A stretch of 64,000 bases of DNA, taken from the NCBI GenBank assembly GCA_002720095.2, contig PBGP02000022.1:1-64000 (forward strand). Reading direction: 5' to 3'. The first letter of the stretch is position 1. The number at the start of each line of letters is the position of its first letter. Positions 1-64,000 of this stretch are shown here, one piece after another. Origin of the DNA: Methanobacteriota archaeon (GTDB lineage Archaea > Thermoplasmatota > Poseidoniia > Poseidoniales > Poseidoniaceae). The position numbers and the translations under genes were made by a program. The notes below the pieces were generated by a model. It did not search any database and was not told the DNA's origin. It saw nothing but the letters and a program-made list of their open reading frames with translations.

Positions 1-1
1 A

Positions 2-1537
2 CGTCAGATTAAGAATATAAATGATTTAGAGGTAGAAATTTTATCTTCATATGTCCTCGAAGAAAAGGCATCAGGCATCATTAAAACACTTATGCTTGAT
101 ATTGGAGACATAGATTCACTAGGCACCCCAATGATTTTTTCAAATATTGGCAAGGGGGGATTATCAATTTTAGGTTTTATGTTTTATGAAAATAACTTAG
201 ATAATATAAATGAACCCTTGTTATTGCAAACAAAGTGGACTGGTGATTTAGTTGTTGAATATTTATTTAATTTAGTTAAAGAAAAATCAAAATATAGTTT
301 AAAGATATATTCATCGATTTTTGATAGAATCTGTAGTGGTGATGTTTCAATGCCTATTAATTTAATTACAATGGAGAACGGGATTCTTTCAAATCCAGTC
401 CCTATTAGTTTCTCCCCAAAAATAGCAGAGGAGTTAGGAATAAATACAAATACAGAAATAATAATGTTTAGAGATGAAAGTCAAATAAACATAATTATTA
501 ATGAAAATAGTGAGGAAAGATGGATTAGACTTCCTTTCAATAAATTAACTGATGCCAATGGAAAAATAAAATCTAAGAGGATCTTCACAGCAGTTGAAAG
601 AAATTTGGCAATTGCTAGAGATAAGAAATCAATTTCTATGTCTTCATTAACTACAGCAGTTAAAAAATGGGATGGTGAGTTAAATCGTGAGTTAACTAAT
701 GTTGGAATTTGTATAAAATTTAAGACCCATGGAGTAGAACTTGAACACGGGAATGAAATATCATTATTGGAGGAAGAAAATTTAATACTTGCAGGCATTA
801 TTCCGCAGTTGTTAAATTTACTGTTTGTAAAATATTGTAAATCACCGGAACTTTGGAATAAGTCTGAGTTACGAAAAGAAGAAGTTCAAAATAATAGAAA
901 AAATAGAATGAAAAAGATGTATAGCAGAGTTTTTCATTGGGGCACTGATAATATTCGCTATGTTAAACTTTCAAAAGGAAGTCCAATGGCTAAACATTGG
1001 GTTTCTCCACACGTTAGGTTGACACCTTTGAAGAAGAAAGAAACAATCGAAAAGTACAGGAAGAAAGGATGGGCAATATACAGAGAGGGTACAAAAATAA
1101 TAGGTTCTACGTATGTTATTGCACACATTAGAGGTAAAGCAAAAACATCTAACTGGGATGGGACTTATAATTTTGGTAAAAAAGGTTTGGGGCCTTATTC
1201 TCAAATGGCTATATCTTGGTTAAAACATATAGAAGATACCGAAGGAATTGTAATCCAGCATGCAGAATCAGGTGGAGAACTTAGATTGCCTCTTGGAGAT
1301 ACATGGATTAATCTTGATGGTTGGTGTGAAGAAACTAATACTGCATATGAATTTCATGGGGATGTTTGGCACGGCAACCCTAAACTTTTCAGTTCTGGAG
1401 AGTTTTGTCATCCTCATTCTGAAATGACTGCAGGAGAGTTATATGAAAAAACTCTTCAACGTGAAAAAGATATTGTGAATTTAGGTATTAATTTAGTGAC
1501 AATTTGGGAGTATGACTGGATAAAATCTCAAAATTAG
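2..1537 (+). CDS. Large uncharacterised protein with C-terminal PD-(D/E)XK/VSR-like endonuclease-type domain; 5' end truncated by the window edge
   Basis: Frame of ORF 92..1537 stays open upstream to base 2 (RQIKNINDLEVEILSSYVLEEKASGIIKTL-M...). C-terminus INLDGWCEETNTAYEFHGDVWHGNPKLF...GELYEKTLQREKDIVNLGINLVTIWEYDW resembles the nuclease-like tail seen in giant virus/virophage proteins. Confidence 0.7.
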   Translation, partial: RQIKNINDLEVEILSSYVLEEKASGIIKTLMLDIGDIDSLGTPMIFSNIGKGGLSILGFMFYENNLDNINEPLLLQTKWTGDLVVEYLFNLVKEKSKYSLKIYSSIFDRICSGDVSMPINLITMENGILSNPVPISFSPKIAEELGINTNTEIIMFRDESQINIIINENSEERWIRLPFNKLTDANGKIKSKRIFTAVERNLAIARDKKSISMSSLTTAVKKWDGELNRELTNVGICIKFKTHGVELEHGNEISLLEEENLILAGIIPQLLNLLFVKYCKSPELWNKSELRKEEVQNNRKNRMKKMYSRVFHWGTDNIRYVKLSKGSPMAKHWVSPHVRLTPLKKKETIEKYRKKGWAIYREGTKIIGSTYVIAHIRGKAKTSNWDGTYNFGKKGLGPYSQMAISWLKHIEDTEGIVIQHAESGGELRLPLGDTWINLDGWCEETNTAYEFHGDVWHGNPKLFSSGEFCHPHSEMTAGELYEKTLQREKDIVNLGINLVTIWEYDWIKSQN

Positions 1538-1681
1538 AGGGGCGTCTAGACCCCGGCACGAGCACTTTTCTAAAATCGCAGTACATAGGTTAACCGTAAA
1601 TTTTGGTTTGGATTATTGGATGATTATACCTGTGTGAGTAGCATTCTATAGAAATTAATTTAATTATTAACTAAATAATTA

Positions 1682-2569
1682 TTAGATATTCTCACTCAAC
1701 CATTCGTTCCATAAAGGCCAGATGTATTCCCAATCTTGGTCAGAAGTAGGTCCGTTAATTGAATTGACGAACTTAACTCCAAGCACAGGGATTAATCTAC
1801 CACCCAGACTAATTCTTCCGACAGATATCTCAGTTCTCTTTGTTGGACCAATATTCTTACGTTCGAATTTCTGTCTTGAGAATAAAGACTCGATCATTCT
1901 TGTCGGTGCATTCCCATTGAGAAAAATCCATTTTGGCATCGTACTGCTCAATAAATTCGAAATAAAATCCTTGTAATGGATTAGCGCAGGGTGATTTTCG
2001 TATGCATTCTTGAGTAATTTCTCGTTGAAGTTCGCCTTAGCCGAATAGTATGGGATTATATCCAGCTTCAATACATGTTTGTGGAATGTCGTCCTTGCTC
2101 CTGAAAATTTTCCAGACTCCAACCAAGTTTCTCTAAATTTTTCCTGTCCAAGAATATTACCAAGCCTAGTAAAGTATCGTCCATAGTATGCATCACTAAC
2201 AAAGTAATTCTTTATTTTGTCAAGCCATGGTTCTAAATGTTTCACCTCATTTTTTCTTTTCCATCTTTCTAAACAATCATTGGGTAGTTCAATTTCAGTT
2301 TCGTAGAATCCTTTCATGTTTGGTCTGTAGGCTGGATTGATCCCAAACATTGCTATGCAGTTGCCTGGTGACAATAATTCAGGGTTTCCAACGAATGGAT
2401 TTGGTGGAACTTCGTTTGCTAATTTAGCATTACCTTTTAGATTGAGTAACTCGTTTAGCTCATCGACATCATTGGTATAATTACGTTTCAAAAATTCGTA
2501 CAATTGATTATACATATATATTACAACTACAAAAAACAATGTACATATAATTTTTGTATTTTTATTCAA
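1682..2569 (-). CDS. Hypothetical protein, possible uracil-DNA-glycosylase-like fold
   Basis: 295-aa ORF. 'CIAMFGINPAYRP' and 'KWIFLNGNAPTRMI' are weakly UDG-superfamily-like. The start may be the internal ATG at 2515. Confidence 0.6.
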   Translation of the reverse strand: MNKNTKIICTLFFVVVIYMYNQLYEFLKRNYTNDVDELNELLNLKGNAKLANEVPPNPFVGNPELLSPGNCIAMFGINPAYRPNMKGFYETEIELPNDCLERWKRKNEVKHLEPWLDKIKNYFVSDAYYGRYFTRLGNILGQEKFRETWLESGKFSGARTTFHKHVLKLDIIPYYSAKANFNEKLLKNAYENHPALIHYKDFISNLLSSTMPKWIFLNGNAPTRMIESLFSRQKFERKNIGPTKRTEISVGRISLGGRLIPVLGVKFVNSINGPTSDQDWEYIWPLWNEWLSENI

Positions 2570-2718
2570 AATATACTACCGTGGTATTTGCAGATAGTAC
2601 CCTGTACGAGCACTTTTTCAAAAATTCAAATTTCCAGTTGTATGAGTTTGTATATATAATTATAAATTATGTTGTTTTCCCTACAATCATATAAATATCA
2701 CTAAAACATCATTAAGGT

Positions 2719-3186
2719 ATGGGAGTATATGAAAGTATAAACTCAAGGTTAGAAAAAATTGACATAATTATTACATCATTTATGAACAAATGGGGTGTGA
2801 CTTTGTTACGGTATTCGCTAGGAATCATATATGTCTGGTTTGGTGCATTAAAGCCACTCGGTCTAAGTCCTGCACAGGAACTTGTAGAAAATACAGTATA
2901 TTGGTTTGAAGATCCAAAAACGTTCGTTCCGATTTTAGGAGTTTGGGAGATTGTTATCGGCATTACAATATGTATCAAACCTTTAATCAGAGTAGCCTTG
3001 TTTTTGCTGCTAATTCAGATGCCTGGAACATTTTTACCGCTGATTTTATTTCCTGAAGTATGTTTCACTAATTTCCCGTTTGGTTTGACGCTTGAAGGTC
3101 AATATATTGTAAAAAATCTTATAATAATCTCTGCTGCTATTGTCGTTGGTTCGACTGTTAGAAAAGATATCTCATTTAGCAATTAA
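2719..3186 (+). CDS. DoxX-like small integral membrane protein
   Basis: 155 aa, four hydrophobic segments; LRYSLGIIYVWFGALKPLGLSPAQELV and VWEIVIGI resemble DoxX-like proteins. Confidence 0.65.
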   Translation: MGVYESINSRLEKIDIIITSFMNKWGVTLLRYSLGIIYVWFGALKPLGLSPAQELVENTVYWFEDPKTFVPILGVWEIVIGITICIKPLIRVALFLLLIQMPGTFLPLILFPEVCFTNFPFGLTLEGQYIVKNLIIISAAIVVGSTVRKDISFSN

Positions 3187-3313
3187 GACAATAATGTGCA
3201 ATGTAATTTTTTACTAAATTAGAGTATTTTTGTTTAAACAATTATTCATTAACGCTCGAATGTAATACCACAAATAAACGTCGATTAAAATAGTAATACT
3301 AATTGTTACTAAC

Positions 3314-3943
3314 ATGAGGAATATTAGGAAAGACTATCAAAAAGGAAAACCAATAGTGATAACAGACAAAACTAAACCTCTTGATCTTCTAGAAATTTGG
3401 ATTAATGATGCATTAGAAAATGGAGTGACAGAGCCTAATGCTATGAATATAGCCACTGTTGATTCTAACGGGCATCCTCGAAATAGGATGGTCTTAATTA
3501 AGCATTTAGTGAACGACGAAATAGGTTTCTTTACAAATTTAAACAGTGATAAATCTATTGAAATCCAAGGTCATTCCAGAATTTCATGTACAATTTGGTG
3601 GCCAGAAATGGAAAGACAAGTTAGAGTTGAGGGAGTTACTCAAAAAATGAAAAAAGATCTTGTTGAAGATTATTTTTTCTCGAGACCAAGAAAAAGTAGG
3701 ATTGCCGCATGGGCTTCGGATCAGAGTAAGAAGCTAGAATCCAGAAAAAAATTAGAAGATAGATTTGATTACTACAATTCAAAATTTGAGGGCGGTGATG
3801 TTCCACTACCTCCGTTTTGGGGTGGTTATATTATCACTCCTGAAAGAGTAGAATATTGGGAAGGAAGACCGAGTCGTCTTCACGAAAGGGTAGTTATCAA
3901 AAAATCAGAAAATAGTTGGAAGACAGAAAGATTATACCCATAA
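3314..3943 (+). CDS. pdxH: Pyridoxamine 5'-phosphate oxidase
   Basis: 209 aa; NAMNIATVDSNGHPRNRMVLIKHL, GFFTNLNSDKSIEI, C-terminal PPFWGGYIITPERVEYWEGRPSRLHER...W..ERLYP is PdxH-like. Confidence 0.93.
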   Translation: MRNIRKDYQKGKPIVITDKTKPLDLLEIWINDALENGVTEPNAMNIATVDSNGHPRNRMVLIKHLVNDEIGFFTNLNSDKSIEIQGHSRISCTIWWPEMERQVRVEGVTQKMKKDLVEDYFFSRPRKSRIAAWASDQSKKLESRKKLEDRFDYYNSKFEGGDVPLPPFWGGYIITPERVEYWEGRPSRLHERVVIKKSENSWKTERLYP

Positions 3944-4113
3944 ACATACATTGACTATATGGATTTCTTAGGTCATGCGGATTGAATCATTGTGAATTTC
4001 AACTATCTGTAATCTGTTGTTACCAATTGTGTACACAATTAGAAATAATAACACTCAAAAAATTATTTGTAAGGTATACTAGTAATTGTTTCCGACAAAC
4101 CTCGTGAATATGT

Positions 4114-4278
4114 TTAAAACACACCCGCACTACGCAATGAAAAAAACGCTATAACACTACAAATAACGTAAATGACGATCCCCATGGGACTTCTTTTGAA
4201 TTTTGAAGACGGTTTAAATCCAAGAATTGGTTCAACTTTTTCTGCAAGATCTTCTTCTATCTTTCCAATTGGCTTCAT
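4114..4278 (-). CDS. Small membrane protein (54 aa) absent from supplied ORF track
   Basis: Manual translation MKPIGKIEEDLAEKVEPILGFKPSSKFKRSPMGIVIYVICSVIAFFSLRSAGVF*; preceded on the minus strand by gaggtgg (Shine-Dalgarno-like) about 8 nt before ATG; C-terminal hydrophobic helix. Confidence 0.6.
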   Translation of the reverse strand: MKPIGKIEEDLAEKVEPILGFKPSSKFKRSPMGIVIYVICSVIAFFSLRSAGVF

Positions 4279-4715
4279 GATTTAATCCACCTCTGTTATA
4301 GTTTTGAATATTTGGTGGGGGTATTAAAAAATCTACAAGTAATTCATAAAAATGAGAGAGGAGCTTAAATTAAAATTATCCAAGTAAAGTGTTTATTTTC
4401 GTTTTTCCTCCCATATTAAATCCGATAGCAAAATCAAGCATTAGGATAAATCTAAAGATTAACCCAGAGAACAATTAATCATGAAAATATTCAAGGAAAC
4501 AATGAGTCTGTATGTTTCAATACCCTAAGGCAATGCAATCATTATTGAATTATCATGGAATATGCAATAATTGCAGATGTAAGCATCATCTCCTCAGTTG
4601 AATTTGTCAGGATTATGTCACAAACTTGTCTACAAGATGTAATTAATTTCAAAAGTGGGCGTACTAAGTAGGAGAATACTATAATGAGAATCTTCAGGAT
4701 GTATTGAGGGTATAA

Positions 4716-5471
4716 GTGTCAGTCAGTAAATATGGGGGCCGCAGAGTCCTTGACTTGTCAGATTGGGGGCGACCGATAGCCAGAGTTATTGCTCGGTATC
4801 TCAAAGAAAAACCAGTATCAGTAATCCAGGTTACTAACCTTCATCTGTTACTCACGATATATTGTTCATGGTTGATCCTACAAGGTTCGACAAAGATTGC
4901 ATGTACTTTACTGGTGGTTAAGGGGGTTATTGATGCTGTTGACGGAGAATTAGCGAGAATTCGTGAACGTCCTTCGCACACAGGTAGGTTCTGGGATACC
5001 ATAGCGGATTCTATTGGGATGATTGCAGTCATGAGCGCATTCGGGCAGCTTTATAGTTGGGGACCAGTACTTACATTTGCATTAATTATGGCGATACTTT
5101 TCCAATATTCTTTGTTCAATCATTATTCAATATTAATGAGGTCTTTGACCTCTGGCGATAGTACAAGTCGCATGGATGAACGCTCTAAGCCAACGGCTTA
5201 TGCTTGGGAGCGACAATCCATGGTCAATATTTTCCACTCATTCTATCTAGTATTTTTCAGTTGGCAAGATCGTATTATTGCCGCTTTATCAGGAAAAGGT
5301 TCAAACAATTTAACATTTGAATTAACAATTTCATCAATCCTTGGCTTTGGACTGCAATCATTAATTATTTTAGGGTTGGCGATTTTCGAAAGTCTTGCTT
5401 ATCTACCAGAATTGATTTTAGGTGTAAATATGGCATTATTAGCGATAGTATTGTTGCGCAGCCACATTTGA
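4716..5471 (+). CDS. CDP-alcohol phosphatidyltransferase family protein
   Basis: Signature VDAVDGELARIRERPSHTGRFWDTIADSIG fits D-G-x2-A-R-x8-G-x3-D-x3-D; multiple TM segments. Confidence 0.88.
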   Translation: MSVSKYGGRRVLDLSDWGRPIARVIARYLKEKPVSVIQVTNLHLLLTIYCSWLILQGSTKIACTLLVVKGVIDAVDGELARIRERPSHTGRFWDTIADSIGMIAVMSAFGQLYSWGPVLTFALIMAILFQYSLFNHYSILMRSLTSGDSTSRMDERSKPTAYAWERQSMVNIFHSFYLVFFSWQDRIIAALSGKGSNNLTFELTISSILGFGLQSLIILGLAIFESLAYLPELILGVNMALLAIVLLRSHI

Positions 5472-5699
5472 AAAAATAATGAAAAATATTGTTTTATAAT
5501 ATTGAGAATTAAATAAATGTATTTATTAAATATTAAATAGCATATTATGAAAAATTTGAAAGAATTCAAAAAATAAATTGAAAAAACGAAAAACTGTTTT
5601 GGATTAGTAAAGAGGAGGAGGAGTTTCTGAAACGCCTCTGAAATTATAAAGTACATTCATCGTCTTTTTTAATGCAATTAGATCCATAAAATAGTATTT

Positions 5700-6110
5700 C
5701 TAATTACTAGTAATAGCGCTTGCCTCAATCTCAACCAGAAAACTGTCATCTATAAGGGCGCTAACCTCTAAACCTGTAGAGACAGGTCTTATTTCGCCAA
5801 AGAATTTCTCATGCACCTTTGCAACCTCAATCATGAATTCCCTATCGGTAACAAAAATACGAGTACGCACAACATCCGACATCATGCCACCCGCCTGTTC
5901 TATAACTTCCTGGATTTTTTCAAGGACGTATTGAGTTTGGGCGCTTACATCTCCTTCGCCAACTAAATTTCCTTTGTTATCCACAGCAACAGTTCCAGCG
6001 ACCTCTATAAATTGGCCGACTCTGACTGCACGGGAATATCCAGCAATAGGCTCCCAAGGGGCCCCTGATGAAATATTAATTCTATTACTCATAACTTTAC
6101 TAGTGCTCAT
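5700..6110 (-). CDS. RidA/YjgF/YER057c family protein
   Basis: GAPWEPIAGYSRAVRVGQFIEVAGTVAVD...QTQYVLEKIQEVIEQAGG...RIFVTD...VSTGLEVSALIDDSFLVEIEASAI. Track ORF begins at 6170; internal ATGs at 6110 or 6092 fit the family length better. Confidence 0.88.
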   Translation of the reverse strand: MSTSKVMSNRINISSGAPWEPIAGYSRAVRVGQFIEVAGTVAVDNKGNLVGEGDVSAQTQYVLEKIQEVIEQAGGMMSDVVRTRIFVTDREFMIEVAKVHEKFFGEIRPVSTGLEVSALIDDSFLVEIEASAITSN

Positions 6111-6288
6111 GTTGTATATCATACCATCGGATAAGTTGCAAGAGATTTCTAAAACCACTTTGTATTTCATTTTTGATACAAAGAGATTAACTGGGCCAGT
6201 TAAGACAAGTATGAAGAATCTTTACACTGGAAATATTAATTTCGGAGGTAAATCATCATTGAATAACAAAACAAGTATGTAAATTATC

Positions 6289-8052
6289 TTATTCGAGTAA
6301 TCTTCCATCTACAGATAGGTCTTGATATGCATTAACAGGCCCTTCTAGCTCATCTGGGAGTGGCGTTACATTATTACGCGTCACTACTTGCTTACTTTCT
6401 ACTAATTCGACAATGTAGTTCACATTTTCTGTTGTGTCGATTTCTGTAAAATCACTTCTTTGATGTGCCCCCCTACTTTCTTTACGCTCAATCGCACATC
6501 TAATTGTTGCCTCAGCACTATCAATTGAGCCTAGTAAATCTAATGCTAGGGCAAGATCAGAGAAACCTTCAGCACTTGGTCTAACATCTACATCCTTAGA
6601 TGCCTCTTTAACCTTCATCAATTCTTCAAGTCCTTTTTGCAGACCCTCTCCAGAGCGTAAAACACCGCAGTAATTCCACATAATATCTCTAACAGCCCTT
6701 TGTAATGGGCGTGCTAATTGTTCTCCATTCGTTGTTAATTTGTCTAGCTCCTCAATAGCTTCTTGGATAATACTTCTATTTCTTGTCTGAAGATCTAATG
6801 TTTCAGAAAATTTTGCAGCTTCGTCACCTGCGATTTTTCCAAATACTAGAATTTCAGCTAGAGAATTACCTCCGAGTCGATTCGCCCCATGAACTCCAGA
6901 TGTACATTCTCCAGCAGCATACAATCCTATTACGCCAGTAGAATGAGTCTCAGGATCTACCACAACTCCCCCCATACTATAATGTGCAGTTGGAGCCACC
7001 TCCATTGGGTGTTTAGATATGTCAAGCATTTGTGATTCCATGAATTGTCTGTACATTCTGGGAAGTTTTTCAAGAATAATGCCTTTATCAACATGGCTTA
7101 TGTCTAGATATACGCCGTTGTTCTCGGTTCCACGTCCTTCTGAAATTTCTGTATAATTTGCCAAAGCAACACGATCTCTTGTTGATAGTTCCATTCTTAC
7201 AGAATCATAATGTTTCATGTAACGCTCTCCTTGAGAATTAGTCAATCTACCTCCTTCACCTCTGACAGCTTCAGTCACAAGAGTGCCTGCGAGTGACTCA
7301 GGGTGGACCATTCCAGTAGGGTGAAATTGAACCATCTCCATATCAGATAGTTTGCAACCTGATTTAAGTGCTAATCTCATTGCATCACCTGTATTTTCAT
7401 CCCTCCGAGATGAACTTCTTCTCCAAATCCTAGTGTGTCCTCCTGCAGCCAGTACTACAGAATCTGAAAGAAACACAGTTCTTTCTCCAGAATTAATGTC
7501 AAATGCCATGGCTCCAAAACATTGTTTCTGGCCATTTTGTGTATTTACTAACAATCTAGACACATAAGTCATATCAATTATTGGGATTTGCAACTGCTCT
7601 ACTTTTTCTACAAGTGTACTGAGAATTGCTCTTCCAGTGTAATCTCCAGCATAGCAAGTCCTTCTGTAAGTATGGGCGCCAAAATATCGTTGGTCTAATT
7701 CACCATCTTCTGTTCTAGCAAATGGAGTGCCCCAGTCAACTAACTCTCTCACTCTGTTGGGGGCATCCTTAACTAAAATTTCAACAGTCTTAGGATCTCC
7801 GATGTGATAACCTTCTTGATAAGTGTCAACAAAATGTTGAATCCAGTCATCTTCAGGGTCTACAGTCCCAAGAGCTGCATTGATTCCACCAGCAGCTAAG
7901 GTGGTATGAGCGTCGTTTTTAATTCGCTTTCCAATCACCATCACCTCACATCCGCTTTCATGTGCTGCGATAGCAGCTCGAAGTCCAGCACCACCTGAAC
8001 CAATTATCAGTACATTGCAAATTTTTGTTCTATATTCTTTCATTATAATCAC
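6289..8052 (-). CDS. Succinate dehydrogenase/fumarate reductase-type flavoprotein subunit
   Basis: 587 aa; GSGGAGLRAAIAA FAD motif, covalent-FAD region AHTTLAAGGINAALG, QFHPTGMVHPESLAGTLVTEAVRGEGGRL, STRDRVALA, TAHYSMGGV, GLYAAGECTSGVHGANRLGGNSLAE. Confidence 0.9.
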   Translation of the reverse strand: MIIMKEYRTKICNVLIIGSGGAGLRAAIAAHESGCEVMVIGKRIKNDAHTTLAAGGINAALGTVDPEDDWIQHFVDTYQEGYHIGDPKTVEILVKDAPNRVRELVDWGTPFARTEDGELDQRYFGAHTYRRTCYAGDYTGRAILSTLVEKVEQLQIPIIDMTYVSRLLVNTQNGQKQCFGAMAFDINSGERTVFLSDSVVLAAGGHTRIWRRSSSRRDENTGDAMRLALKSGCKLSDMEMVQFHPTGMVHPESLAGTLVTEAVRGEGGRLTNSQGERYMKHYDSVRMELSTRDRVALANYTEISEGRGTENNGVYLDISHVDKGIILEKLPRMYRQFMESQMLDISKHPMEVAPTAHYSMGGVVVDPETHSTGVIGLYAAGECTSGVHGANRLGGNSLAEILVFGKIAGDEAAKFSETLDLQTRNRSIIQEAIEELDKLTTNGEQLARPLQRAVRDIMWNYCGVLRSGEGLQKGLEELMKVKEASKDVDVRPSAEGFSDLALALDLLGSIDSAEATIRCAIERKESRGAHQRSDFTEIDTTENVNYIVELVESKQVVTRNNVTPLPDELEGPVNAYQDLSVDGRLLE

Positions 8053-8056
8053 ATTT

Positions 8057-10315
8057 TTATCCTAAGAGGAATAGGCTTAGTTGCATAATTGCGGCCCCAA
8101 ATAGCCCGCCAACAATCATGTGTTGAGGACGATTTTGCTGTAGCGCCTGTGGAATTAATTCTTTGTATGCAACCACGGTCATAATTCCACCAACAAAGGC
8201 TAGAGAGCATCCTACCATAATCGGTGTTAGGATTGATCCAAGTATTAACAAAGCAAATAATGCGCCCAATGGCTCTGTAAGGCCTGTAACCATTGCGATA
8301 AGCGTAGCCTTCAATCTTCCGCCATTACCTGCTTGTATAGGAGCTGCGACAGCAATACCTTCAGGAATATTGTGTAGAGCAATTGCCGCCATAAGAACTA
8401 CGCCATACTGAGCTGATTCTAGAACAGCAACACCCATTGCTAAACCTTCTGGAAAATTATGTATTGCAAGTGCTATAGCCGTTAAGATTCCAGACTTGTA
8501 TAATTTTTTCTCATTACTCAAATCAATATTCTCAATGTCCCTGTTTGCGTAATAACTCACCGCGTAGACTACTAGTATTCCTAAGGTGAAAGAAAGAGAG
8601 ATTGACATAAATCCAAATTCTAAAGCTCTTCCTAACCATAAATCAACAATTGAAACTAGTAGCATGACACCTGCAGCCATAGCTAGCATAAACGACATTA
8701 ATTCAGCGGTTATTTCTTTGAGGATGAAAACAATTAATCCTCCGATACCAGTTGCTAGACCAGCCATTAAGGCTAATACAAATGGGAAAACCCATGATGA
8801 AGATTCACCTTCAAGCCCTTGAATTTGGATAATTGGTTTATTTTCATCATGTCCATTTTTTAACAAAATAATCTCTAAAATTATTTCAACAGTTAATCCA
8901 AGACTTTCTTCATGAACTATACCTGCAACATCATCCTGTGTGTGGTACTCTTCATACTCCCAGCCAAAAAACCCTAAAGTTTTAATGCCCTTGTTGTTGA
9001 AAGATCGATGATCACTATTTCCTCCATTTTTAATATGATTTACTGTAGTAGAATATCCATCCCAACCACCATCAAGAACCTCTGAAGAGATTTTAATTAT
9101 TGGTTCAACCATTTCTAATTCTGAGGACTCGATACCTAAAGTTCCCAAACCTTTGTTTGGATTGAGATTGGTAGAATCAAGATTAATATATAAATCTAAA
9201 TTCTGAGATTCTTCTAGATTCGCATTTATATACGCTTGACTTCCTAGTAAACCTAATTCTTCTCCACCCCAAGTTGCAAATTTAATTGTAGTATCTAGCT
9301 CCAAATAACTTAGTTGGGTGGCAATTTCTAGTAATTGAGCAACACCAACAGCATTGTCGACTGCTCCAGGGCTGATATATGCGGAATCATGGTGAGCCCC
9401 AATCATTATCTTTTTGTCGGAGTTACCTGTTAATTCTCCCGTTACTACTCTAACAGTGCGAGTACCAACATTATTTCCTTCCCAAAATCCGTCTAGGGAT
9501 GGGAATAATGTTGGATCTTCTTCAGCTTGTTCGATATATTCATGGAAAGTAATTGCTACGCTCTCCGAGATATATATGAAAGGTATCAATAAGTCTGCAT
9601 ATTCACCACCATATGCATCTGGGAAGGGTACAGTTTCTCCGTTTTCTTGCACAGTAACAGTTCTGAATGGGGGTACTTCAACACCTTCTGTGTATATCAT
9701 AACTACTCCAGCATTTTGATCTATGGAGTCTTTATAAATATCAGATAAATTTCGCTGGTTATCATAATTTATCATTACCGCTAAATCTGTCAAATCGCCA
9801 GCTGAGATGAAATTTTCACTTGAACCATTACCTAAAAATGTGATTATATTGTCATGTTTGTGGTTAGAACCTGAATACCCAAGATAAGTAAATTTTTCAA
9901 TGTGGTTTAAACTTCCTGTAGAATCTAATTGGACTCTTGCAACACCTCCAGCGCCATCAGGAGCACCTGGAATATTTTGAGCGCCTTGCTCCAATTGAGC
10001 ATGCATCAAAATTTGATGTTCTTCTGGGTCTGCATCTACAAACCATGCACCAGTGACTTGATATTCTTCGATTTGAACATTATCTAAACCGATATCAGTA
10101 AATCTGTTTTTGATATAATTTGCAGCATCACTTTCTTCACTAGATCCGGTAACACGTGGACCGAAAGAAGTTATGTTTTCGACATCATTCATAATTATGT
10201 CATCTTCAATTGAAAATGAAATTTCTTCTTCTCCTAATAAGAGCCCTGCAGTCAAACTCGAAACCAGAACTATAGCGGAAATAATTCCGGTGATGACGAG
10301 TAGATTTTCCTTCAT
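8057..10315 (-). CDS. Fusion protein: N-terminal M28-family zinc aminopeptidase + C-terminal ZIP-family metal transporter
   Basis: 752-aa single ORF. Signal/TM start; M28 ligands in GAHHDSAYISPGAVDNAVG, WGGEELGLLG, NLDSTN, HTQDD; C-terminal half with ZIP motifs IHNFPEGLAMGV and LHNIPEGIAVAAP and several TMs. Confidence 0.9.
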   Translation of the reverse strand: MKENLLVITGIISAIVLVSSLTAGLLLGEEEISFSIEDDIIMNDVENITSFGPRVTGSSEESDAANYIKNRFTDIGLDNVQIEEYQVTGAWFVDADPEEHQILMHAQLEQGAQNIPGAPDGAGGVARVQLDSTGSLNHIEKFTYLGYSGSNHKHDNIITFLGNGSSENFISAGDLTDLAVMINYDNQRNLSDIYKDSIDQNAGVVMIYTEGVEVPPFRTVTVQENGETVPFPDAYGGEYADLLIPFIYISESVAITFHEYIEQAEEDPTLFPSLDGFWEGNNVGTRTVRVVTGELTGNSDKKIMIGAHHDSAYISPGAVDNAVGVAQLLEIATQLSYLELDTTIKFATWGGEELGLLGSQAYINANLEESQNLDLYINLDSTNLNPNKGLGTLGIESSELEMVEPIIKISSEVLDGGWDGYSTTVNHIKNGGNSDHRSFNNKGIKTLGFFGWEYEEYHTQDDVAGIVHEESLGLTVEIILEIILLKNGHDENKPIIQIQGLEGESSSWVFPFVLALMAGLATGIGGLIVFILKEITAELMSFMLAMAAGVMLLVSIVDLWLGRALEFGFMSISLSFTLGILVVYAVSYYANRDIENIDLSNEKKLYKSGILTAIALAIHNFPEGLAMGVAVLESAQYGVVLMAAIALHNIPEGIAVAAPIQAGNGGRLKATLIAMVTGLTEPLGALFALLILGSILTPIMVGCSLAFVGGIMTVVAYKELIPQALQQNRPQHMIVGGLFGAAIMQLSLFLLG

Positions 10316-10449
10316 GCTGACAATTAAGATGGCGCGAGTCTTCGTATCTAAATTTTAGGTGTGCCTAAAATTTTATTAAATTTCAATAATTCTTAAATAT
10401 AGGCTTTTTTCTCTTAAAATCAATATTTAATAATTAAAATAAATTAATT

Positions 10450-12939
10450 TTAGTCTAAACCTAGCCACCAGGATATTTTCCATTCCCCTTCATCAAATGA
10501 TATTACCATTACAGTTGGATCATCCCAGAACCAATTTGAATACTGGTTTTGATTATAATCATATTTCCATGATGTAAATGCTAAATAGTCATTGTCTCCA
10601 AAATGAGATTCCCAATTACTATTTTCGACTACAAACTCAATACAAGCATCTCTGATTCCTTCGTCACTCATGCCATCATCCATGAAAAATCCACAATCTC
10701 CATCTAAAATTTGAGAATTATCCTTTATGACAAAATTATAATCTGAGATCAGATTGTCCATTGTATAGTCTGAATAATCACTTCCTATTGGATGACAAAA
10801 TTCATCCGTTGAGTCAGGGCAAAGGCTCTCTTCATTCGTCCTAATAGATTCAATGCTTGTATCAAAATTACATATTTCGCCATTATCGTATAACCCATTT
10901 CCATTTGTGTCCTCGTATTCTAGACATCCTGTAAGTCCACCCCAAAGAACAACATCATCACCTTCAAAGTAGCTGTAAAATGTATCTCCATCACCAGTGA
11001 TAAAGGTCTCCATTAATAATCTAAAGAATTCTTCTGCCATTTCAGAAGAACTTTCAGTTGACGTGTAAGCACTCCAGACTAAGGTTTCATGGTATCCTCC
11101 GAAACCCCTCCAAATAAGATTTGAATCCGAAGTAGATGGTTCATCAACATTGAAGGACGTTATTTCTCCTTCTAAATCGTACAGGACACCTTTTGAAGTA
11201 TCGACAGCAACACCATCTATAGATGATGCATCGGCTAAATCTTTTCCGTTACATCCCATGCAGGTCCATACTAAATTATTCTCCCAGAGTTCATTTTCAT
11301 CACCGCCTGGACCATTATGTCCATAGTTGGTAGTTTCAACTAATTCTTCAATATCTCTTAGTGTTATTTTTTCCACAGTGAAGTACAGAATTCCTTTTGA
11401 TAATTCAACACTTACTCCGTTTATTGAAGTAGCATCTGCTAAATCTTTTCCATTGCAATTCTCACAAGACCAGAATAGATTAGGCTCCCATATTTCAGAA
11501 TCGTCTCCGCCAGGACCATAGTGTCCGTAGTTAACAACCCCTGACTGAGAATCATCATCGGAAGAGAAAGCCCTCCAGGTGGGTTCATTAGAATTAAAGA
11601 TTGTTTGCTGTAATTCTGTAATGTAAATTATTCCTTTCTCAAGATTGACATTAACTCCGTTAATATTTGAAGCATCGGATAAATCTTTTCCGTTACAACT
11701 ATTACATGTCCATTCTAACTCTTCTTCCCATAAAACAGAGTCATCTCCTCCGACTCCATAATGTCCTAAATTTGTAGATTCAGTTCTACTTTGCCATTCG
11801 TAAACGTTACCTGCACCCACGATGTAACATCCAGTGGAAATTCCATGGGAGTTCGCATCATTGAATGCTCCATCCCAAATACCACCAGCTTCAATGGAGG
11901 CTTGTTCACATAATTCAACACTTGTGGCGCTAGAAACAAACTGACCATATTGCGAGTTTTGCCATTCATAAACATCGCCTGCGCCAACTATGTAGCATCC
12001 AGGTATGATTCCATGATAGTCTGCATCTTCAAAGACTCCATCCCAAATCCCATCAGCTTGTATGGATGTATCTTCACACAACGTGGGGGTTGTAGCTTCT
12101 GAGACAAATTGTCCATAGCTGTTATCTTCTGATAAGCTGTATGTTCTCCAGGTTGGTAAACCAACATTGACAATTGTCTGTTTAGAATCTAGGAGGTATA
12201 CTATGCCTTTGCCAGAAATTATATTTTCACCGTTTATGGTTTCTGCATCTGCTAAATCTTTACCATTACAGCCATCACAAGTCCATTGTAAGCTTTGTTC
12301 CCAAACTTGAGAGTCATCTCCACCAGGACCATAATGCCCAAAATTTTCATTGAGCGTAGAATCTGTTGTAGACCCATCGTTAAATGAGATTGTACATAGC
12401 GGGTTATTTTCGCAATTTTCAGCAGCTTTCTTAGTACTCAAATCTTTGATACTTGTGTCTCCAGCAATACTTTTACCCTGATATTGAATGCTGACAACTA
12501 AATTACAGTCATTACCGAAGATACAAATGTCTTCGCCATTTTCAGATATGGTAATAATTTCATTACTAGCCCATACGCTATCAGGTGTTTCTTCGGTAAT
12601 TAGGCATTTGTCGCTAGTTGGGCTACATTTGTAAGATTTAGAGTCAATTTCTTCAAAAAGTGCGATTGTAAGAAAAGACCATTTTAGGTCTTCAGGTCCA
12701 CTTGGGAATGAAAGCCTCAAGAGTCTATCCTCAGTCCCACTTTCGCTAGGTTCGTAAATATTCTCTACGGCATAATTATTCAGTGGAACTGCACTTGGTT
12801 GAGTACTGGCTAGTTCACTCGCCCATGTATACAAAACTCCAGATAGAACCACTGTAATGGCTACCATTAAAATTGTTGCAATGACAGGACTGACGGCTTC
12901 TTCATCTTCTTCATTCTTTAAATGACCTAATCTGCTCAT
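10450..12939 (-). CDS. Archaeal pilin-like (class III signal/DUF1628-type N-terminus) large repeat surface protein
   Basis: 829 aa; N-terminus EDEEAVSPVIATILMVAITVVLSGVLYTWASEL is archaeal pilin-like; four modules of N(F/L/Y)GH(Y/N)G(P/V)GGD...W.C..CNGKDL(A/S)DA..I(N/D)G. Confidence 0.88.
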   Translation of the reverse strand: MSRLGHLKNEEDEEAVSPVIATILMVAITVVLSGVLYTWASELASTQPSAVPLNNYAVENIYEPSESGTEDRLLRLSFPSGPEDLKWSFLTIALFEEIDSKSYKCSPTSDKCLITEETPDSVWASNEIITISENGEDICIFGNDCNLVVSIQYQGKSIAGDTSIKDLSTKKAAENCENNPLCTISFNDGSTTDSTLNENFGHYGPGGDDSQVWEQSLQWTCDGCNGKDLADAETINGENIISGKGIVYLLDSKQTIVNVGLPTWRTYSLSEDNSYGQFVSEATTPTLCEDTSIQADGIWDGVFEDADYHGIIPGCYIVGAGDVYEWQNSQYGQFVSSATSVELCEQASIEAGGIWDGAFNDANSHGISTGCYIVGAGNVYEWQSRTESTNLGHYGVGGDDSVLWEEELEWTCNSCNGKDLSDASNINGVNVNLEKGIIYITELQQTIFNSNEPTWRAFSSDDDSQSGVVNYGHYGPGGDDSEIWEPNLFWSCENCNGKDLADATSINGVSVELSKGILYFTVEKITLRDIEELVETTNYGHNGPGGDENELWENNLVWTCMGCNGKDLADASSIDGVAVDTSKGVLYDLEGEITSFNVDEPSTSDSNLIWRGFGGYHETLVWSAYTSTESSSEMAEEFFRLLMETFITGDGDTFYSYFEGDDVVLWGGLTGCLEYEDTNGNGLYDNGEICNFDTSIESIRTNEESLCPDSTDEFCHPIGSDYSDYTMDNLISDYNFVIKDNSQILDGDCGFFMDDGMSDEGIRDACIEFVVENSNWESHFGDNDYLAFTSWKYDYNQNQYSNWFWDDPTVMVISFDEGEWKISWWLGLD
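11095..12350 (-). repeat. Intragenic repeat array: four CxxCNGKDLADA modules plus a nested duplicated YGQFVS...CYIVGAG.VYEWQ pair
   Basis: Modules at about 12130-12349, 11561-11775, 11327-11536 and 11095-11332; nested pair at about 11957-12123 and 11790-11955. Read from translation and nucleotide sequence. Confidence 0.88.
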
Positions 12940-12985
12940 GAATCCTCCGTAATTCTAATATCTAAAAAGGTAACTGTCTTTACTA

Positions 12986-13366
12986 CTATGTAAACAGAAA
13001 GCCGATATTCGAGATAAGCATTAAAATTGTGAGGTAAACGCTTGTTTTATGTAGAATTTTAAACATCTTTTCGTTTTTTTGATCAGTAGCTCTATTAGTA
13101 GCTGGAATAATAACATAGCACGTAAATGAAAATATTATTGTCGAACCTGCAATAATATACTGAATGATAGATGGATCATTGTGCATGAGAAGAGTTACCA
13201 GTGAACCAATTCCAATTACTCCGAGGAAAATAAAAAATTTGGGCCATAAAGATCTGATTACTACACTAAACTCTTCTTTAGTTAATAATTTAAATAATGT
13301 GGGTGCAATAATTGCACTTTGGATTAGAATGACACCGACAGCCATACCTGGAAAGTAATAATGCAT
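12986..13366 (-). CDS. DUF4149-like small membrane protein
   Basis: 126 aa, four TM segments; IAPTLFKLL near N-terminus and ...YVIIPATNRATDQ.. resemble DUF4149/TMEM205-like proteins. Confidence 0.55.
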   Translation of the reverse strand: MHYYFPGMAVGVILIQSAIIAPTLFKLLTKEEFSVVIRSLWPKFFIFLGVIGIGSLVTLLMHNDPSIIQYIIAGSTIIFSFTCYVIIPATNRATDQKNEKMFKILHKTSVYLTILMLISNIGFLFT

Positions 13367-13460
13367 GATAAGCCCTGATGCTAGAACTAAATATATTTTT
13401 AGTAATAGTAATTAGACATGCGTAGAATAAAATAAGAACTAAACCAATGTCGATAGATAT

Positions 13461-14138
13461 ATGAACAGACTTATTTATTTTGCAGTACCTGGAAGGGCGG
13501 AAGCTTGTCGGATTGCATTGAGTCTATCAGGGATGAACTGGGAAGACGTGGAAGTAAATGGAGAGCAGTATAATCAAATGAAAAACAGGGGAGAACTTCC
13601 GTGGGGCTTTTTACCTATACTCGTAACAGATAAAGGTACTATAGCAGAGTCTTCGGCAATATTGAGGTATGCCGGAAAGATGGCAGGTTTTGTCCCAGAA
13701 GATTCATATGAGGCAGCTAAGGTAGACGAATTCATAGATGGAATGGGGCCTATTGCCAGAGCAATGGACACAACCTTTGGAATCGTTGATGTTGATGAGC
13801 GTATTAGACTGAGGAAAAAACTATTCGAACCAAACGGGGAAGCAACAAAGGCTCTAAACCTATATGAAAAAAAAATTGGGGAATCAAAAACTGGGTGGGC
13901 AGCTGGAACGAGAGACATGAGTATTGCAGATTTGAAATTATTTACAGAACTGTTTGCTTTTTTTTCAGGAAATTATGATGGTATTGAGAAATCCATGATA
14001 ATGCCTTATCCAAACCTACTGAAATATCATGATAAAGTCTCGAATGATAAGAGAATTAAGGCACATTATAGTAAAATAGGTCCTGATGATTTACGTTGGA
14101 CTTTTTTACCACTTGCTTTTAGTAATGATTCAGGGTAA
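13461..14138 (+). CDS. Glutathione S-transferase family protein (sigma-like)
   Basis: 225 aa; LIYFAVPGRAEACRIALSLSGMNWEDVEV, PWGFLPILVTDKGTIAESSAILRYAGKMAG is a GST N-terminal thioredoxin fold with PxL and ESxAIxRY motifs. Confidence 0.88.
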   Translation: MNRLIYFAVPGRAEACRIALSLSGMNWEDVEVNGEQYNQMKNRGELPWGFLPILVTDKGTIAESSAILRYAGKMAGFVPEDSYEAAKVDEFIDGMGPIARAMDTTFGIVDVDERIRLRKKLFEPNGEATKALNLYEKKIGESKTGWAAGTRDMSIADLKLFTELFAFFSGNYDGIEKSMIMPYPNLLKYHDKVSNDKRIKAHYSKIGPDDLRWTFLPLAFSNDSG

Positions 14139-14178
14139 ATATAATCATATAATATTTACTAGAGGCTCTAGTGAGAAG

Positions 14179-14688
14179 ATGGTGGTTCAGACAGAATTTA
14201 CTGAAAATGAAAAAAATGAATTATTAGATTCTAACACCGAATTAAACAAATTAATCAATTGGTTGGATGAAATTAATTCACGTCCAAGTCTTAAAGTAGT
14301 TGAAGAGAAGTTACTAAATTTAAGAATAAATTCTACAGAATTATCCAAATTTTTCAATTATACAGACGATGGATATCATAGAAATGTAATTAAGAAAACA
14401 GACAATTATGAATTGGTTTTGATATGTTGGAAGGCAGGACAAAAAACACCAATTCATGATCACAGGGGTAGTGATTGTGCTTTTTTAATTCTAGAAGGAG
14501 TTTCCACTGAAACAATCTTTGAAATCAGTGATGGTGAACTAAAAGAAAAAACAGAAAGAAGATACTATCCAGGAGAAGTTTGTGCTGCTGATGAACCAGA
14601 CATTCACAGGATTTCAAATAATGAGGATGGAAATCTGGTCAATCTACATTTGTATTCTCCTCCATTAAAAAAATATAATACTTATTGA
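14179..14688 (+). CDS. Cysteine dioxygenase (type I-like cupin)
   Basis: TPIHDHRGSDCAFLILEGVSTETIF (HxHxxS/C cupin motif), EVCAADEPDIHRISN, NLHLYSPPL; ORF begins 14086 but ATG at 14179 fits. Confidence 0.85.
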   Translation: MVVQTEFTENEKNELLDSNTELNKLINWLDEINSRPSLKVVEEKLLNLRINSTELSKFFNYTDDGYHRNVIKKTDNYELVLICWKAGQKTPIHDHRGSDCAFLILEGVSTETIFEISDGELKEKTERRYYPGEVCAADEPDIHRISNNEDGNLVNLHLYSPPLKKYNTY

Positions 14689-15569
14689 TGAGTGAGTATT
14701 TAGTTACTGGTGATTATATGAAATACTTTGTCACTGAGAACGGGATATTGATAGAAAAATTGAAAACTATCTACCCTGATTATTCTGTTAATAAGTTAAG
14801 AAATATGTTGAGTAATAACTGTATTTATTTAGATAATGAAGTAGTTCATAAAGCAAAGAAACCAATACATAAAGGGGATATAATAGAAATAAAAAATAAT
14901 AAAAATATTGGGGGAAAAATAAATTTTAGAGTAATATTTGAAGATAAATATTTGATTGTCGTAAATAAGCCTTCGAAGCTGTTGAGTGTTTCAACTAATA
15001 AGTTAGAAAGAGACACAATGCATTCAAGGGTACTAAATTACGTCAGAAGAGCGGATATTAAGAAATGGATTTGGATAGTCCATAGACTAGATCGTGAAAC
15101 TTCTGGTGTAATGGTTTTTGCCAAATCCAAAAATGTGAAAATAGCACTTCAGGAAATGTTTGCAAATAATTTAGTGAAAAGAATTTACTATGCAATAGTT
15201 GAAGGTGTACCGACAAGAGTAAAAGGTAGAATTGAGAGTTATTTGCACGAAAGTAAAAACCTTTTTGTCAGAGAACTAAAGAAACCAAATCACAAATCTA
15301 AAAAAGCCATTACTTGTTGGAAGAAAATAGAGGATAATGGAGATTTCTCTCTTCTACAAATTTCTATAGAAACTGGCAAAAGACATCAGATTAGAGTTCA
15401 AATGTCTGGGATAGGCTTTCCAATAGTTGGAGACAAGAAATATGGTAACACAAAAAATAAATTTTATAGGATGGCACTCCATGCTGGAGAATTAGAACTT
15501 ATTCATCCCATTACCAACGAAAAACTCAAATTTACCTGCGAACATAATTTTAAGAAGATATACGATTAG
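14688..15569 (+). CDS. RluA-family pseudouridine synthase with N-terminal S4-like domain
   Basis: VVNKPSKLLSVST, WIWIVHRLDRETSGVMVFAKS (HRLDxxTSG), ALHAGELELIHP; start overlaps upstream stop (ATGA). Confidence 0.9.
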   Translation: MSEYLVTGDYMKYFVTENGILIEKLKTIYPDYSVNKLRNMLSNNCIYLDNEVVHKAKKPIHKGDIIEIKNNKNIGGKINFRVIFEDKYLIVVNKPSKLLSVSTNKLERDTMHSRVLNYVRRADIKKWIWIVHRLDRETSGVMVFAKSKNVKIALQEMFANNLVKRIYYAIVEGVPTRVKGRIESYLHESKNLFVRELKKPNHKSKKAITCWKKIEDNGDFSLLQISIETGKRHQIRVQMSGIGFPIVGDKKYGNTKNKFYRMALHAGELELIHPITNEKLKFTCEHNFKKIYD

Positions 15570-15603
15570 AAAAACGGATATAACTAAGTCTTTAGCGTGT
15601 AGT

Positions 15604-17250
15604 ATGACTAGAGAATATATTCGATTGGTTGATATTCACAAATCCTTCGGAGCTAAACATATTCTTGAAGGAATTAATCTTAGAATAGATCAGGGAGATA
15701 GAATTGGAATTGTTGGCCATAATGGTTCAGGAAAAACAACCCTTCTCAATACGATTAGTGAACAAAATCAGGATATTGGAGAAATTATTTTCTCACCTGG
15801 ACTGAGAATCGCTTTCCTCACACAAATCAGGGACATATTAGAGGATTCAACACTTGAGGAAGAGCTTAACAGAAGGGGCAGACAATTCTCAGAAATTGAA
15901 TCAGAAATTAGTGAAATTGAATCTAAAATGGAGGATCCAACATTTTATGAAGGAGATTGGGAAAGTTCTATAGAAAGATATCAAGAATTACAATCAATGA
16001 TTACCAGAAGTGGAGGTACAGATGTATCAGGTCACGCACAGAATGTTTTGAAGTATTTAGGTTTGGGAAAAAAAAGAATGGATGTAAAATTGTCTGAATT
16101 ATCAGGAGGTGAGCGAGCAAAGGTTGCTTTAGCAAGACAATTGGTGGGTCTGGATGAGATTGATGTTTTACTTTTAGATGAGCCTACAAACCATTTAGAT
16201 TTAAGGACAATTAATTGGTTAGAGAACTTTATTTCGAAATTTAAGGGTACAATTTTAGTAGTCAGCCATGACAGATATTTTCTAGACCTTGTATGTAATA
16301 ACATCTTAGAGATAAGACAGGGTGGTGTATGGGGATACAAAGGAAACTATTCCTCATACATTAAACAAAAAGAATTATTTTTACAAACTTTAGATGATAG
16401 AATTAGTAAAAATGAAAAGGAAGTAAAAAGAATAACTGGGGCTTTACAATCTATGAAAAGAGCAAATAAGTACGATAAATCAATTTCCCAAAAGCATCAT
16501 ATGCTGATGAGGACACAACGAGAGCTAAAATGGTTGAAATCAATAAAACCTAGAAAGAGAAAGAATATGCAGTTTAATCTAAAATCAATCGAAAAAAGTA
16601 GTATTGATGTAATATCATTAGAGAATGTTAGCTTACATTTCGATAGTGGTGAGAAGTGCATTCTCAATAATCAAACATTTGGTATTTCTAGAGGTCAGAG
16701 AATTGGAATTCTAGGACCTAATGGGGCAGGTAAAACCACGTTACTGAATATTATATTAGGAAAACAAGATCTTGATTCAGGGCATATCGAGCTTTCGAAA
16801 GGAGTTGAAATAGGATATTTTCACCAAGATCACAGAACACTAGATTTTTCATTGACTCCGATAGAGCAAATTCAAAAGTTAAGGCCAAAAATGGAGTATG
16901 GTGAAATTAGAGCATTACTAGGGCGTTTTCAATTTTCTAAGGAAATGGTCAATACTAAATTAAAAAATTTATCTGGCGGAGAGAGAGCTCGAATAGCCAT
17001 GTTGAAATTACTCTTAGACGAGAACAATTTACTATTGTTAGACGAGCCAACTAATCATTTAGATACTGATGCGAAAGAAGCGCTAGAAGATGCATTAGCT
17101 AGTTATGGAGGTACATTGGTAATTGTTAGCCATGATAGATGGTTTCTAGATCAATTATGCGATACGATATGGAATTTAGATGGACTCGGTAGTTTAGAGA
17201 TATTTCCAGGAAATTACAGTGATTTTGCAAAAATTAAATTATCCGAATGA
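15604..17250 (+). CDS. ABC-F family ATPase (two ABC domains, no TM)
   Basis: Two Walker A (GHNGSGKTTLLN; GPNGAGKTTLLN), two LSGGERA(K/R) signatures, two LLLDEPTNHLD Walker B motifs. Confidence 0.93.
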   Translation: MTREYIRLVDIHKSFGAKHILEGINLRIDQGDRIGIVGHNGSGKTTLLNTISEQNQDIGEIIFSPGLRIAFLTQIRDILEDSTLEEELNRRGRQFSEIESEISEIESKMEDPTFYEGDWESSIERYQELQSMITRSGGTDVSGHAQNVLKYLGLGKKRMDVKLSELSGGERAKVALARQLVGLDEIDVLLLDEPTNHLDLRTINWLENFISKFKGTILVVSHDRYFLDLVCNNILEIRQGGVWGYKGNYSSYIKQKELFLQTLDDRISKNEKEVKRITGALQSMKRANKYDKSISQKHHMLMRTQRELKWLKSIKPRKRKNMQFNLKSIEKSSIDVISLENVSLHFDSGEKCILNNQTFGISRGQRIGILGPNGAGKTTLLNIILGKQDLDSGHIELSKGVEIGYFHQDHRTLDFSLTPIEQIQKLRPKMEYGEIRALLGRFQFSKEMVNTKLKNLSGGERARIAMLKLLLDENNLLLLDEPTNHLDTDAKEALEDALASYGGTLVIVSHDRWFLDQLCDTIWNLDGLGSLEIFPGNYSDFAKIKLSE

Positions 17251-17639
17251 AATGCTTTAAATTCTAAGTTATTTCCAGACGGATCTTCAAAAAACATAGT
17301 AGCCTGTTCTCCTGGCTTACCTTTAAACCTAATATGTGGTTCTACAATAAATTCAATATTCTTATCTATTAACATTTCAGAAAAATTTTGCCATTCATAC
17401 CATTCTAAAATTACTCCGAAGTGGAATGATGGAATTTTTTTCCCATCAACAATGTTAGAGGAATTATCCACACTATTATCAACTAAGTGAGCAACTATTT
17501 GATGTCCGAATAAATTGAAATCTATCCAATCTTCTGATTCTCTACCAACCTCACATCCCAATATTTCAGTATACCATTTCCTAGTATCGACCAAATTTGT
17601 AACTGGAAAAGCCAAGTGAAAAGGTCTTAAAGTGTTCAT
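17214..17639 (-). CDS. VOC/glyoxalase-family protein
   Basis: FHLAFPVTNLVDTRKWYTEILGCEVG...FHFGVI...FFEDPSGNNLEFKAF. Confidence 0.85.
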   Translation of the reverse strand: MNTLRPFHLAFPVTNLVDTRKWYTEILGCEVGRESEDWIDFNLFGHQIVAHLVDNSVDNSSNIVDGKKIPSFHFGVILEWYEWQNFSEMLIDKNIEFIVEPHIRFKGKPGEQATMFFEDPSGNNLEFKAFHSDNLIFAKSL

Positions 17640-17673
17640 GGCAACTCTTGAACAATAAAGTTATTGAAATTTG

Positions 17674-18744
17674 TTAGTTTCTGTTGCTTCTAACTCTAGG
17701 TTCAAAGAATACAACGTTATTGTTTTTGGCTAATTTTGCGATATCAATTAGTAATGATTGTCTTGCATTTCTCTCTTCGATACTGCTATTTACGTCCCAA
17801 TAAAGATTGAGTTTGATATTCATTGACTGCGATGATATTGCATCTAAGGAAGCAAAAGATGATTCTTTATTGGTAGTCTTGGAGTCTTCGATTATTCTTT
17901 GATGGATTTCAGAGCACAGTTTATCTATAGAATCGGGGTCAGAATCTAAATCAAAATGTAAAACAGGTTGGTATCTTCTCCACCTCCTTTTACCAAAGTT
18001 TTCAACACTTGAATTTACTAATGAAGAGTTTGGAAGTGTAACAATCGTATCTATACCTGTCCTTAGAAGTGTTGTTCTTACACGAATGTCAATTACTTCA
18101 CCTTCCATTCCAGACGCAATAATCCAATCTCCAACTTTGAAAGGTTGATCAACCAATACCGTAATTGCTCCGAAGATGTTAGAAATTGAATCTTTGGCTG
18201 CTAGGGCAAGTGCTAGACCACCTATACCAAGACCAGCAATTAAAGTTGTTATATCAAAGCCAAAAGTTTCTGAAATAAACAGAATTCCGAATACAAAAAT
18301 TATGAATCTCCCGATTGATTCCAAAGCTGAAATTAATGTTTTTTCTGTTGTATCTAATTCCTCATCTCCGTCAATCATCCCTACAGCAATCTTGATTCCA
18401 TCAATCATTTTCAGTAAAGCCCTGACAATAAAAATTAAGAAAATTAACTTAGATATTGTAATCATCCAAACAATAATTGTTTCAGCAAATCCATATTTTG
18501 GCAGGCTATCTAACAGTTTCCAGTTTAAAATTCCAAATAATGATATTGAAATGCTTTTTCTAGAGTTAATCTCTATTTGTGCTATTTTTTCGGATTTTTT
18601 AATTGCACGTGAAAATACTTTTGGAAGTAAGTAATATGTTACTAACCCTGTAAATAATGAAAAAACAATAATTGAGAATAATAAAATATATATCCCAAAT
18701 TGATCACCAAACTGTGAATTTACATAATCCAATATAGTCTGCAT
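17674..18744 (-). CDS. MscS-family mechanosensitive ion channel
   Basis: ALIAGLGIGGLALALAAKDSISNIFGAITVLVDQPFKVGDWI..GMEGEVIDIRVRTTLLRT.D..IVTLPNSSLVNS. Confidence 0.92.
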   Translation of the reverse strand: MQTILDYVNSQFGDQFGIYILLFSIIVFSLFTGLVTYYLLPKVFSRAIKKSEKIAQIEINSRKSISISLFGILNWKLLDSLPKYGFAETIIVWMITISKLIFLIFIVRALLKMIDGIKIAVGMIDGDEELDTTEKTLISALESIGRFIIFVFGILFISETFGFDITTLIAGLGIGGLALALAAKDSISNIFGAITVLVDQPFKVGDWIIASGMEGEVIDIRVRTTLLRTGIDTIVTLPNSSLVNSSVENFGKRRWRRYQPVLHFDLDSDPDSIDKLCSEIHQRIIEDSKTTNKESSFASLDAISSQSMNIKLNLYWDVNSSIEERNARQSLLIDIAKLAKNNNVVFFEPRVRSNRN

Positions 18745-18808
18745 GTGTATCCGTGATGGTTATACATCAAAAAACCAACTATGGAAATATTTCATAATCT
18801 TCTTCACA

Positions 18809-19783
18809 ATGGAATCCTACATGGAGATGACATTAGATGAGGTATTATACCCTGAATTGGGAATTAATAGCGAAGGTGAGTTAAGAGTTTCAGAATTACA
18901 TACAATTTATTGGGAAGAATCTGGCAATCCTGATGGTCAACCTGTTATTGTTTTGCATGGGGGTCCTGGGGGTGGAAGTCAACCAATATATCGCAGATAT
19001 TTCGACCCTATGAAATATAGAGTTATACAATTCGATCAAAGAGGTTGCGGGAAATCTAAACCTCACGCAGAATTAACAGATAATAATACCATGGCTAGTG
19101 TGTCAGATATAGAAAAAATTAGATTACATTTGGGTATTAGTAGTTGGATAGTATTTGGAGGATCTTGGGGTTCAACATTATCATTAATCTATGCTGAAAC
19201 TCATCCAAATGTAGTTGATAGTTTAATTTTAAGGGGAATTTTCATGTGCAGGCAATCAGAACTACTTTGGTTTTATCAGGAAGGTGCAAGCCATATTTTC
19301 CCTGATGCATTTGAATCATATAGAAATCATATCCCTGCTTCCGAAAGAGATGATTTAATTTCTGCTTATTACAAGAGATTAACGAGTGATGACTCAGTTG
19401 TACGCAGGGAAGCAGCATTCCAATGGACAAAGTGGGAAATGTCTACAAGTAAACTTATTCCAGATTTAGAATATATTAAAGCGGCTGATGATTCACAATT
19501 TGCCGAAGCATTTGCTAGAATAGAATCTCATTATTTTATTAACAGAATTTTCTTAGAAGAAAATCAAATCTTGAGGGATATACATAAAATTAAGCAAATT
19601 CCGACATGGATAGTTCATGGGCGATATGATGTAGTTTGTCCAGTGAAAAGTGCATGGGAGTTGAAAAATGAATTAGAGGACGCTAAACTCATCATTGTGC
19701 CAGACGCTGGTCATTCTGTAGCTGAGGTAAGTATAGCTAAAGAATTGATACGTGTGACGAACACCTGTATAGATATTCTTTGA
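18809..19783 (+). CDS. pip: Proline iminopeptidase (S33 alpha/beta hydrolase)
   Basis: VLHGGPGGGSQPIYRRYFDPMKYRVIQFDQRGCGKSKPHAELTDNNT, GGSWGSTLSLIYAETHP, GRYDVVCP. Track ORF starts 18743; an in-frame ATG at 18809 or 18821 is more likely. Confidence 0.92.
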   Translation: MESYMEMTLDEVLYPELGINSEGELRVSELHTIYWEESGNPDGQPVIVLHGGPGGGSQPIYRRYFDPMKYRVIQFDQRGCGKSKPHAELTDNNTMASVSDIEKIRLHLGISSWIVFGGSWGSTLSLIYAETHPNVVDSLILRGIFMCRQSELLWFYQEGASHIFPDAFESYRNHIPASERDDLISAYYKRLTSDDSVVRREAAFQWTKWEMSTSKLIPDLEYIKAADDSQFAEAFARIESHYFINRIFLEENQILRDIHKIKQIPTWIVHGRYDVVCPVKSAWELKNELEDAKLIIVPDAGHSVAEVSIAKELIRVTNTCIDIL

Positions 19784-19814
19784 AAATAATAATAGTAAGG
19801 TTTTCTTCGGAGAT

Positions 19815-21035
19815 ATGATGGTCGAAGACATGTTGACGAAATTTGATCTGATTAATCCTTCAGAATCACATTTTATGCTCAGAGAAATGGTGAGGGATTT
19901 TGTTGAGAAAAAAGTTGAACTACAGGCTCTAGAACACGATAAAGAAGAAAAATTTAATTTAGAATTATTTAGAGAACTAGGTGAACTGGGTCTATTAGGG
20001 ATAACAGTTTCTGAGGAATTTGGGGGTTCTGGCCTAGATGCAATTTCAGCATTGATTGTTCATGAAGAATTAGCTTCATCTGACCCTGCTTTTACATTAT
20101 CATTCTTAGCTCATTCAATGCTGACAGCTAACAATCTATATTCAAATGGTTCTGAGGAACAAAAAAAACGTTTCTTGCCGGGGTTGTGTTCTGGAGAGTT
20201 GGTGGGTTGTATGGCAATGTCTGAACCTGATTACGGTACTGACGTAATGGGGATGAAAACTTTTGCAAAATTAAACTCAGATGGTAATTGGGTGATAAAT
20301 GGTAATAAGATGTGGATAACTAATGGTTCTATAGATGATAAAGGAACTCCCGCTGATCTGGTTTGGGTATACGCTAAAACTGGCGTAAGTGAAAATGGAA
20401 GGCCTCAAATTTCTACATTTTTGGTGGAAAAAGGAATGGATGGTTTTAGTGTAGGTCAAAAAATATACGATAAGTCTGGGATGCGGGCATCGAATACAGC
20501 AGAATTAGTTTTTGAGAATTGTATAGTTCCTAAAGAAAATCTTGTTGGAGAAGTTGGAGGTTCAGTTTTACACATGATGAGAAATTTGGAGATAGAGCGC
20601 ATTGCATTAGCCGCAATGAGTCTAGGAATTGCACGCAGGTCTTTAATGGAAATGAATAAGTATGCTACAGAAAGAGTTTCTTTCGGCAAACCAATTAGAG
20701 AATACGGACAAATTCAAAGGCATATTGCAGAGAGCTATGCAGAATTTAAAGCCATGCAAGCTTACATCTACAACACTGCTAGAATGATCGACTTGGAATC
20801 AGGCGGTTATCGATTAGATACTGATGGGGTAAAATTATTTGCTACTACAGCGGCTAAAAATATCGCAGACAGAGCCATACAGGTAATGGGTGGTTATGGG
20901 TATGTTGGAGAATATGTTGTTGAAAGATTGTGGAGAGATTCAAAATTATTAGAAATCGGTGGAGGAACTCTAGAATCCCATCAAAAGAATATGACTAAAG
21001 AATTATACAAAAACCCAGATTTTATTATGAAATAA
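19815..21035 (+). CDS. Acyl-CoA dehydrogenase
   Basis: GCMAMSEPDYGTDVMGMKTFAKL, NGNKMWITNG, ERIALAAMSLGIARR, QVMGGYGYVGEYVVERLWRDSKLLEIGGGTLE. Confidence 0.93.
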   Translation: MMVEDMLTKFDLINPSESHFMLREMVRDFVEKKVELQALEHDKEEKFNLELFRELGELGLLGITVSEEFGGSGLDAISALIVHEELASSDPAFTLSFLAHSMLTANNLYSNGSEEQKKRFLPGLCSGELVGCMAMSEPDYGTDVMGMKTFAKLNSDGNWVINGNKMWITNGSIDDKGTPADLVWVYAKTGVSENGRPQISTFLVEKGMDGFSVGQKIYDKSGMRASNTAELVFENCIVPKENLVGEVGGSVLHMMRNLEIERIALAAMSLGIARRSLMEMNKYATERVSFGKPIREYGQIQRHIAESYAEFKAMQAYIYNTARMIDLESGGYRLDTDGVKLFATTAAKNIADRAIQVMGGYGYVGEYVVERLWRDSKLLEIGGGTLESHQKNMTKELYKNPDFIMK

Positions 21036-21119
21036 CGGTTAAATTAAAAATGGCTAATAATAGCTATATTTTTCATAACTTTTCAATAAATATTATAACA
21101 CCGACAGAGAGCCTGAATT

Positions 21120-21557
21120 TTGTTTGGGATGCGTTGTAATATAAATAGTGATAACAAGAATAAAATGATTGAAACTGGAATAGCTTTTTGTTCAGAAACT
21201 GGAAAAAGATTAGATAATGTAAGATACAATCCTAGAGATTTAGTCAGAAGTAGTGCATGTAAAAATACTTGGGCACAAGATGTAGTCAAAGCCTTGTTTG
21301 AAAATGAAGCGAAATCCTACGATACGTTGATAAGTAGTGCCGAAAGTGTTTTGTCAAATTTACATAGTAGGGCGAATAAAGATATAGAAGTAGAAAATAA
21401 ATTCGGTTACACGCCTGAAAATTTTTATAATTTGGAGAAGAGATCAAAAACTACCAAAGTTCGAAAAGTTAAGAAAGCAATTACTGTGAATAATCCTGAT
21501 GGAGATTTAGTTTCTCTTATTGAGAACCTTATTGAACAAAAATTAGCAAAAATTTGA
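21120..21557 (+). CDS. Hypothetical protein (basic, 145 aa)
   Basis: Complete ORF in a tight + strand gene run; no recognised domain. Confidence 0.6.
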   Translation: MFGMRCNINSDNKNKMIETGIAFCSETGKRLDNVRYNPRDLVRSSACKNTWAQDVVKALFENEAKSYDTLISSAESVLSNLHSRANKDIEVENKFGYTPENFYNLEKRSKTTKVRKVKKAITVNNPDGDLVSLIENLIEQKLAKI

Positions 21558-21560
21558 GAT

Positions 21561-22103
21561 GTGAATTTTTTGGGCTTACGTGATGAATTGATAGAATGCT
21601 TCAAATTGAAAGATTTATCTAGATCTGGATGGATAAACTCTGGATTAAATGATGTTGAGTCTGTGGCTGCGCATACTTGGGGAGTTTCTTATCTATGCTA
21701 CGTTTTATGTCCAGATGGCCTCAATAAACTGAAAGTACTTTCAATGGCTATCGTTCACGATATTGGGGAAGCAATAATTGGTGATATTACACCGCATGAT
21801 TTAATTTCACGCGAAAGAAAATATCAAATGGAACTTTCTGCTATTAAGCAGCTGACTAATTTTACAGATAAACAATCTGAAATTATCGATTTATGGCTTG
21901 AATATGAATCTAATGAGACTGAAGAATCAAAATTTGTCAAGGCTTGCGATAAATTAGACATGGCCTTACAATCATCAATTTACGAATTAAGATATAAATC
22001 ATTCAACCCAGAAGAATTCATCGATTCCGCTTTGGAAAAAATTGATGATGAATATATGAAATTACTTGCAACTAACACCGTTAAGAGTAAGAACCCAAAC
22101 TAA
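21561..22103 (+). CDS. HD-domain protein (HDDC2/YfbR 5'-deoxynucleotidase-like)
   Basis: VAAHTWGVSYLCYVL...SMAIVHDIGEAIIGDITPHD...KACDKLDMALQ contains H...HD...D metal-binding pattern. Confidence 0.87.
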   Translation: MNFLGLRDELIECFKLKDLSRSGWINSGLNDVESVAAHTWGVSYLCYVLCPDGLNKLKVLSMAIVHDIGEAIIGDITPHDLISRERKYQMELSAIKQLTNFTDKQSEIIDLWLEYESNETEESKFVKACDKLDMALQSSIYELRYKSFNPEEFIDSALEKIDDEYMKLLATNTVKSKNPN

Positions 22104-22119
22104 TTCGGGCGTACTGCTC

Positions 22120-22192
22120 AGCCCCTTAGTGTAGAGGTCCATCATTTTGGCCTTTGGAGCCAGAGACCCCGGTTCGAATCCGGGAGGGGCTA
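22120..22192 (+). tRNA. tRNA-Gln (anticodon TTG)
   Basis: Acceptor AGCCCCT pairs AGGGGCT with discriminator A; T arm CCCCGGTTCGAATCCGGG; anticodon stem TTGGC/GCCAG with loop CTTTGGA, anticodon TTG at 22154-22156; 3' CCA not encoded. Confidence 0.93.
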
Positions 22193-22252
22193 TTTAATTT
22201 CAAATAACCAGATTATGGTTAAAATCAAAACCTAACATCTATTCCGGTAAAT

Positions 22253-23104
22253 ATGAGCGTAGAGAGTATTGCTGTAATTGGCTCTGGTCAAATGGGGTCA
22301 GGAATAGCCCAAGTAGCATCATTGGCAGGTTATTCTGTAATTTTAATAGATGTCAAAGATGAATTTCTGTCCAAAGCAATCAGTACGATAGAATTCAGCC
22401 TCGAAAAATTCGTTTCGAAAGGTAAAATCAGTGAAGAAGAATCTAAAAATGCTAAAGGTTTAATCACCACTTCAGTAAGAATGAGTGATTGTTCGGACGT
22501 AGATTTGGTGATTGAAGCTGTACCAGAAATTCCACAATTGAAATTCAATTTATTTAGAGAGTTAGATGAAATATGTAAAAAAACGACTATTTTGGCTAGC
22601 AATACTAGCAGTATCAGTATTAACGAATTAGCCTCTAAAACCAATCGGCCTGAACTTGTAATTGGGATGCACTTTATGAATCCCGTACCAATTATGAAAT
22701 TAGTTGAAATTATTCGCGGAGAAAAAACGAATCAAAGAGTTTGTAATATAATTACAGAAATAACGGAAAAAATGAATAAAACAGCATTATTTTGTAACGA
22801 TTCTCCCGGATTTGTCTCCAACAGAATATTGTGTCCAATGATAAATGAGGCAATACTTACTTTACAGGAAGGAGTAGCAGATCCTGAAGCTATTGATGGA
22901 ATAATGAAATTGGGAATGAATCATCCAATTGGTCCTTTAGCATTAGCAGATTTAATTGGTTTAGATACTGTTTTACACATAATGAACGTATTATTTGATG
23001 GTTTAAGTAATGAAAAGTATTCACCAGCACCACTGTTAATCGAGATGGTTGAACAAGGAAAATTAGGTCGTAAGAGTGGTGTAGGTTTTTATGTCTATTC
23101 TTAA
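22253..23104 (+). CDS. 3-hydroxyacyl/3-hydroxybutyryl-CoA dehydrogenase
   Basis: AVIGSGQMGSGIAQVASLAGY, IEAVPE, TSSISINELA, GMHFMNPVPIMKLVEII, DSPGFVSNRILCPMINEA, MNHPIGPLALADLIGLD. Confidence 0.93.
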   Translation: MSVESIAVIGSGQMGSGIAQVASLAGYSVILIDVKDEFLSKAISTIEFSLEKFVSKGKISEEESKNAKGLITTSVRMSDCSDVDLVIEAVPEIPQLKFNLFRELDEICKKTTILASNTSSISINELASKTNRPELVIGMHFMNPVPIMKLVEIIRGEKTNQRVCNIITEITEKMNKTALFCNDSPGFVSNRILCPMINEAILTLQEGVADPEAIDGIMKLGMNHPIGPLALADLIGLDTVLHIMNVLFDGLSNEKYSPAPLLIEMVEQGKLGRKSGVGFYVYS

Positions 23105-23119
23105 TCTATAAGTGATAAG

Positions 23120-24190
23120 ATGACCAAAAAAGAAAATATGAAAAGATGGGTGATAAATAGATTCTTAAGGACATTAAAAAATACAAAGGAAGAACCCATC
23201 AAAGATAGAAAATCTGCAGATAATAGATTGGATAAATTGTGTTTACTAGCAGTTATCAGAGCTGGGTTAATAGGGGCAATTTCAGGAATGTCGATATCAT
23301 TACTAGCATATTCATTAGAATCTTGGGAATCTATAAATGATTCTAACCAAATTTTTTCTGCAGTAGTCATAGGGGTTGTAGGAATAATAATTACATCTAT
23401 AGAATTACTTATCCTTTATCGTGACTCATTGAATACAGCTGCTCGAATGTCTAAAGTTTTAGATATTCCAGAATCTGAATTGAGTAAAATAGACATCGAG
23501 CAATCATTACCTAGATGGCTGATATACGCAGCTATGGGAGCACCAGGTTACAGAGGAAAACTGTTTGGTATTAACCCATTAGAAAAAATTGGTAAATATG
23601 GTTTATTTTTTAGGAAAATACTAACAAAAATTAGAGTCGTGGGAAGTGCATCTCTTTTCAAAGCTATCATTAGAAGAATTTGGGTCAGAATGATTGGGAG
23701 AGTGGCGACTAGAGCAACAGTTAATTTATTGGCTCTACCAGTATTTATTTTTCTAAATATGTTAGGTATGAGACACACCATGAATGAAATGAGATCTAGA
23801 TTAATGGGATATGAGTTAACTCCTAAAATAATTAATCATGCTTTTCCAGAAGGTTTTGAGAATTTACCTCGGCATCTTAAAAAAGCAATTCATGAAGGAT
23901 TTTCTGAGCAGATAATGATTTCAAGGTATATTCATCCTAATCAAATTCGAATATTAGAATTGTTGGGAGACGATATAGAGGGTACTAAAAAAATTACAAA
24001 AATGGAACAAAAGAGAGTAGATCGGTTTTTAGTCGCTATTTCCACAATGTCTGGAAAAAGAACTTTAAGGCATTCTAAATCAATTAAGAAAATTGAAAAT
24101 AGATTGGGTTTAAAAGAAACAGAATTAGTAAAAAAAGAGGTGTGGGATGCTATACATGATCTAAAGTCATTTGAACGTGAATGGACGTAA
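23120..24190 (+). CDS. Uncharacterised multi-TM membrane protein
   Basis: 356-aa ORF with several hydrophobic segments and basic termini; no motif recognised. Confidence 0.7.
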   Translation: MTKKENMKRWVINRFLRTLKNTKEEPIKDRKSADNRLDKLCLLAVIRAGLIGAISGMSISLLAYSLESWESINDSNQIFSAVVIGVVGIIITSIELLILYRDSLNTAARMSKVLDIPESELSKIDIEQSLPRWLIYAAMGAPGYRGKLFGINPLEKIGKYGLFFRKILTKIRVVGSASLFKAIIRRIWVRMIGRVATRATVNLLALPVFIFLNMLGMRHTMNEMRSRLMGYELTPKIINHAFPEGFENLPRHLKKAIHEGFSEQIMISRYIHPNQIRILELLGDDIEGTKKITKMEQKRVDRFLVAISTMSGKRTLRHSKSIKKIENRLGLKETELVKKEVWDAIHDLKSFEREWT

Positions 24191-24263
24191 CCTTCATTAA
24201 AGATTACAATTTTTAAGCAAATATTGCACAACCATCATAAGACTCTACCAAAGCCAATTAATC

Positions 24264-24650
24264 ATGCCGGGGACCACAAGAGTAGAAATTAGAACATTAA
24301 AAGTAGGACGTTATGTTTCTGTTGACGATAAAGCCTACAAAATACTGAGTATTTCTAAATCAAAACCAGGTAAGCATGGAAGTGCTAAAGCTAGAATTGA
24401 GATGGAAGATTTGTTTACAGGACAAAAAAAGAGTCACGTGGGCACGGTAACAGATTCAATCCATGTCCCCCTAATTGAGAAAGGTTCAGCTATTATAACC
24501 CATATCGAAGGACAAGAAGTTCATGCAATGGATAATAAGACATATGAGACACTAATTTTACCTAAAGATGATGAAATGTCATTAGAATCAGGAAAAGAAA
24601 TACTTTGGATGGAAGCATTAGGGAGATATAAAATTACCCGAGATCACTAA
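24264..24650 (+). CDS. eif5A: Translation initiation factor 5A (aIF5A)
   Basis: KPGKHGSAKARIEMEDLFTGQKKSHVGTVTDSIHVPLIEKGSA contains the hypusine loop and archaeal IF5A pattern. Confidence 0.95.
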   Translation: MPGTTRVEIRTLKVGRYVSVDDKAYKILSISKSKPGKHGSAKARIEMEDLFTGQKKSHVGTVTDSIHVPLIEKGSAIITHIEGQEVHAMDNKTYETLILPKDDEMSLESGKEILWMEALGRYKITRDH

Positions 24651-24693
24651 TTTTAACAGTTTTTTGTGTTACTACCTAGGGGTATGATTTAGT

Positions 24694-25152
24694 GTGAAAA
24701 TTAGAGAAGCTAAGTTGAGTGATTTATCTCAGATCAATAATTTTTGGTGGAATTTAATTTTTGAGCAGGAAAGATACGATTCAAGAATAATAAGAAGCAA
24801 TTTGAATGAAAATCGAAGTAATAACTTCCTGAGGGAACGAATCATTAAGCGCGGATTTTTTATTGCCGAAGATGAATCATCAGAGATTCTAGGAATTGGT
24901 TCAATTTCCCAAGAATTTCATTTTTTACAAACTAACAAAAATATTTGGAACATTTCAGATATTTGGGTAAAGCAAGAATTTCGTAGAATGAAAATTGCAA
25001 CAAGATTGGTTAGTTTCTTAGAAAAGCTAGCACAATCTAAAGGGGCTGAAGAAATTAGACTCACCGTATATTCGGAGAATTCTAAGGCAAATTCACTGTA
25101 TGAATCACTAGGATATGATAACTTAATCTCCACTCTTTCTAAAACATTATGA
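24694..25152 (+). CDS. GNAT-family N-acetyltransferase
   Basis: ISDIWVKQEFRRMKIATRLVSFLEKLAQSKGAEEIRLTVYSENSKANSLYESLGY. Confidence 0.9.
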   Translation: MKIREAKLSDLSQINNFWWNLIFEQERYDSRIIRSNLNENRSNNFLRERIIKRGFFIAEDESSEILGIGSISQEFHFLQTNKNIWNISDIWVKQEFRRMKIATRLVSFLEKLAQSKGAEEIRLTVYSENSKANSLYESLGYDNLISTLSKTL

Positions 25153-25225
25153 ATTAAGTAATGTAGACGACGTACAAGCGCAACAGTATTGAAGCGGCTA
25201 TGTTTAGGATTAAGAGGACGAGAAT

Positions 25226-27613
25226 ATGGGTGTGGATAAATCAGCGTATCGTCAACCAGTAACACCTGAAGGTTTGAAGGCAATTGAAAAGAAAACTCTA
25301 ACATGGCTGGATGACGACATGTATAATAATTTCAATACTGGTTTATTGGAACAGTATTTAGAAGAAAAAAACCTTGAAGATTCTTACGAAGTAAGTCATT
25401 GGGATACTAAAAAAGTTGCCATTGGTGTCTTAGTTGGTTCAGTATTTGCTGGAGTAACAGCTTACATTGGTTTGAAGATTGGCCTCGCTGTTTCTGCAGC
25501 ATGGTATGTTGCTTATTTACTTGGAATGGCATTAAAATGGTCTCCCTCAGAAGTAAACATTGCCACATCTGCAACAACTGGAGCAACTCATGCAAGTACG
25601 GGTTTTATTTTCACATTCCCTGCGATATTTCTTTTAGCCCAAACAGGAAATAACGCCAAGTATATGGTCGGAGATGGGACACTAATTACCGACCCTAATA
25701 TCTGGCAATTAGCATTTATTGGAATTGTGGCTTCAATGTTTGCTGGTTTTTTAGGTGTGATGTATTTCATTATTTTTAGGAGAGTATGGTTAGTTGAAGA
25801 TCCGTTGCCTATGCCAGGATTTGAGGCAACAATGAAATTACTAGACATTACTTGTGATATTAGCACTGGAGCGCAAGAAAAAGCTAAAGATTCGTTAGTA
25901 ACTGTAGGAGTTTGGACATCAATTACAATGCTTGTATTGTTTTTAATTGAGTACCCCTTAATTTGGTATAAAGAAACGAAAACAACGGTATTAGACTGGA
26001 TTGCCAACAGTTTAAGTGGTGAAGATTGGGGTGTGGCGAGTTTCTACAGTAATGGAATAATTCATCAACCCAGTTTAATCAGTGACGGTCCATACACAAA
26101 ATATCATGTTGACGGAAATCCAGTTATGAATGCTTTTTCACATACTTACCTAGGAATATATTTGTCACCTTCGTTGTTTGCAATAGGTTGGTTTATGAAA
26201 TTTAGAACAGCACTTTTAGTTTCAATGGGTACCTTGATGGCTTGGTTCTGGTTAATTCCATTAGCAGTAATGACTGATGTGACGGTCTATGACCCTTCTA
26301 AGCAAGCTTCTTTGCAATTATCTGACTACCTTTCACTTGGAGGTGGATCTGCTGCACTACAACAAATTGCATTTTCTAAATATGTAAAGATAATTGCTAT
26401 CGGAGCAATTCTAGGTGGCGGATTATTCGGTTTATTCAAAATGTGGAGAACTTTTGCTACTATTGGTGCAGATATCAAGACAGCATTCAGAGGTGGAGAT
26501 GTGCAAGAGTATACAGAAGGAAAGGGTTGGTATGAGTGGCCTTTGACACACCTCCCAATTTTTATGTGTATCACATTTTTATCAATGATAATTGTTTTTA
26601 CTTTAGGTGGTTTTGGAATTATTCCAAGTTTAATTTTCACAATTATTTTACTCCTAACAACATTCTTCTTAGGGGCTATTGCGGTCAGAGTTATGGGAGA
26701 AACAGGAATCGAACCAGTATCAGGAACTTCATTTATTGTTTTACTAATGCTAATGGGTGTATTTTTAACATTTGGAGATAGTTTTGGATTGTCACAGCAG
26801 GATGCAATATTGCTCGGGTTGGTTGGGACTACTGTTTTTGGTAGTGCTATTTCAATGAGTGGAACTGTTGTTCACGACTACAAAGTTAGTTTGTATATCG
26901 GTAATAGGCCGTACCATATATCTAAAGGTAATATTTTTGGGGTTGTTCCAGGGGCTATACTAGGAGCAGGAGTGGCTATTTTTCTTTCAATGTTACTAGC
27001 GAACGGTAGTATTAATCTTGAAGCACCCCAAGCCAATGCATTTGCTACATTTACAATATTGTTAGCTGAAAGACAAGGAGATCTTGGTTTATTATTCTTG
27101 GGAGTTTTACTGGGTGCGTTTATTGAATGGGCAACAGGGATGGGAACTAGTTTCGGTTTAGGGATGTATTTACCCGCTTACTATACATTCCCATTCTTAA
27201 TAGGTGGATACGCTAGAGACTACTGGGAGAAAAATAAACTTCAACCAAAAGTTGACAAAATCAAAGTCAATGAAGGAAGCAAAATTGCTGAAAGAGCTCG
27301 AGCTTTAGCATTACTTACAACCTTCATGATTGCAGCAGGAATGTTAACTGGCGAAGCATTCTTCGGTACTGAGGGTGCATTAATGTCTTTCATAGACACT
27401 TTTGGTGCTTCTCCAGCAAAGTATGATGATTTAGGTAATTTAGTAGAGGCAGAATCCTTGGCATTCGTAGATAAACAGTTTGGAGATTCATGGCCATTTG
27501 TTAGACTGGGAGCTTTTATTGCTCTTAATGCGGGATTAGCATATTTGATATATACAATGTTTAAGAGAATTGGTGTTTTTGGAAATAAAAAAGAATTAAT
27601 CTCAGAAGCGTGA
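25226..27613 (+). CDS. OPT-family oligopeptide transporter
   Basis: 795 aa, many TMs; GVLVGSVFAGVTAYIGLKIGLAVSAAW, VRVMGETGIEPVSGTS, MSGTVVHDYKVSLYIGNRPYHISKG. Confidence 0.88.
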   Translation: MGVDKSAYRQPVTPEGLKAIEKKTLTWLDDDMYNNFNTGLLEQYLEEKNLEDSYEVSHWDTKKVAIGVLVGSVFAGVTAYIGLKIGLAVSAAWYVAYLLGMALKWSPSEVNIATSATTGATHASTGFIFTFPAIFLLAQTGNNAKYMVGDGTLITDPNIWQLAFIGIVASMFAGFLGVMYFIIFRRVWLVEDPLPMPGFEATMKLLDITCDISTGAQEKAKDSLVTVGVWTSITMLVLFLIEYPLIWYKETKTTVLDWIANSLSGEDWGVASFYSNGIIHQPSLISDGPYTKYHVDGNPVMNAFSHTYLGIYLSPSLFAIGWFMKFRTALLVSMGTLMAWFWLIPLAVMTDVTVYDPSKQASLQLSDYLSLGGGSAALQQIAFSKYVKIIAIGAILGGGLFGLFKMWRTFATIGADIKTAFRGGDVQEYTEGKGWYEWPLTHLPIFMCITFLSMIIVFTLGGFGIIPSLIFTIILLLTTFFLGAIAVRVMGETGIEPVSGTSFIVLLMLMGVFLTFGDSFGLSQQDAILLGLVGTTVFGSAISMSGTVVHDYKVSLYIGNRPYHISKGNIFGVVPGAILGAGVAIFLSMLLANGSINLEAPQANAFATFTILLAERQGDLGLLFLGVLLGAFIEWATGMGTSFGLGMYLPAYYTFPFLIGGYARDYWEKNKLQPKVDKIKVNEGSKIAERARALALLTTFMIAAGMLTGEAFFGTEGALMSFIDTFGASPAKYDDLGNLVEAESLAFVDKQFGDSWPFVRLGAFIALNAGLAYLIYTMFKRIGVFGNKKELISEA

Positions 27614-27617
27614 ACAT

Positions 27618-28580
27618 ATGTTTGTGCAGAAAAAAAACTCTGTAGTACCTGTATTCGTTTGGTTTGTATTAGTTCTTTCCATACTTGCAGTTTCAAGTGC
27701 TGGTGCTGTTTTCCAAATGATAGAAGTATCTCCACTTTTGAAGGCTTCGTGGAGATTACAGGCAACTTCTATAGTATTATTTCCCTTGGCAATTTATCAA
27801 TATGTAAACCTAGAAAATGATGTTAAAACAAAATTGTTTAACAGTAAAAATCAACTGGCATTATTATTTTCTGGAACCTGTTTGTGGTTACATTTTGGAA
27901 GTTGGGTATGGTCATTAGATAATACTACATTACCTAGAAGTTTACTTTTTGTTACTTCACATCCATTAGTTATTGTATTCGGGCTGTGGGTTTTAAGAAA
28001 ACCAGTTCAATCAAAATCAATGATTGGGGCTATTATCGGTTTTTTAGGTGCTTCAATAGTGATTTTAGCGGGTGATTCTGAAGGAAAAGCAACATTAATT
28101 GGTGATTCATTTGCATTCTTAGGGGCTGTGACAGTTGTAGGATATTTCACAGCAGCTAGAGTTTTAAGGTCTTGGATGCCTTTATTTGTTTATGCCTTTC
28201 CAGTTACATTAATTGCAGCTATCTTTCTCTCAATTTCATCATTTATCGCAGAAGGTTCAGTACTTTCATTGAATAATCCTGAAATATCTTTATTCGGATG
28301 GATATTAGATGCAAAATGGTTTTTACTTGTATTGTATTTAGCACTCGGTCCAGGACTGATTGGACACACTGGGTTAAATGGTATTTTAAAATGGGTGTCA
28401 CCACTGCTAATATCGTCATGCTTGGTAATGGAACCGTTATTAGGTTCTATAATCGGGTTTTACTTAGTTTCCACAGACATACCTGTTATTGAAACTATTT
28501 TGGGTGGGTCAATAATGATAATAGGTACATTAATGGTAACCACCTCTCAGCAAGGAATATCTGCAAAGGAGAGGGAATAG
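27618..28580 (+). CDS. EamA/DMT-superfamily transporter
   Basis: About 10 TMs; two-repeat DMT layout, GFLGASIVILAGDSEGKATLIGDSFAFLGAV, ALGPGLIGHTGLNGILKWVSPLLISSCLVMEPLLGSIIGF. Confidence 0.85.
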   Translation: MFVQKKNSVVPVFVWFVLVLSILAVSSAGAVFQMIEVSPLLKASWRLQATSIVLFPLAIYQYVNLENDVKTKLFNSKNQLALLFSGTCLWLHFGSWVWSLDNTTLPRSLLFVTSHPLVIVFGLWVLRKPVQSKSMIGAIIGFLGASIVILAGDSEGKATLIGDSFAFLGAVTVVGYFTAARVLRSWMPLFVYAFPVTLIAAIFLSISSFIAEGSVLSLNNPEISLFGWILDAKWFLLVLYLALGPGLIGHTGLNGILKWVSPLLISSCLVMEPLLGSIIGFYLVSTDIPVIETILGGSIMIIGTLMVTTSQQGISAKERE

Positions 28581-29461
28581 TGGATTGTGTATTTATCACG
28601 AATGATGATGGATATAACGAGGGAATGGAATCACTAATTAATTACTTGCATAATCTACAAATTCCATTGTTAGTCATTATACCTAAAATTAACAAGTCAG
28701 CTTCATCAATGTCTATATCTTTGAGAAAGCAAATGAGGATCTCACGTAAGTTTGAAATTGAAAAAAAACTGAAAAATAATAATTCAGAACTTAAGATTTA
28801 CACTTTAGATGGAACACCTACAGATTGTTCGTTATTTTTAGATTTTGCCAAAGATTCCGATTTCTTCGGAGGGATGAATCCAATATTTGCAATCAGTGGT
28901 GTTAATCATGGTGCAAACTTAAGTCATGATATTTTACATAGCGGAACATTCGGTGCAGCAAGACAAACCTCCATGAATGGACTTCCCAGTATTGCCTCAA
29001 GCTATTGTGATTATTCGGGTAATGGTATAAGAAAAGCTTCTAAAATTACAGCAGAAATATGTAATTTACTGTGGAATAAAGAATCAACTTCGAATAAATT
29101 ATTACACTCTTTTTTCGACGGAAGCATTCTATTAAATTTAAATGTCCCTAGTGATTTTAATGGGGAGTTAAAATTGGCTTCTTTAGGCATTAGAGATTAT
29201 AAAAATGCCCTATCTTTAAATTCTATAGATGGCTATTCTGAAGTTGATATTAAATTTCAGGGGCCGAATATTGTAGAGGAAGAAATTCAAAATACAGATG
29301 TAACTTTAGTAGGGAATAGAGTGGCGTCTATTTCATTAATTCCTACTTGGCCATTTTCACACCCAAGATATCCAAATGAAGTAATTATTAATGCTATCAA
29401 AAAACTTGATTCTATAGAAGAATTCTTTAATCCCTTGTTTATTCAAGATAATGGTGAATAA
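28580..29461 (+). CDS. surE: 5'/3'-nucleotidase SurE
   Basis: FITNDDGYNEGMESL, LDGTPTDCSLF, SGVNHGANLSHDILHSGTFGAARQTSMNGLPSIASS. Confidence 0.92.
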   Translation: MDCVFITNDDGYNEGMESLINYLHNLQIPLLVIIPKINKSASSMSISLRKQMRISRKFEIEKKLKNNNSELKIYTLDGTPTDCSLFLDFAKDSDFFGGMNPIFAISGVNHGANLSHDILHSGTFGAARQTSMNGLPSIASSYCDYSGNGIRKASKITAEICNLLWNKESTSNKLLHSFFDGSILLNLNVPSDFNGELKLASLGIRDYKNALSLNSIDGYSEVDIKFQGPNIVEEEIQNTDVTLVGNRVASISLIPTWPFSHPRYPNEVIINAIKKLDSIEEFFNPLFIQDNGE

Positions 29462-30026
29462 TCGCAATTACACAATGACCTTGAATCCATTTTTCGCCGA
29501 CTGAAACTTTGTTGTAATTTGATAATATGCTTTCTTCTTTTTCAGAAAATGGTTTATCGTCAGAAAGAATAAAACCCAAATTGTCATAATTTTTCAATTC
29601 AGAGCTAATTTTCTTACCAGATTTATCTAGTTGAAATATTGTCGTTTTTTCTCTTTCCCATTCTTTAATTGTGTTCTCTAAATCTCCTTGACCATGGTAA
29701 ATACCATTTTTAACCATATTTTTCATTCCAATTGGTGGTAAATGTAATTCCAAAATTTTAGATATGTGTCCAGCAATACTTCTCTCATCAGAATGAATAC
29801 CTCTAACCGATGAACTATCAAACCAAATTCTCCTAGCTGGTCTATCTCCTCCCTGTAAATGAAGAACAACTTCAACATTCTCCCTAATACCGTGTGATAA
29901 GAAAAGTGCGGAATTCAATGATCTAAGAATCACGTCCAAACGCCCACATGAGCCAGCTAGATCATTAAGATTTAACTTTCCGTGACTGGGGACCCTATGT
30001 CCAATTAATGCAAATTTAATTGTCAC
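29439..30026 (-). CDS. trmY: tRNA (pseudouridine54-N1)-methyltransferase
   Basis: FALIGHRVPSHGKLNLNDLAGSCGRLDVILRSLNSALFLSHGIRENVEVVLHLQGGDRPARRIWFDSSSVRGIHSDERSIAGHI. Confidence 0.9.
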   Translation of the reverse strand: MTIKFALIGHRVPSHGKLNLNDLAGSCGRLDVILRSLNSALFLSHGIRENVEVVLHLQGGDRPARRIWFDSSSVRGIHSDERSIAGHISKILELHLPPIGMKNMVKNGIYHGQGDLENTIKEWEREKTTIFQLDKSGKKISSELKNYDNLGFILSDDKPFSEKEESILSNYNKVSVGEKWIQGHCVIAIIHHYLE

Positions 30027-30034
30027 CAGTACAC

Positions 30035-31393
30035 CTACATTGTAAGATCTTCGAATTCTCCCGACTTCATCATTTTTCGCATTTGTTTAGACATTTTTCT
30101 ATTACCTTGTATACCTTTCATCATTTTTCGACTTTTATTCCATTGCGCAATAAGCTCCCTAACATTTTTTTCTGTCACACCCGAACCCCTAGCAACTCTT
30201 TTAATTCTGTCAGATTTTAATATTTGAGGATTATTTTTTTCATTTTCAGTCATTGAATCCATTATAGTACGATATCTTTCTAAATTTCCTTGCATTTCTT
30301 CTTTTTGTTTTCTTCCCATTTGACCCATGCCACCTAGCATCCCTGCAGGTAAGAATGAGAGAAATTTGTCGACAGTTCCGATTTTTGACATCATATCCAT
30401 CTGTGTATACATATCGTTTAATGTAAATCTCCCGCTCATCATTCTTTGAGTTAATCTCATTGCCTCAATTTCATCCATATCTTCAGGTGCTAAGTCAATT
30501 AAACCTTGGATGTCTCCCATTCCTAATAGTCTACTAATGAATCTATCAGATTCAAATTTTTCAATATCACTGACTTTTTCACCTTCCCCCGTAAATAGTA
30601 TCGGCGAACCTGTCGTGGCTACAGCCGATAGAGCACCACCACCTCTTGCAGTACCGTCTAGTTTAGTAACAATGACTCCTGTAACATCTACTAATTCATT
30701 GAAAGAGGCGGCTACGGGTCCTGCTGCTTGTCCTACTTGGGCATCAATAACTAATATCCTTTCATTGGCATTTACTAAATAACTCATATCTTTCAATTCA
30801 TCTACTAAATCTTCGTCTAACTGATGTCTTCCAGCAGTATCAATAATCAGAATGTCAGCGTTAGAATGCTTTTCAATTCCTCTTTTTACAATATCAACTG
30901 CATCTTTTGATTCAGGATCACCAAAAACATCTACCTTAGTATTTTCCAGCAGTTGAGAAAGTTGTGAAAATGCACCAGGTCTATGAACATCAGCTTCTAT
31001 TACAGCAACATTTGCCTGCATCTTCTTTGACCACCAATTTGCGAGTTTTGCAGTGGTTGTTGTCTTACCCTGTCCGTATAATCCTACCATCATTATTGTT
31101 TGTCCCCTCGGAGGTATTTCTCTAGGAGGCCCGAGTAATCTAACTAGTTCTGTGTATAGAATATTCATTGCATGTGTTTGGAGATTAATTCCAGGCCTTG
31201 GCTCCTCTTCTTGCATTTTTTGAGCAAGTCTTTCGGTTAATTCTTTAGTTTGTCTGACATTAAAATCAGCTTCTTGTAAAGCGCGCCTCAATGTTCTAAT
31301 CATTTCCTGTAATTCTGCCTCGTCAAGTCTTCTTTTACCTTTGATTTTAGATAGTGCTGAAAATATACCTTTTCGGAGACCTTCGAGTGCCAT
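30035..31393 (-). CDS. srp54: Signal recognition particle protein SRP54
   Basis: VGLYGQGKTTTTAKLANWW, DTAGRHQLDEDLVDEL, TKLDGTARGGGALS, C-terminal M domain MLGGMGQMGRKQKEE..SDRIKRVARGSGVTEKNVREL. Confidence 0.96.
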   Translation of the reverse strand: MALEGLRKGIFSALSKIKGKRRLDEAELQEMIRTLRRALQEADFNVRQTKELTERLAQKMQEEEPRPGINLQTHAMNILYTELVRLLGPPREIPPRGQTIMMVGLYGQGKTTTTAKLANWWSKKMQANVAVIEADVHRPGAFSQLSQLLENTKVDVFGDPESKDAVDIVKRGIEKHSNADILIIDTAGRHQLDEDLVDELKDMSYLVNANERILVIDAQVGQAAGPVAASFNELVDVTGVIVTKLDGTARGGGALSAVATTGSPILFTGEGEKVSDIEKFESDRFISRLLGMGDIQGLIDLAPEDMDEIEAMRLTQRMMSGRFTLNDMYTQMDMMSKIGTVDKFLSFLPAGMLGGMGQMGRKQKEEMQGNLERYRTIMDSMTENEKNNPQILKSDRIKRVARGSGVTEKNVRELIAQWNKSRKMMKGIQGNRKMSKQMRKMMKSGEFEDLTM

Positions 31394-31418
31394 TACATTT
31401 GCTATAGCCTATACATTT

Positions 31419-32660
31419 TCAAACCAGCGGCTGAAATACTTCAAGTTTCAATAAATTGTTTGAGAATTTTGCTGAGGTTTTATCGACATCTACTAAATGA
31501 TTCAATTCAATAATATTCTCTCTATTATTGATTCCTACGAATAATAGATTCCCTTCTCCTCTAAGTGACAAATCACTCTTGACTACTCCTGGTAAGTACA
31601 AATTAACTATTGTTCTATCGTCCAGTTCCTTAATTAATTTTGATCTTCTAATTTTAATCGGTAGATTTTCACTGATAGAATTAATTTCCATATCTTGGGG
31701 AAATTCGATATGATCCCCATGTAATTTCAAACCTATTTCTTCTAAGAGTTTTATACCATGAATGTCTGAAATACCCAATTCCAACTTAGCAATACTTATC
31801 CCTGCAAAATGTTTTTCAATCTTTTTTACGTATTTATCTTCTATTTCTCTTCTAGAAATTAAAAAGTCATGTTCAAACCTCGGTGTAAGTCTATTAATAA
31901 CTACTCCATTGACTTCAATATTAAATTCTGATAATTGTTCCGCAGCCCTAAGAGTTTCTGAAACACCCATTGATTCAGGAATGGTAACCAGAGTGAAACG
32001 AGTAATATCAGGATTGCTTATTATTCTTCGAATGTGAGCTACTCTTTTTGAGAATTTTTCTAATTCTTCTTTTATTGCTTTCTCTTGTTTACTACCAAAA
32101 AGCATAGATTTAATACCTCCCATGGCTCTAAACAATTTTAAAGCTCTAGATGTCCAAACCTCTAATAATTCTGGTAGAGAAAGAAATCTTATCGTATGCC
32201 CTGTGGGAGCAGTATCGAAGACTATCAAATCGTAATCAGTGTTTTCTACGAATTTTAATAATCTGTCAAATGCAAGTGCTTCATCCAATCCTGGGAGCAT
32301 TAACTGAGCGCTATCCAAACTTGACACTTCGTCCTTTAATTCGTTGATTTCGTCATTTTGCATCATAAATGGTGAAAAACTTGTTCCAGATTTTTCAATC
32401 GCCGATGACAAGTTGGGCATTAAGTTATCTAATGAATCTTTTAAATCGAGTTCTAACCCCCATAAATTTGGAATCCCCTCAACTGGTGTGGGTGTACTGT
32501 TTAATTTGTAATCTAGGGAATCACTTGTACTGTGAGCGGGATCGCTAGAAACTAGCAATGTGTTAATTCCTGATTTTGCGGCCCAAATTGCTGTTGAACA
32601 TGCTGTTGTTGTCTTGCCGACACCACCCTTTCCACCGAATAACCATAATTGACCCATCAC
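31419..32660 (-). CDS. ArsA/Get3-family ATPase
   Basis: LWLFGGKGGVGKTTTACSTAIWAAKSGINTLLVSSDPAHSTSDSL, DTAPTGHTIRFLSLPE, VTIPESMGVSETLRA. Confidence 0.93.
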   Translation of the reverse strand: MMGQLWLFGGKGGVGKTTTACSTAIWAAKSGINTLLVSSDPAHSTSDSLDYKLNSTPTPVEGIPNLWGLELDLKDSLDNLMPNLSSAIEKSGTSFSPFMMQNDEINELKDEVSSLDSAQLMLPGLDEALAFDRLLKFVENTDYDLIVFDTAPTGHTIRFLSLPELLEVWTSRALKLFRAMGGIKSMLFGSKQEKAIKEELEKFSKRVAHIRRIISNPDITRFTLVTIPESMGVSETLRAAEQLSEFNIEVNGVVINRLTPRFEHDFLISRREIEDKYVKKIEKHFAGISIAKLELGISDIHGIKLLEEIGLKLHGDHIEFPQDMEINSISENLPIKIRRSKLIKELDDRTIVNLYLPGVVKSDLSLRGEGNLLFVGINNRENIIELNHLVDVDKTSAKFSNNLLKLEVFQPLV

Positions 32661-32729
32661 TTCACCAAACTATTCTAATGTAAAGAGACTTTTATTCATT
32701 TTTACGCATACACTATTAAATTTAATTAT

Positions 32730-33479
32730 ATGAGGGCATATGTGAGCGAACAGTTCATCATCTTTACAGCATTCACATGTGGCTTAATTGGGATGGGATT
32801 AGGTTGGAAATGGGGTTTGTCAAATGTTGCAGGATTTTTTGATTCTACATCTGCGGTGAAATACTTAATGTTCGGTTTTTTACTAGGAACGATATATGCT
32901 ATGTTATCTGATGAATTAGTGTTGAGAGATTATCTAGCATTCATGAGGCAAGAACAAGAGCTTACGATTTCAAATTTCCTAGCTACTGTTCTAATTAGTA
33001 TTTCAACTTCATTACTTGTCATGATATTATTGACGAGGAAATCTGTAATAGCCACCAAATCAGGTCCTACTTCTGGTTGGACGTTAGGTTTAGGAATTGG
33101 AGCTATGTTTTCATCTAGGTATTCTTATTTATCCTTGGAATATTTTGGTATAGAATTTCAATCTATAATTCAAATGTTGCTATTTGTGGTAATGCTTCCA
33201 CTTTTCGAAGGTGCAATATGTTGTTTTCAAGGGCTTCTGTCCACGAATGGACAAAGATTCAAGTCAACTTTAATAGCTTCAATTTCAAGATCATTTTTTA
33301 TAATGATGATACCAGCGATTTTTACGTTGATGTTGTGGTGGGTTGTGTTAATACCAGTTGTAATGATTCTTTACCGTAAATCAGTAACAGAATGGATACC
33401 TAAATCATTAACCCAAGATGCTAAAAGAAGATATAGAAGAATAATGGCGGATAATGCAAGAAAATTAAAAAATTTATAG
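32730..33479 (+). CDS. Uncharacterised multi-TM membrane protein
   Basis: 249 aa with about 6 TMs; PrsW-like organisation is possible but no motif is certain. Confidence 0.65.
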   Translation: MRAYVSEQFIIFTAFTCGLIGMGLGWKWGLSNVAGFFDSTSAVKYLMFGFLLGTIYAMLSDELVLRDYLAFMRQEQELTISNFLATVLISISTSLLVMILLTRKSVIATKSGPTSGWTLGLGIGAMFSSRYSYLSLEYFGIEFQSIIQMLLFVVMLPLFEGAICCFQGLLSTNGQRFKSTLIASISRSFFIMMIPAIFTLMLWWVVLIPVVMILYRKSVTEWIPKSLTQDAKRRYRRIMADNARKLKNL

Positions 33480-33542
33480 TTTATTCGTATTCGAGTTAGA
33501 ATTTACGCAACTGTTATGATGCTACATTGTTACGTAGTGTCA

Positions 33543-35105
33543 ATGGCAAGATGTCCTTTCTGTATGGCTCCCGTCTCAAAATTTGATGAAATTTGTAGGA
33601 CATGTGGTAGAATTATTACAGGTTCAGCTGGTTCTGAATATAGAACTTCGGGACAATTCAATACAGGTTCTTATTCAGGGGGGGCTTCAATGGGTAGAGC
33701 TCCGCAAATGATGAAACCCCCTAGAAGAATCCAACACAGAAGGAGAAAGAAGGGAAAATTAGGAAAATTAGTATTTGTATCAATAATTGCATGTGTATTT
33801 GTATTTACGCCGGCTAATGAATTAGCAATGAGCCAATGGGCAAATGTTTCTACACAATTACAAGATTTAACAGCTCCAGTGTATCCCAAAGAAGCTACAT
33901 ATACTGTGGATAGAACTCTCACAATGTATAACAAAGATTCTGATAATCACACATTCAAATATAGTTTCGCTGTTCCAAAAGATCGAACTTCAAAGAGTAT
34001 GGAAACATCACAATGGTTAACAGATACGGGAGCCGAAGATGCTTCAAGAATACAAGAAATAATATCTATGTACATAATTCATGAAGATTTTAAGTATGAA
34101 TTGCCAATTGAACGAATTACTAGCACTTTAACACCTGAACTCAGAGGAAAAGACCAAGCGATTCAAATTGGTTCTTCTCAAACAGAGATGTACTGGCCGG
34201 GTGAAGGTGATTCTTCAGATAATTCATTTTGCAGTTTTGGACCTTGTATCAAATGGGAAGGAATTAGTCCAGCAGATGGCGAGGTGTCGATAACTGTGAG
34301 ATATACTGTAAAGTCCACAGCGTATTCATGGTGGTCTGATTTTTCAGGTAATGTTGAAGGGGCTAGTGATGGAATTTCTTTGGAAACATCTGGAACTTAC
34401 TCAGATATAAAATCTAGAGGTCAACATTATGACAGGTTTGCTCAACATTCAGAATGGTTCAAGAGAAACGATAATTCATACGCAATAGATGCTACAGATT
34501 CCGCTATTTTAAGTGCGGTTAATGCCATAGATGGTGAAATCCCCGAGGATCATCAAGAAAATCCATATGCTTTTGCTAGAAGGGCTTTTGAATTCGTCCA
34601 AGATCAAATTACTTACGGCCGCGGAAAAGATATACCAAGGTCTGGACCTTCTTGTCTAAGTGATAAGGTTGGTGATTGTGATGAGCAATCAAATCTTTGG
34701 ATGAGTTTACTTAGAGTCAAAGAGATACCAACTTGGTATGAATTTGGAGCTCTTACTGGTTACACGTTCAAGACATGGGAACCGCACGGATGGTCCAATG
34801 TCATGCTACCTTATGACTCTGATTGGTGTGCTGCTAACAATATAGTTGTCAGTACTTGTTATGTAGAAGCTTCAGTTGATGTTACTAATAATATGTGGTT
34901 ATTTAAACCACCAACAGCTTTAGGGTTATGGATTGAAGTTGATGACAGAGATTCTAGTATTCCTGGAGAAGGCCTATATGATTATTTCTATAGAATTTGG
35001 GCCTGTAATTCTCTATGTGGATATGCTGAAACATGGGAAACAGTTGGAGAAGCGGTTATAACAGGTGGTACGTTCACTAACCCCCAAATAGTAGAAGAGT
35101 TTTAG
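33543..35105 (+). CDS. Zinc-ribbon + TM + extracellular transglutaminase-like domain protein
   Basis: N-terminus MARCPFCMAPVSKFDEICRTCGRII, TM at LVFVSIIACVFVFTP, C-terminal GDCDEQSNLWMSLLRVKEIPTWYEFG...WEPHGWSNVML...IEVDDRD (Cys/His/Asp pattern). Track start 33516. Confidence 0.78.
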   Translation: MARCPFCMAPVSKFDEICRTCGRIITGSAGSEYRTSGQFNTGSYSGGASMGRAPQMMKPPRRIQHRRRKKGKLGKLVFVSIIACVFVFTPANELAMSQWANVSTQLQDLTAPVYPKEATYTVDRTLTMYNKDSDNHTFKYSFAVPKDRTSKSMETSQWLTDTGAEDASRIQEIISMYIIHEDFKYELPIERITSTLTPELRGKDQAIQIGSSQTEMYWPGEGDSSDNSFCSFGPCIKWEGISPADGEVSITVRYTVKSTAYSWWSDFSGNVEGASDGISLETSGTYSDIKSRGQHYDRFAQHSEWFKRNDNSYAIDATDSAILSAVNAIDGEIPEDHQENPYAFARRAFEFVQDQITYGRGKDIPRSGPSCLSDKVGDCDEQSNLWMSLLRVKEIPTWYEFGALTGYTFKTWEPHGWSNVMLPYDSDWCAANNIVVSTCYVEASVDVTNNMWLFKPPTALGLWIEVDDRDSSIPGEGLYDYFYRIWACNSLCGYAETWETVGEAVITGGTFTNPQIVEEF

Positions 35106-35136
35106 ACTACAATATAGATATGCTGGAGGTGCATTA

Positions 35137-36549
35137 ATGCGAATCCTAATTGGTGGAGCAGGAGAAGTGGGAAGAGGACTTGCTGAAGTACTATTGAAAG
35201 AAGGAAAAGTTGTTGTTTTAATTGACAACGACCCAGAAGTTATTAGAGAATCGCAGTCAATTAATGCATTGGTTATTCAAGGAGATATTAAGCATAGAAA
35301 ATGCTTAGAAGAAGCAGGCATTTCCGATTCAAACATGTTTATTGCTGTAACGGATTCAGATGAGCAAAATCTAATTGCCTGCGCTCTAGCAAGACATTGT
35401 GTTGAGAAACAAAAAGGCTCAGAATTTGATTTCATGGCTATTGCTAGGGTCAATGACCCAGAGATGTTAATAGAGGCACAAAACGGATATCTAATGGAAT
35501 GGGCAGGAATTAAACACGTAGTTAGTACAATTGATGATTCAATAAATAGATTACAAACTGGTTTACATTGTACCGCATTTGAAGAGGTTTTAGAGCTGGG
35601 TAATGATGCATATATTGTAGAATTGAATCTAACCAAAAAGGCAACAAATTTAGCATATTCAAATTTAAGAGACGCTGGAAAGAATATAGCTGGCTTACCA
35701 ACAATTGTAGGCTTAATGAGGGAAGATAATACCTCTCTTGTACCTGGGCCTGATACAGATTTAGTTCCAGGTGACAGACTGGCATTGGCTACAATAGGAA
35801 CTGGTTCATTTCACAGAATAGTTAGACTAACTGGCAATGAAGAAGAAGAATTTCCAAGTAATCCAAGAGTTCTGATATTTGGCGCTAATTTATTAGGTAA
35901 GAGGTTAGTTTCAACTTACTTAAAAAATGGTTGCAGGGTGACAGTAGTCGAAGAAGATTTAGAATTAGCTAATAATTTAGCAGGAAGTTCTCTTGGAAGT
36001 CACAGATTACTTGATATAATTAATGGAGAGCATCGTGATGTAGATTTATTAAAGGATATTGATGTAGAAAGTCATGATATCGCATTAGCAGCCTTGGAAG
36101 ATGATCATGCAAGTATTGCAGCAGTATTGCTGGCTCAAGATATGGGGGTTGATAGAACTGGTTTAATTTTAAATGATGGAAAACTGGTAAAAGTGGTCCA
36201 TAGGATGGGAATTACTTATGCAGTCGCCAGAAGGAAAGTTGCGATAGATGCCATATTAACTACAATTCATAGTTATTTACCCGGTGCGTACAACATGCTT
36301 GAAAGTATTCCAAATATTGTTGGGATGAGTGTACCTGTTTTGGAAGGACATAAGTTCATTGGCAAGACTTTAGAAGATTGCAAGTTCCCTAGGGGATGCA
36401 AAGTAGTTTTTATCCAAAGAACTGTTAATAATAATAGAACTATGACATTGTCAGCTGACTCAAACAAGCAATTACTTGTTAATGATAGGCTGATAGTATT
36501 TATGCCTACAGAGAGAGTATCTTCATTTGAAAGAAGTATGGGTGGTTGA
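35137..36549 (+). CDS. trkA: Trk potassium uptake system protein TrkA
   Basis: Two RCK/TrkA-N domains: ILIGGAGEVGRGLAEVLLKEGKVVVLIDNDPEVI; VLIFGANLLGKRLVSTYLKNGCRVTVVEED. Confidence 0.93.
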   Translation: MRILIGGAGEVGRGLAEVLLKEGKVVVLIDNDPEVIRESQSINALVIQGDIKHRKCLEEAGISDSNMFIAVTDSDEQNLIACALARHCVEKQKGSEFDFMAIARVNDPEMLIEAQNGYLMEWAGIKHVVSTIDDSINRLQTGLHCTAFEEVLELGNDAYIVELNLTKKATNLAYSNLRDAGKNIAGLPTIVGLMREDNTSLVPGPDTDLVPGDRLALATIGTGSFHRIVRLTGNEEEEFPSNPRVLIFGANLLGKRLVSTYLKNGCRVTVVEEDLELANNLAGSSLGSHRLLDIINGEHRDVDLLKDIDVESHDIALAALEDDHASIAAVLLAQDMGVDRTGLILNDGKLVKVVHRMGITYAVARRKVAIDAILTTIHSYLPGAYNMLESIPNIVGMSVPVLEGHKFIGKTLEDCKFPRGCKVVFIQRTVNNNRTMTLSADSNKQLLVNDRLIVFMPTERVSSFERSMGG

Positions 36550-38200
36550 CTTGAGAAAAGATGTGATAGGATTAATTGTGGGTATCACATTAATCGCAAT
36601 TTCAATTCCAATGCTAATAGCATTTATTTTAGGTTTAATTTTAGATAAAAATCTTGAAAACACTATGAAAGCTTTCCTAATACCTCTAATACTATCTGTT
36701 TTAATAGGTTTTTCCTTATTTTTTAGAACTAGATATAAGGTAAAAGATAGAAATGTTAGAGATCGTGAAGCCTTTGTTGCAGTGGCTTTGGCATGGCCAG
36801 CTGTAGTATTAGTTGGTGCATTACCTTACTGGTTAGGAGGAATGTTTTGGGGACCATTTAATGGTGCCCCAGGAGCTCTGGAATTAATTAGAGGTTTCGT
36901 CAATTCTTGGTTTGAATCAATGTCGGGTTTTACAACTACAGGAGCTACTGTTATATCTCCGCAAACTAGTCCAGTATGTATGACTGGAATTGTTGATGAT
37001 TGTATATATTCACAGTCAAAAGGGTTGCTATTATGGAGGAGTATGACACAATGGTTGGGTGGAATGGGTATAATTATGTTGGGAATGTTAATACTTTCCA
37101 GACTCCTTGGTGGGGGAATGAATATTGCTCGCGCAGAGTTGACTGGTCCAACATATTCTAAAATTAGGCCAAGGATTCAAGAAACAGCGTTAGTTCTTTG
37201 GGGCATATATATCTTATTTACTTTTTTAGAAGCTTTAATATTATTCGGATTAGGATTCCATCCAGATATAAACATGGATTTGTTTGATGCAGTAAATCAT
37301 GCATTAACTACCATGCCGAGTGGAGGTTTTGGCACACATGATGCAAGTATCGGATATTATGACAGTGCGATTGTAGAAGCAGTAATTGTATTTTTCATGT
37401 TCCTCACAGGTGTCAATTTCACGCTAATATATTTCGCAATGATTAGAGATTGGCAAAAATTATGGAGTGATGAGGAATTAAAATTATATGCTTTTGTATT
37501 GATTGTAGCAGCATTATTTATGGCTGTGAATTTAGCACTTTCTTTTGAAATTGGTTTAGGTGAGTCTTTTAGAAGAGGTATTTTTCAGGCTGTTTCAATA
37601 GGTACCTCAACAGGTTATTCTAGCGCAGATTTTGCAGCATGGCCTGCTTTTTCCACTTTAATACTATTATTCCTGATGGTTATTGGGGCTAGTGCAGGAT
37701 CTACTTCCGGTGGATTAAAAATGCTTAGGCTGAACCTCGCAATCAAAGCAGGCATGAGAGAATTGTCAAGGATATTTAATCCTCACCAAATTAAGAAAAT
37801 TAGGCATAATGGAGAAACAATTTCTGACGAGAGGTTGTGGAATATATTCGGTGTTTTGATATTATGGGTTCTTCTATTTATGGGTAGTTGTCTAATTATA
37901 GCTTTGCTAGAAAGAGGAGAAAACTTTGATATGCAGACAATCATATCAGTCGTAGCAGCTTGTTTAGGAAATACAGGTCCCGCATTGGGATCTTTCGGTC
38001 CAAGTAATACTTACGCAGAAATGCACTTTTCAACCTTAATCATGACATCTGTGTTAATGTGGTTGGGAAGATTGGAACTACTAACAGTTCTAATTCTTAT
38101 ACACCCAAGAACGTGGTCAGACGATAAAACGGGGGAGTTGACATTCTTCAAGAATATCAAAAATCGTTTCACAGACGTATTAAACAAATTTAGGAGATAA
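36527..38200 (+). CDS. trkH: Trk potassium transporter membrane subunit TrkH
   Basis: WFESMSGFTTTGATVI, RSMTQWLGGMGIIMLGM, TTMPSGGFGTHDASIG, GASAGSTSGGLKMLR, CLGNTGPALG; start may be TTG at about 36551. Confidence 0.93.
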   Translation: MKEVWVVDLRKDVIGLIVGITLIAISIPMLIAFILGLILDKNLENTMKAFLIPLILSVLIGFSLFFRTRYKVKDRNVRDREAFVAVALAWPAVVLVGALPYWLGGMFWGPFNGAPGALELIRGFVNSWFESMSGFTTTGATVISPQTSPVCMTGIVDDCIYSQSKGLLLWRSMTQWLGGMGIIMLGMLILSRLLGGGMNIARAELTGPTYSKIRPRIQETALVLWGIYILFTFLEALILFGLGFHPDINMDLFDAVNHALTTMPSGGFGTHDASIGYYDSAIVEAVIVFFMFLTGVNFTLIYFAMIRDWQKLWSDEELKLYAFVLIVAALFMAVNLALSFEIGLGESFRRGIFQAVSIGTSTGYSSADFAAWPAFSTLILLFLMVIGASAGSTSGGLKMLRLNLAIKAGMRELSRIFNPHQIKKIRHNGETISDERLWNIFGVLILWVLLFMGSCLIIALLERGENFDMQTIISVVAACLGNTGPALGSFGPSNTYAEMHFSTLIMTSVLMWLGRLELLTVLILIHPRTWSDDKTGELTFFKNIKNRFTDVLNKFRR

Positions 38201-38223
38201 TGTTAATACTTCAATAAACTCAA

Positions 38224-38847
38224 TTAATCTATCTCAAGTAGATGTCCCATTCTGGTTTTCTTTGTTTTAAGATACTCAATGTTGGATTTACACATTCCGC
38301 TGATGTGAGAAATGCGATCAGTGACGATAATTCCATTTTTACGAAGGCCGTTAATCTTCAGAGGGTTATTTGTCATCAAACGCACTCTTTTGATACCTTT
38401 ACTTTTCAGCATATCAGCAGCAATCTTGTAATCTCTGGCATCAGCCGGTAGTCCAAGAGCTAAGTTAGCATCAAGTGTATCGTAACCTTCATCCTGTAGA
38501 GCATATGCTTTAATCTTAGATTCTAAGCCTATTCCACGACCCTCTTGACGAAGATAGACAATAGCTCCTGCTCCTTCTTGTTGAATTAATTGCATTGATT
38601 TTTTCAGTTGTGCTCCGCAGTCACACTTTAATGATCCAAATGCATCACCTGTTAGACATTCGGAATGAATTCTTATTAACGGGTTGTCTGACTTGGTAAA
38701 TCCTTCAGTATACAGTAAGGAGTGCTCCATACCGTTTTCATCTGAGGTTACTGCAATTCTAAAATTTCCACTTTCTGTTGGCAAATGTGCGTCTGATTCA
38801 ATATCACTACTTTCTCTAACACCAGTTTTGCTTGTATTGTTTGGCAT
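38224..38847 (-). CDS. ribA: GTP cyclohydrolase II
   Basis: RIHSECLTGDAFGSLKCDCGAQL (Zn Cys triad), IVYLRQEGRGIGLESKIKAYALQDEGYDTLDANLALGLPADARDY, MTNNPLKINGL. Confidence 0.94.
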   Translation of the reverse strand: MPNNTSKTGVRESSDIESDAHLPTESGNFRIAVTSDENGMEHSLLYTEGFTKSDNPLIRIHSECLTGDAFGSLKCDCGAQLKKSMQLIQQEGAGAIVYLRQEGRGIGLESKIKAYALQDEGYDTLDANLALGLPADARDYKIAADMLKSKGIKRVRLMTNNPLKINGLRKNGIIVTDRISHISGMCKSNIEYLKTKKTRMGHLLEID

Positions 38848-38928
38848 GTTACGAGGTTCCCTGGTTAGCTTATGAATAAATGTTTGACTGAATTAAACAA
38901 ATTTGACAAATTTGTTGGCATCATTAGA

Positions 38929-40434
38929 TTAAAATAAGGTTGATTGGCCATCTGGTTTTTCATCATTCGCATTCTTAATTTCTTCATTGGATTTTATTTT
39001 TGGGTTAAAATCTCTTTTTTCGTACTTTTCAAGTAAATTTTTAGTAGATTTTTTATTTGGATCTAGTTTTGAGATAAATACGTGTTGATTGAAATCTAAA
39101 CCTAGTTTACGGCTCAAATATATATTGTATGGCCATTCTTTGTTAATTTTTTCATTATAGAAACCTTGAATTAGTGGGTAAATTTCGTTTTTAGATGTAT
39201 TGAGTCCGATATCAAATTTTTTTGAGATTTGGTTGATTATTTCATGTCTCTTTACACCTTCATTACTGCGTCTAAGAAAATCTGGAAAGTTTAAAAAAAG
39301 TTTATTTCTACTGTTTACATTTGCTAGGATTGTACTCAGTGCACAAATGTTTGAACCCCAGTACCAACTTCTGTACGCCTTATTTTCATAGATAACAGGT
39401 AGTAAATTATCTGCAAATGATAGTAACTCTGCCGACTTCTTTATTGTATCTATATCTGATAGAATTCTTGGATTATTCCAAGAGATCCATGCTATCATTT
39501 CATCAGGTGTTTTATCCAAATTAGTCATAATATTGTGTGATAATTTTGCAGAACTGGACTTGTATAGTTTCTCCAAACCTGGAAACAAATCGATAGCATG
39601 ATCTCTAGAACCTATAGAAATCTGTCTTTCTACATCAGCCATCAAAATTTCACCACTAGATATTAATGCGACTGACTGTAAATCTTTAATCAAAGCGCGA
39701 ATATCCCCTCCATTTACAGAGATTAATTTCTCTAAAGCGGATACTTGGATTTTATATCCTTCTGATTTTAATATTCTATTTGCTATTTCACGAAGCTCGA
39801 TATTACTCGCTCTTTTGAATTGAATTAAATCCATATTTTTCATAAAGCGATTCCTTCTTTCTTTCCAACCGCTTCCGAGCCCCCAAAACCTCATTGCGTC
39901 GTTACATGCAAGAATAATTGGCTCCCTTGTATTAGAAATTAAGTTGATTAATTCTGCCTTACCACCAGAGTCACCAGATAGAAGGGTATTTGGATTCTTA
40001 TCTGCTGATAAATTATCAAAAATTCTTTTTTCACTAATTTTTGAAATTTTGCCAGACATATGGTCTACTTCATCTAATAAGATGATGCTTCTTTTAATTT
40101 CTCCTTCGTAACTAAATAGAGAACTATTAACTGCACCAGAAGTAGCCACCTTTCTTATTGCAGCAGCATTTCTTTCTTCACTAGCGTTCAGTTCTATAAT
40201 GTTCCAATTTTTTTCAAAAGCAATGGCCCTTGCTATAGATGTTTTACCTACACCTGGTGGTCCAACCAATAAGATGCATTTTTTTTTAGGTATTCCATTT
40301 TCCCATTCCTTAATCCATTTCTTTACACTGTTGATAGCATCTTTATTACCAACAAGTTCACCTTCATGCCTAGGTCTGTATTTTTCTGTCCAGTCGGAGT
40401 GTTCAGAAGCAGGCCCTTGCATTACCCACTCCAC
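38929..40434 (-). CDS. rfcL: Replication factor C large subunit
   Basis: DWTEKYRPRHEGELVGNKDAINSVKKWI, LVGPPGVGKTSIARAIAFEKNWNIIELNASEERN, LLDEVDHMSG, C-terminal QSTLF PIP-box. Confidence 0.94.
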   Translation of the reverse strand: MEWVMQGPASEHSDWTEKYRPRHEGELVGNKDAINSVKKWIKEWENGIPKKKCILLVGPPGVGKTSIARAIAFEKNWNIIELNASEERNAAAIRKVATSGAVNSSLFSYEGEIKRSIILLDEVDHMSGKISKISEKRIFDNLSADKNPNTLLSGDSGGKAELINLISNTREPIILACNDAMRFWGLGSGWKERRNRFMKNMDLIQFKRASNIELREIANRILKSEGYKIQVSALEKLISVNGGDIRALIKDLQSVALISSGEILMADVERQISIGSRDHAIDLFPGLEKLYKSSSAKLSHNIMTNLDKTPDEMIAWISWNNPRILSDIDTIKKSAELLSFADNLLPVIYENKAYRSWYWGSNICALSTILANVNSRNKLFLNFPDFLRRSNEGVKRHEIINQISKKFDIGLNTSKNEIYPLIQGFYNEKINKEWPYNIYLSRKLGLDFNQHVFISKLDPNKKSTKNLLEKYEKRDFNPKIKSNEEIKNANDEKPDGQSTLF

Positions 40435-40462
40435 TTATCTGTGCTCTTTTAATATAATGTTG

Positions 40463-42217
40463 TTAAACTATTTTTGTGGCAAAATCTAGGAGTTCAGAAA
40501 CCGTAATTCGTTCCTGTTCCTGTGAATCTCTGTATCTGATTGTAATAGTTTCATCTTCGATAGTTTGAAGATCCACAGTTACGGCGAATGGAATTCCTAT
40601 TTCATCACCTCTTGCATATCTTCTACCAATAGATTTACTACCGTCGTAAATGACACTAATTCCATCAACTTCTCTTAATAGCTGACTGATTGAATCAGCT
40701 TTTTGTTTCATACCATCTTTTTCGTACAATGGATACACAGCAAAATTAAGCGGAGCAATTTTTTTATTCAAAGATAATATTGTATAATTTTCATCGTCTT
40801 TCTTATTAATTTCATTGTAAGAATGTTCAAGAATGTGCCAAATGATTCTGTCTATTCCGAATGCAGGCTCTACAACATGTGGTATAAACCACTCACCTCT
40901 GTCAACTGTCTTAATATCTTTAATTTCTACCATTTCTTTTTGTATCAAAAAAGTTTCTTCTCCTACCTCTAACTCAAAAGGAAATGATTCTGGTATATTT
41001 TTAATTTTTAATAGTTTTTCAGATATTGCTTTACTATAATTCTTAAATTTTGGTCCAATGACAGACTGAACAGGAGAACATACTGTTTTTTCAATAACTT
41101 TTTCAGTTTCAAAGTCTCTCCAAATTTTTAAATCATTCGTGTTAATAAATTTATCATGTGCTTCCAAATCGTAACTTCCCCTATGCGCTATCCCTACACA
41201 TTCAATCCACCCATAACTGCCAAAAATTTCTAAATCCCAACAATCTGTTGCATAATGAGCCATCTCATTTTTTTCATGCTGTCTAAATCTAAGAAATTCT
41301 GGATTTAATCCTAAATCAATCATTAATTCGTACGTTTTTATCATAAACCATCCTACTGTTTCGTGCTTCACAATTCCGTTTTTAACAGCATCAAAAATTG
41401 TTGTTTCCAATTCTTTTTGCTTGGATTCACTGCCATCGGGGATTAGTTTCAGCAATGTATCGTTCCAAATTTCCAAATTGTGGGAAGTAGACTTTTTAGG
41501 ATCTATAAAATATTCTAATTCAGCCATATTGAATTCTCTTAATCTTATTATTCCCTGTCTTGGACTAATTTCATTTCTATAGCCTTTACCTAATTGTACA
41601 GCTCCAAATGGTAGCTTGCCCCGAAAAAATCTGCTAATTGTTGGAAATTGTAGAAACATACCTTGAGCAGTTTCAGGCCGCATGTAAGCTGTCCGACCAT
41701 TTTTACTAGCACCAATTGTCGTTGAAAACATTAAATTTAATGGCTGGGGTATTGACCATTTGCTACTTTTGCATGTAGGACACTTGATTAAATTATTTTC
41801 AAATTCACTGAATAAATCTTCCTGAGATAATGAATCAGGATTAGGATGTATTTCCTCTAGTAGATGGTCAGATCGGAAAATAGAGTTACATGATTTACAT
41901 TCAGAAGCAAAATCATTGAATGCCCCGATGTGGCCACTAGCCATCAAAACTTCTTTTGGGGTAATCGTTGGAGAGTCTATTTCTACAATGTTTCCTAATG
42001 CAATCCAATGATTTAACCACATCTTATTGACGTTTGATTTTAATCGGCCTCCTAATGGCCCATAATCATAAAGTCCAGCAATACCTCCATATAATTCAAA
42101 TGCAGGCTGAATATAACCTCTTTTCTTAAGTAATGACATGAGCTTTTTACCATTATTTTCCATTTGAGCCATTTGTTTCAACATGTCCAAGTGTTTAGAG
42201 GTTATCAATAAACCCAT
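40463..42217 (-). CDS. glyS: Glycyl-tRNA synthetase (archaeal/eukaryotic type)
   Basis: RGYIQPAFELYGGIAGLYDYGPLGGRLKSNV, TAYMRPETAQGMF, FRNEISPRQGIIRLREF-like segment, WIECVGIAHRGSYDLEAH, VEPAFGIDRI. Confidence 0.95.
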   Translation of the reverse strand: MGLLITSKHLDMLKQMAQMENNGKKLMSLLKKRGYIQPAFELYGGIAGLYDYGPLGGRLKSNVNKMWLNHWIALGNIVEIDSPTITPKEVLMASGHIGAFNDFASECKSCNSIFRSDHLLEEIHPNPDSLSQEDLFSEFENNLIKCPTCKSSKWSIPQPLNLMFSTTIGASKNGRTAYMRPETAQGMFLQFPTISRFFRGKLPFGAVQLGKGYRNEISPRQGIIRLREFNMAELEYFIDPKKSTSHNLEIWNDTLLKLIPDGSESKQKELETTIFDAVKNGIVKHETVGWFMIKTYELMIDLGLNPEFLRFRQHEKNEMAHYATDCWDLEIFGSYGWIECVGIAHRGSYDLEAHDKFINTNDLKIWRDFETEKVIEKTVCSPVQSVIGPKFKNYSKAISEKLLKIKNIPESFPFELEVGEETFLIQKEMVEIKDIKTVDRGEWFIPHVVEPAFGIDRIIWHILEHSYNEINKKDDENYTILSLNKKIAPLNFAVYPLYEKDGMKQKADSISQLLREVDGISVIYDGSKSIGRRYARGDEIGIPFAVTVDLQTIEDETITIRYRDSQEQERITVSELLDFATKIV

Positions 42218-42290
42218 TTGGATACAACTTATGATACAAATTGGTTACAAAGTGATAATTTTCCGTCCGCTGGTTTTATAACTACATATC

Positions 42291-45200
42291 ATGGCTGGCA
42301 ACGCATCGGTATTGATTAAAATGGCAATAATTAATTATTTAGATAGGTTCATCGAATCAGATGACATCTATCAAAAATTATGTGAACCTGTCAGAGAATG
42401 GTTTAAGTGGAAATTTCCAGATTTCACTAGACCTCAAAAAATGGCAATACCAGCAATAATGAACGGCGAGCATCTATTGTTGTGCAGTCCTACTGGAAGT
42501 GGGAAAACAATGACAGCATTCCTTACTGTAATTGACAAGCTTATACGTGCTTCACTGGAAAATAAGTTAGAAAAAAGAATATATTGTATTTATATTTCAC
42601 CAATAAAAGCTTTAGCAAATGATATTCAAAAAAATCTCATACAACCTTTGAGCGAAATCAGATCAAAATTTATCAAAGGAAAGACCTCTGAAATTAGAGT
42701 CGGTTTAAGAACTGGAGATACTCCGCAATCTGAAAGACAAAAAATGATAAGAACCCCGCCACACATCTTAATCACAACCCCAGAAAGTATGGCTATAGCA
42801 ATCAGTTCAAAAAAATTCCAACCCATTGTCGAGAATGTTGAGTATATTATTTTAGATGAATTACATAGTTTAGTTCCTACCAAAAGAGGTACTCATTTGG
42901 CATTAACTATCTCTATGCTGGATACACTCCTGCAAAGACCAGTGCAGAGAATAGGAGTTAGTGCTACAATGGAACCTCTAGAAAATGTAGCACAATATTT
43001 AGTAGCATCTGATGATAGAGAAACAAGAGGAGATTCACTTAAAGTGTGTATAGCTAAGGTTTCGGGTTCGAGAGAGTTAGACTTAGATATTGTAATTCCT
43101 TCAGAAAGAGATACAGAAGGTAATGTTAGATTTGATGCAGAAGGAAAACCAATCCCAGTAAAATTTTATAACCTATCGGATAAAGAAATTTTAGAATACG
43201 AAATTCTTGAAATTTTAGACTTAATTCTATCTCATAATACGACTATCGTATTTGCTAATACGCGTAAAATGACGGAGTTAGTCGTTAACAAACTACAAAA
43301 AGAATTGAAGAGAATAGATGTTCAAAAACATGGTTACGCAGATTTAGTTGCTGGGCACCATGGTTCTATGGACAAAAAAATTAGGTTCGATGTAGAATCA
43401 AAGTTAAAAGAAGGTAAGCTTAGAGCTGTAGTATCATCATCATCATTGGAAATGGGAATAGACATTGGAAGTGTAGATTTAGTTGTGCAAATAGGTTCTC
43501 CTGGAAGCATAGCTACAGCTTTACAGAGAATTGGTAGGGCGGGACATCATGTTGGAGGGGTACCTAGAGCTCGATTTATGCCATTAAATGTTGATGACTT
43601 GGTTGAGTTAGCTGCTCTTCAAGCATCTATTCAATGCGGTGATATGGACAGATTAACATTCCCACAGAATAGTTTAGATGTGATGGCACAATTTATGATA
43701 GGTCTATGCATAAATGAAAATATTGATATCGATGAGGCCTTTGAAATCATCAAATCTACTTGGTCTTATCGAAATTTAGATTATGATGATTTTATAGACA
43801 CTCTAGATTTATTAGAAGATGAAAAGAGAGTATGGATAGATTACGAAGAAAATATTTACGGTAGGTTAGGATATTCGAGAATGATATATTACACCAATGT
43901 CGGTACAATAGCACCCGACAATAGTTATTTAGTTTTCAATATGGAAGGCACAATTTTAGGTAATTTATCTGCATCTTTTGTAGCTAAACTTAGAAATGGT
44001 GATGTGATATTACTTGGAGGACAAACATATCGGATTAACTCTGTCGATGGAACTAGAGTCAATGTTAGTCAGGTCACCGGTCACAGGCCCAATGTCCCCT
44101 CATGGAGTGGTGAGTCCAGATCAAGGGCCAGAGAACTGTCTTCACAATTATCAAAATTACAAAATGCTTGTCTCAGTGTAATTAGAAATGGTTTCAATCC
44201 TAGGAAAATGCTTAGGGAAGTATACGGGTTATCTACTCCAGTTGCAATTTCTATAGCTACACACATGGAGCAACATGCATTTGATTGTCTAGAAGCTCCA
44301 AACATTGACAGTATTTTAGTTGAAAAAGTAGAGGCTCCATATCCTACTTATGTCATTACGACATCAAGAGGAAGAGGATTTAATGTTGCACTAGGTTACT
44401 ATATTTCAGGATTAGCTGAAAATGAAGAAAACCACGTCCATGAGTTATCTTTTGATGAAAATTGTTTATTGATTAAATTAACCAACGAATTTGATTTTGG
44501 CGGATTACATGAGTATCCCGCAGATAACTTCCAAAATGTTTTAGAAAAATATGTAATGAATACTGAATTATTTTCTAAGAGGTTTAGGGAGGTTGCAGGT
44601 CGATCAATGATTATTCCCCGAAGAATTGGTTCCGATGAAGTAACTCCTCAGCAATTTCAGCAAAAAGCAGATGCACTTTTAGCAAAACACAGGGGCGAGC
44701 AATCCAGTTTATTGATGAAGGAGGCTATGAATGAAATATTCGAGCAAGATATTGATAGCTGGGCATTGAGTAGTTTTTTAGCAAGATTAGAAGCAGGATC
44801 AATATATATTTCAATGATTAGAACTAAATTACCCTCTCAATTAGGAATGGGATTGTATAAATCATCGTTTGAAGATTTGCTGTCAATGGGTACCAGAGCG
44901 TATTTAATTAAAGATATTGATCCAGAAGTTCTTCGTCGTTTACTAGGCAGAAGAGCACTTGCTACAGAATTGGATGTCGAACAAATAAAAACATTTTTTG
45001 AAGAAAAAATCCCTGAACCTGAAAATGCGGAAGATTTGCTCTTACTGATGGAGATGGGTGGTGGATTAAGTAGTGATCTAAAGAATCCTCTATATGATTC
45101 AAAATTGAAGGGAGTTAGTGAAGATAAAATTTCAGAATGGGTATTAGATTTGGTTGATAATAAAAAAATTACCAAGATAAGAAATACTGGGAGCGAGTTG

Positions 45201-47717
45201 CTTGACGGAAAATGGTTTGGAACTTGGATGGCAGAGGTTCATGGAACACTTGGAAAAATAATGGATAAATCTGCAGAATTAGAAAATATTAGAGATATAA
45301 GTATTCAAGGACTTACTTATGAAATAGGATTAGAATTTGATGGTTTTGAAGTTACTAAATGGAAAGAAAAATCAATTACTGACCCTCATGAAGCAATGAG
45401 GTTTAAGATATGCGAATTATTAGGTAGTGAGGGTCCTAAAACTCTAGATGAGTTGTCAGAAAGATTGCCATTTCAAAAAAATCATATTGAATCATTTCTA
45501 CATGATTTAGAGGTTAGGAATATTATTTCTGTTGGTTTCTATTTACAAACAAATGAAGCCGAATTCATACTCAGGGTTGATGAACATAAGATTACCGGAG
45601 GAGAAGGTGATATTGTTTCATATCGAGGGTTACAAAACCTCATTTTAGAAAAGTCTTTCAAATTTCACAAAGATCCATACATGGCTTTTTCTTCTCATAT
45701 TATGTTCCAAAAACCTCAAGAAATGCTAGAACGAGTTCAAGATTTTAGATTTGCCGATTGGAAGGATTTACAAATTGATTCAGACGTAATCAGAGGCAGA
45801 TTACTGCACAATAGAGTCGGATTTACGACTTTGGAGAATATTCCTATGCTACTTGGTTTGAGACCTGAGCCTTTTATGAATGAACTAGAAAAAGAATTAT
45901 TCGATAAATTTGAAGGCGATGAACTTATGACTAGAGCAGAGCTATTCAGTGAATATCCTTCACAGACAGAAAATAAGATCTTACACAGGCAATTAAGAAA
46001 TGCTTTAAACAACCTAGAAAGAAATTTATTGATTGTGAATCAATTCGAAGAGGTCCCAGGTAGGAAAAGAAGGGTAACTCTATATCGAACTACCAAAAAC
46101 ATTAATCCATTTTCTTTCACAGATTCACTGTTAGAATTAATCCGAAGGATTGGTCCAATTAAGCCAAATACACTCAGGTTATATACCACAAGAAGTGTAG
46201 ATGAATTAGTAGAAACATTAGCTAAATTGGAACGCCAAGGACGTATTACCAAAGTACTTGCTTTACAACCAGAACCTACAGAATTTTATTGTATACCTGC
46301 TGATAAAAAATTACTAACCCTTCACAAAAGAGAGGACAGGAAAATCAGAGTCTTGACTCAATCTGATCCATTTTGTTCTAGATTTATTTGGGAGGTCAGA
46401 AATATCTTAAAATCTGGATGGTATCTTCCAGTATTCAAAGGCACAGATGCAATTGGTAAAGTTTTAATGTTCAAGATAAATGATTATTTAGAAATCAAAG
46501 ATATGCAAATTCCATATTCTTACTTGGAAGAATTTATGGATGCTTTCGAAATCTACTTAGATAATTATAAGGATCAGTTAGTTGATATCGCACTAGTAAG
46601 CAATTTTAATGGTGAGCCAATAATCGACACTGATGAAATTGTTCAATCTCAGTTTAAGAGAATCGGTTTCGCAATTTCAGGAAATAGGATGATAAGAGGT
46701 GGAGTCATATCTCCAATTTCAAGAGAGAAATCGGAGAGGGTGTTATTCCACAATCACAATTTACATCAAGATTCTAGATATCCTAACGAAACCGCTGCTC
46801 TAGAATCAATTATGGAAATTAGAGATGATTTCGCTTTAAGGGGTAGATGTGAAATGTACAGAGTTGACTTAAAATCGATGGCCGCATCTCAAAGACTACA
46901 CACAGGCATAAATTTAAGAAATCATAATACATATGCACCCCTCAGCTACTTTAAAAAATTATTAACAATCAGAGATATCAACATTAAAGATTTAGACGGT
47001 GTTGATTTTGATAATATTGATAGTCTTCTAGAAGCATTAGAGTACTTTGAAACTAATTCAGATCCAAAATTGTTTATGGACAGAAACGATATGAAAAGAT
47101 CAGAATTTAGAAAACTAATAAGGCCTCTTGTTAGAAATGGATACATTTTACAAGACTTCAGAGAGGGTTTTAAAACCGTAAATAAGCTGAGTGGTGTTGA
47201 ATTATGGGATTTAAAAAAGAATTTTCTGATTGAAATTCTTAAAGATTTCCCTTCAATCACATTAAAACAATTTTCAAAGCTAGCTGGTCCTATTTTTAAG
47301 CCTGAAGAATTAAAAAGTGTACTTTTCGAACTCGAAAATAATGGTGAAATGATTAAAGGATTTTTAATAAACGACCTAAACGAGGTTTGCTGGGGTAGAA
47401 AAGAAGAGTTAGAAAAATCTAGTGAAATTAGCCCCATGAGAGACTTTGTACTGCCACCCTCAGATCCTTTAAATCCATATTTCACGGATATTTGCAGACA
47501 AAAGTTCGGTTTTGGAACTGCATATCTTGTATTTCATAACGGAGAACCAATTGCGGCTTTCAAAGCAAATACTCGGAACGCTAGAATTGATGTTACTGAT
47601 TGGGAAGCAGGTGGGAATGAGAATCTTGCTTGGAGAATAGTTAAAGAATTTGCATGGGAACATCAAATGCCATTATCTAGTCAGGTTAGAATCGCTGGTA
47701 GAATAATAAACAAATGA
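42291..47717 (+). CDS. Very large Lhr-type DEAD/DEAH superfamily 2 helicase (1808 aa)
   Basis: LLCSPTGSGKTMTAFLTVID, ILDELHSLVPTKRGTHLALT, GVSATMEP, SSLEMGIDIGSVDLVVQIGSPGSIATALQRIGRAGHHVGG; long helical C-terminal extension. Confidence 0.93.
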   Translation: MAGNASVLIKMAIINYLDRFIESDDIYQKLCEPVREWFKWKFPDFTRPQKMAIPAIMNGEHLLLCSPTGSGKTMTAFLTVIDKLIRASLENKLEKRIYCIYISPIKALANDIQKNLIQPLSEIRSKFIKGKTSEIRVGLRTGDTPQSERQKMIRTPPHILITTPESMAIAISSKKFQPIVENVEYIILDELHSLVPTKRGTHLALTISMLDTLLQRPVQRIGVSATMEPLENVAQYLVASDDRETRGDSLKVCIAKVSGSRELDLDIVIPSERDTEGNVRFDAEGKPIPVKFYNLSDKEILEYEILEILDLILSHNTTIVFANTRKMTELVVNKLQKELKRIDVQKHGYADLVAGHHGSMDKKIRFDVESKLKEGKLRAVVSSSSLEMGIDIGSVDLVVQIGSPGSIATALQRIGRAGHHVGGVPRARFMPLNVDDLVELAALQASIQCGDMDRLTFPQNSLDVMAQFMIGLCINENIDIDEAFEIIKSTWSYRNLDYDDFIDTLDLLEDEKRVWIDYEENIYGRLGYSRMIYYTNVGTIAPDNSYLVFNMEGTILGNLSASFVAKLRNGDVILLGGQTYRINSVDGTRVNVSQVTGHRPNVPSWSGESRSRARELSSQLSKLQNACLSVIRNGFNPRKMLREVYGLSTPVAISIATHMEQHAFDCLEAPNIDSILVEKVEAPYPTYVITTSRGRGFNVALGYYISGLAENEENHVHELSFDENCLLIKLTNEFDFGGLHEYPADNFQNVLEKYVMNTELFSKRFREVAGRSMIIPRRIGSDEVTPQQFQQKADALLAKHRGEQSSLLMKEAMNEIFEQDIDSWALSSFLARLEAGSIYISMIRTKLPSQLGMGLYKSSFEDLLSMGTRAYLIKDIDPEVLRRLLGRRALATELDVEQIKTFFEEKIPEPENAEDLLLLMEMGGGLSSDLKNPLYDSKLKGVSEDKISEWVLDLVDNKKITKIRNTGSELLDGKWFGTWMAEVHGTLGKIMDKSAELENIRDISIQGLTYEIGLEFDGFEVTKWKEKSITDPHEAMRFKICELLGSEGPKTLDELSERLPFQKNHIESFLHDLEVRNIISVGFYLQTNEAEFILRVDEHKITGGEGDIVSYRGLQNLILEKSFKFHKDPYMAFSSHIMFQKPQEMLERVQDFRFADWKDLQIDSDVIRGRLLHNRVGFTTLENIPMLLGLRPEPFMNELEKELFDKFEGDELMTRAELFSEYPSQTENKILHRQLRNALNNLERNLLIVNQFEEVPGRKRRVTLYRTTKNINPFSFTDSLLELIRRIGPIKPNTLRLYTTRSVDELVETLAKLERQGRITKVLALQPEPTEFYCIPADKKLLTLHKREDRKIRVLTQSDPFCSRFIWEVRNILKSGWYLPVFKGTDAIGKVLMFKINDYLEIKDMQIPYSYLEEFMDAFEIYLDNYKDQLVDIALVSNFNGEPIIDTDEIVQSQFKRIGFAISGNRMIRGGVISPISREKSERVLFHNHNLHQDSRYPNETAALESIMEIRDDFALRGRCEMYRVDLKSMAASQRLHTGINLRNHNTYAPLSYFKKLLTIRDINIKDLDGVDFDNIDSLLEALEYFETNSDPKLFMDRNDMKRSEFRKLIRPLVRNGYILQDFREGFKTVNKLSGVELWDLKKNFLIEILKDFPSITLKQFSKLAGPIFKPEELKSVLFELENNGEMIKGFLINDLNEVCWGRKEELEKSSEISPMRDFVLPPSDPLNPYFTDICRQKFGFGTAYLVFHNGEPIAAFKANTRNARIDVTDWEAGGNENLAWRIVKEFAWEHQMPLSSQVRIAGRIINK

Positions 47718-47731
47718 TAGAATAAATTTAT

Positions 47732-48739
47732 TCATTTATTTAGTTGAGGAATAATTTTAGTGAAGGATTCAACAACTTTCAAGACATTTTGATGTAATTT
47801 TGGCATAATTTCAAAAATTACTAGCGCCATTAAAAACATTGCAAATAATGATAAAACCTTTGAGGCGTATGAATGACCGAAATCAAAAATACTAATCCCC
47901 AACCATTCCCAATCAGGGTAGTTAGCGTGCATCCAGATTAATCCTGCATTTCTAAATAAATTGAGAATGTGTATTAATGGTATCACAATAATTAGTGTTC
48001 TTACTTTTAACTTTTTAGATGTATTAACAGCCAGAATAGCACCCACAAACACAATAATTGATTGAAGGGCCGTGCATGCTAACACAAAATTAATACCTAT
48101 GCTGCTACCGTCTGAGTTAATTAATTCAACAAACATTCCATTTTCTGGGAGTTGTTCTATTAGCCACCATTTATTCCCATCCCAATTATCCCAGTTTACT
48201 TTTCCAAATCTAGTTCCATCTGTATTAACAATAAATTCGCCTAATTTAATGTCACCTGAACCAGTCCACCTCATAAAAAATACTACTTGTGTGGCTATAA
48301 AAATTATCATCAATCGGTTTAAATGAGGTATTTGAGAAACCAGTAAATAAGGAGTACCAGCAAAGAAAATCATTCCTCTTAACCATATCAAGTGGTCGGG
48401 AATAATATTTTTTGACTTATTTCCATAAATCAATTTATTACCTTTAATTTCGTAAATAGCTAGATAAATTCCAGCAATAGGGGCTAGTCCTGTCATCAAT
48501 ATTAGGATCGGGTCTTGAATCTCGATGTAATAAGGGCATGATAATCCAAAGTATATTCCAACTAAAACCCAACCGAGTGGTGCTGAAAAATCACCGATTT
48601 TATTGTTTAAAAAGTAGGAAAAACCTAAAAAAAAGAGACCTACCAATCCAATAATCGGTCTAATTGTGGAAGCATCAAATTCCATCGAATTAATGCTGGT
48701 GGTGGTAATATGTAAATATGCCACTACTACTGCCCGCAA
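47732..48739 (-). CDS. Archaeosortase/exosortase-family transpeptidase-like membrane protein (ArtA-like)
   Basis: Many TMs; Cys in NFVLACTALQSIIVFVGA, Arg in HILNLFRNAGLI, His in FDFGHSYASKVLSLF, matching the exosortase/archaeosortase C-R-H/R layout. Confidence 0.8.
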   Translation of the reverse strand: MRAVVVAYLHITTTSINSMEFDASTIRPIIGLVGLFFLGFSYFLNNKIGDFSAPLGWVLVGIYFGLSCPYYIEIQDPILILMTGLAPIAGIYLAIYEIKGNKLIYGNKSKNIIPDHLIWLRGMIFFAGTPYLLVSQIPHLNRLMIIFIATQVVFFMRWTGSGDIKLGEFIVNTDGTRFGKVNWDNWDGNKWWLIEQLPENGMFVELINSDGSSIGINFVLACTALQSIIVFVGAILAVNTSKKLKVRTLIIVIPLIHILNLFRNAGLIWMHANYPDWEWLGISIFDFGHSYASKVLSLFAMFLMALVIFEIMPKLHQNVLKVVESFTKIIPQLNK

Positions 48740-48751
48740 GCAGGGGATTGT

Positions 48752-49333
48752 TTGGAGTTTAAACTAGATAGGTTTGTGAATACATATTTATCTGACTTAA
48801 AAAATGCTTTTTCTGAAATAGACTTAGATATGATTTCTAGTGTTATTGAACTGGTAGAATGTGTTATGGACTCAGGAAATACGATTCATTTTATCGGTAA
48901 TGGTGGCTCGGCGGGAACGCCTAGCCACAGTGCTGGAGATTGGTCTAAAGAATTAGGAGTTGCAACTATTTGTCACACGGATAATGCCTCATCTTTAACT
49001 GCATGGGCAAATGATACTTCTTACGAAGAGGTATTTAAAAACCAGCTGAAAGTATACTTAAAACCTAACGATATCGTTTTGGCATACAGTGGATCAGGCA
49101 ATTCAGAAAATGTAATACTTGGTGTTAATTATGCAAACAAAATTAACTGTAAAACTGTATGTTTTACAGGGGATTATATGAATGGAGGAGGAGGGAAATT
49201 AGCCAAAATTGTTAATTTCCCAATAGTATTTAGAACCAAGTCAATGGAAAGAATCGAAGATTTACAGTTGATTATTAATCACGTCATTAAAGAATCAATT
49301 AAATCTAAAAGAAATATTAAATCAAGTTGTTGA
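48752..49333 (+). CDS. gmhA: SIS-domain phosphoheptose isomerase (GmhA-like)
   Basis: TIHFIGNGGSAGTPSHSAGDWSKELG, VLAYSGSGNSENVILGVNYAN; TTG start. Confidence 0.82.
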   Translation: MEFKLDRFVNTYLSDLKNAFSEIDLDMISSVIELVECVMDSGNTIHFIGNGGSAGTPSHSAGDWSKELGVATICHTDNASSLTAWANDTSYEEVFKNQLKVYLKPNDIVLAYSGSGNSENVILGVNYANKINCKTVCFTGDYMNGGGGKLAKIVNFPIVFRTKSMERIEDLQLIINHVIKESIKSKRNIKSSC

Positions 49334-49337
49334 TTAA

Positions 49338-50000
49338 ATGAACTCTCGACTTCTTCCTTACAGACATAAATCAAAAATTTGGGACAGACTAGTTCTTGAA
49401 CCATTGCCAAAGAAATGGAATGGTGCTATAATTTATTTAGACAGAGATGGTGTGTTGAATAGGGGTAGCGAAAATTATGTTAACTCAGTAAATGAACTAG
49501 AAATTTTGCCTAATGTCGCTGAATCATTATCAATACTAAGAAATAATGGATTTAGACTATGTTTAGTCACTAATCAGTCACCAATTAATAGGGGTTTATG
49601 GAGCCACAAAGTGCTCGAGGACATCCATGAAAAATTAATTAATGAACTTCAGAATGAAAGTGAGGACGCTATATTAGATCTAATTCTTTATTCACCCTAT
49701 AAACCAGATGAAAATTCTATATCTCGTAAACCCAATCCTGGAATGCTAATGGCGGGAAATTACATAATTAACATGGCTGAGAGAAATTATAAGGATTCTA
49801 AATTAATCATCGATGACCTATCAGAATGTGAATTATTTGATGAAAACCCATTGAGTTCCATGGTTGGAGACAGAATCGTAGATTATGAGGCAGGTAAATT
49901 ACATGGAGTCAGGACTTTCCTAGTAGATCCCAATATTGGATTACCTGATGTAATAGATCGTTTATTAGATAATAACGATAAAGGTGATGTTCTGGAATAA
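49338..50000 (+). CDS. HAD-family heptose bisphosphate/histidinol-phosphate phosphatase (GmhB-like)
   Basis: AIIYLDRDGVLNRGSENYVNSVNELEILPNVAESL, LCLVTNQSPINRG, RKPNPGML, MVGDRIVDYEAG. Confidence 0.85.
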   Translation: MNSRLLPYRHKSKIWDRLVLEPLPKKWNGAIIYLDRDGVLNRGSENYVNSVNELEILPNVAESLSILRNNGFRLCLVTNQSPINRGLWSHKVLEDIHEKLINELQNESEDAILDLILYSPYKPDENSISRKPNPGMLMAGNYIINMAERNYKDSKLIIDDLSECELFDENPLSSMVGDRIVDYEAGKLHGVRTFLVDPNIGLPDVIDRLLDNNDKGDVLE

Positions 50001-50002
50001 AC

Positions 50003-51271
50003 ATGGCCTGGATAGGTTTGGACGATACCGACACCCTATCTGGAGGATGTACTACATTTGAGTTTCATCGTTTGGTTTGTATACTGAGTGATTTGAGTAT
50101 GGATGGCAGTTTATGGAGACTTAAAGACCCTAGATTGGTTAGATTATGGCCTTTTGCTTCAAAAAGAACAAGAGGCAATGCTGCTTTAGCTGTGAAAATT
50201 GATATTGAAAAGAAAAATGAAAGTATTTTGTTTGAAATACTTCAACAATGGTTTTCAGAACTAATAATCAGAATTTCAAAATTAGACGTTATTCAAAGTG
50301 ATCATTCTGGAAGACGACAACATAGTCCAGAACCGTGTCTTTTGTATCTTAGAGAGCAGGTCCCTGAATTCTATTGGATGGCTGTAAGAAAAGAGATTTC
50401 AGCGAATAAAGTTCTTAAACAAATCTCAGGTTTAGATGGATCAAAATACTGGCAGATAGGAAAAAAAATATCTGGACTGGTAGGCGCATTAGCTGCAATA
50501 TCGTGGATCGGAGATTTGGATTATACATGGGAGTTGACTGCATACAGATTTAAAGAGAACTATAGAACACAGAGAATAATTTCAAAAGAATCAATTAAAG
50601 AGATTTCAGAAAAATATCCTGGAACATTTTTAAACAGAGATCCAAATTCTGAAAAATCTATAATTTCACCTAATACCCCTTGTCCCGTACTATACGGAAT
50701 TAGAGCAGAATCTGAAAATGATGCACAATTAGCCCACTTGTACTTACAATCTATAGGGAAAAATGAAAAATCTAGTGAGTTTCGTATTTGGAGGACTAAT
50801 CAAGCTACGGGTGATCATATAGAAAAGACCTTTACAAGCACCCTTATGTCAAACCCTAAAATAATCAAGGGTGGGCATGTCATACTGAACGTTTTAGATA
50901 ATGGGAATCATTTAAATCAAAAAGAATTGGTAGCATTTAGTGAATCTGGAAATGTAAATACATTAGCTCAAAAATTGACAGTAGGGGATATAATTCAATG
51001 GGAAGGTATGGAAGCTAATTCAAAGACAATACACTTAGAAAAATTAAGATTAATGAGGGCTAAACTCAGAAATTGTAAAAGACCTACCTGTATTTGTGGT
51101 TATAAATATATTTCACTTGGGAAAAATAAACCCTTAAAATGCAAAAAATGTCATACATTATCTCCAAGATTATGGAACGGATCATGTGACATACCCTATA
51201 TTTGGGTTGAGCCAGATGCTTCGCAAAGAAGGCACTTAGCTAAACCTATTGAAAGAATGACTCTCCGTTAA
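50003..51271 (+). CDS. tiaS: tRNA(Ile)-agmatinylcytidine synthase TiaS
   Basis: MAWIGLDDTDTLSGGCTTF, CPVLYGIRAE, C-terminal zinc ribbon CKRPTCICGYKYISLGKNKPLKCKKCHT. Confidence 0.92.
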   Translation: MAWIGLDDTDTLSGGCTTFEFHRLVCILSDLSMDGSLWRLKDPRLVRLWPFASKRTRGNAALAVKIDIEKKNESILFEILQQWFSELIIRISKLDVIQSDHSGRRQHSPEPCLLYLREQVPEFYWMAVRKEISANKVLKQISGLDGSKYWQIGKKISGLVGALAAISWIGDLDYTWELTAYRFKENYRTQRIISKESIKEISEKYPGTFLNRDPNSEKSIISPNTPCPVLYGIRAESENDAQLAHLYLQSIGKNEKSSEFRIWRTNQATGDHIEKTFTSTLMSNPKIIKGGHVILNVLDNGNHLNQKELVAFSESGNVNTLAQKLTVGDIIQWEGMEANSKTIHLEKLRLMRAKLRNCKRPTCICGYKYISLGKNKPLKCKKCHTLSPRLWNGSCDIPYIWVEPDASQRRHLAKPIERMTLR

Positions 51272-51275
51272 TTAT

Positions 51276-51536
51276 TTGTTGCCTTTATTATACGGATGGC
51301 TAGGTGGAACAGTGATTTACATTTACATAATTTTTATTTTTTTACTGATGGCTATGGCTATTTGGATTGCATTAAGAGTCAAAACAAATAGAGAAAAGAT
51401 AATTCAAGAAAATGCTCCAGCCGTTGCAGGTAGAGATTTCATTAGGGGTTCTGTGGAAGATGATGGAAGATTTGACGAGCCTACTGAAGATGATTTAGAA
51501 CAAATGGAAAAAATTCTCGAAGAGGCTTTAGATTAA
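51276..51536 (+). CDS. Small membrane protein with acidic C-terminus
   Basis: 86 aa; one N-terminal TM, then EDDGRFDEPTEDDLEQMEKILEEALD; TTG start 5 nt after tiaS. Confidence 0.6.
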   Translation: MLPLLYGWLGGTVIYIYIIFIFLLMAMAIWIALRVKTNREKIIQENAPAVAGRDFIRGSVEDDGRFDEPTEDDLEQMEKILEEALD

Positions 51537-51537
51537 T

Positions 51538-52131
51538 TCATTGTATGAATTCAATACCATTTTGTATGATCTTATAATTAATCGTGTGTTTTGGATTAAT
51601 TATAGAATAAGTCCCCCCTTCGGCAGATTTGCATACAATATTGTTTTCGAAGCCAATCTTGCTCAATTCATTAGATGATCTTGCAATTAATTTGTTTAAT
51701 TCACCCTCATGACTATCATATCCCTTCGATGTTATAATCAATTTGATATCATTTTTACTGCAACAATCGACCAGTCTAGAGATTGATTCAATCCGACCTG
51801 ATTTTTCATACCTCTCCATACTATAATCCCAATCATCAATTACAATTAACCTAGTAGATTTCAAAACATTGCACATATTCGTTACCTGTAATATTATAGT
51901 TTCGAAGTCTAATTTTATTTGTTCCTTATTAAATTTCATTAAATGAAATTTGGATGCATTTGAGATAGATAAATCATTCATTATTTGCGAAAATCTTTCG
52001 GGATCAAGATTTTTTCCAGAAATCCAGAAAACCCTGTCACCTTGGTTTAAGTGATGTTTACATTCCACTAAGCACAAACTAGTAATCCCTGATCCGGGAA
52101 CTCCAGAATAATGAATAAGCTCCATTGTCAA
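51538..52131 (-). CDS. RadB/RecA-like ATPase homologue with degenerate Walker A
   Basis: MELIHYSGVPGSGITSLCLVECKHHLNQGDRVFWISGKNLDPERFSQI..., LIVIDDWD (Walker B); invariant Lys replaced by Ile (GSGITS). Confidence 0.65.
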   Translation of the reverse strand: MTMELIHYSGVPGSGITSLCLVECKHHLNQGDRVFWISGKNLDPERFSQIMNDLSISNASKFHLMKFNKEQIKLDFETIILQVTNMCNVLKSTRLIVIDDWDYSMERYEKSGRIESISRLVDCCSKNDIKLIITSKGYDSHEGELNKLIARSSNELSKIGFENNIVCKSAEGGTYSIINPKHTINYKIIQNGIEFIQ

Positions 52132-52204
52132 GTACCGTTAATTTAACGAGGTGTAAAATAATTTTGAGCATAATCGCTATACACTGTTTAATTATGGGTA
52201 GAAC

Positions 52205-52444
52205 ATGAGCGGAGGTAGTTTGCCTTTAAGGAAAGGAGAACGAATACCTAGACGACCACTCCCAGAGTATGATGAGGTCGAAGGGGGAGTGATTGAGGGA
52301 ATATCCGCACACGGTTTTAAAATATGGAAAGTGGCACTTGATGATGGGAATCAATATGGTCCTCATGCTATGATTGTGTTACTGATACTTATGGCTACAT
52401 TAACAGGAGGAATTCTTGGATTTATGTGGTCTATATTTGCTTAG
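52205..52444 (+). CDS. Small protein with C-terminal TM (tail-anchored-like)
   Basis: 79 aa; MSGGSLPLRKGERIPRRPLPEYDEVEGG...HAMIVLLILMATLTGGILGFMWSIFA. Confidence 0.65.
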   Translation: MSGGSLPLRKGERIPRRPLPEYDEVEGGVIEGISAHGFKIWKVALDDGNQYGPHAMIVLLILMATLTGGILGFMWSIFA

Positions 52445-53798
52445 AGATTTCTTTCATAGCTTTTGTAACACATTCTTCTACCAGTTCAATACTAACTCCA
52501 AGATGGTTTTTAGGTTCAAAAACCTCTTCTAATTCAGCTGCGGTTAATTTAGTTGCAACAGTTGGATTCCTGGCACATATATCTATTAACTCTTCATTTT
52601 TAGATATAGATTCCATGGATGCTTCTCTAAGTACTTCATGCGAATCTTCACGTGTTACACCTTTTTCGACTAATGCCAACATAACTTTTTCAGCCATCAC
52701 TAGCCCTTTCTGTGAATTGATATTTTCTATCATCCTATCTTTATCAACCCATAAATTAGTCAAAACAATGGTAGTTTTTCTGAGTACATCATCCAGAAGA
52801 GTGGATGCGTGTGAGAGTGTAAATCTTTCACTGGAAGAATTCGCTAGATCTCTCTCATGCCATAGTAACGCATTTTCCCATGTAGGCATCATAAATGATC
52901 GAACAATTCTGGCTAGTCCACATGCGTTTTCACTCATTATTGGATTTCTTTTGTGAGCCATAGTTGATGAACCAACTTGTTTTTTAATATCAAACCCCTC
53001 TCCAACTTCACCAATTTCTGTCCTTTGTAGATTTCTAATTTCCTGTAATATTTTTTCGCAACTGGTAGAAACATTGCACATCCATGACATGAATTCGGTG
53101 TATCTGTCTCGTCCAACCACTTGAGTAGTGACTAGTGGTACACCCAAACCTAAATGAGTCAAGACCAGTCTCTGTAACTCTCGAGCATTTTCCCCTTGTG
53201 CTGCTCCAGTGCCAACGGCTCCCAAGAATTTACCTACACAAATTCTTTCTTTAGATTGATCAATCCTGTTTAACTGACGAACTAATTCATCAGTCCACAC
53301 AGCAACTTTTAATCCGAATGTAATTGGAACGGCGGCTTGACCATGAGTTCTTCCTAACATAACAGTAGACTTATGTTTCAGGGATAAATTAGCGCAAACC
53401 TCAATCAGTGAAACCAATCTTTTTCTAAGTAAGTTAATACTATCTTTGATTTGCAGAGCTACCGCAGTGTCGACTATGTCGTTGCTTGTAGCCCCTAGAT
53501 GTATACACCACCCTGAATCTCCAGCTTTTTCTGACATTGCTTTTGTTAAAGCCATTATGTCATGCTTAGTTTCGTCTTCTATTTCCTTAACTCTTTTAGC
53601 TGTGACAATTTCGGGTTTTGCTATAGCTTCAATTACTAGGTAGTCTTCCTTGGAAACTTTACCTAGTTTCATGTGAGCCCATATTAGAGCTCTCTCAACA
53701 TCCAACTGTCTTTTATGTCTTCCTTCTTCTGTCCAGACGGATTTAAATTCTTCAGATCCATATCTATAATCTAGTGGTGAAAACGGCATCACAATCAT
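52431..53798 (-). CDS. purB: Adenylosuccinate lyase
   Basis: SPLDYRYGS, HLGATSNDIVDTA, GRTHGQAAVPITFGLK, GSSTMAHKRNPIMSENACGLARIVRS. Confidence 0.95.
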   Translation of the reverse strand: MIVMPFSPLDYRYGSEEFKSVWTEEGRHKRQLDVERALIWAHMKLGKVSKEDYLVIEAIAKPEIVTAKRVKEIEDETKHDIMALTKAMSEKAGDSGWCIHLGATSNDIVDTAVALQIKDSINLLRKRLVSLIEVCANLSLKHKSTVMLGRTHGQAAVPITFGLKVAVWTDELVRQLNRIDQSKERICVGKFLGAVGTGAAQGENARELQRLVLTHLGLGVPLVTTQVVGRDRYTEFMSWMCNVSTSCEKILQEIRNLQRTEIGEVGEGFDIKKQVGSSTMAHKRNPIMSENACGLARIVRSFMMPTWENALLWHERDLANSSSERFTLSHASTLLDDVLRKTTIVLTNLWVDKDRMIENINSQKGLVMAEKVMLALVEKGVTREDSHEVLREASMESISKNEELIDICARNPTVATKLTAAELEEVFEPKNHLGVSIELVEECVTKAMKEISKQI

Positions 53799-53826
53799 AC
53801 ATCCGAAAATGACATTGTGTTTGAGA

Positions 53827-54549
53827 TTAACTATTATTTTCCATTAATATAGATTTAAATTTTATTAATCCCCTAGATTTTAACCATTTTTTCTCGATGT
53901 GTACATTAATTTTACTATTAAAATGCGGAGCATCTAAAACACTAGTTTCAAATTCTCCCCCTTCACCATCTACATTAAATCTGTATTTTTTAGAAATCTG
54001 GATTAATTCATCAATACTTGATTTATCTATAATCCTGCCCAACCATTTTTCCCCCAACCCTTCACAAGATACGGCAGTAATCATTATTTCAAATCCGTGA
54101 GAAATTAATGCAAGCATATGTTTTTCAGAATCATTATGCCATAGAGGTGAGAAAGATTTCAAATCAAGATTTTCACACATTCGTTCAATCCTAGTTTTTT
54201 GATAATCACTTCTCAAGGCGCCGGATATCAGAGCTTCTACTCCGAATAAGGATTCTCCACATTGCATTTTTGTTAAAATCAATTCTTCTAATTCATACAT
54301 TTCTAAATTCTCTTCTCCGGAAATTATTAATTCGATGTACTCTGTATTAGTCACTTTCGCCTGTGTTTTGACGATGTCTATACAAGGTATCTGAAACATA
54401 AAACTATCATTATTCTTAATCTTACAGGTTATTAAGGCTACAACATCCCAACCTTGCATAATTGACCACCAATGCGCATATGAGGAATCTTTTCCCCCAG
54501 AGGACAATACTGCTACCCGCACGTTGCACCTCAGAGTGTATTTTTTCAT
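53827..54549 (-). CDS. Diphthine-ammonia ligase (Dph6/MJ0570-type ATP pyrophosphatase)
   Basis: VAVLSSGGKDSSYAHWW (PP-loop SGGKDS), FGVEALISGALRSDYQKTRIERMCENLDLKSFSPLWH, FNVDGEGGEFETSVLDAP; start set to ATG at 54549. Confidence 0.9.
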   Translation of the reverse strand: MKKYTLRCNVRVAVLSSGGKDSSYAHWWSIMQGWDVVALITCKIKNNDSFMFQIPCIDIVKTQAKVTNTEYIELIISGEENLEMYELEELILTKMQCGESLFGVEALISGALRSDYQKTRIERMCENLDLKSFSPLWHNDSEKHMLALISHGFEIMITAVSCEGLGEKWLGRIIDKSSIDELIQISKKYRFNVDGEGGEFETSVLDAPHFNSKINVHIEKKWLKSRGLIKFKSILMENNS

Positions 54550-54616
54550 GAATGTCTCGGTAAGTTGCCATTCAACAAGATAGGTTGATAAGACTCTTTT
54601 ATCAGGGATAGTCGGT

Positions 54617-55351
54617 GTGAAGATGCAACCAAGCGGAAGAGGATACGACCACGGAATCACAACATTCAGTCCTGATGGAAGGTTATTTCAGGTTGAATAT
54701 GCTCGTGAATCCGTTAAAAGAGGTACAACTACAGCAGGATTGAAATTTAGGAACGGAGTAATATTAATTGTAGACAAAAGGATTAATAGCAGGCTAATTA
54801 TACCCGATTCTATAGAAAAAGTATTCAAAATTGATGAACACATTGGATTCGCAACTAGTGGATTAGTGGCCGATGCGAGACAACTAGTACAAAGAGCGAG
54901 AGTTGAGTGTCAAGTTAACAGGATTACATATGCTGATTCTGTGCCAGTCACCACACTTGCCAAAAAAATTTGTGACTTCAAACAATCATTCACTCAATAT
55001 GGTGGCTCTAGGCCATTTGGTACAGCATTACTTATTGGAGGTGTAGATGATGACGGAATTCACCTTTTTGAAACAGACCCTAGTGGTGCTTACCAATCAT
55101 ATCATGCTGGAGGAATCGGATCAGGAAGAAGTTCAGTATGTGAATTCTTTGAATCGAACTGGAAAGAGAATATGACCATGAACGCTGCCATAAAGATGGG
55201 ATTGGAAGCTTTAAGGAATAGCTTGGATTCAGAACTCAATAGAGAAGCAGTAGAAATTGCTATTATTGATTCAGACGGATACAGGACTCTGAACAGAGAG
55301 GACGTGAATAAAAATATAGATAAATTAAAACCACTCGATAATGAAAGTTAA
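54617..55351 (+). CDS. psmA: Proteasome alpha subunit
   Basis: GRGYDHGITTFSPDGRLFQVEYARESVKRGTTTAGLKFRNGVIL; GTG start. Confidence 0.96.
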   Translation: MKMQPSGRGYDHGITTFSPDGRLFQVEYARESVKRGTTTAGLKFRNGVILIVDKRINSRLIIPDSIEKVFKIDEHIGFATSGLVADARQLVQRARVECQVNRITYADSVPVTTLAKKICDFKQSFTQYGGSRPFGTALLIGGVDDDGIHLFETDPSGAYQSYHAGGIGSGRSSVCEFFESNWKENMTMNAAIKMGLEALRNSLDSELNREAVEIAIIDSDGYRTLNREDVNKNIDKLKPLDNES

Positions 55352-55363
55352 TGAGGGGATTAA

Positions 55364-56050
55364 TTGGTTAGTCTAGACGATGCAGTTATCGCCAGATATG
55401 AAAAATACGGAATGAGATTTGAAATTCTTGTCGATCCAAATTTAGTAGAATCTTGGAAGGATGGGAACACTGATATTAGTTTAGATAAGATTGCTGCTAT
55501 TGACGAGGTTTTCATCGACTCAAGAGCTGGTGAGAGACCAACATCCAGTGACTTAGACAAAGCTTTTCAAACTTCCAATTTCAATGAAATTGCATTTAAA
55601 ATATTATCTGATGGAGAGATTCAATTGACATCTTCCCAAAGGAAAAAGATGACAGAATCTAAAAAAAGGCAGATAATTCAGCATATTCAATCTAACGCAA
55701 TTGATCCAAAAACTAAAACTCCTCATCCTCTAACAAGAATAGAAATAGCCTTAGATCAGACTAGATTTTCTATAGACCCTTTTAAGAATATAGACATTCA
55801 GATTAAAGAAGTAATCAAGCTCTTGAAACCTCTGATACCTTTATCATTTGAAAACTCTAGATTGGCATTCCGAATTTCTGGTAAAAATTATGGTTCTGTA
55901 TTTAAGATATTAAGCAAATATAAAGAAAAAGATGATTGGCTTGAAAACGGTGATTGGGCATGCATAATTGATATCCCAGCAGGATTAAAGGGAGAAATAA
56001 TTTCCAAGGTTATGAGTAAGGATTCTGAAGCAGAATATAGAGAACTTTAG
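55364..56050 (+). CDS. sbds: SBDS/Sdo1 ribosome maturation protein
   Basis: RYEKYGMRFEILVDPNLVESWKDG, GERPTSSDLDKAFQTSNFNEIAFKILSDGEIQLTSSQRKKM, IDPKTKTPHPLTRIE; TTG start. Confidence 0.95.
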   Translation: MVSLDDAVIARYEKYGMRFEILVDPNLVESWKDGNTDISLDKIAAIDEVFIDSRAGERPTSSDLDKAFQTSNFNEIAFKILSDGEIQLTSSQRKKMTESKKRQIIQHIQSNAIDPKTKTPHPLTRIEIALDQTRFSIDPFKNIDIQIKEVIKLLKPLIPLSFENSRLAFRISGKNYGSVFKILSKYKEKDDWLENGDWACIIDIPAGLKGEIISKVMSKDSEAEYREL

Positions 56051-56100
56051 TTCCGCTTTACTTAAACGCAAACATGCTCTGGGTGTGTTCGAGGAGAAAG

Positions 56101-56784
56101 ATGAATGAAGTATATTTTGGTGCTAGGGAGCGCCTTGTCATACCAGGTGACAAAATTGAAAATGAAAAAGGACATTCCGCTGGGAGTGGAATTGTAAAAA
56201 TAGAAAGAGATTTAGTTGCTACTCAGGTTGGACAACTAATGGAAAATAATGGAACTATTTATGTTCAGGCTTTTAATTCAGCATATATGCCTAGATCAGG
56301 AGATTTAGTTATCGGTAATGTAACATCAATGAAGTCTAATATCTGGATGCTAGATATTGGAGGCCCATTTGAAGCTTTATTGCCGATGAGTTTGTCTCCA
56401 TGGAATGTTCAGTTTGGAGATTTAGAAGAGCATATGGTTGTAGGTGATTATGCCTTGTTAAGAGTTCAGGAAATTGACAGTCAACACGGAGTTGTTTGCA
56501 CTATGAAAGGTATTGGTTTACGAAAGATTTCTACTGGTGTCGTTGAATATGTCGGCTCTAATTCAATCAGGCAATTCATTGGGACAAAAGGTACCAATTT
56601 ACAAAAAATAAAAGAATTCAGCGGTTGCAGGATTACTGTTGCAGATAATGGAAGAATTTGGATTGAAGGGGAAGATGAAGGAATTTTACAGGTCAGGGAA
56701 TTTTGTCAGAGCCTTAATAGTAACTCCAATTTTAATCATTCAAAGACCGATAAATTATTACAAAATAGAATGGAGGAGATATAA
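56101..56784 (+). CDS. rrp4: Exosome RNA-binding subunit Rrp4 (S1-KH)
   Basis: RLVIPGDKI, SAYMPRSGDLVIGNV, KH segment FIGTKGTNLQKIKEFSGCRITVADNGRIWIEG. Confidence 0.93.
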   Translation: MNEVYFGARERLVIPGDKIENEKGHSAGSGIVKIERDLVATQVGQLMENNGTIYVQAFNSAYMPRSGDLVIGNVTSMKSNIWMLDIGGPFEALLPMSLSPWNVQFGDLEEHMVVGDYALLRVQEIDSQHGVVCTMKGIGLRKISTGVVEYVGSNSIRQFIGTKGTNLQKIKEFSGCRITVADNGRIWIEGEDEGILQVREFCQSLNSNSNFNHSKTDKLLQNRMEEI

Positions 56785-57512
56785 TGGGTGGTTATGGAGA
56801 CGTTGAACTCATCAAAGAAAATGGAGAACGACTAGATGGACGTCTAGCTGATGAATTGAGACCAATTAAAATCGAGGTGGGGGTACTGCCAGCAGCTAGA
56901 GGTTCATGCAGAATGACATGGGGGCTTAATATTGCAGAAGTCGCTGTTTACGGCCCAATGGAAGCACACCCAAGGAAAATTCAGAGACCAGATAGAGCTG
57001 TTTTGGATGTTAGATATAATATGGCACCATTCTCAACTTCAGATAGAATTAGGCCTGGTTTTAATAGGAGAAGTAGAGAAATAAGTAAAGTAACTGCCGA
57101 AGCATTGGAAAGTATCGTAATGGTAGAGATGTTTCCTAGATCTAAAATTAGAGTTGAAATAGAGATATTGTGTGCTGAAGCAGGGACTAGATGCTGTGGT
57201 ATTACGGCCGCAGCTGTAGCTTTAGCTGACGCGGGAATTCCAATGAAAGATCTTTTAGTTAGTGTTGCTGCTGGTAAAATTAATGATGTTGTAGTTCTAG
57301 ATTTAGATAAAGCAGAAGACAATTATGGACAGGCAGATTTGCCAGTCGGAATAATGCCAAATACCGAAGAATTAGCGTTTCTACAAATGGATGGTGATTT
57401 ATCTCCAGAAGAATTTAATCTTGCGATGGAGTATAATATGAAAGCTGCTAAAGAGATACACAAATTACAGGTAGAAGCTTTAAAATCCAAATATACAGGA
57501 GGTTTAGAATAA
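56784..57512 (+). CDS. rrp41: Exosome catalytic subunit Rrp41 (RNase PH)
   Basis: NGERLDGRLADELRPIKIEVGVLPAARGSCRMTWG..EVAVYGPMEAHPRKIQRPDRAVLDVRYNMAPFS. Confidence 0.95.
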   Translation: MGGYGDVELIKENGERLDGRLADELRPIKIEVGVLPAARGSCRMTWGLNIAEVAVYGPMEAHPRKIQRPDRAVLDVRYNMAPFSTSDRIRPGFNRRSREISKVTAEALESIVMVEMFPRSKIRVEIEILCAEAGTRCCGITAAAVALADAGIPMKDLLVSVAAGKINDVVVLDLDKAEDNYGQADLPVGIMPNTEELAFLQMDGDLSPEEFNLAMEYNMKAAKEIHKLQVEALKSKYTGGLE

Positions 57513-58294
57513 TGGTAGAAATAGTACCTAGACTATTGAGAGATCAACTGAAGAAATTAGCAGAAAATGACTCTAGAATTGATGGCAGAAATAGATTTGA
57601 GAGAAGAGAAATTAATTTAGAAACAAATATTCTAACCAATGCAGAGGGTTCGTCTAAGGTGTCGTGGGGTGGTACCGTTGTCTATGCGGGAGTGAAATTC
57701 TCTTTGCGGGAGCCTTATTCAGATCGCCCAGCTGATGGCTCTTTGATGACTTCTGCAGAATTAAGACCTGTGGCGCACTTAAGATATGAACCAGGACCCC
57801 CAAGTCCTGAAAGCATTGAATTGGGAAGGGTCGTAGATAGGGGAATTAGAGAATCAGGGTGTATTGAATTGTCTTCTTTATGTGTCGTACCAGGGGAAAG
57901 CGTTTGGAATGTAAATTTAGATATTCACGTAATGTCTGATGATGGAAATATTTTTGATGCCTGTGCTTTAGCTGGTATTGCTGCATTGAGAACTGCAACC
58001 GTTCCTGCAGAGAAACATGATGTGGGCGAAGATCACCCACTACCAGTAAGTAAAACACCTATAATGTGTTCTTATAAGAAAGTTGGTGGGCGATTCGTTT
58101 ATGACCCTAATGAGCAAGAAGAATTAGGGGGAGATGAAAGAATTCACATTACATTGGGAGATGATGGACATGTACATTCTCTTCAAAAGGGATTAAAAGG
58201 AACTTTCAGCACGGCTGAATTTGCCGAGATATTTGACAACGCAAGTACTCAAGCAGCAGAATTAAGAAATCTAATAGAAGAAAAGGTGAATTAA
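57512..58294 (+). CDS. rrp42: Exosome subunit Rrp42 (RNase PH)
   Basis: DSRIDGRNRFERREINLETNIL..EGSSKVSWGGTVVYAGVK, SIELGRVVDRGIRESG. Confidence 0.94.
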   Translation: MVEIVPRLLRDQLKKLAENDSRIDGRNRFERREINLETNILTNAEGSSKVSWGGTVVYAGVKFSLREPYSDRPADGSLMTSAELRPVAHLRYEPGPPSPESIELGRVVDRGIRESGCIELSSLCVVPGESVWNVNLDIHVMSDDGNIFDACALAGIAALRTATVPAEKHDVGEDHPLPVSKTPIMCSYKKVGGRFVYDPNEQEELGGDERIHITLGDDGHVHSLQKGLKGTFSTAEFAEIFDNASTQAAELRNLIEEKVN

Positions 58295-58295
58295 T

Positions 58296-58664
58296 ATGGC
58301 AAAAAGAACTCAAAAAGCAGGCGCTACGGCTAAGTTTGGTGCTAGATATGGTGTTAGCGTCAGAAGAAATTCAGCTGGCGCTATGAAGAAAAAATCACAA
58401 TTATACACATGCCCAGTATGTCAATACAAAAAAGTAAAGAGAAAATCTGTGGGAATATGGCATTGTGATAAGTGTAATCATACCTTTACAGGTGGTGCAT
58501 GGGAACCTTACACTAGAGCAACTACTGCTAATCAAAGGATTACCAGAAGAAACATGGAAGGAGCTAGCGATACAGATTTATTAGCCCTAGCAGCTCAAGC
58601 AGCTATTGATTTCGAGGCTATGCGTGCTGAAGAAGCAGGTGATGATAGTGATGAAGAAGAATAA
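58296..58664 (+). CDS. rpl37ae: 50S ribosomal protein L37Ae with acidic C-terminal extension
   Basis: KAGATAKFGARYGVSVRRN...YTCPVCQYKKVKRKSVGIWHCDKCNHTFTGGAWEP (zinc ribbon). Confidence 0.93.
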   Translation: MAKRTQKAGATAKFGARYGVSVRRNSAGAMKKKSQLYTCPVCQYKKVKRKSVGIWHCDKCNHTFTGGAWEPYTRATTANQRITRRNMEGASDTDLLALAAQAAIDFEAMRAEEAGDDSDEEE

Positions 58665-58860
58665 ATCTTCAATCACAATATCATTACCTAAGAAATTTTC
58701 TGAAACAATAATCGCAGCACTGACTGGTGAAGAAGTTATTATCGAGAGCAAATCTGTAAAATTAAATTCAGAATCATTGAAAGATTTGCGATCAAGGTGG
58801 AACACGGTAATGAGGAGTATTGAGGTTTCACATAGTGTAATAGATAAAATGGAGTTTTAA
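58651..58860 (+). CDS. pcc1: KEOPS subunit Pcc1-like protein
   Basis: About 69 aa; ITISLPKKFSETIIAALTGE...LNSESLKDLRSRWNTVMRSIEVSHSVIDKM; overlaps rpl37ae end by 14 nt. Confidence 0.78.
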   Translation: MKKNKSSITISLPKKFSETIIAALTGEEVIIESKSVKLNSESLKDLRSRWNTVMRSIEVSHSVIDKMEF

Positions 58861-58862
58861 TT

Positions 58863-59180
58863 ATGAATAACAGCGAGATTTTGCAAAATATACTTAGAGA
58901 TATACAATCAACTAGACAACAATTAATGTCAACAAGTTCACAGATACGTGAGTTTGAGGTTACTTTAGACGCACTGAAAGGTCAGGATGAGGATAAAAAA
59001 GTATATCGTCAAATTGGCGCTTTATTATTTGAGATAGATGATTTAGAATCAATGAATACACAGTTATCTTCTAGTATCGACACATTAAAAGAACATTTGA
59101 AATTACTCGAAAAACAAGACAATGAATTGAAAAATAAATATGATGAAGTCGTGTTAAAAATAGAAAAGTCCGAAAGCTAG
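58863..59180 (+). CDS. pfdB: Prefoldin beta subunit
   Basis: 105 aa coiled-coil; STRQQLMSTSSQIREFEVTLDAL...KKVYRQIGALLFEID. Confidence 0.88.
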   Translation: MNNSEILQNILRDIQSTRQQLMSTSSQIREFEVTLDALKGQDEDKKVYRQIGALLFEIDDLESMNTQLSSSIDTLKEHLKLLEKQDNELKNKYDEVVLKIEKSES

Positions 59181-60101
59181 GTGATAGAAATTCAAGCGAT
59201 GGAATTAGTAAATTTATGGATTGAAAAACCCATTCAAATTGATAAACTAGACGACTTGATTGAAAAAGTAGAATCTAGCAATCCATATTTAGAAGTGGCC
59301 GAATGTTCTATTTCTTTAAATATAATAGACCTATATGATGTAGTTTTTTCAAAATTAACTGACTCAGAAAAACTAATTTTGGAATTAATCACACTTAGAA
59401 ATAAAGGCGACTATGAGAAAATGTTCTTCAATATTGAGCAAGGATTAGAGTTGGTTAGAGATAAAGAGAACAGAGATTTGGTATTAGAAGGTAGATTAAG
59501 AATGGAACTCGGCTTACTCAAAATACAGTCAGGTTCTGAAGAGAACCCTGAAAGTGATTTTGAATGGGCTTTGCGAAGACTTTCATCCGTTTGTGAATTT
59601 TCAAGGTTACACGGTTTGGCTATTATCAATAAAGCAGCATATCATGAGAAAATTGATGAAAAATTGATGGCTCTGCATTTATACGGCGAAATCCCACTAA
59701 ATGGAAATTTTCCTTTAGAGGTAGTTGCTTTTTCTAGAGTTGGAGCAGCAAGAATTCTAACACAAATTGGTCACATTAGTGATGCATGCAGACATTTGTA
59801 CAATGCACATAAGATTTTCACCAAATCAAATAACACAGAGTTAGCTTGGCATTCAGGTTTTCAATTCTTGTCTATCGCATCAAAATATGTAGATATTAAT
59901 GCCGATTTAATTGATTTTCAAATATTGAACGCTAAACCGCGAGAACTGGGAGATGAAATACCCGAACCGAAAATTCACCCTAAAGATTTAATGATTATTG
60001 CAAATAATTTGAAAAAAAATGAAACAATATACAAAGAAGTTGATGAATCAATTAAATCATTCGTTGATTCAATCATTAAGAATACATCTGGCTTATTTTA
60101 A
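59181..60101 (+). CDS. Uncharacterised alpha-helical (TPR-like) protein
   Basis: 306 aa; helical repeats, e.g. FSRVGAARILTQIGHISDACRHLYNAHKIFTKSNN; first codon adjoins the prefoldin stop. Confidence 0.65.
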   Translation: MIEIQAMELVNLWIEKPIQIDKLDDLIEKVESSNPYLEVAECSISLNIIDLYDVVFSKLTDSEKLILELITLRNKGDYEKMFFNIEQGLELVRDKENRDLVLEGRLRMELGLLKIQSGSEENPESDFEWALRRLSSVCEFSRLHGLAIINKAAYHEKIDEKLMALHLYGEIPLNGNFPLEVVAFSRVGAARILTQIGHISDACRHLYNAHKIFTKSNNTELAWHSGFQFLSIASKYVDINADLIDFQILNAKPRELGDEIPEPKIHPKDLMIIANNLKKNETIYKEVDESIKSFVDSIIKNTSGLF

Positions 60102-60476
60102 TTGGAACGAATCTAATATCGTTTCTAATTCATGAGCCCCCCATGCTAGATTTTCTGGGGGTGTGTTATGCCATTTCACTTCAGAAATCATCGGATCCGA
60201 TTTTGAGCTGAAACTAGAATTACTGTCGGAAGGCTTCATTAAAAAAACAACTCCATTATCTATTGAAATTGGTCCAGACAGTATTTCTGCTCTTATTCCT
60301 GTTTCCTCGCGTACTTCTCTTATTATGCACTGTCTGGGACTCTCTCCTTTTGCTAATTTTCCACCAGGAAGCTCCCAACCCCTATTTACATGCTTTACTA
60401 AAACCCATTCCCAATAATTGGAAAAACTTTTGGAATTAAATTCTCTAATTATCAATGCTAGTGCATATTCAACCAT
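60093..60476 (-). CDS. NUDIX hydrolase
   Basis: Nudix box GGKLAKGESPRQCIIREVREETGI. Confidence 0.93.
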   Translation of the reverse strand: MVEYALALIIREFNSKSFSNYWEWVLVKHVNRGWELPGGKLAKGESPRQCIIREVREETGIRAEILSGPISIDNGVVFLMKPSDSNSSFSSKSDPMISEVKWHNTPPENLAWGAHELETILDSFQLK

Positions 60477-61455
60477 TTAATAAACCATCCTTACAAACCA
60501 AGAAATATTTTTCAGCCCATGTTTCTCCCTCGGAAATCAACCTTCTTGAGATGAAAAAAGCTTCCTGAAATTCCTTATTTTTTATTAATTCAACTAGTTT
60601 TACCTCTAAAGGATCCAGATTATCCTTAGGAGTTGAGTTCATCGGTATTATTTTTGAATTAATATCTTTATTTTTTGATAATTTTTCTAACTTATTATGG
60701 AATGAAATCTTTTCTTTTTTACTAGGAGTGTAGCTTGTGATTTTATCAAATTTTTTCTTTAAAATCAGCCCAAGTCGTTCTTTATTCTTATCATTTGGTT
60801 TGAAAGTTAACACCTGTTCGTAACACATTAGTGCTTCTTTAATATGATTGAATGACTCGTGATGTTTTCCGAGTTCTATCCATAATTCATGATTATCTGG
60901 TCTGTGTGCAAGTAAATAAGGCATTAATTTGAAAAAAATTTCGTCATGACCGTTTATTCTTAATCTTTCTAACCTCCTTCCAAAAATTATGTTAGATCTT
61001 CTATCTCGAAAATCCATCTCTTGGCACCTGAGTTCAAATTCAGAGAGTTTAAATTCACCCTTCTCTATTTTATCCCACCAGATATTAGCATCCAACGGCT
61101 CCCGCTTCAAAATAGAGTAAAACAAGTCTTGAGATGTGGCTAACAAATTAATACTTTTTAACTGTTTGATTAAGAATGGTTCTTTCCCCAAGACCGATAG
61201 TAAATCTTCTAGAACGATGTATACTCCTTTTGAATCTCCTGATTCTACCTTCAGTTTAAGTAAAAATTCCCAATTCATATAATTCGTGTAGTCATACATT
61301 ATCGATTTTCTAGCACTCTGTTCAGCCCACTCAAAATAGTCATCAGAATTTGTTTGATTATTGCAGAATAAATTGTAAAATTTTAATGCCTGTGCTCTAC
61401 ATCTATCACCTTGGGATTTTTTTGGATAATTAAAACCTAAATTGCCATTTTTCAA
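60469..61455 (-). CDS. TPR-like repeat protein
   Basis: 328 aa; DNHELWIELGKHHESFNHIKEALMCYEQVLTFKPNDKNKERLGLIL. Confidence 0.7.
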   Translation of the reverse strand: MKNGNLGFNYPKKSQGDRCRAQALKFYNLFCNNQTNSDDYFEWAEQSARKSIMYDYTNYMNWEFLLKLKVESGDSKGVYIVLEDLLSVLGKEPFLIKQLKSINLLATSQDLFYSILKREPLDANIWWDKIEKGEFKLSEFELRCQEMDFRDRRSNIIFGRRLERLRINGHDEIFFKLMPYLLAHRPDNHELWIELGKHHESFNHIKEALMCYEQVLTFKPNDKNKERLGLILKKKFDKITSYTPSKKEKISFHNKLEKLSKNKDINSKIIPMNSTPKDNLDPLEVKLVELIKNKEFQEAFFISRRLISEGETWAEKYFLVCKDGLLNG

Positions 61456-61463
61456 TATATTAC

Positions 61464-62735
61464 CTACCTGTGACTTTTATATTCAGATTCATCATCTCCA
61501 TATGGTATGGTAGCGTCAATACCAATTTTACTAGTTGTACCATCTGGGTATCGAGTTGGGTCTAGACTACTTCCTTTTTTATTTCTAAAAATAAAATAGT
61601 CTCTGTCTGGTTGTGATCTCGTTAGCACAGCCCACTCCACTTCATCTCCATCGTCAATATTTATATCAGAGTTAACAATTACTACCTTTTTCAATGATGG
61701 ATGTCCAATAAATGCTGCATCAATAGCCTTTACAGCATCCCTAGGTCCCTTTGGATTAATTGAAATTGTTGCAGAAAGCCATCCAGAACCAGCCTTCATT
61801 AGTCTAACACCAATACATTCAGTTACTTTGTTAACCTCTCTCTTTATAGTAGGTGTCCTAGGTAAACCCATTAATGTTTGATGTTCAATTCCTGCTGGTA
61901 TTAATGCGTGAAAATAAGGATTATTTCTATGATATATTTTCTTAACATTTACTACAGGCTGTGTTCTAATTTTGTCTTTGGTACCAGTGATGTCTACAAA
62001 TGGGCCCTCCACGGTATCTTTCTCTGTAATTTCAGCTAAAAATATAAATTCTGCGTGTGCAGGCACCAATACACCGTTTTCTAGCTCAACAACTTCTAAT
62101 CTTTTTCCATATCCTTTTTCGTGTAGTGAAGATGCTACATGCAATTCCTCTGAATCAAAATCAAATGAAATTGCGGCACTAAGCAGAACAAAAGGATCTG
62201 CACCTATTACTATTCCAACTTTTGTAGGTTTGCCTAGAGAGCGATTTTTGGTCATTATTTTATGCAAATGTCTTGGAACAATTCTTATTGCCATTTCGTT
62301 ATCATTTAAGATAAGCATCCTGTGAAATGATGCATTAGATACGCCTTCATCCATAACAAAAACCATTGCCGACGTTAGATATTTCCCTGCATCAACGGGG
62401 AAGTATTGTGGTACAGGAAGTTCTGATAATTTCACATCTTCTATAGTATTCTCGAGGGTGGTTGAAAGTTCCCTATTCACCACAACAGGTTCAACGGGTT
62501 CTGAAATTCCTTCTCCAATTAAATCAATTAATTCGTTTTCGGTGGTATTCAATGTACCAGCAATAACAGAAATCTGGCATACATCTAGTGCAATTTTGCA
62601 GTTTAAATCCGACTCAAATCCGCTTAATATAACTGGTTTTTCTGAGTGGTATTTTGAAATAGATGGCAGATTATTAAAATTCTCCAATTTTCTCGTATCA
62701 ATTTTAACGTTATTTAGGTGGTCTCTGAAAGCCAT
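61464..62735 (-). CDS. UbiD-family decarboxylase
   Basis: 423 aa; [72 protein letters not shown]. Confidence 0.9.
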
Positions 62736-62868
62736 TGAACGACTCTATGCAGTTCAACCTTTGAAGGTTCGTACACATTCGTGGTCAAATCTACATGATT
62801 TAGATGATATACTTGCCGCTACGGATATAAAGGAAGGGTTTGTGGGCCACTTGCTTCAAGGTGAATAT

Positions 62869-63297
62869 ATGGGTCGAGGACTTTATGCAGGACGTAAAAT
62901 GAAGACAGATCGGCAGAAGTTTAGATGGAGTGACAGATACTATAAGAAGCGAGTTTCTGGCACTAGAAAAAAACACGATCCGTTAGGAGGGGCTACTCAA
63001 GCCAAAGGTATAGTTATTGAGAAAGTTGGAATTGAAGCTAAGCAACCTAATTCAGGGATAAGAAAGGCTGTCAAAATTTCGTTAATCAAAAGCGGTAACA
63101 AATTAACTGCATTCGCTCCAGGGGATGGAGCAATAAGTTTCATCGATGAACATGACGAGGTCATGGTAGAAGGTATTGGAGGAAGAATGGGCAGATCTTA
63201 CGGTGATATTCCTGGTGTTCGTTACAAAGTGATTCAAGTCAATGGAGTAAGTTTGGATGAAATGGTTAGAGGACGTAAAGAAAAACCAGTTAGATGA
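62869..63297 (+). CDS. rps12: 30S ribosomal protein S12
   Basis: [28 protein letters not shown]...[48 protein letters not shown]; start at ATG 62869, not the ORF start 62458. Confidence 0.96.
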
Positions 63298-63306
63298 GGA
63301 ATTACA

Positions 63307-63942
63307 ATGGTGGATGAAACTACAGATGAGAATAACCAAGAGGTTGAAGAAGTAAAAAATGAATCACCAATCGCAGGGTTAGGAACTCTAGTTTTTGGAA
63401 AATGGGATACTACAGAAATAACTTGTGCAGACCCCGGGCTCTCCAAATATATCAATCTAAAGCAAGTGGGAACACCCCATACTGGAGGCAAGCATGCTAA
63501 CACTTGGTTTGGCAAATCCAAACTATCTCTTTCTGAAAGATACATTAACAATCTAATGAGAACTGGTAAGTATACTGGAAAAAAACAAAGTGCTGCTAAA
63601 GCATTTATGGCTGCCTTAGATGACATCAATAAGAAAACAAAAATGAATCCATTGCAAATTTTTGTTGATGCGATAATAAATTCCGCTCAACGGGAAGAAA
63701 TAACAAGAATACGATTTGGTGCTGTTTCGCAGCCTAAAGCTGTTGATTCATCGCCCAGTAGGAGACTAGATACTGCAATCAGAAATCTTGCTAAAGGCGC
63801 CACACAAGGAACATCTAAATCAAAAAGAAGCTTGAAAGATTGCATTGTGAATGAATTAATTAAAGCGAGTAACGGAGATTCTACGTCATTTGCAATATCA
63901 AAAAAAGAAGAAATCGAACGTATTGCTGCATCTGCTAGATAG
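63307..63942 (+). CDS. rps7: 30S ribosomal protein S7 with acidic N-terminal extension
   Basis: SLSERYINNLMRTGKYTGKKQSAAKAF, NPLQIFVDAIINSAQREEITRIRFGAVSQPKAVDSSPSRRLDTAIRNLAKGA. Confidence 0.96.
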   Translation: MVDETTDENNQEVEEVKNESPIAGLGTLVFGKWDTTEITCADPGLSKYINLKQVGTPHTGGKHANTWFGKSKLSLSERYINNLMRTGKYTGKKQSAAKAFMAALDDINKKTKMNPLQIFVDAIINSAQREEITRIRFGAVSQPKAVDSSPSRRLDTAIRNLAKGATQGTSKSKRSLKDCIVNELIKASNGDSTSFAISKKEEIERIAASAR

Positions 63943-64000
63943 GCTTGATTATTAGTCAATTCATACGTCGGATTTATGAACTCCAATTAAGTCGCATTAG

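Follow-up and report, generated by a model that had tools for sequence, protein, structure and literature searches.

In the window, the whole 64,000-nucleotide stretch of Poseidoniales DNA analysed here, the minus strand at 8057..10315 encodes an M28 peptidase ectodomain and a ZIP transporter fused into a single chain of 752 residues. Judging from its sequence and context, we interpret this protein as an Fe(II) importer, repressed by iron, whose tethered ectodomain would supply iron at the pore, a reading to which we assign a probability of roughly 60%. Marine Group II archaea abound at the ocean surface, where iron is frequently in limiting supply; in these genomes, in which FeoB was not detected, the fusion, unusual in its design, is a candidate for the import of ferrous iron. 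Fusion and iron box together suggest an undescribed way to scavenge scarce iron.

The reading frame starts with ATG, is uninterrupted over all 752 residues, as first annotated, and ends with the stop codon at 8057-8059; all its parts lie on the minus strand. The membrane segment expected at the N-terminus is present as an anchor helix (residues 3-27, 10235..10309), seen both in the model and as a hydrophobic stretch in the sequence. The ectodomain consists of an N-terminal part (about residues 78-285, 9461..10084), delimited from Pfam, model and fold match, and the M28 catalytic domain (residues 291-482, 8870..9445), assigned from Pfam, residue alignment and fold match. From the model, the N-terminal part probably contains a PA-like insertion, as in aminopeptidase 2ek8; Pfam gives no PA domain match there. 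A linker follows (about residues 489-504, 8804..8851), with low pLDDT at 489-496, and then the ZIP transporter, with eight helices between residues 509 and 751 (8063..8791), assigned from Pfam, NCBIfam, alignment and model. The junction had been placed near 8805, which is indeed residue 504 or so.

Both domains named in the initial annotation score far above the curated Pfam cut-offs: Peptidase_M28 matches residues 291-482 (E 1.6e-34, 119.8 bits, cut-off 21.3) and Zip residues 605-745 (E 5e-23, 82.3 bits, cut-off 35.1). The NCBIfam ZupT equivalog NF003243 spans residues 507-751 end to end at 193 bits, below its 252-bit cut-off; by this measure the transporter half is ZupT-like without qualifying as ZupT. 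The nearest solved structures found with phmmer are the aminopeptidase 2ek8 for the front half and BbZIP for the back half. An AlphaFold2 model built from 38 fused sequences (mean pLDDT 83; pTM 0.64, at which the mutual placement of ectodomain and ZIP half is unreliable) shows the anchor helix (3-27), a folded ectodomain and, after a weakly predicted linker (489-496), eight helices from 509 to 751. In a Foldseek search with this model, the ectodomain best matches M28 aminopeptidases, with the transferrin receptor and GCPII ranking below them.

By residue alignment, the M28 metal ligands are His308, Asp320, Glu353, Asp380 and His458, and the catalytic residues Asp310 and Glu352; the ligand set is complete, as claimed at the outset. 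In the transporter half, the metal-centre positions are Met551, His619, Asn620, Glu623, His648, Asn649, Glu652 and Glu681, conserved across all members of the fusion family save for one Asn649Thr. The motifs HNFPEG and HNIPEG, recognised earlier in transmembrane segments, start at His619 and His648, and sequence and model together give the eight transmembrane helices with HNxPEG-type metal motifs of the ZIP family. E. coli ZupT and BbZIP (5tsa) likewise have eight helices, with HNxPEG in helices 4 and 5, and six of the eight metal-centre residues of BbZIP are identical in the window protein by alignment. Unlike these transporters, the fusion has an M28 ectodomain on the same chain and iron-box control, and it falls below the ZupT equivalog cut-off. 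In animal ZIP4 and other LIV-1 ZIPs an extracellular domain also precedes the first ZIP helix, but those domains are not peptidase folds.

Loci read directly contain both domains in one open frame in 42 copies from 41 Poseidoniales (Marine Group II) genomes, the result of the search for the two-domain architecture in related genomes; full-length homologues are about 46-77% identical. The gene is patchily distributed: 43 of 320 genomes of the order have it, and many relatives thus do without. With a profile of the ZIP part only, searched over these 320 genomes, matches above about 200 bits lie in long frames, typically of 757-803 residues, unless a contig end intervenes. The order's remaining ZIPs stand alone (about 270-320 residues, a few up to 362) and reach at most 91 bits, and no stand-alone close relative of the fusion's ZIP was found among the 320 genomes. 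Outside the order, in 392 genomes of the phylum, ZIPs score no higher than 177 bits, nearly all in stand-alone-sized frames. The only ZIP-alone fragments, in G204 and G244, are interrupted by contig ends, and the idea that relatives encode two separate genes fails. A scan of named genomes matched solely records of marine Poseidoniales/Euryarchaeota, including four single-amplified genomes (AG-333-I22, AG-404-K16, AG-461-G23 and AH-287-P07), which excludes a metagenome-assembly join. Purifying selection acts on both halves, to judge from dN/dS between near pairs (about 0.04-0.15 in the M28 half and 0.02-0.17 in the ZIP half); the fused copies, the single-cell genomes and these ratios together dispose of the assembly chimera or frameshift considered at first. 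The ZIP is the more conserved half, and pairwise distances in one half correlate with those in the other (r = 0.85). The closest stand-alone M28 gene, in G322 (same class, another family), adjoins an iron-dependent-repressor/FeoA gene, with a ZIP gene about 2.5 kb away; no iron box was seen at this locus.

Ahead of the fused gene, 38 bp from the start codon, lies a candidate DtxR/IdeR-type iron box, TTTAGGCACACCTAAA (10354..10369, minus strand). Upstream of the fused genes a palindrome, TTTAGGnnnnCCTAAA, recurs; in many of them a TATA-like stretch comes after it, and its usual distance from the start codon is 24-41 bp. Its core at the fusion promoters is identical to TTAGGNNNNCCTAA, the 14-bp core proposed as consensus for IdeR/DtxR iron regulators (PMC8464063; see also PMC10317159). 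Within one mismatch, the palindrome precedes 32 of the 34 copies examined, against 0.04% of shuffled upstream sequences; the two others, in G122 and G084, have degenerate versions only. The core does not occur in 585 kb of control DNA, nor in 100 kb surrounding M28 genes that stand alone.

Six perfect iron-box sites occur in the window's genome, versus two for a reversed control pattern. Besides the fusion, sites precede an operon for a CarboxypepD_reg protein, PBP, FecCD, ABC, flavodoxin and HugZ, the suf operon, a heme operon led by hemA, at whose start the site lies, and a 510-residue Fea1 (low-iron-inducible) protein (suf and hem genes other than hemA were named by reading the sequences); one site near sugar-nucleotide genes may be due to chance. 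In nine of 14 genomes compared, an iron box lies 213-298 bp upstream of a transferrin-lobe match, and in five genomes one lies about 4 kb upstream of a Fec binding protein. Of 51 genomes, 41 have a DtxR-family repressor; in the window's genome, this protein maps to the region G000:C17:10214-10417. A core near the promoter, sites before known iron genes and a repressor in the genome are what a DtxR/IdeR regulon should present, and the fusion gene very probably belongs to such an iron regulon.

Across the window's genome and 42 others, some four perfect sites per genome were counted in Poseidoniales, as opposed to roughly 0.4 with the pattern reversed, and this small regulon covers Fec/flavodoxin/HugZ, suf, hem, transferrin-lobe and Fea1 genes. 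In the window's genome (G000), its sites are on contigs C7, C13, C14 and C22. The archaeal Fea1-family gene, which an iron box immediately precedes, occupies L225:12984-14513 (G000:C7:50983-52512) on the minus strand. On the same strand, L225:3069-5243 (G000:C7:41068-43242) encodes a protein of 725 residues that Pfam Transferrin matches repeatedly (121 bits) and that seems to have two lobes; ABC transporter genes adjoin it. Among solved structures, the single-lobe relatives from other genomes best match lactoferrin and ovotransferrin, and these transferrin-lobe proteins may be the 'lactoferrin-like' peptidases reported in MGII (PMC6336850).

The genomic position of the fusion varies between genera, and a search for a conserved operon partner found none. 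Near the fusion are ferrochelatase, HugZ, flavodoxin and FecCD/PBP genes in genus g12, HugZ/flavodoxin/Fec in G229, a flavodoxin beside G255a and a binding protein in G029/G164; in G202/G203/G206 and G287, the gene of a transferrin-lobe protein adjoins it. None of the same iron and heme queries was found in 39 control regions; the queries were picked after the loci had been seen, so the comparison is supporting evidence only. FecCD is approximately single-copy per genome. A search of 79 Poseidoniales genomes, of which 22 have a completeness of at least 90%, gave no FeoB (FeoB_C) match, and the control search recovered FeoB in seven of 14 reference genomes.

When iron is sufficient, an Fe(II)-loaded DtxR-family repressor, which we infer to bind the promoter palindrome, would silence the gene; when iron is short, the fusion protein would be made. 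Its first helix is predicted to hold the M28-fold domain at the cell exterior, from which the chain would run on into the eight-helix ZupT-type ZIP, whose N-terminus likewise should face out. Next to the entrance of the ZIP, the ectodomain may then capture a peptide or protein ligand that carries iron and, in most members, would probably trim it, upon which the ZIP would transport Fe(II) inward. ZupT types are broad and the substrate of the ZIP is not readable from sequence; a ZupT-like ZIP could reasonably import iron, as ZupT is counted among Fe2+/divalent-cation uptake proteins in a passage of PMC3475125 that cites Grass et al. 2005. It is likely that the fusion imports iron, and we suggest tentatively, at somewhat less than even odds, that proteolysis is the iron-freeing step. 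The functional tie between ectodomain and metal import put forward in the initial annotation is still the best reading; zinc as the metal is not. The release of metal from peptide ligands at the importer, proposed there as well, may hold if the metal is iron.

The fusion proteins fall into two subfamilies. Subfamily A comprises 36 copies, the window protein included, and shares fold and co-catalytic ligand set with M28 aminopeptidases (2ek8, B. subtilis BSAP, P. aeruginosa PaAP); unlike these, the fusion is membrane-anchored and transporter-fused. All five ligands and the catalytic Asp and Glu are present in 35 of the 36, which argues for selection on catalysis there; the sole exception, G255a, has lost Asp320, Glu352 and His458. 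In subfamily B (G047, G199, G287, G319, G255b and G261), the ligand set is broken: the final histidine is absent from its aligned position in all six, Asp320 is additionally lost in five, and His308 in G287. A CxHYREY motif is conserved close to the lost histidine in five of the six copies and could provide a histidine, for which reason we call these peptidases no more than presumably inactive. The ZIP site of subfamily B is intact despite the degraded peptidase site, so a role of the ectodomain beyond catalysis is probable; dN/dS on the M28 part of subfamily B pairs is about 0.13-0.15. Since subfamily B and G255a have no intact site, proteolysis cannot be essential everywhere. As these sequences read, the peptidase site can disappear while ectodomain and transporter persist. 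Subfamily B and G255a also keep the iron box where upstream sequence exists. One genome, G255, has both subfamilies, at L110:1093-3354 (G255a) and L114:3-2234 (G255b).

The main rival to iron supply with peptidase action is a docking role, favoured by subfamily B, in which the M28 fold mainly holds an iron-binding protein that passes its iron to the ZIP pore; the partner would be the transferrin-lobe or Fea1 protein of the same regulon, and peptidase activity would be secondary. The loss of peptidase residues from proteins that keep ectodomain, ZIP site and, where visible, box fits this role, as do the low dN/dS of the subfamily B M28 part, the shared box of the transferrin-lobe genes and their position next to the fusion in four genomes, and the transferrin receptor structures returned by Foldseek below the aminopeptidases. 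Transferrin receptor 1 and GCPII are type II membrane proteins which, like the fusion, have a short N-terminus, one membrane helix and an M28-fold ectodomain, and the iron context of the transferrin receptor resembles that of the fusion; neither has a transporter on its chain. TfR1 has lost its peptidase site and the window protein keeps one: the lost site expected of a pseudopeptidase receptor is confined to subfamily B and G255a, and the retention of every peptidase residue in nearly all of subfamily A speaks against docking as the main role, which we consider rather unlikely. Less likely still would be a fusion that forms an archaeal, independently evolved counterpart of transferrin and its receptor, with capture, release and import on one chain and transferrin-lobe or Fea1 proteins docking on the ectodomain. 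Intact and broken peptidase sites among the members make a cutting versus a binding role of the ectodomain testable.

For zinc, as opposed to the iron import preferred here, one may point to the use of zinc by M28 peptidases and to ZupT, the nearest named ZIP family, being a zinc transporter; an exported zinc peptidase joined to a zinc importer would then serve zinc nutrition or peptidase metallation. The apparent DtxR-type iron regulon and the iron and heme neighbours indicate a different metal, and subfamily B has lost zinc ligands yet retains the fusion, so this explanation is improbable; the zinc link drawn between the halves fails as a nutrient reading, and coupling of metallation to transport finds no support in a family of which a whole subfamily keeps the transporter without the peptidase ligands. 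A zinc regulon was abandoned once the iron box had been discovered. Similarly improbable is that the fusion merely co-expresses and anchors an amino-acid-scavenging peptidase with a metal transporter, for which the many extracellular peptidases of Poseidoniales (PMC6336850) and the weakly structured predicted linker can be cited, but the close ZIP relatives never lack the M28 domain in 320 genomes, the distances of the halves correlate, and the ectodomain persists in members with degraded peptidase sites.

No published account of an M28-ZIP fusion was found in a literature search that is incomplete, so that an earlier mention is possible; the main text of an archaeal fusion survey (PMC11237513) mentions neither M28 nor zinc. 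Nor was an account of iron uptake in Marine Group II archaea found. The family of each half is known; what appears to be undescribed, as far as the literature shows, is their combination, its control by iron and the loss of an intact peptidase site in the sister subfamily. Ocean metatranscriptomes that already exist would allow the iron-box regulon to be checked.

Directly downstream of the fusion, a gene for a succinate dehydrogenase/fumarate reductase-type flavoprotein occupies 6289-8052 of the window on the minus strand; it is also beside the fusion in G059, G066 and G069 and is common to two genera. On the other side, 10450-12939 (minus strand) encodes an 829-residue protein with an archaeal type IV pilin N-terminus, the translation of which contains repeated segments of the form NYGHYGPGGDDSxxWExxLxWxCxxCNGKDLADA.
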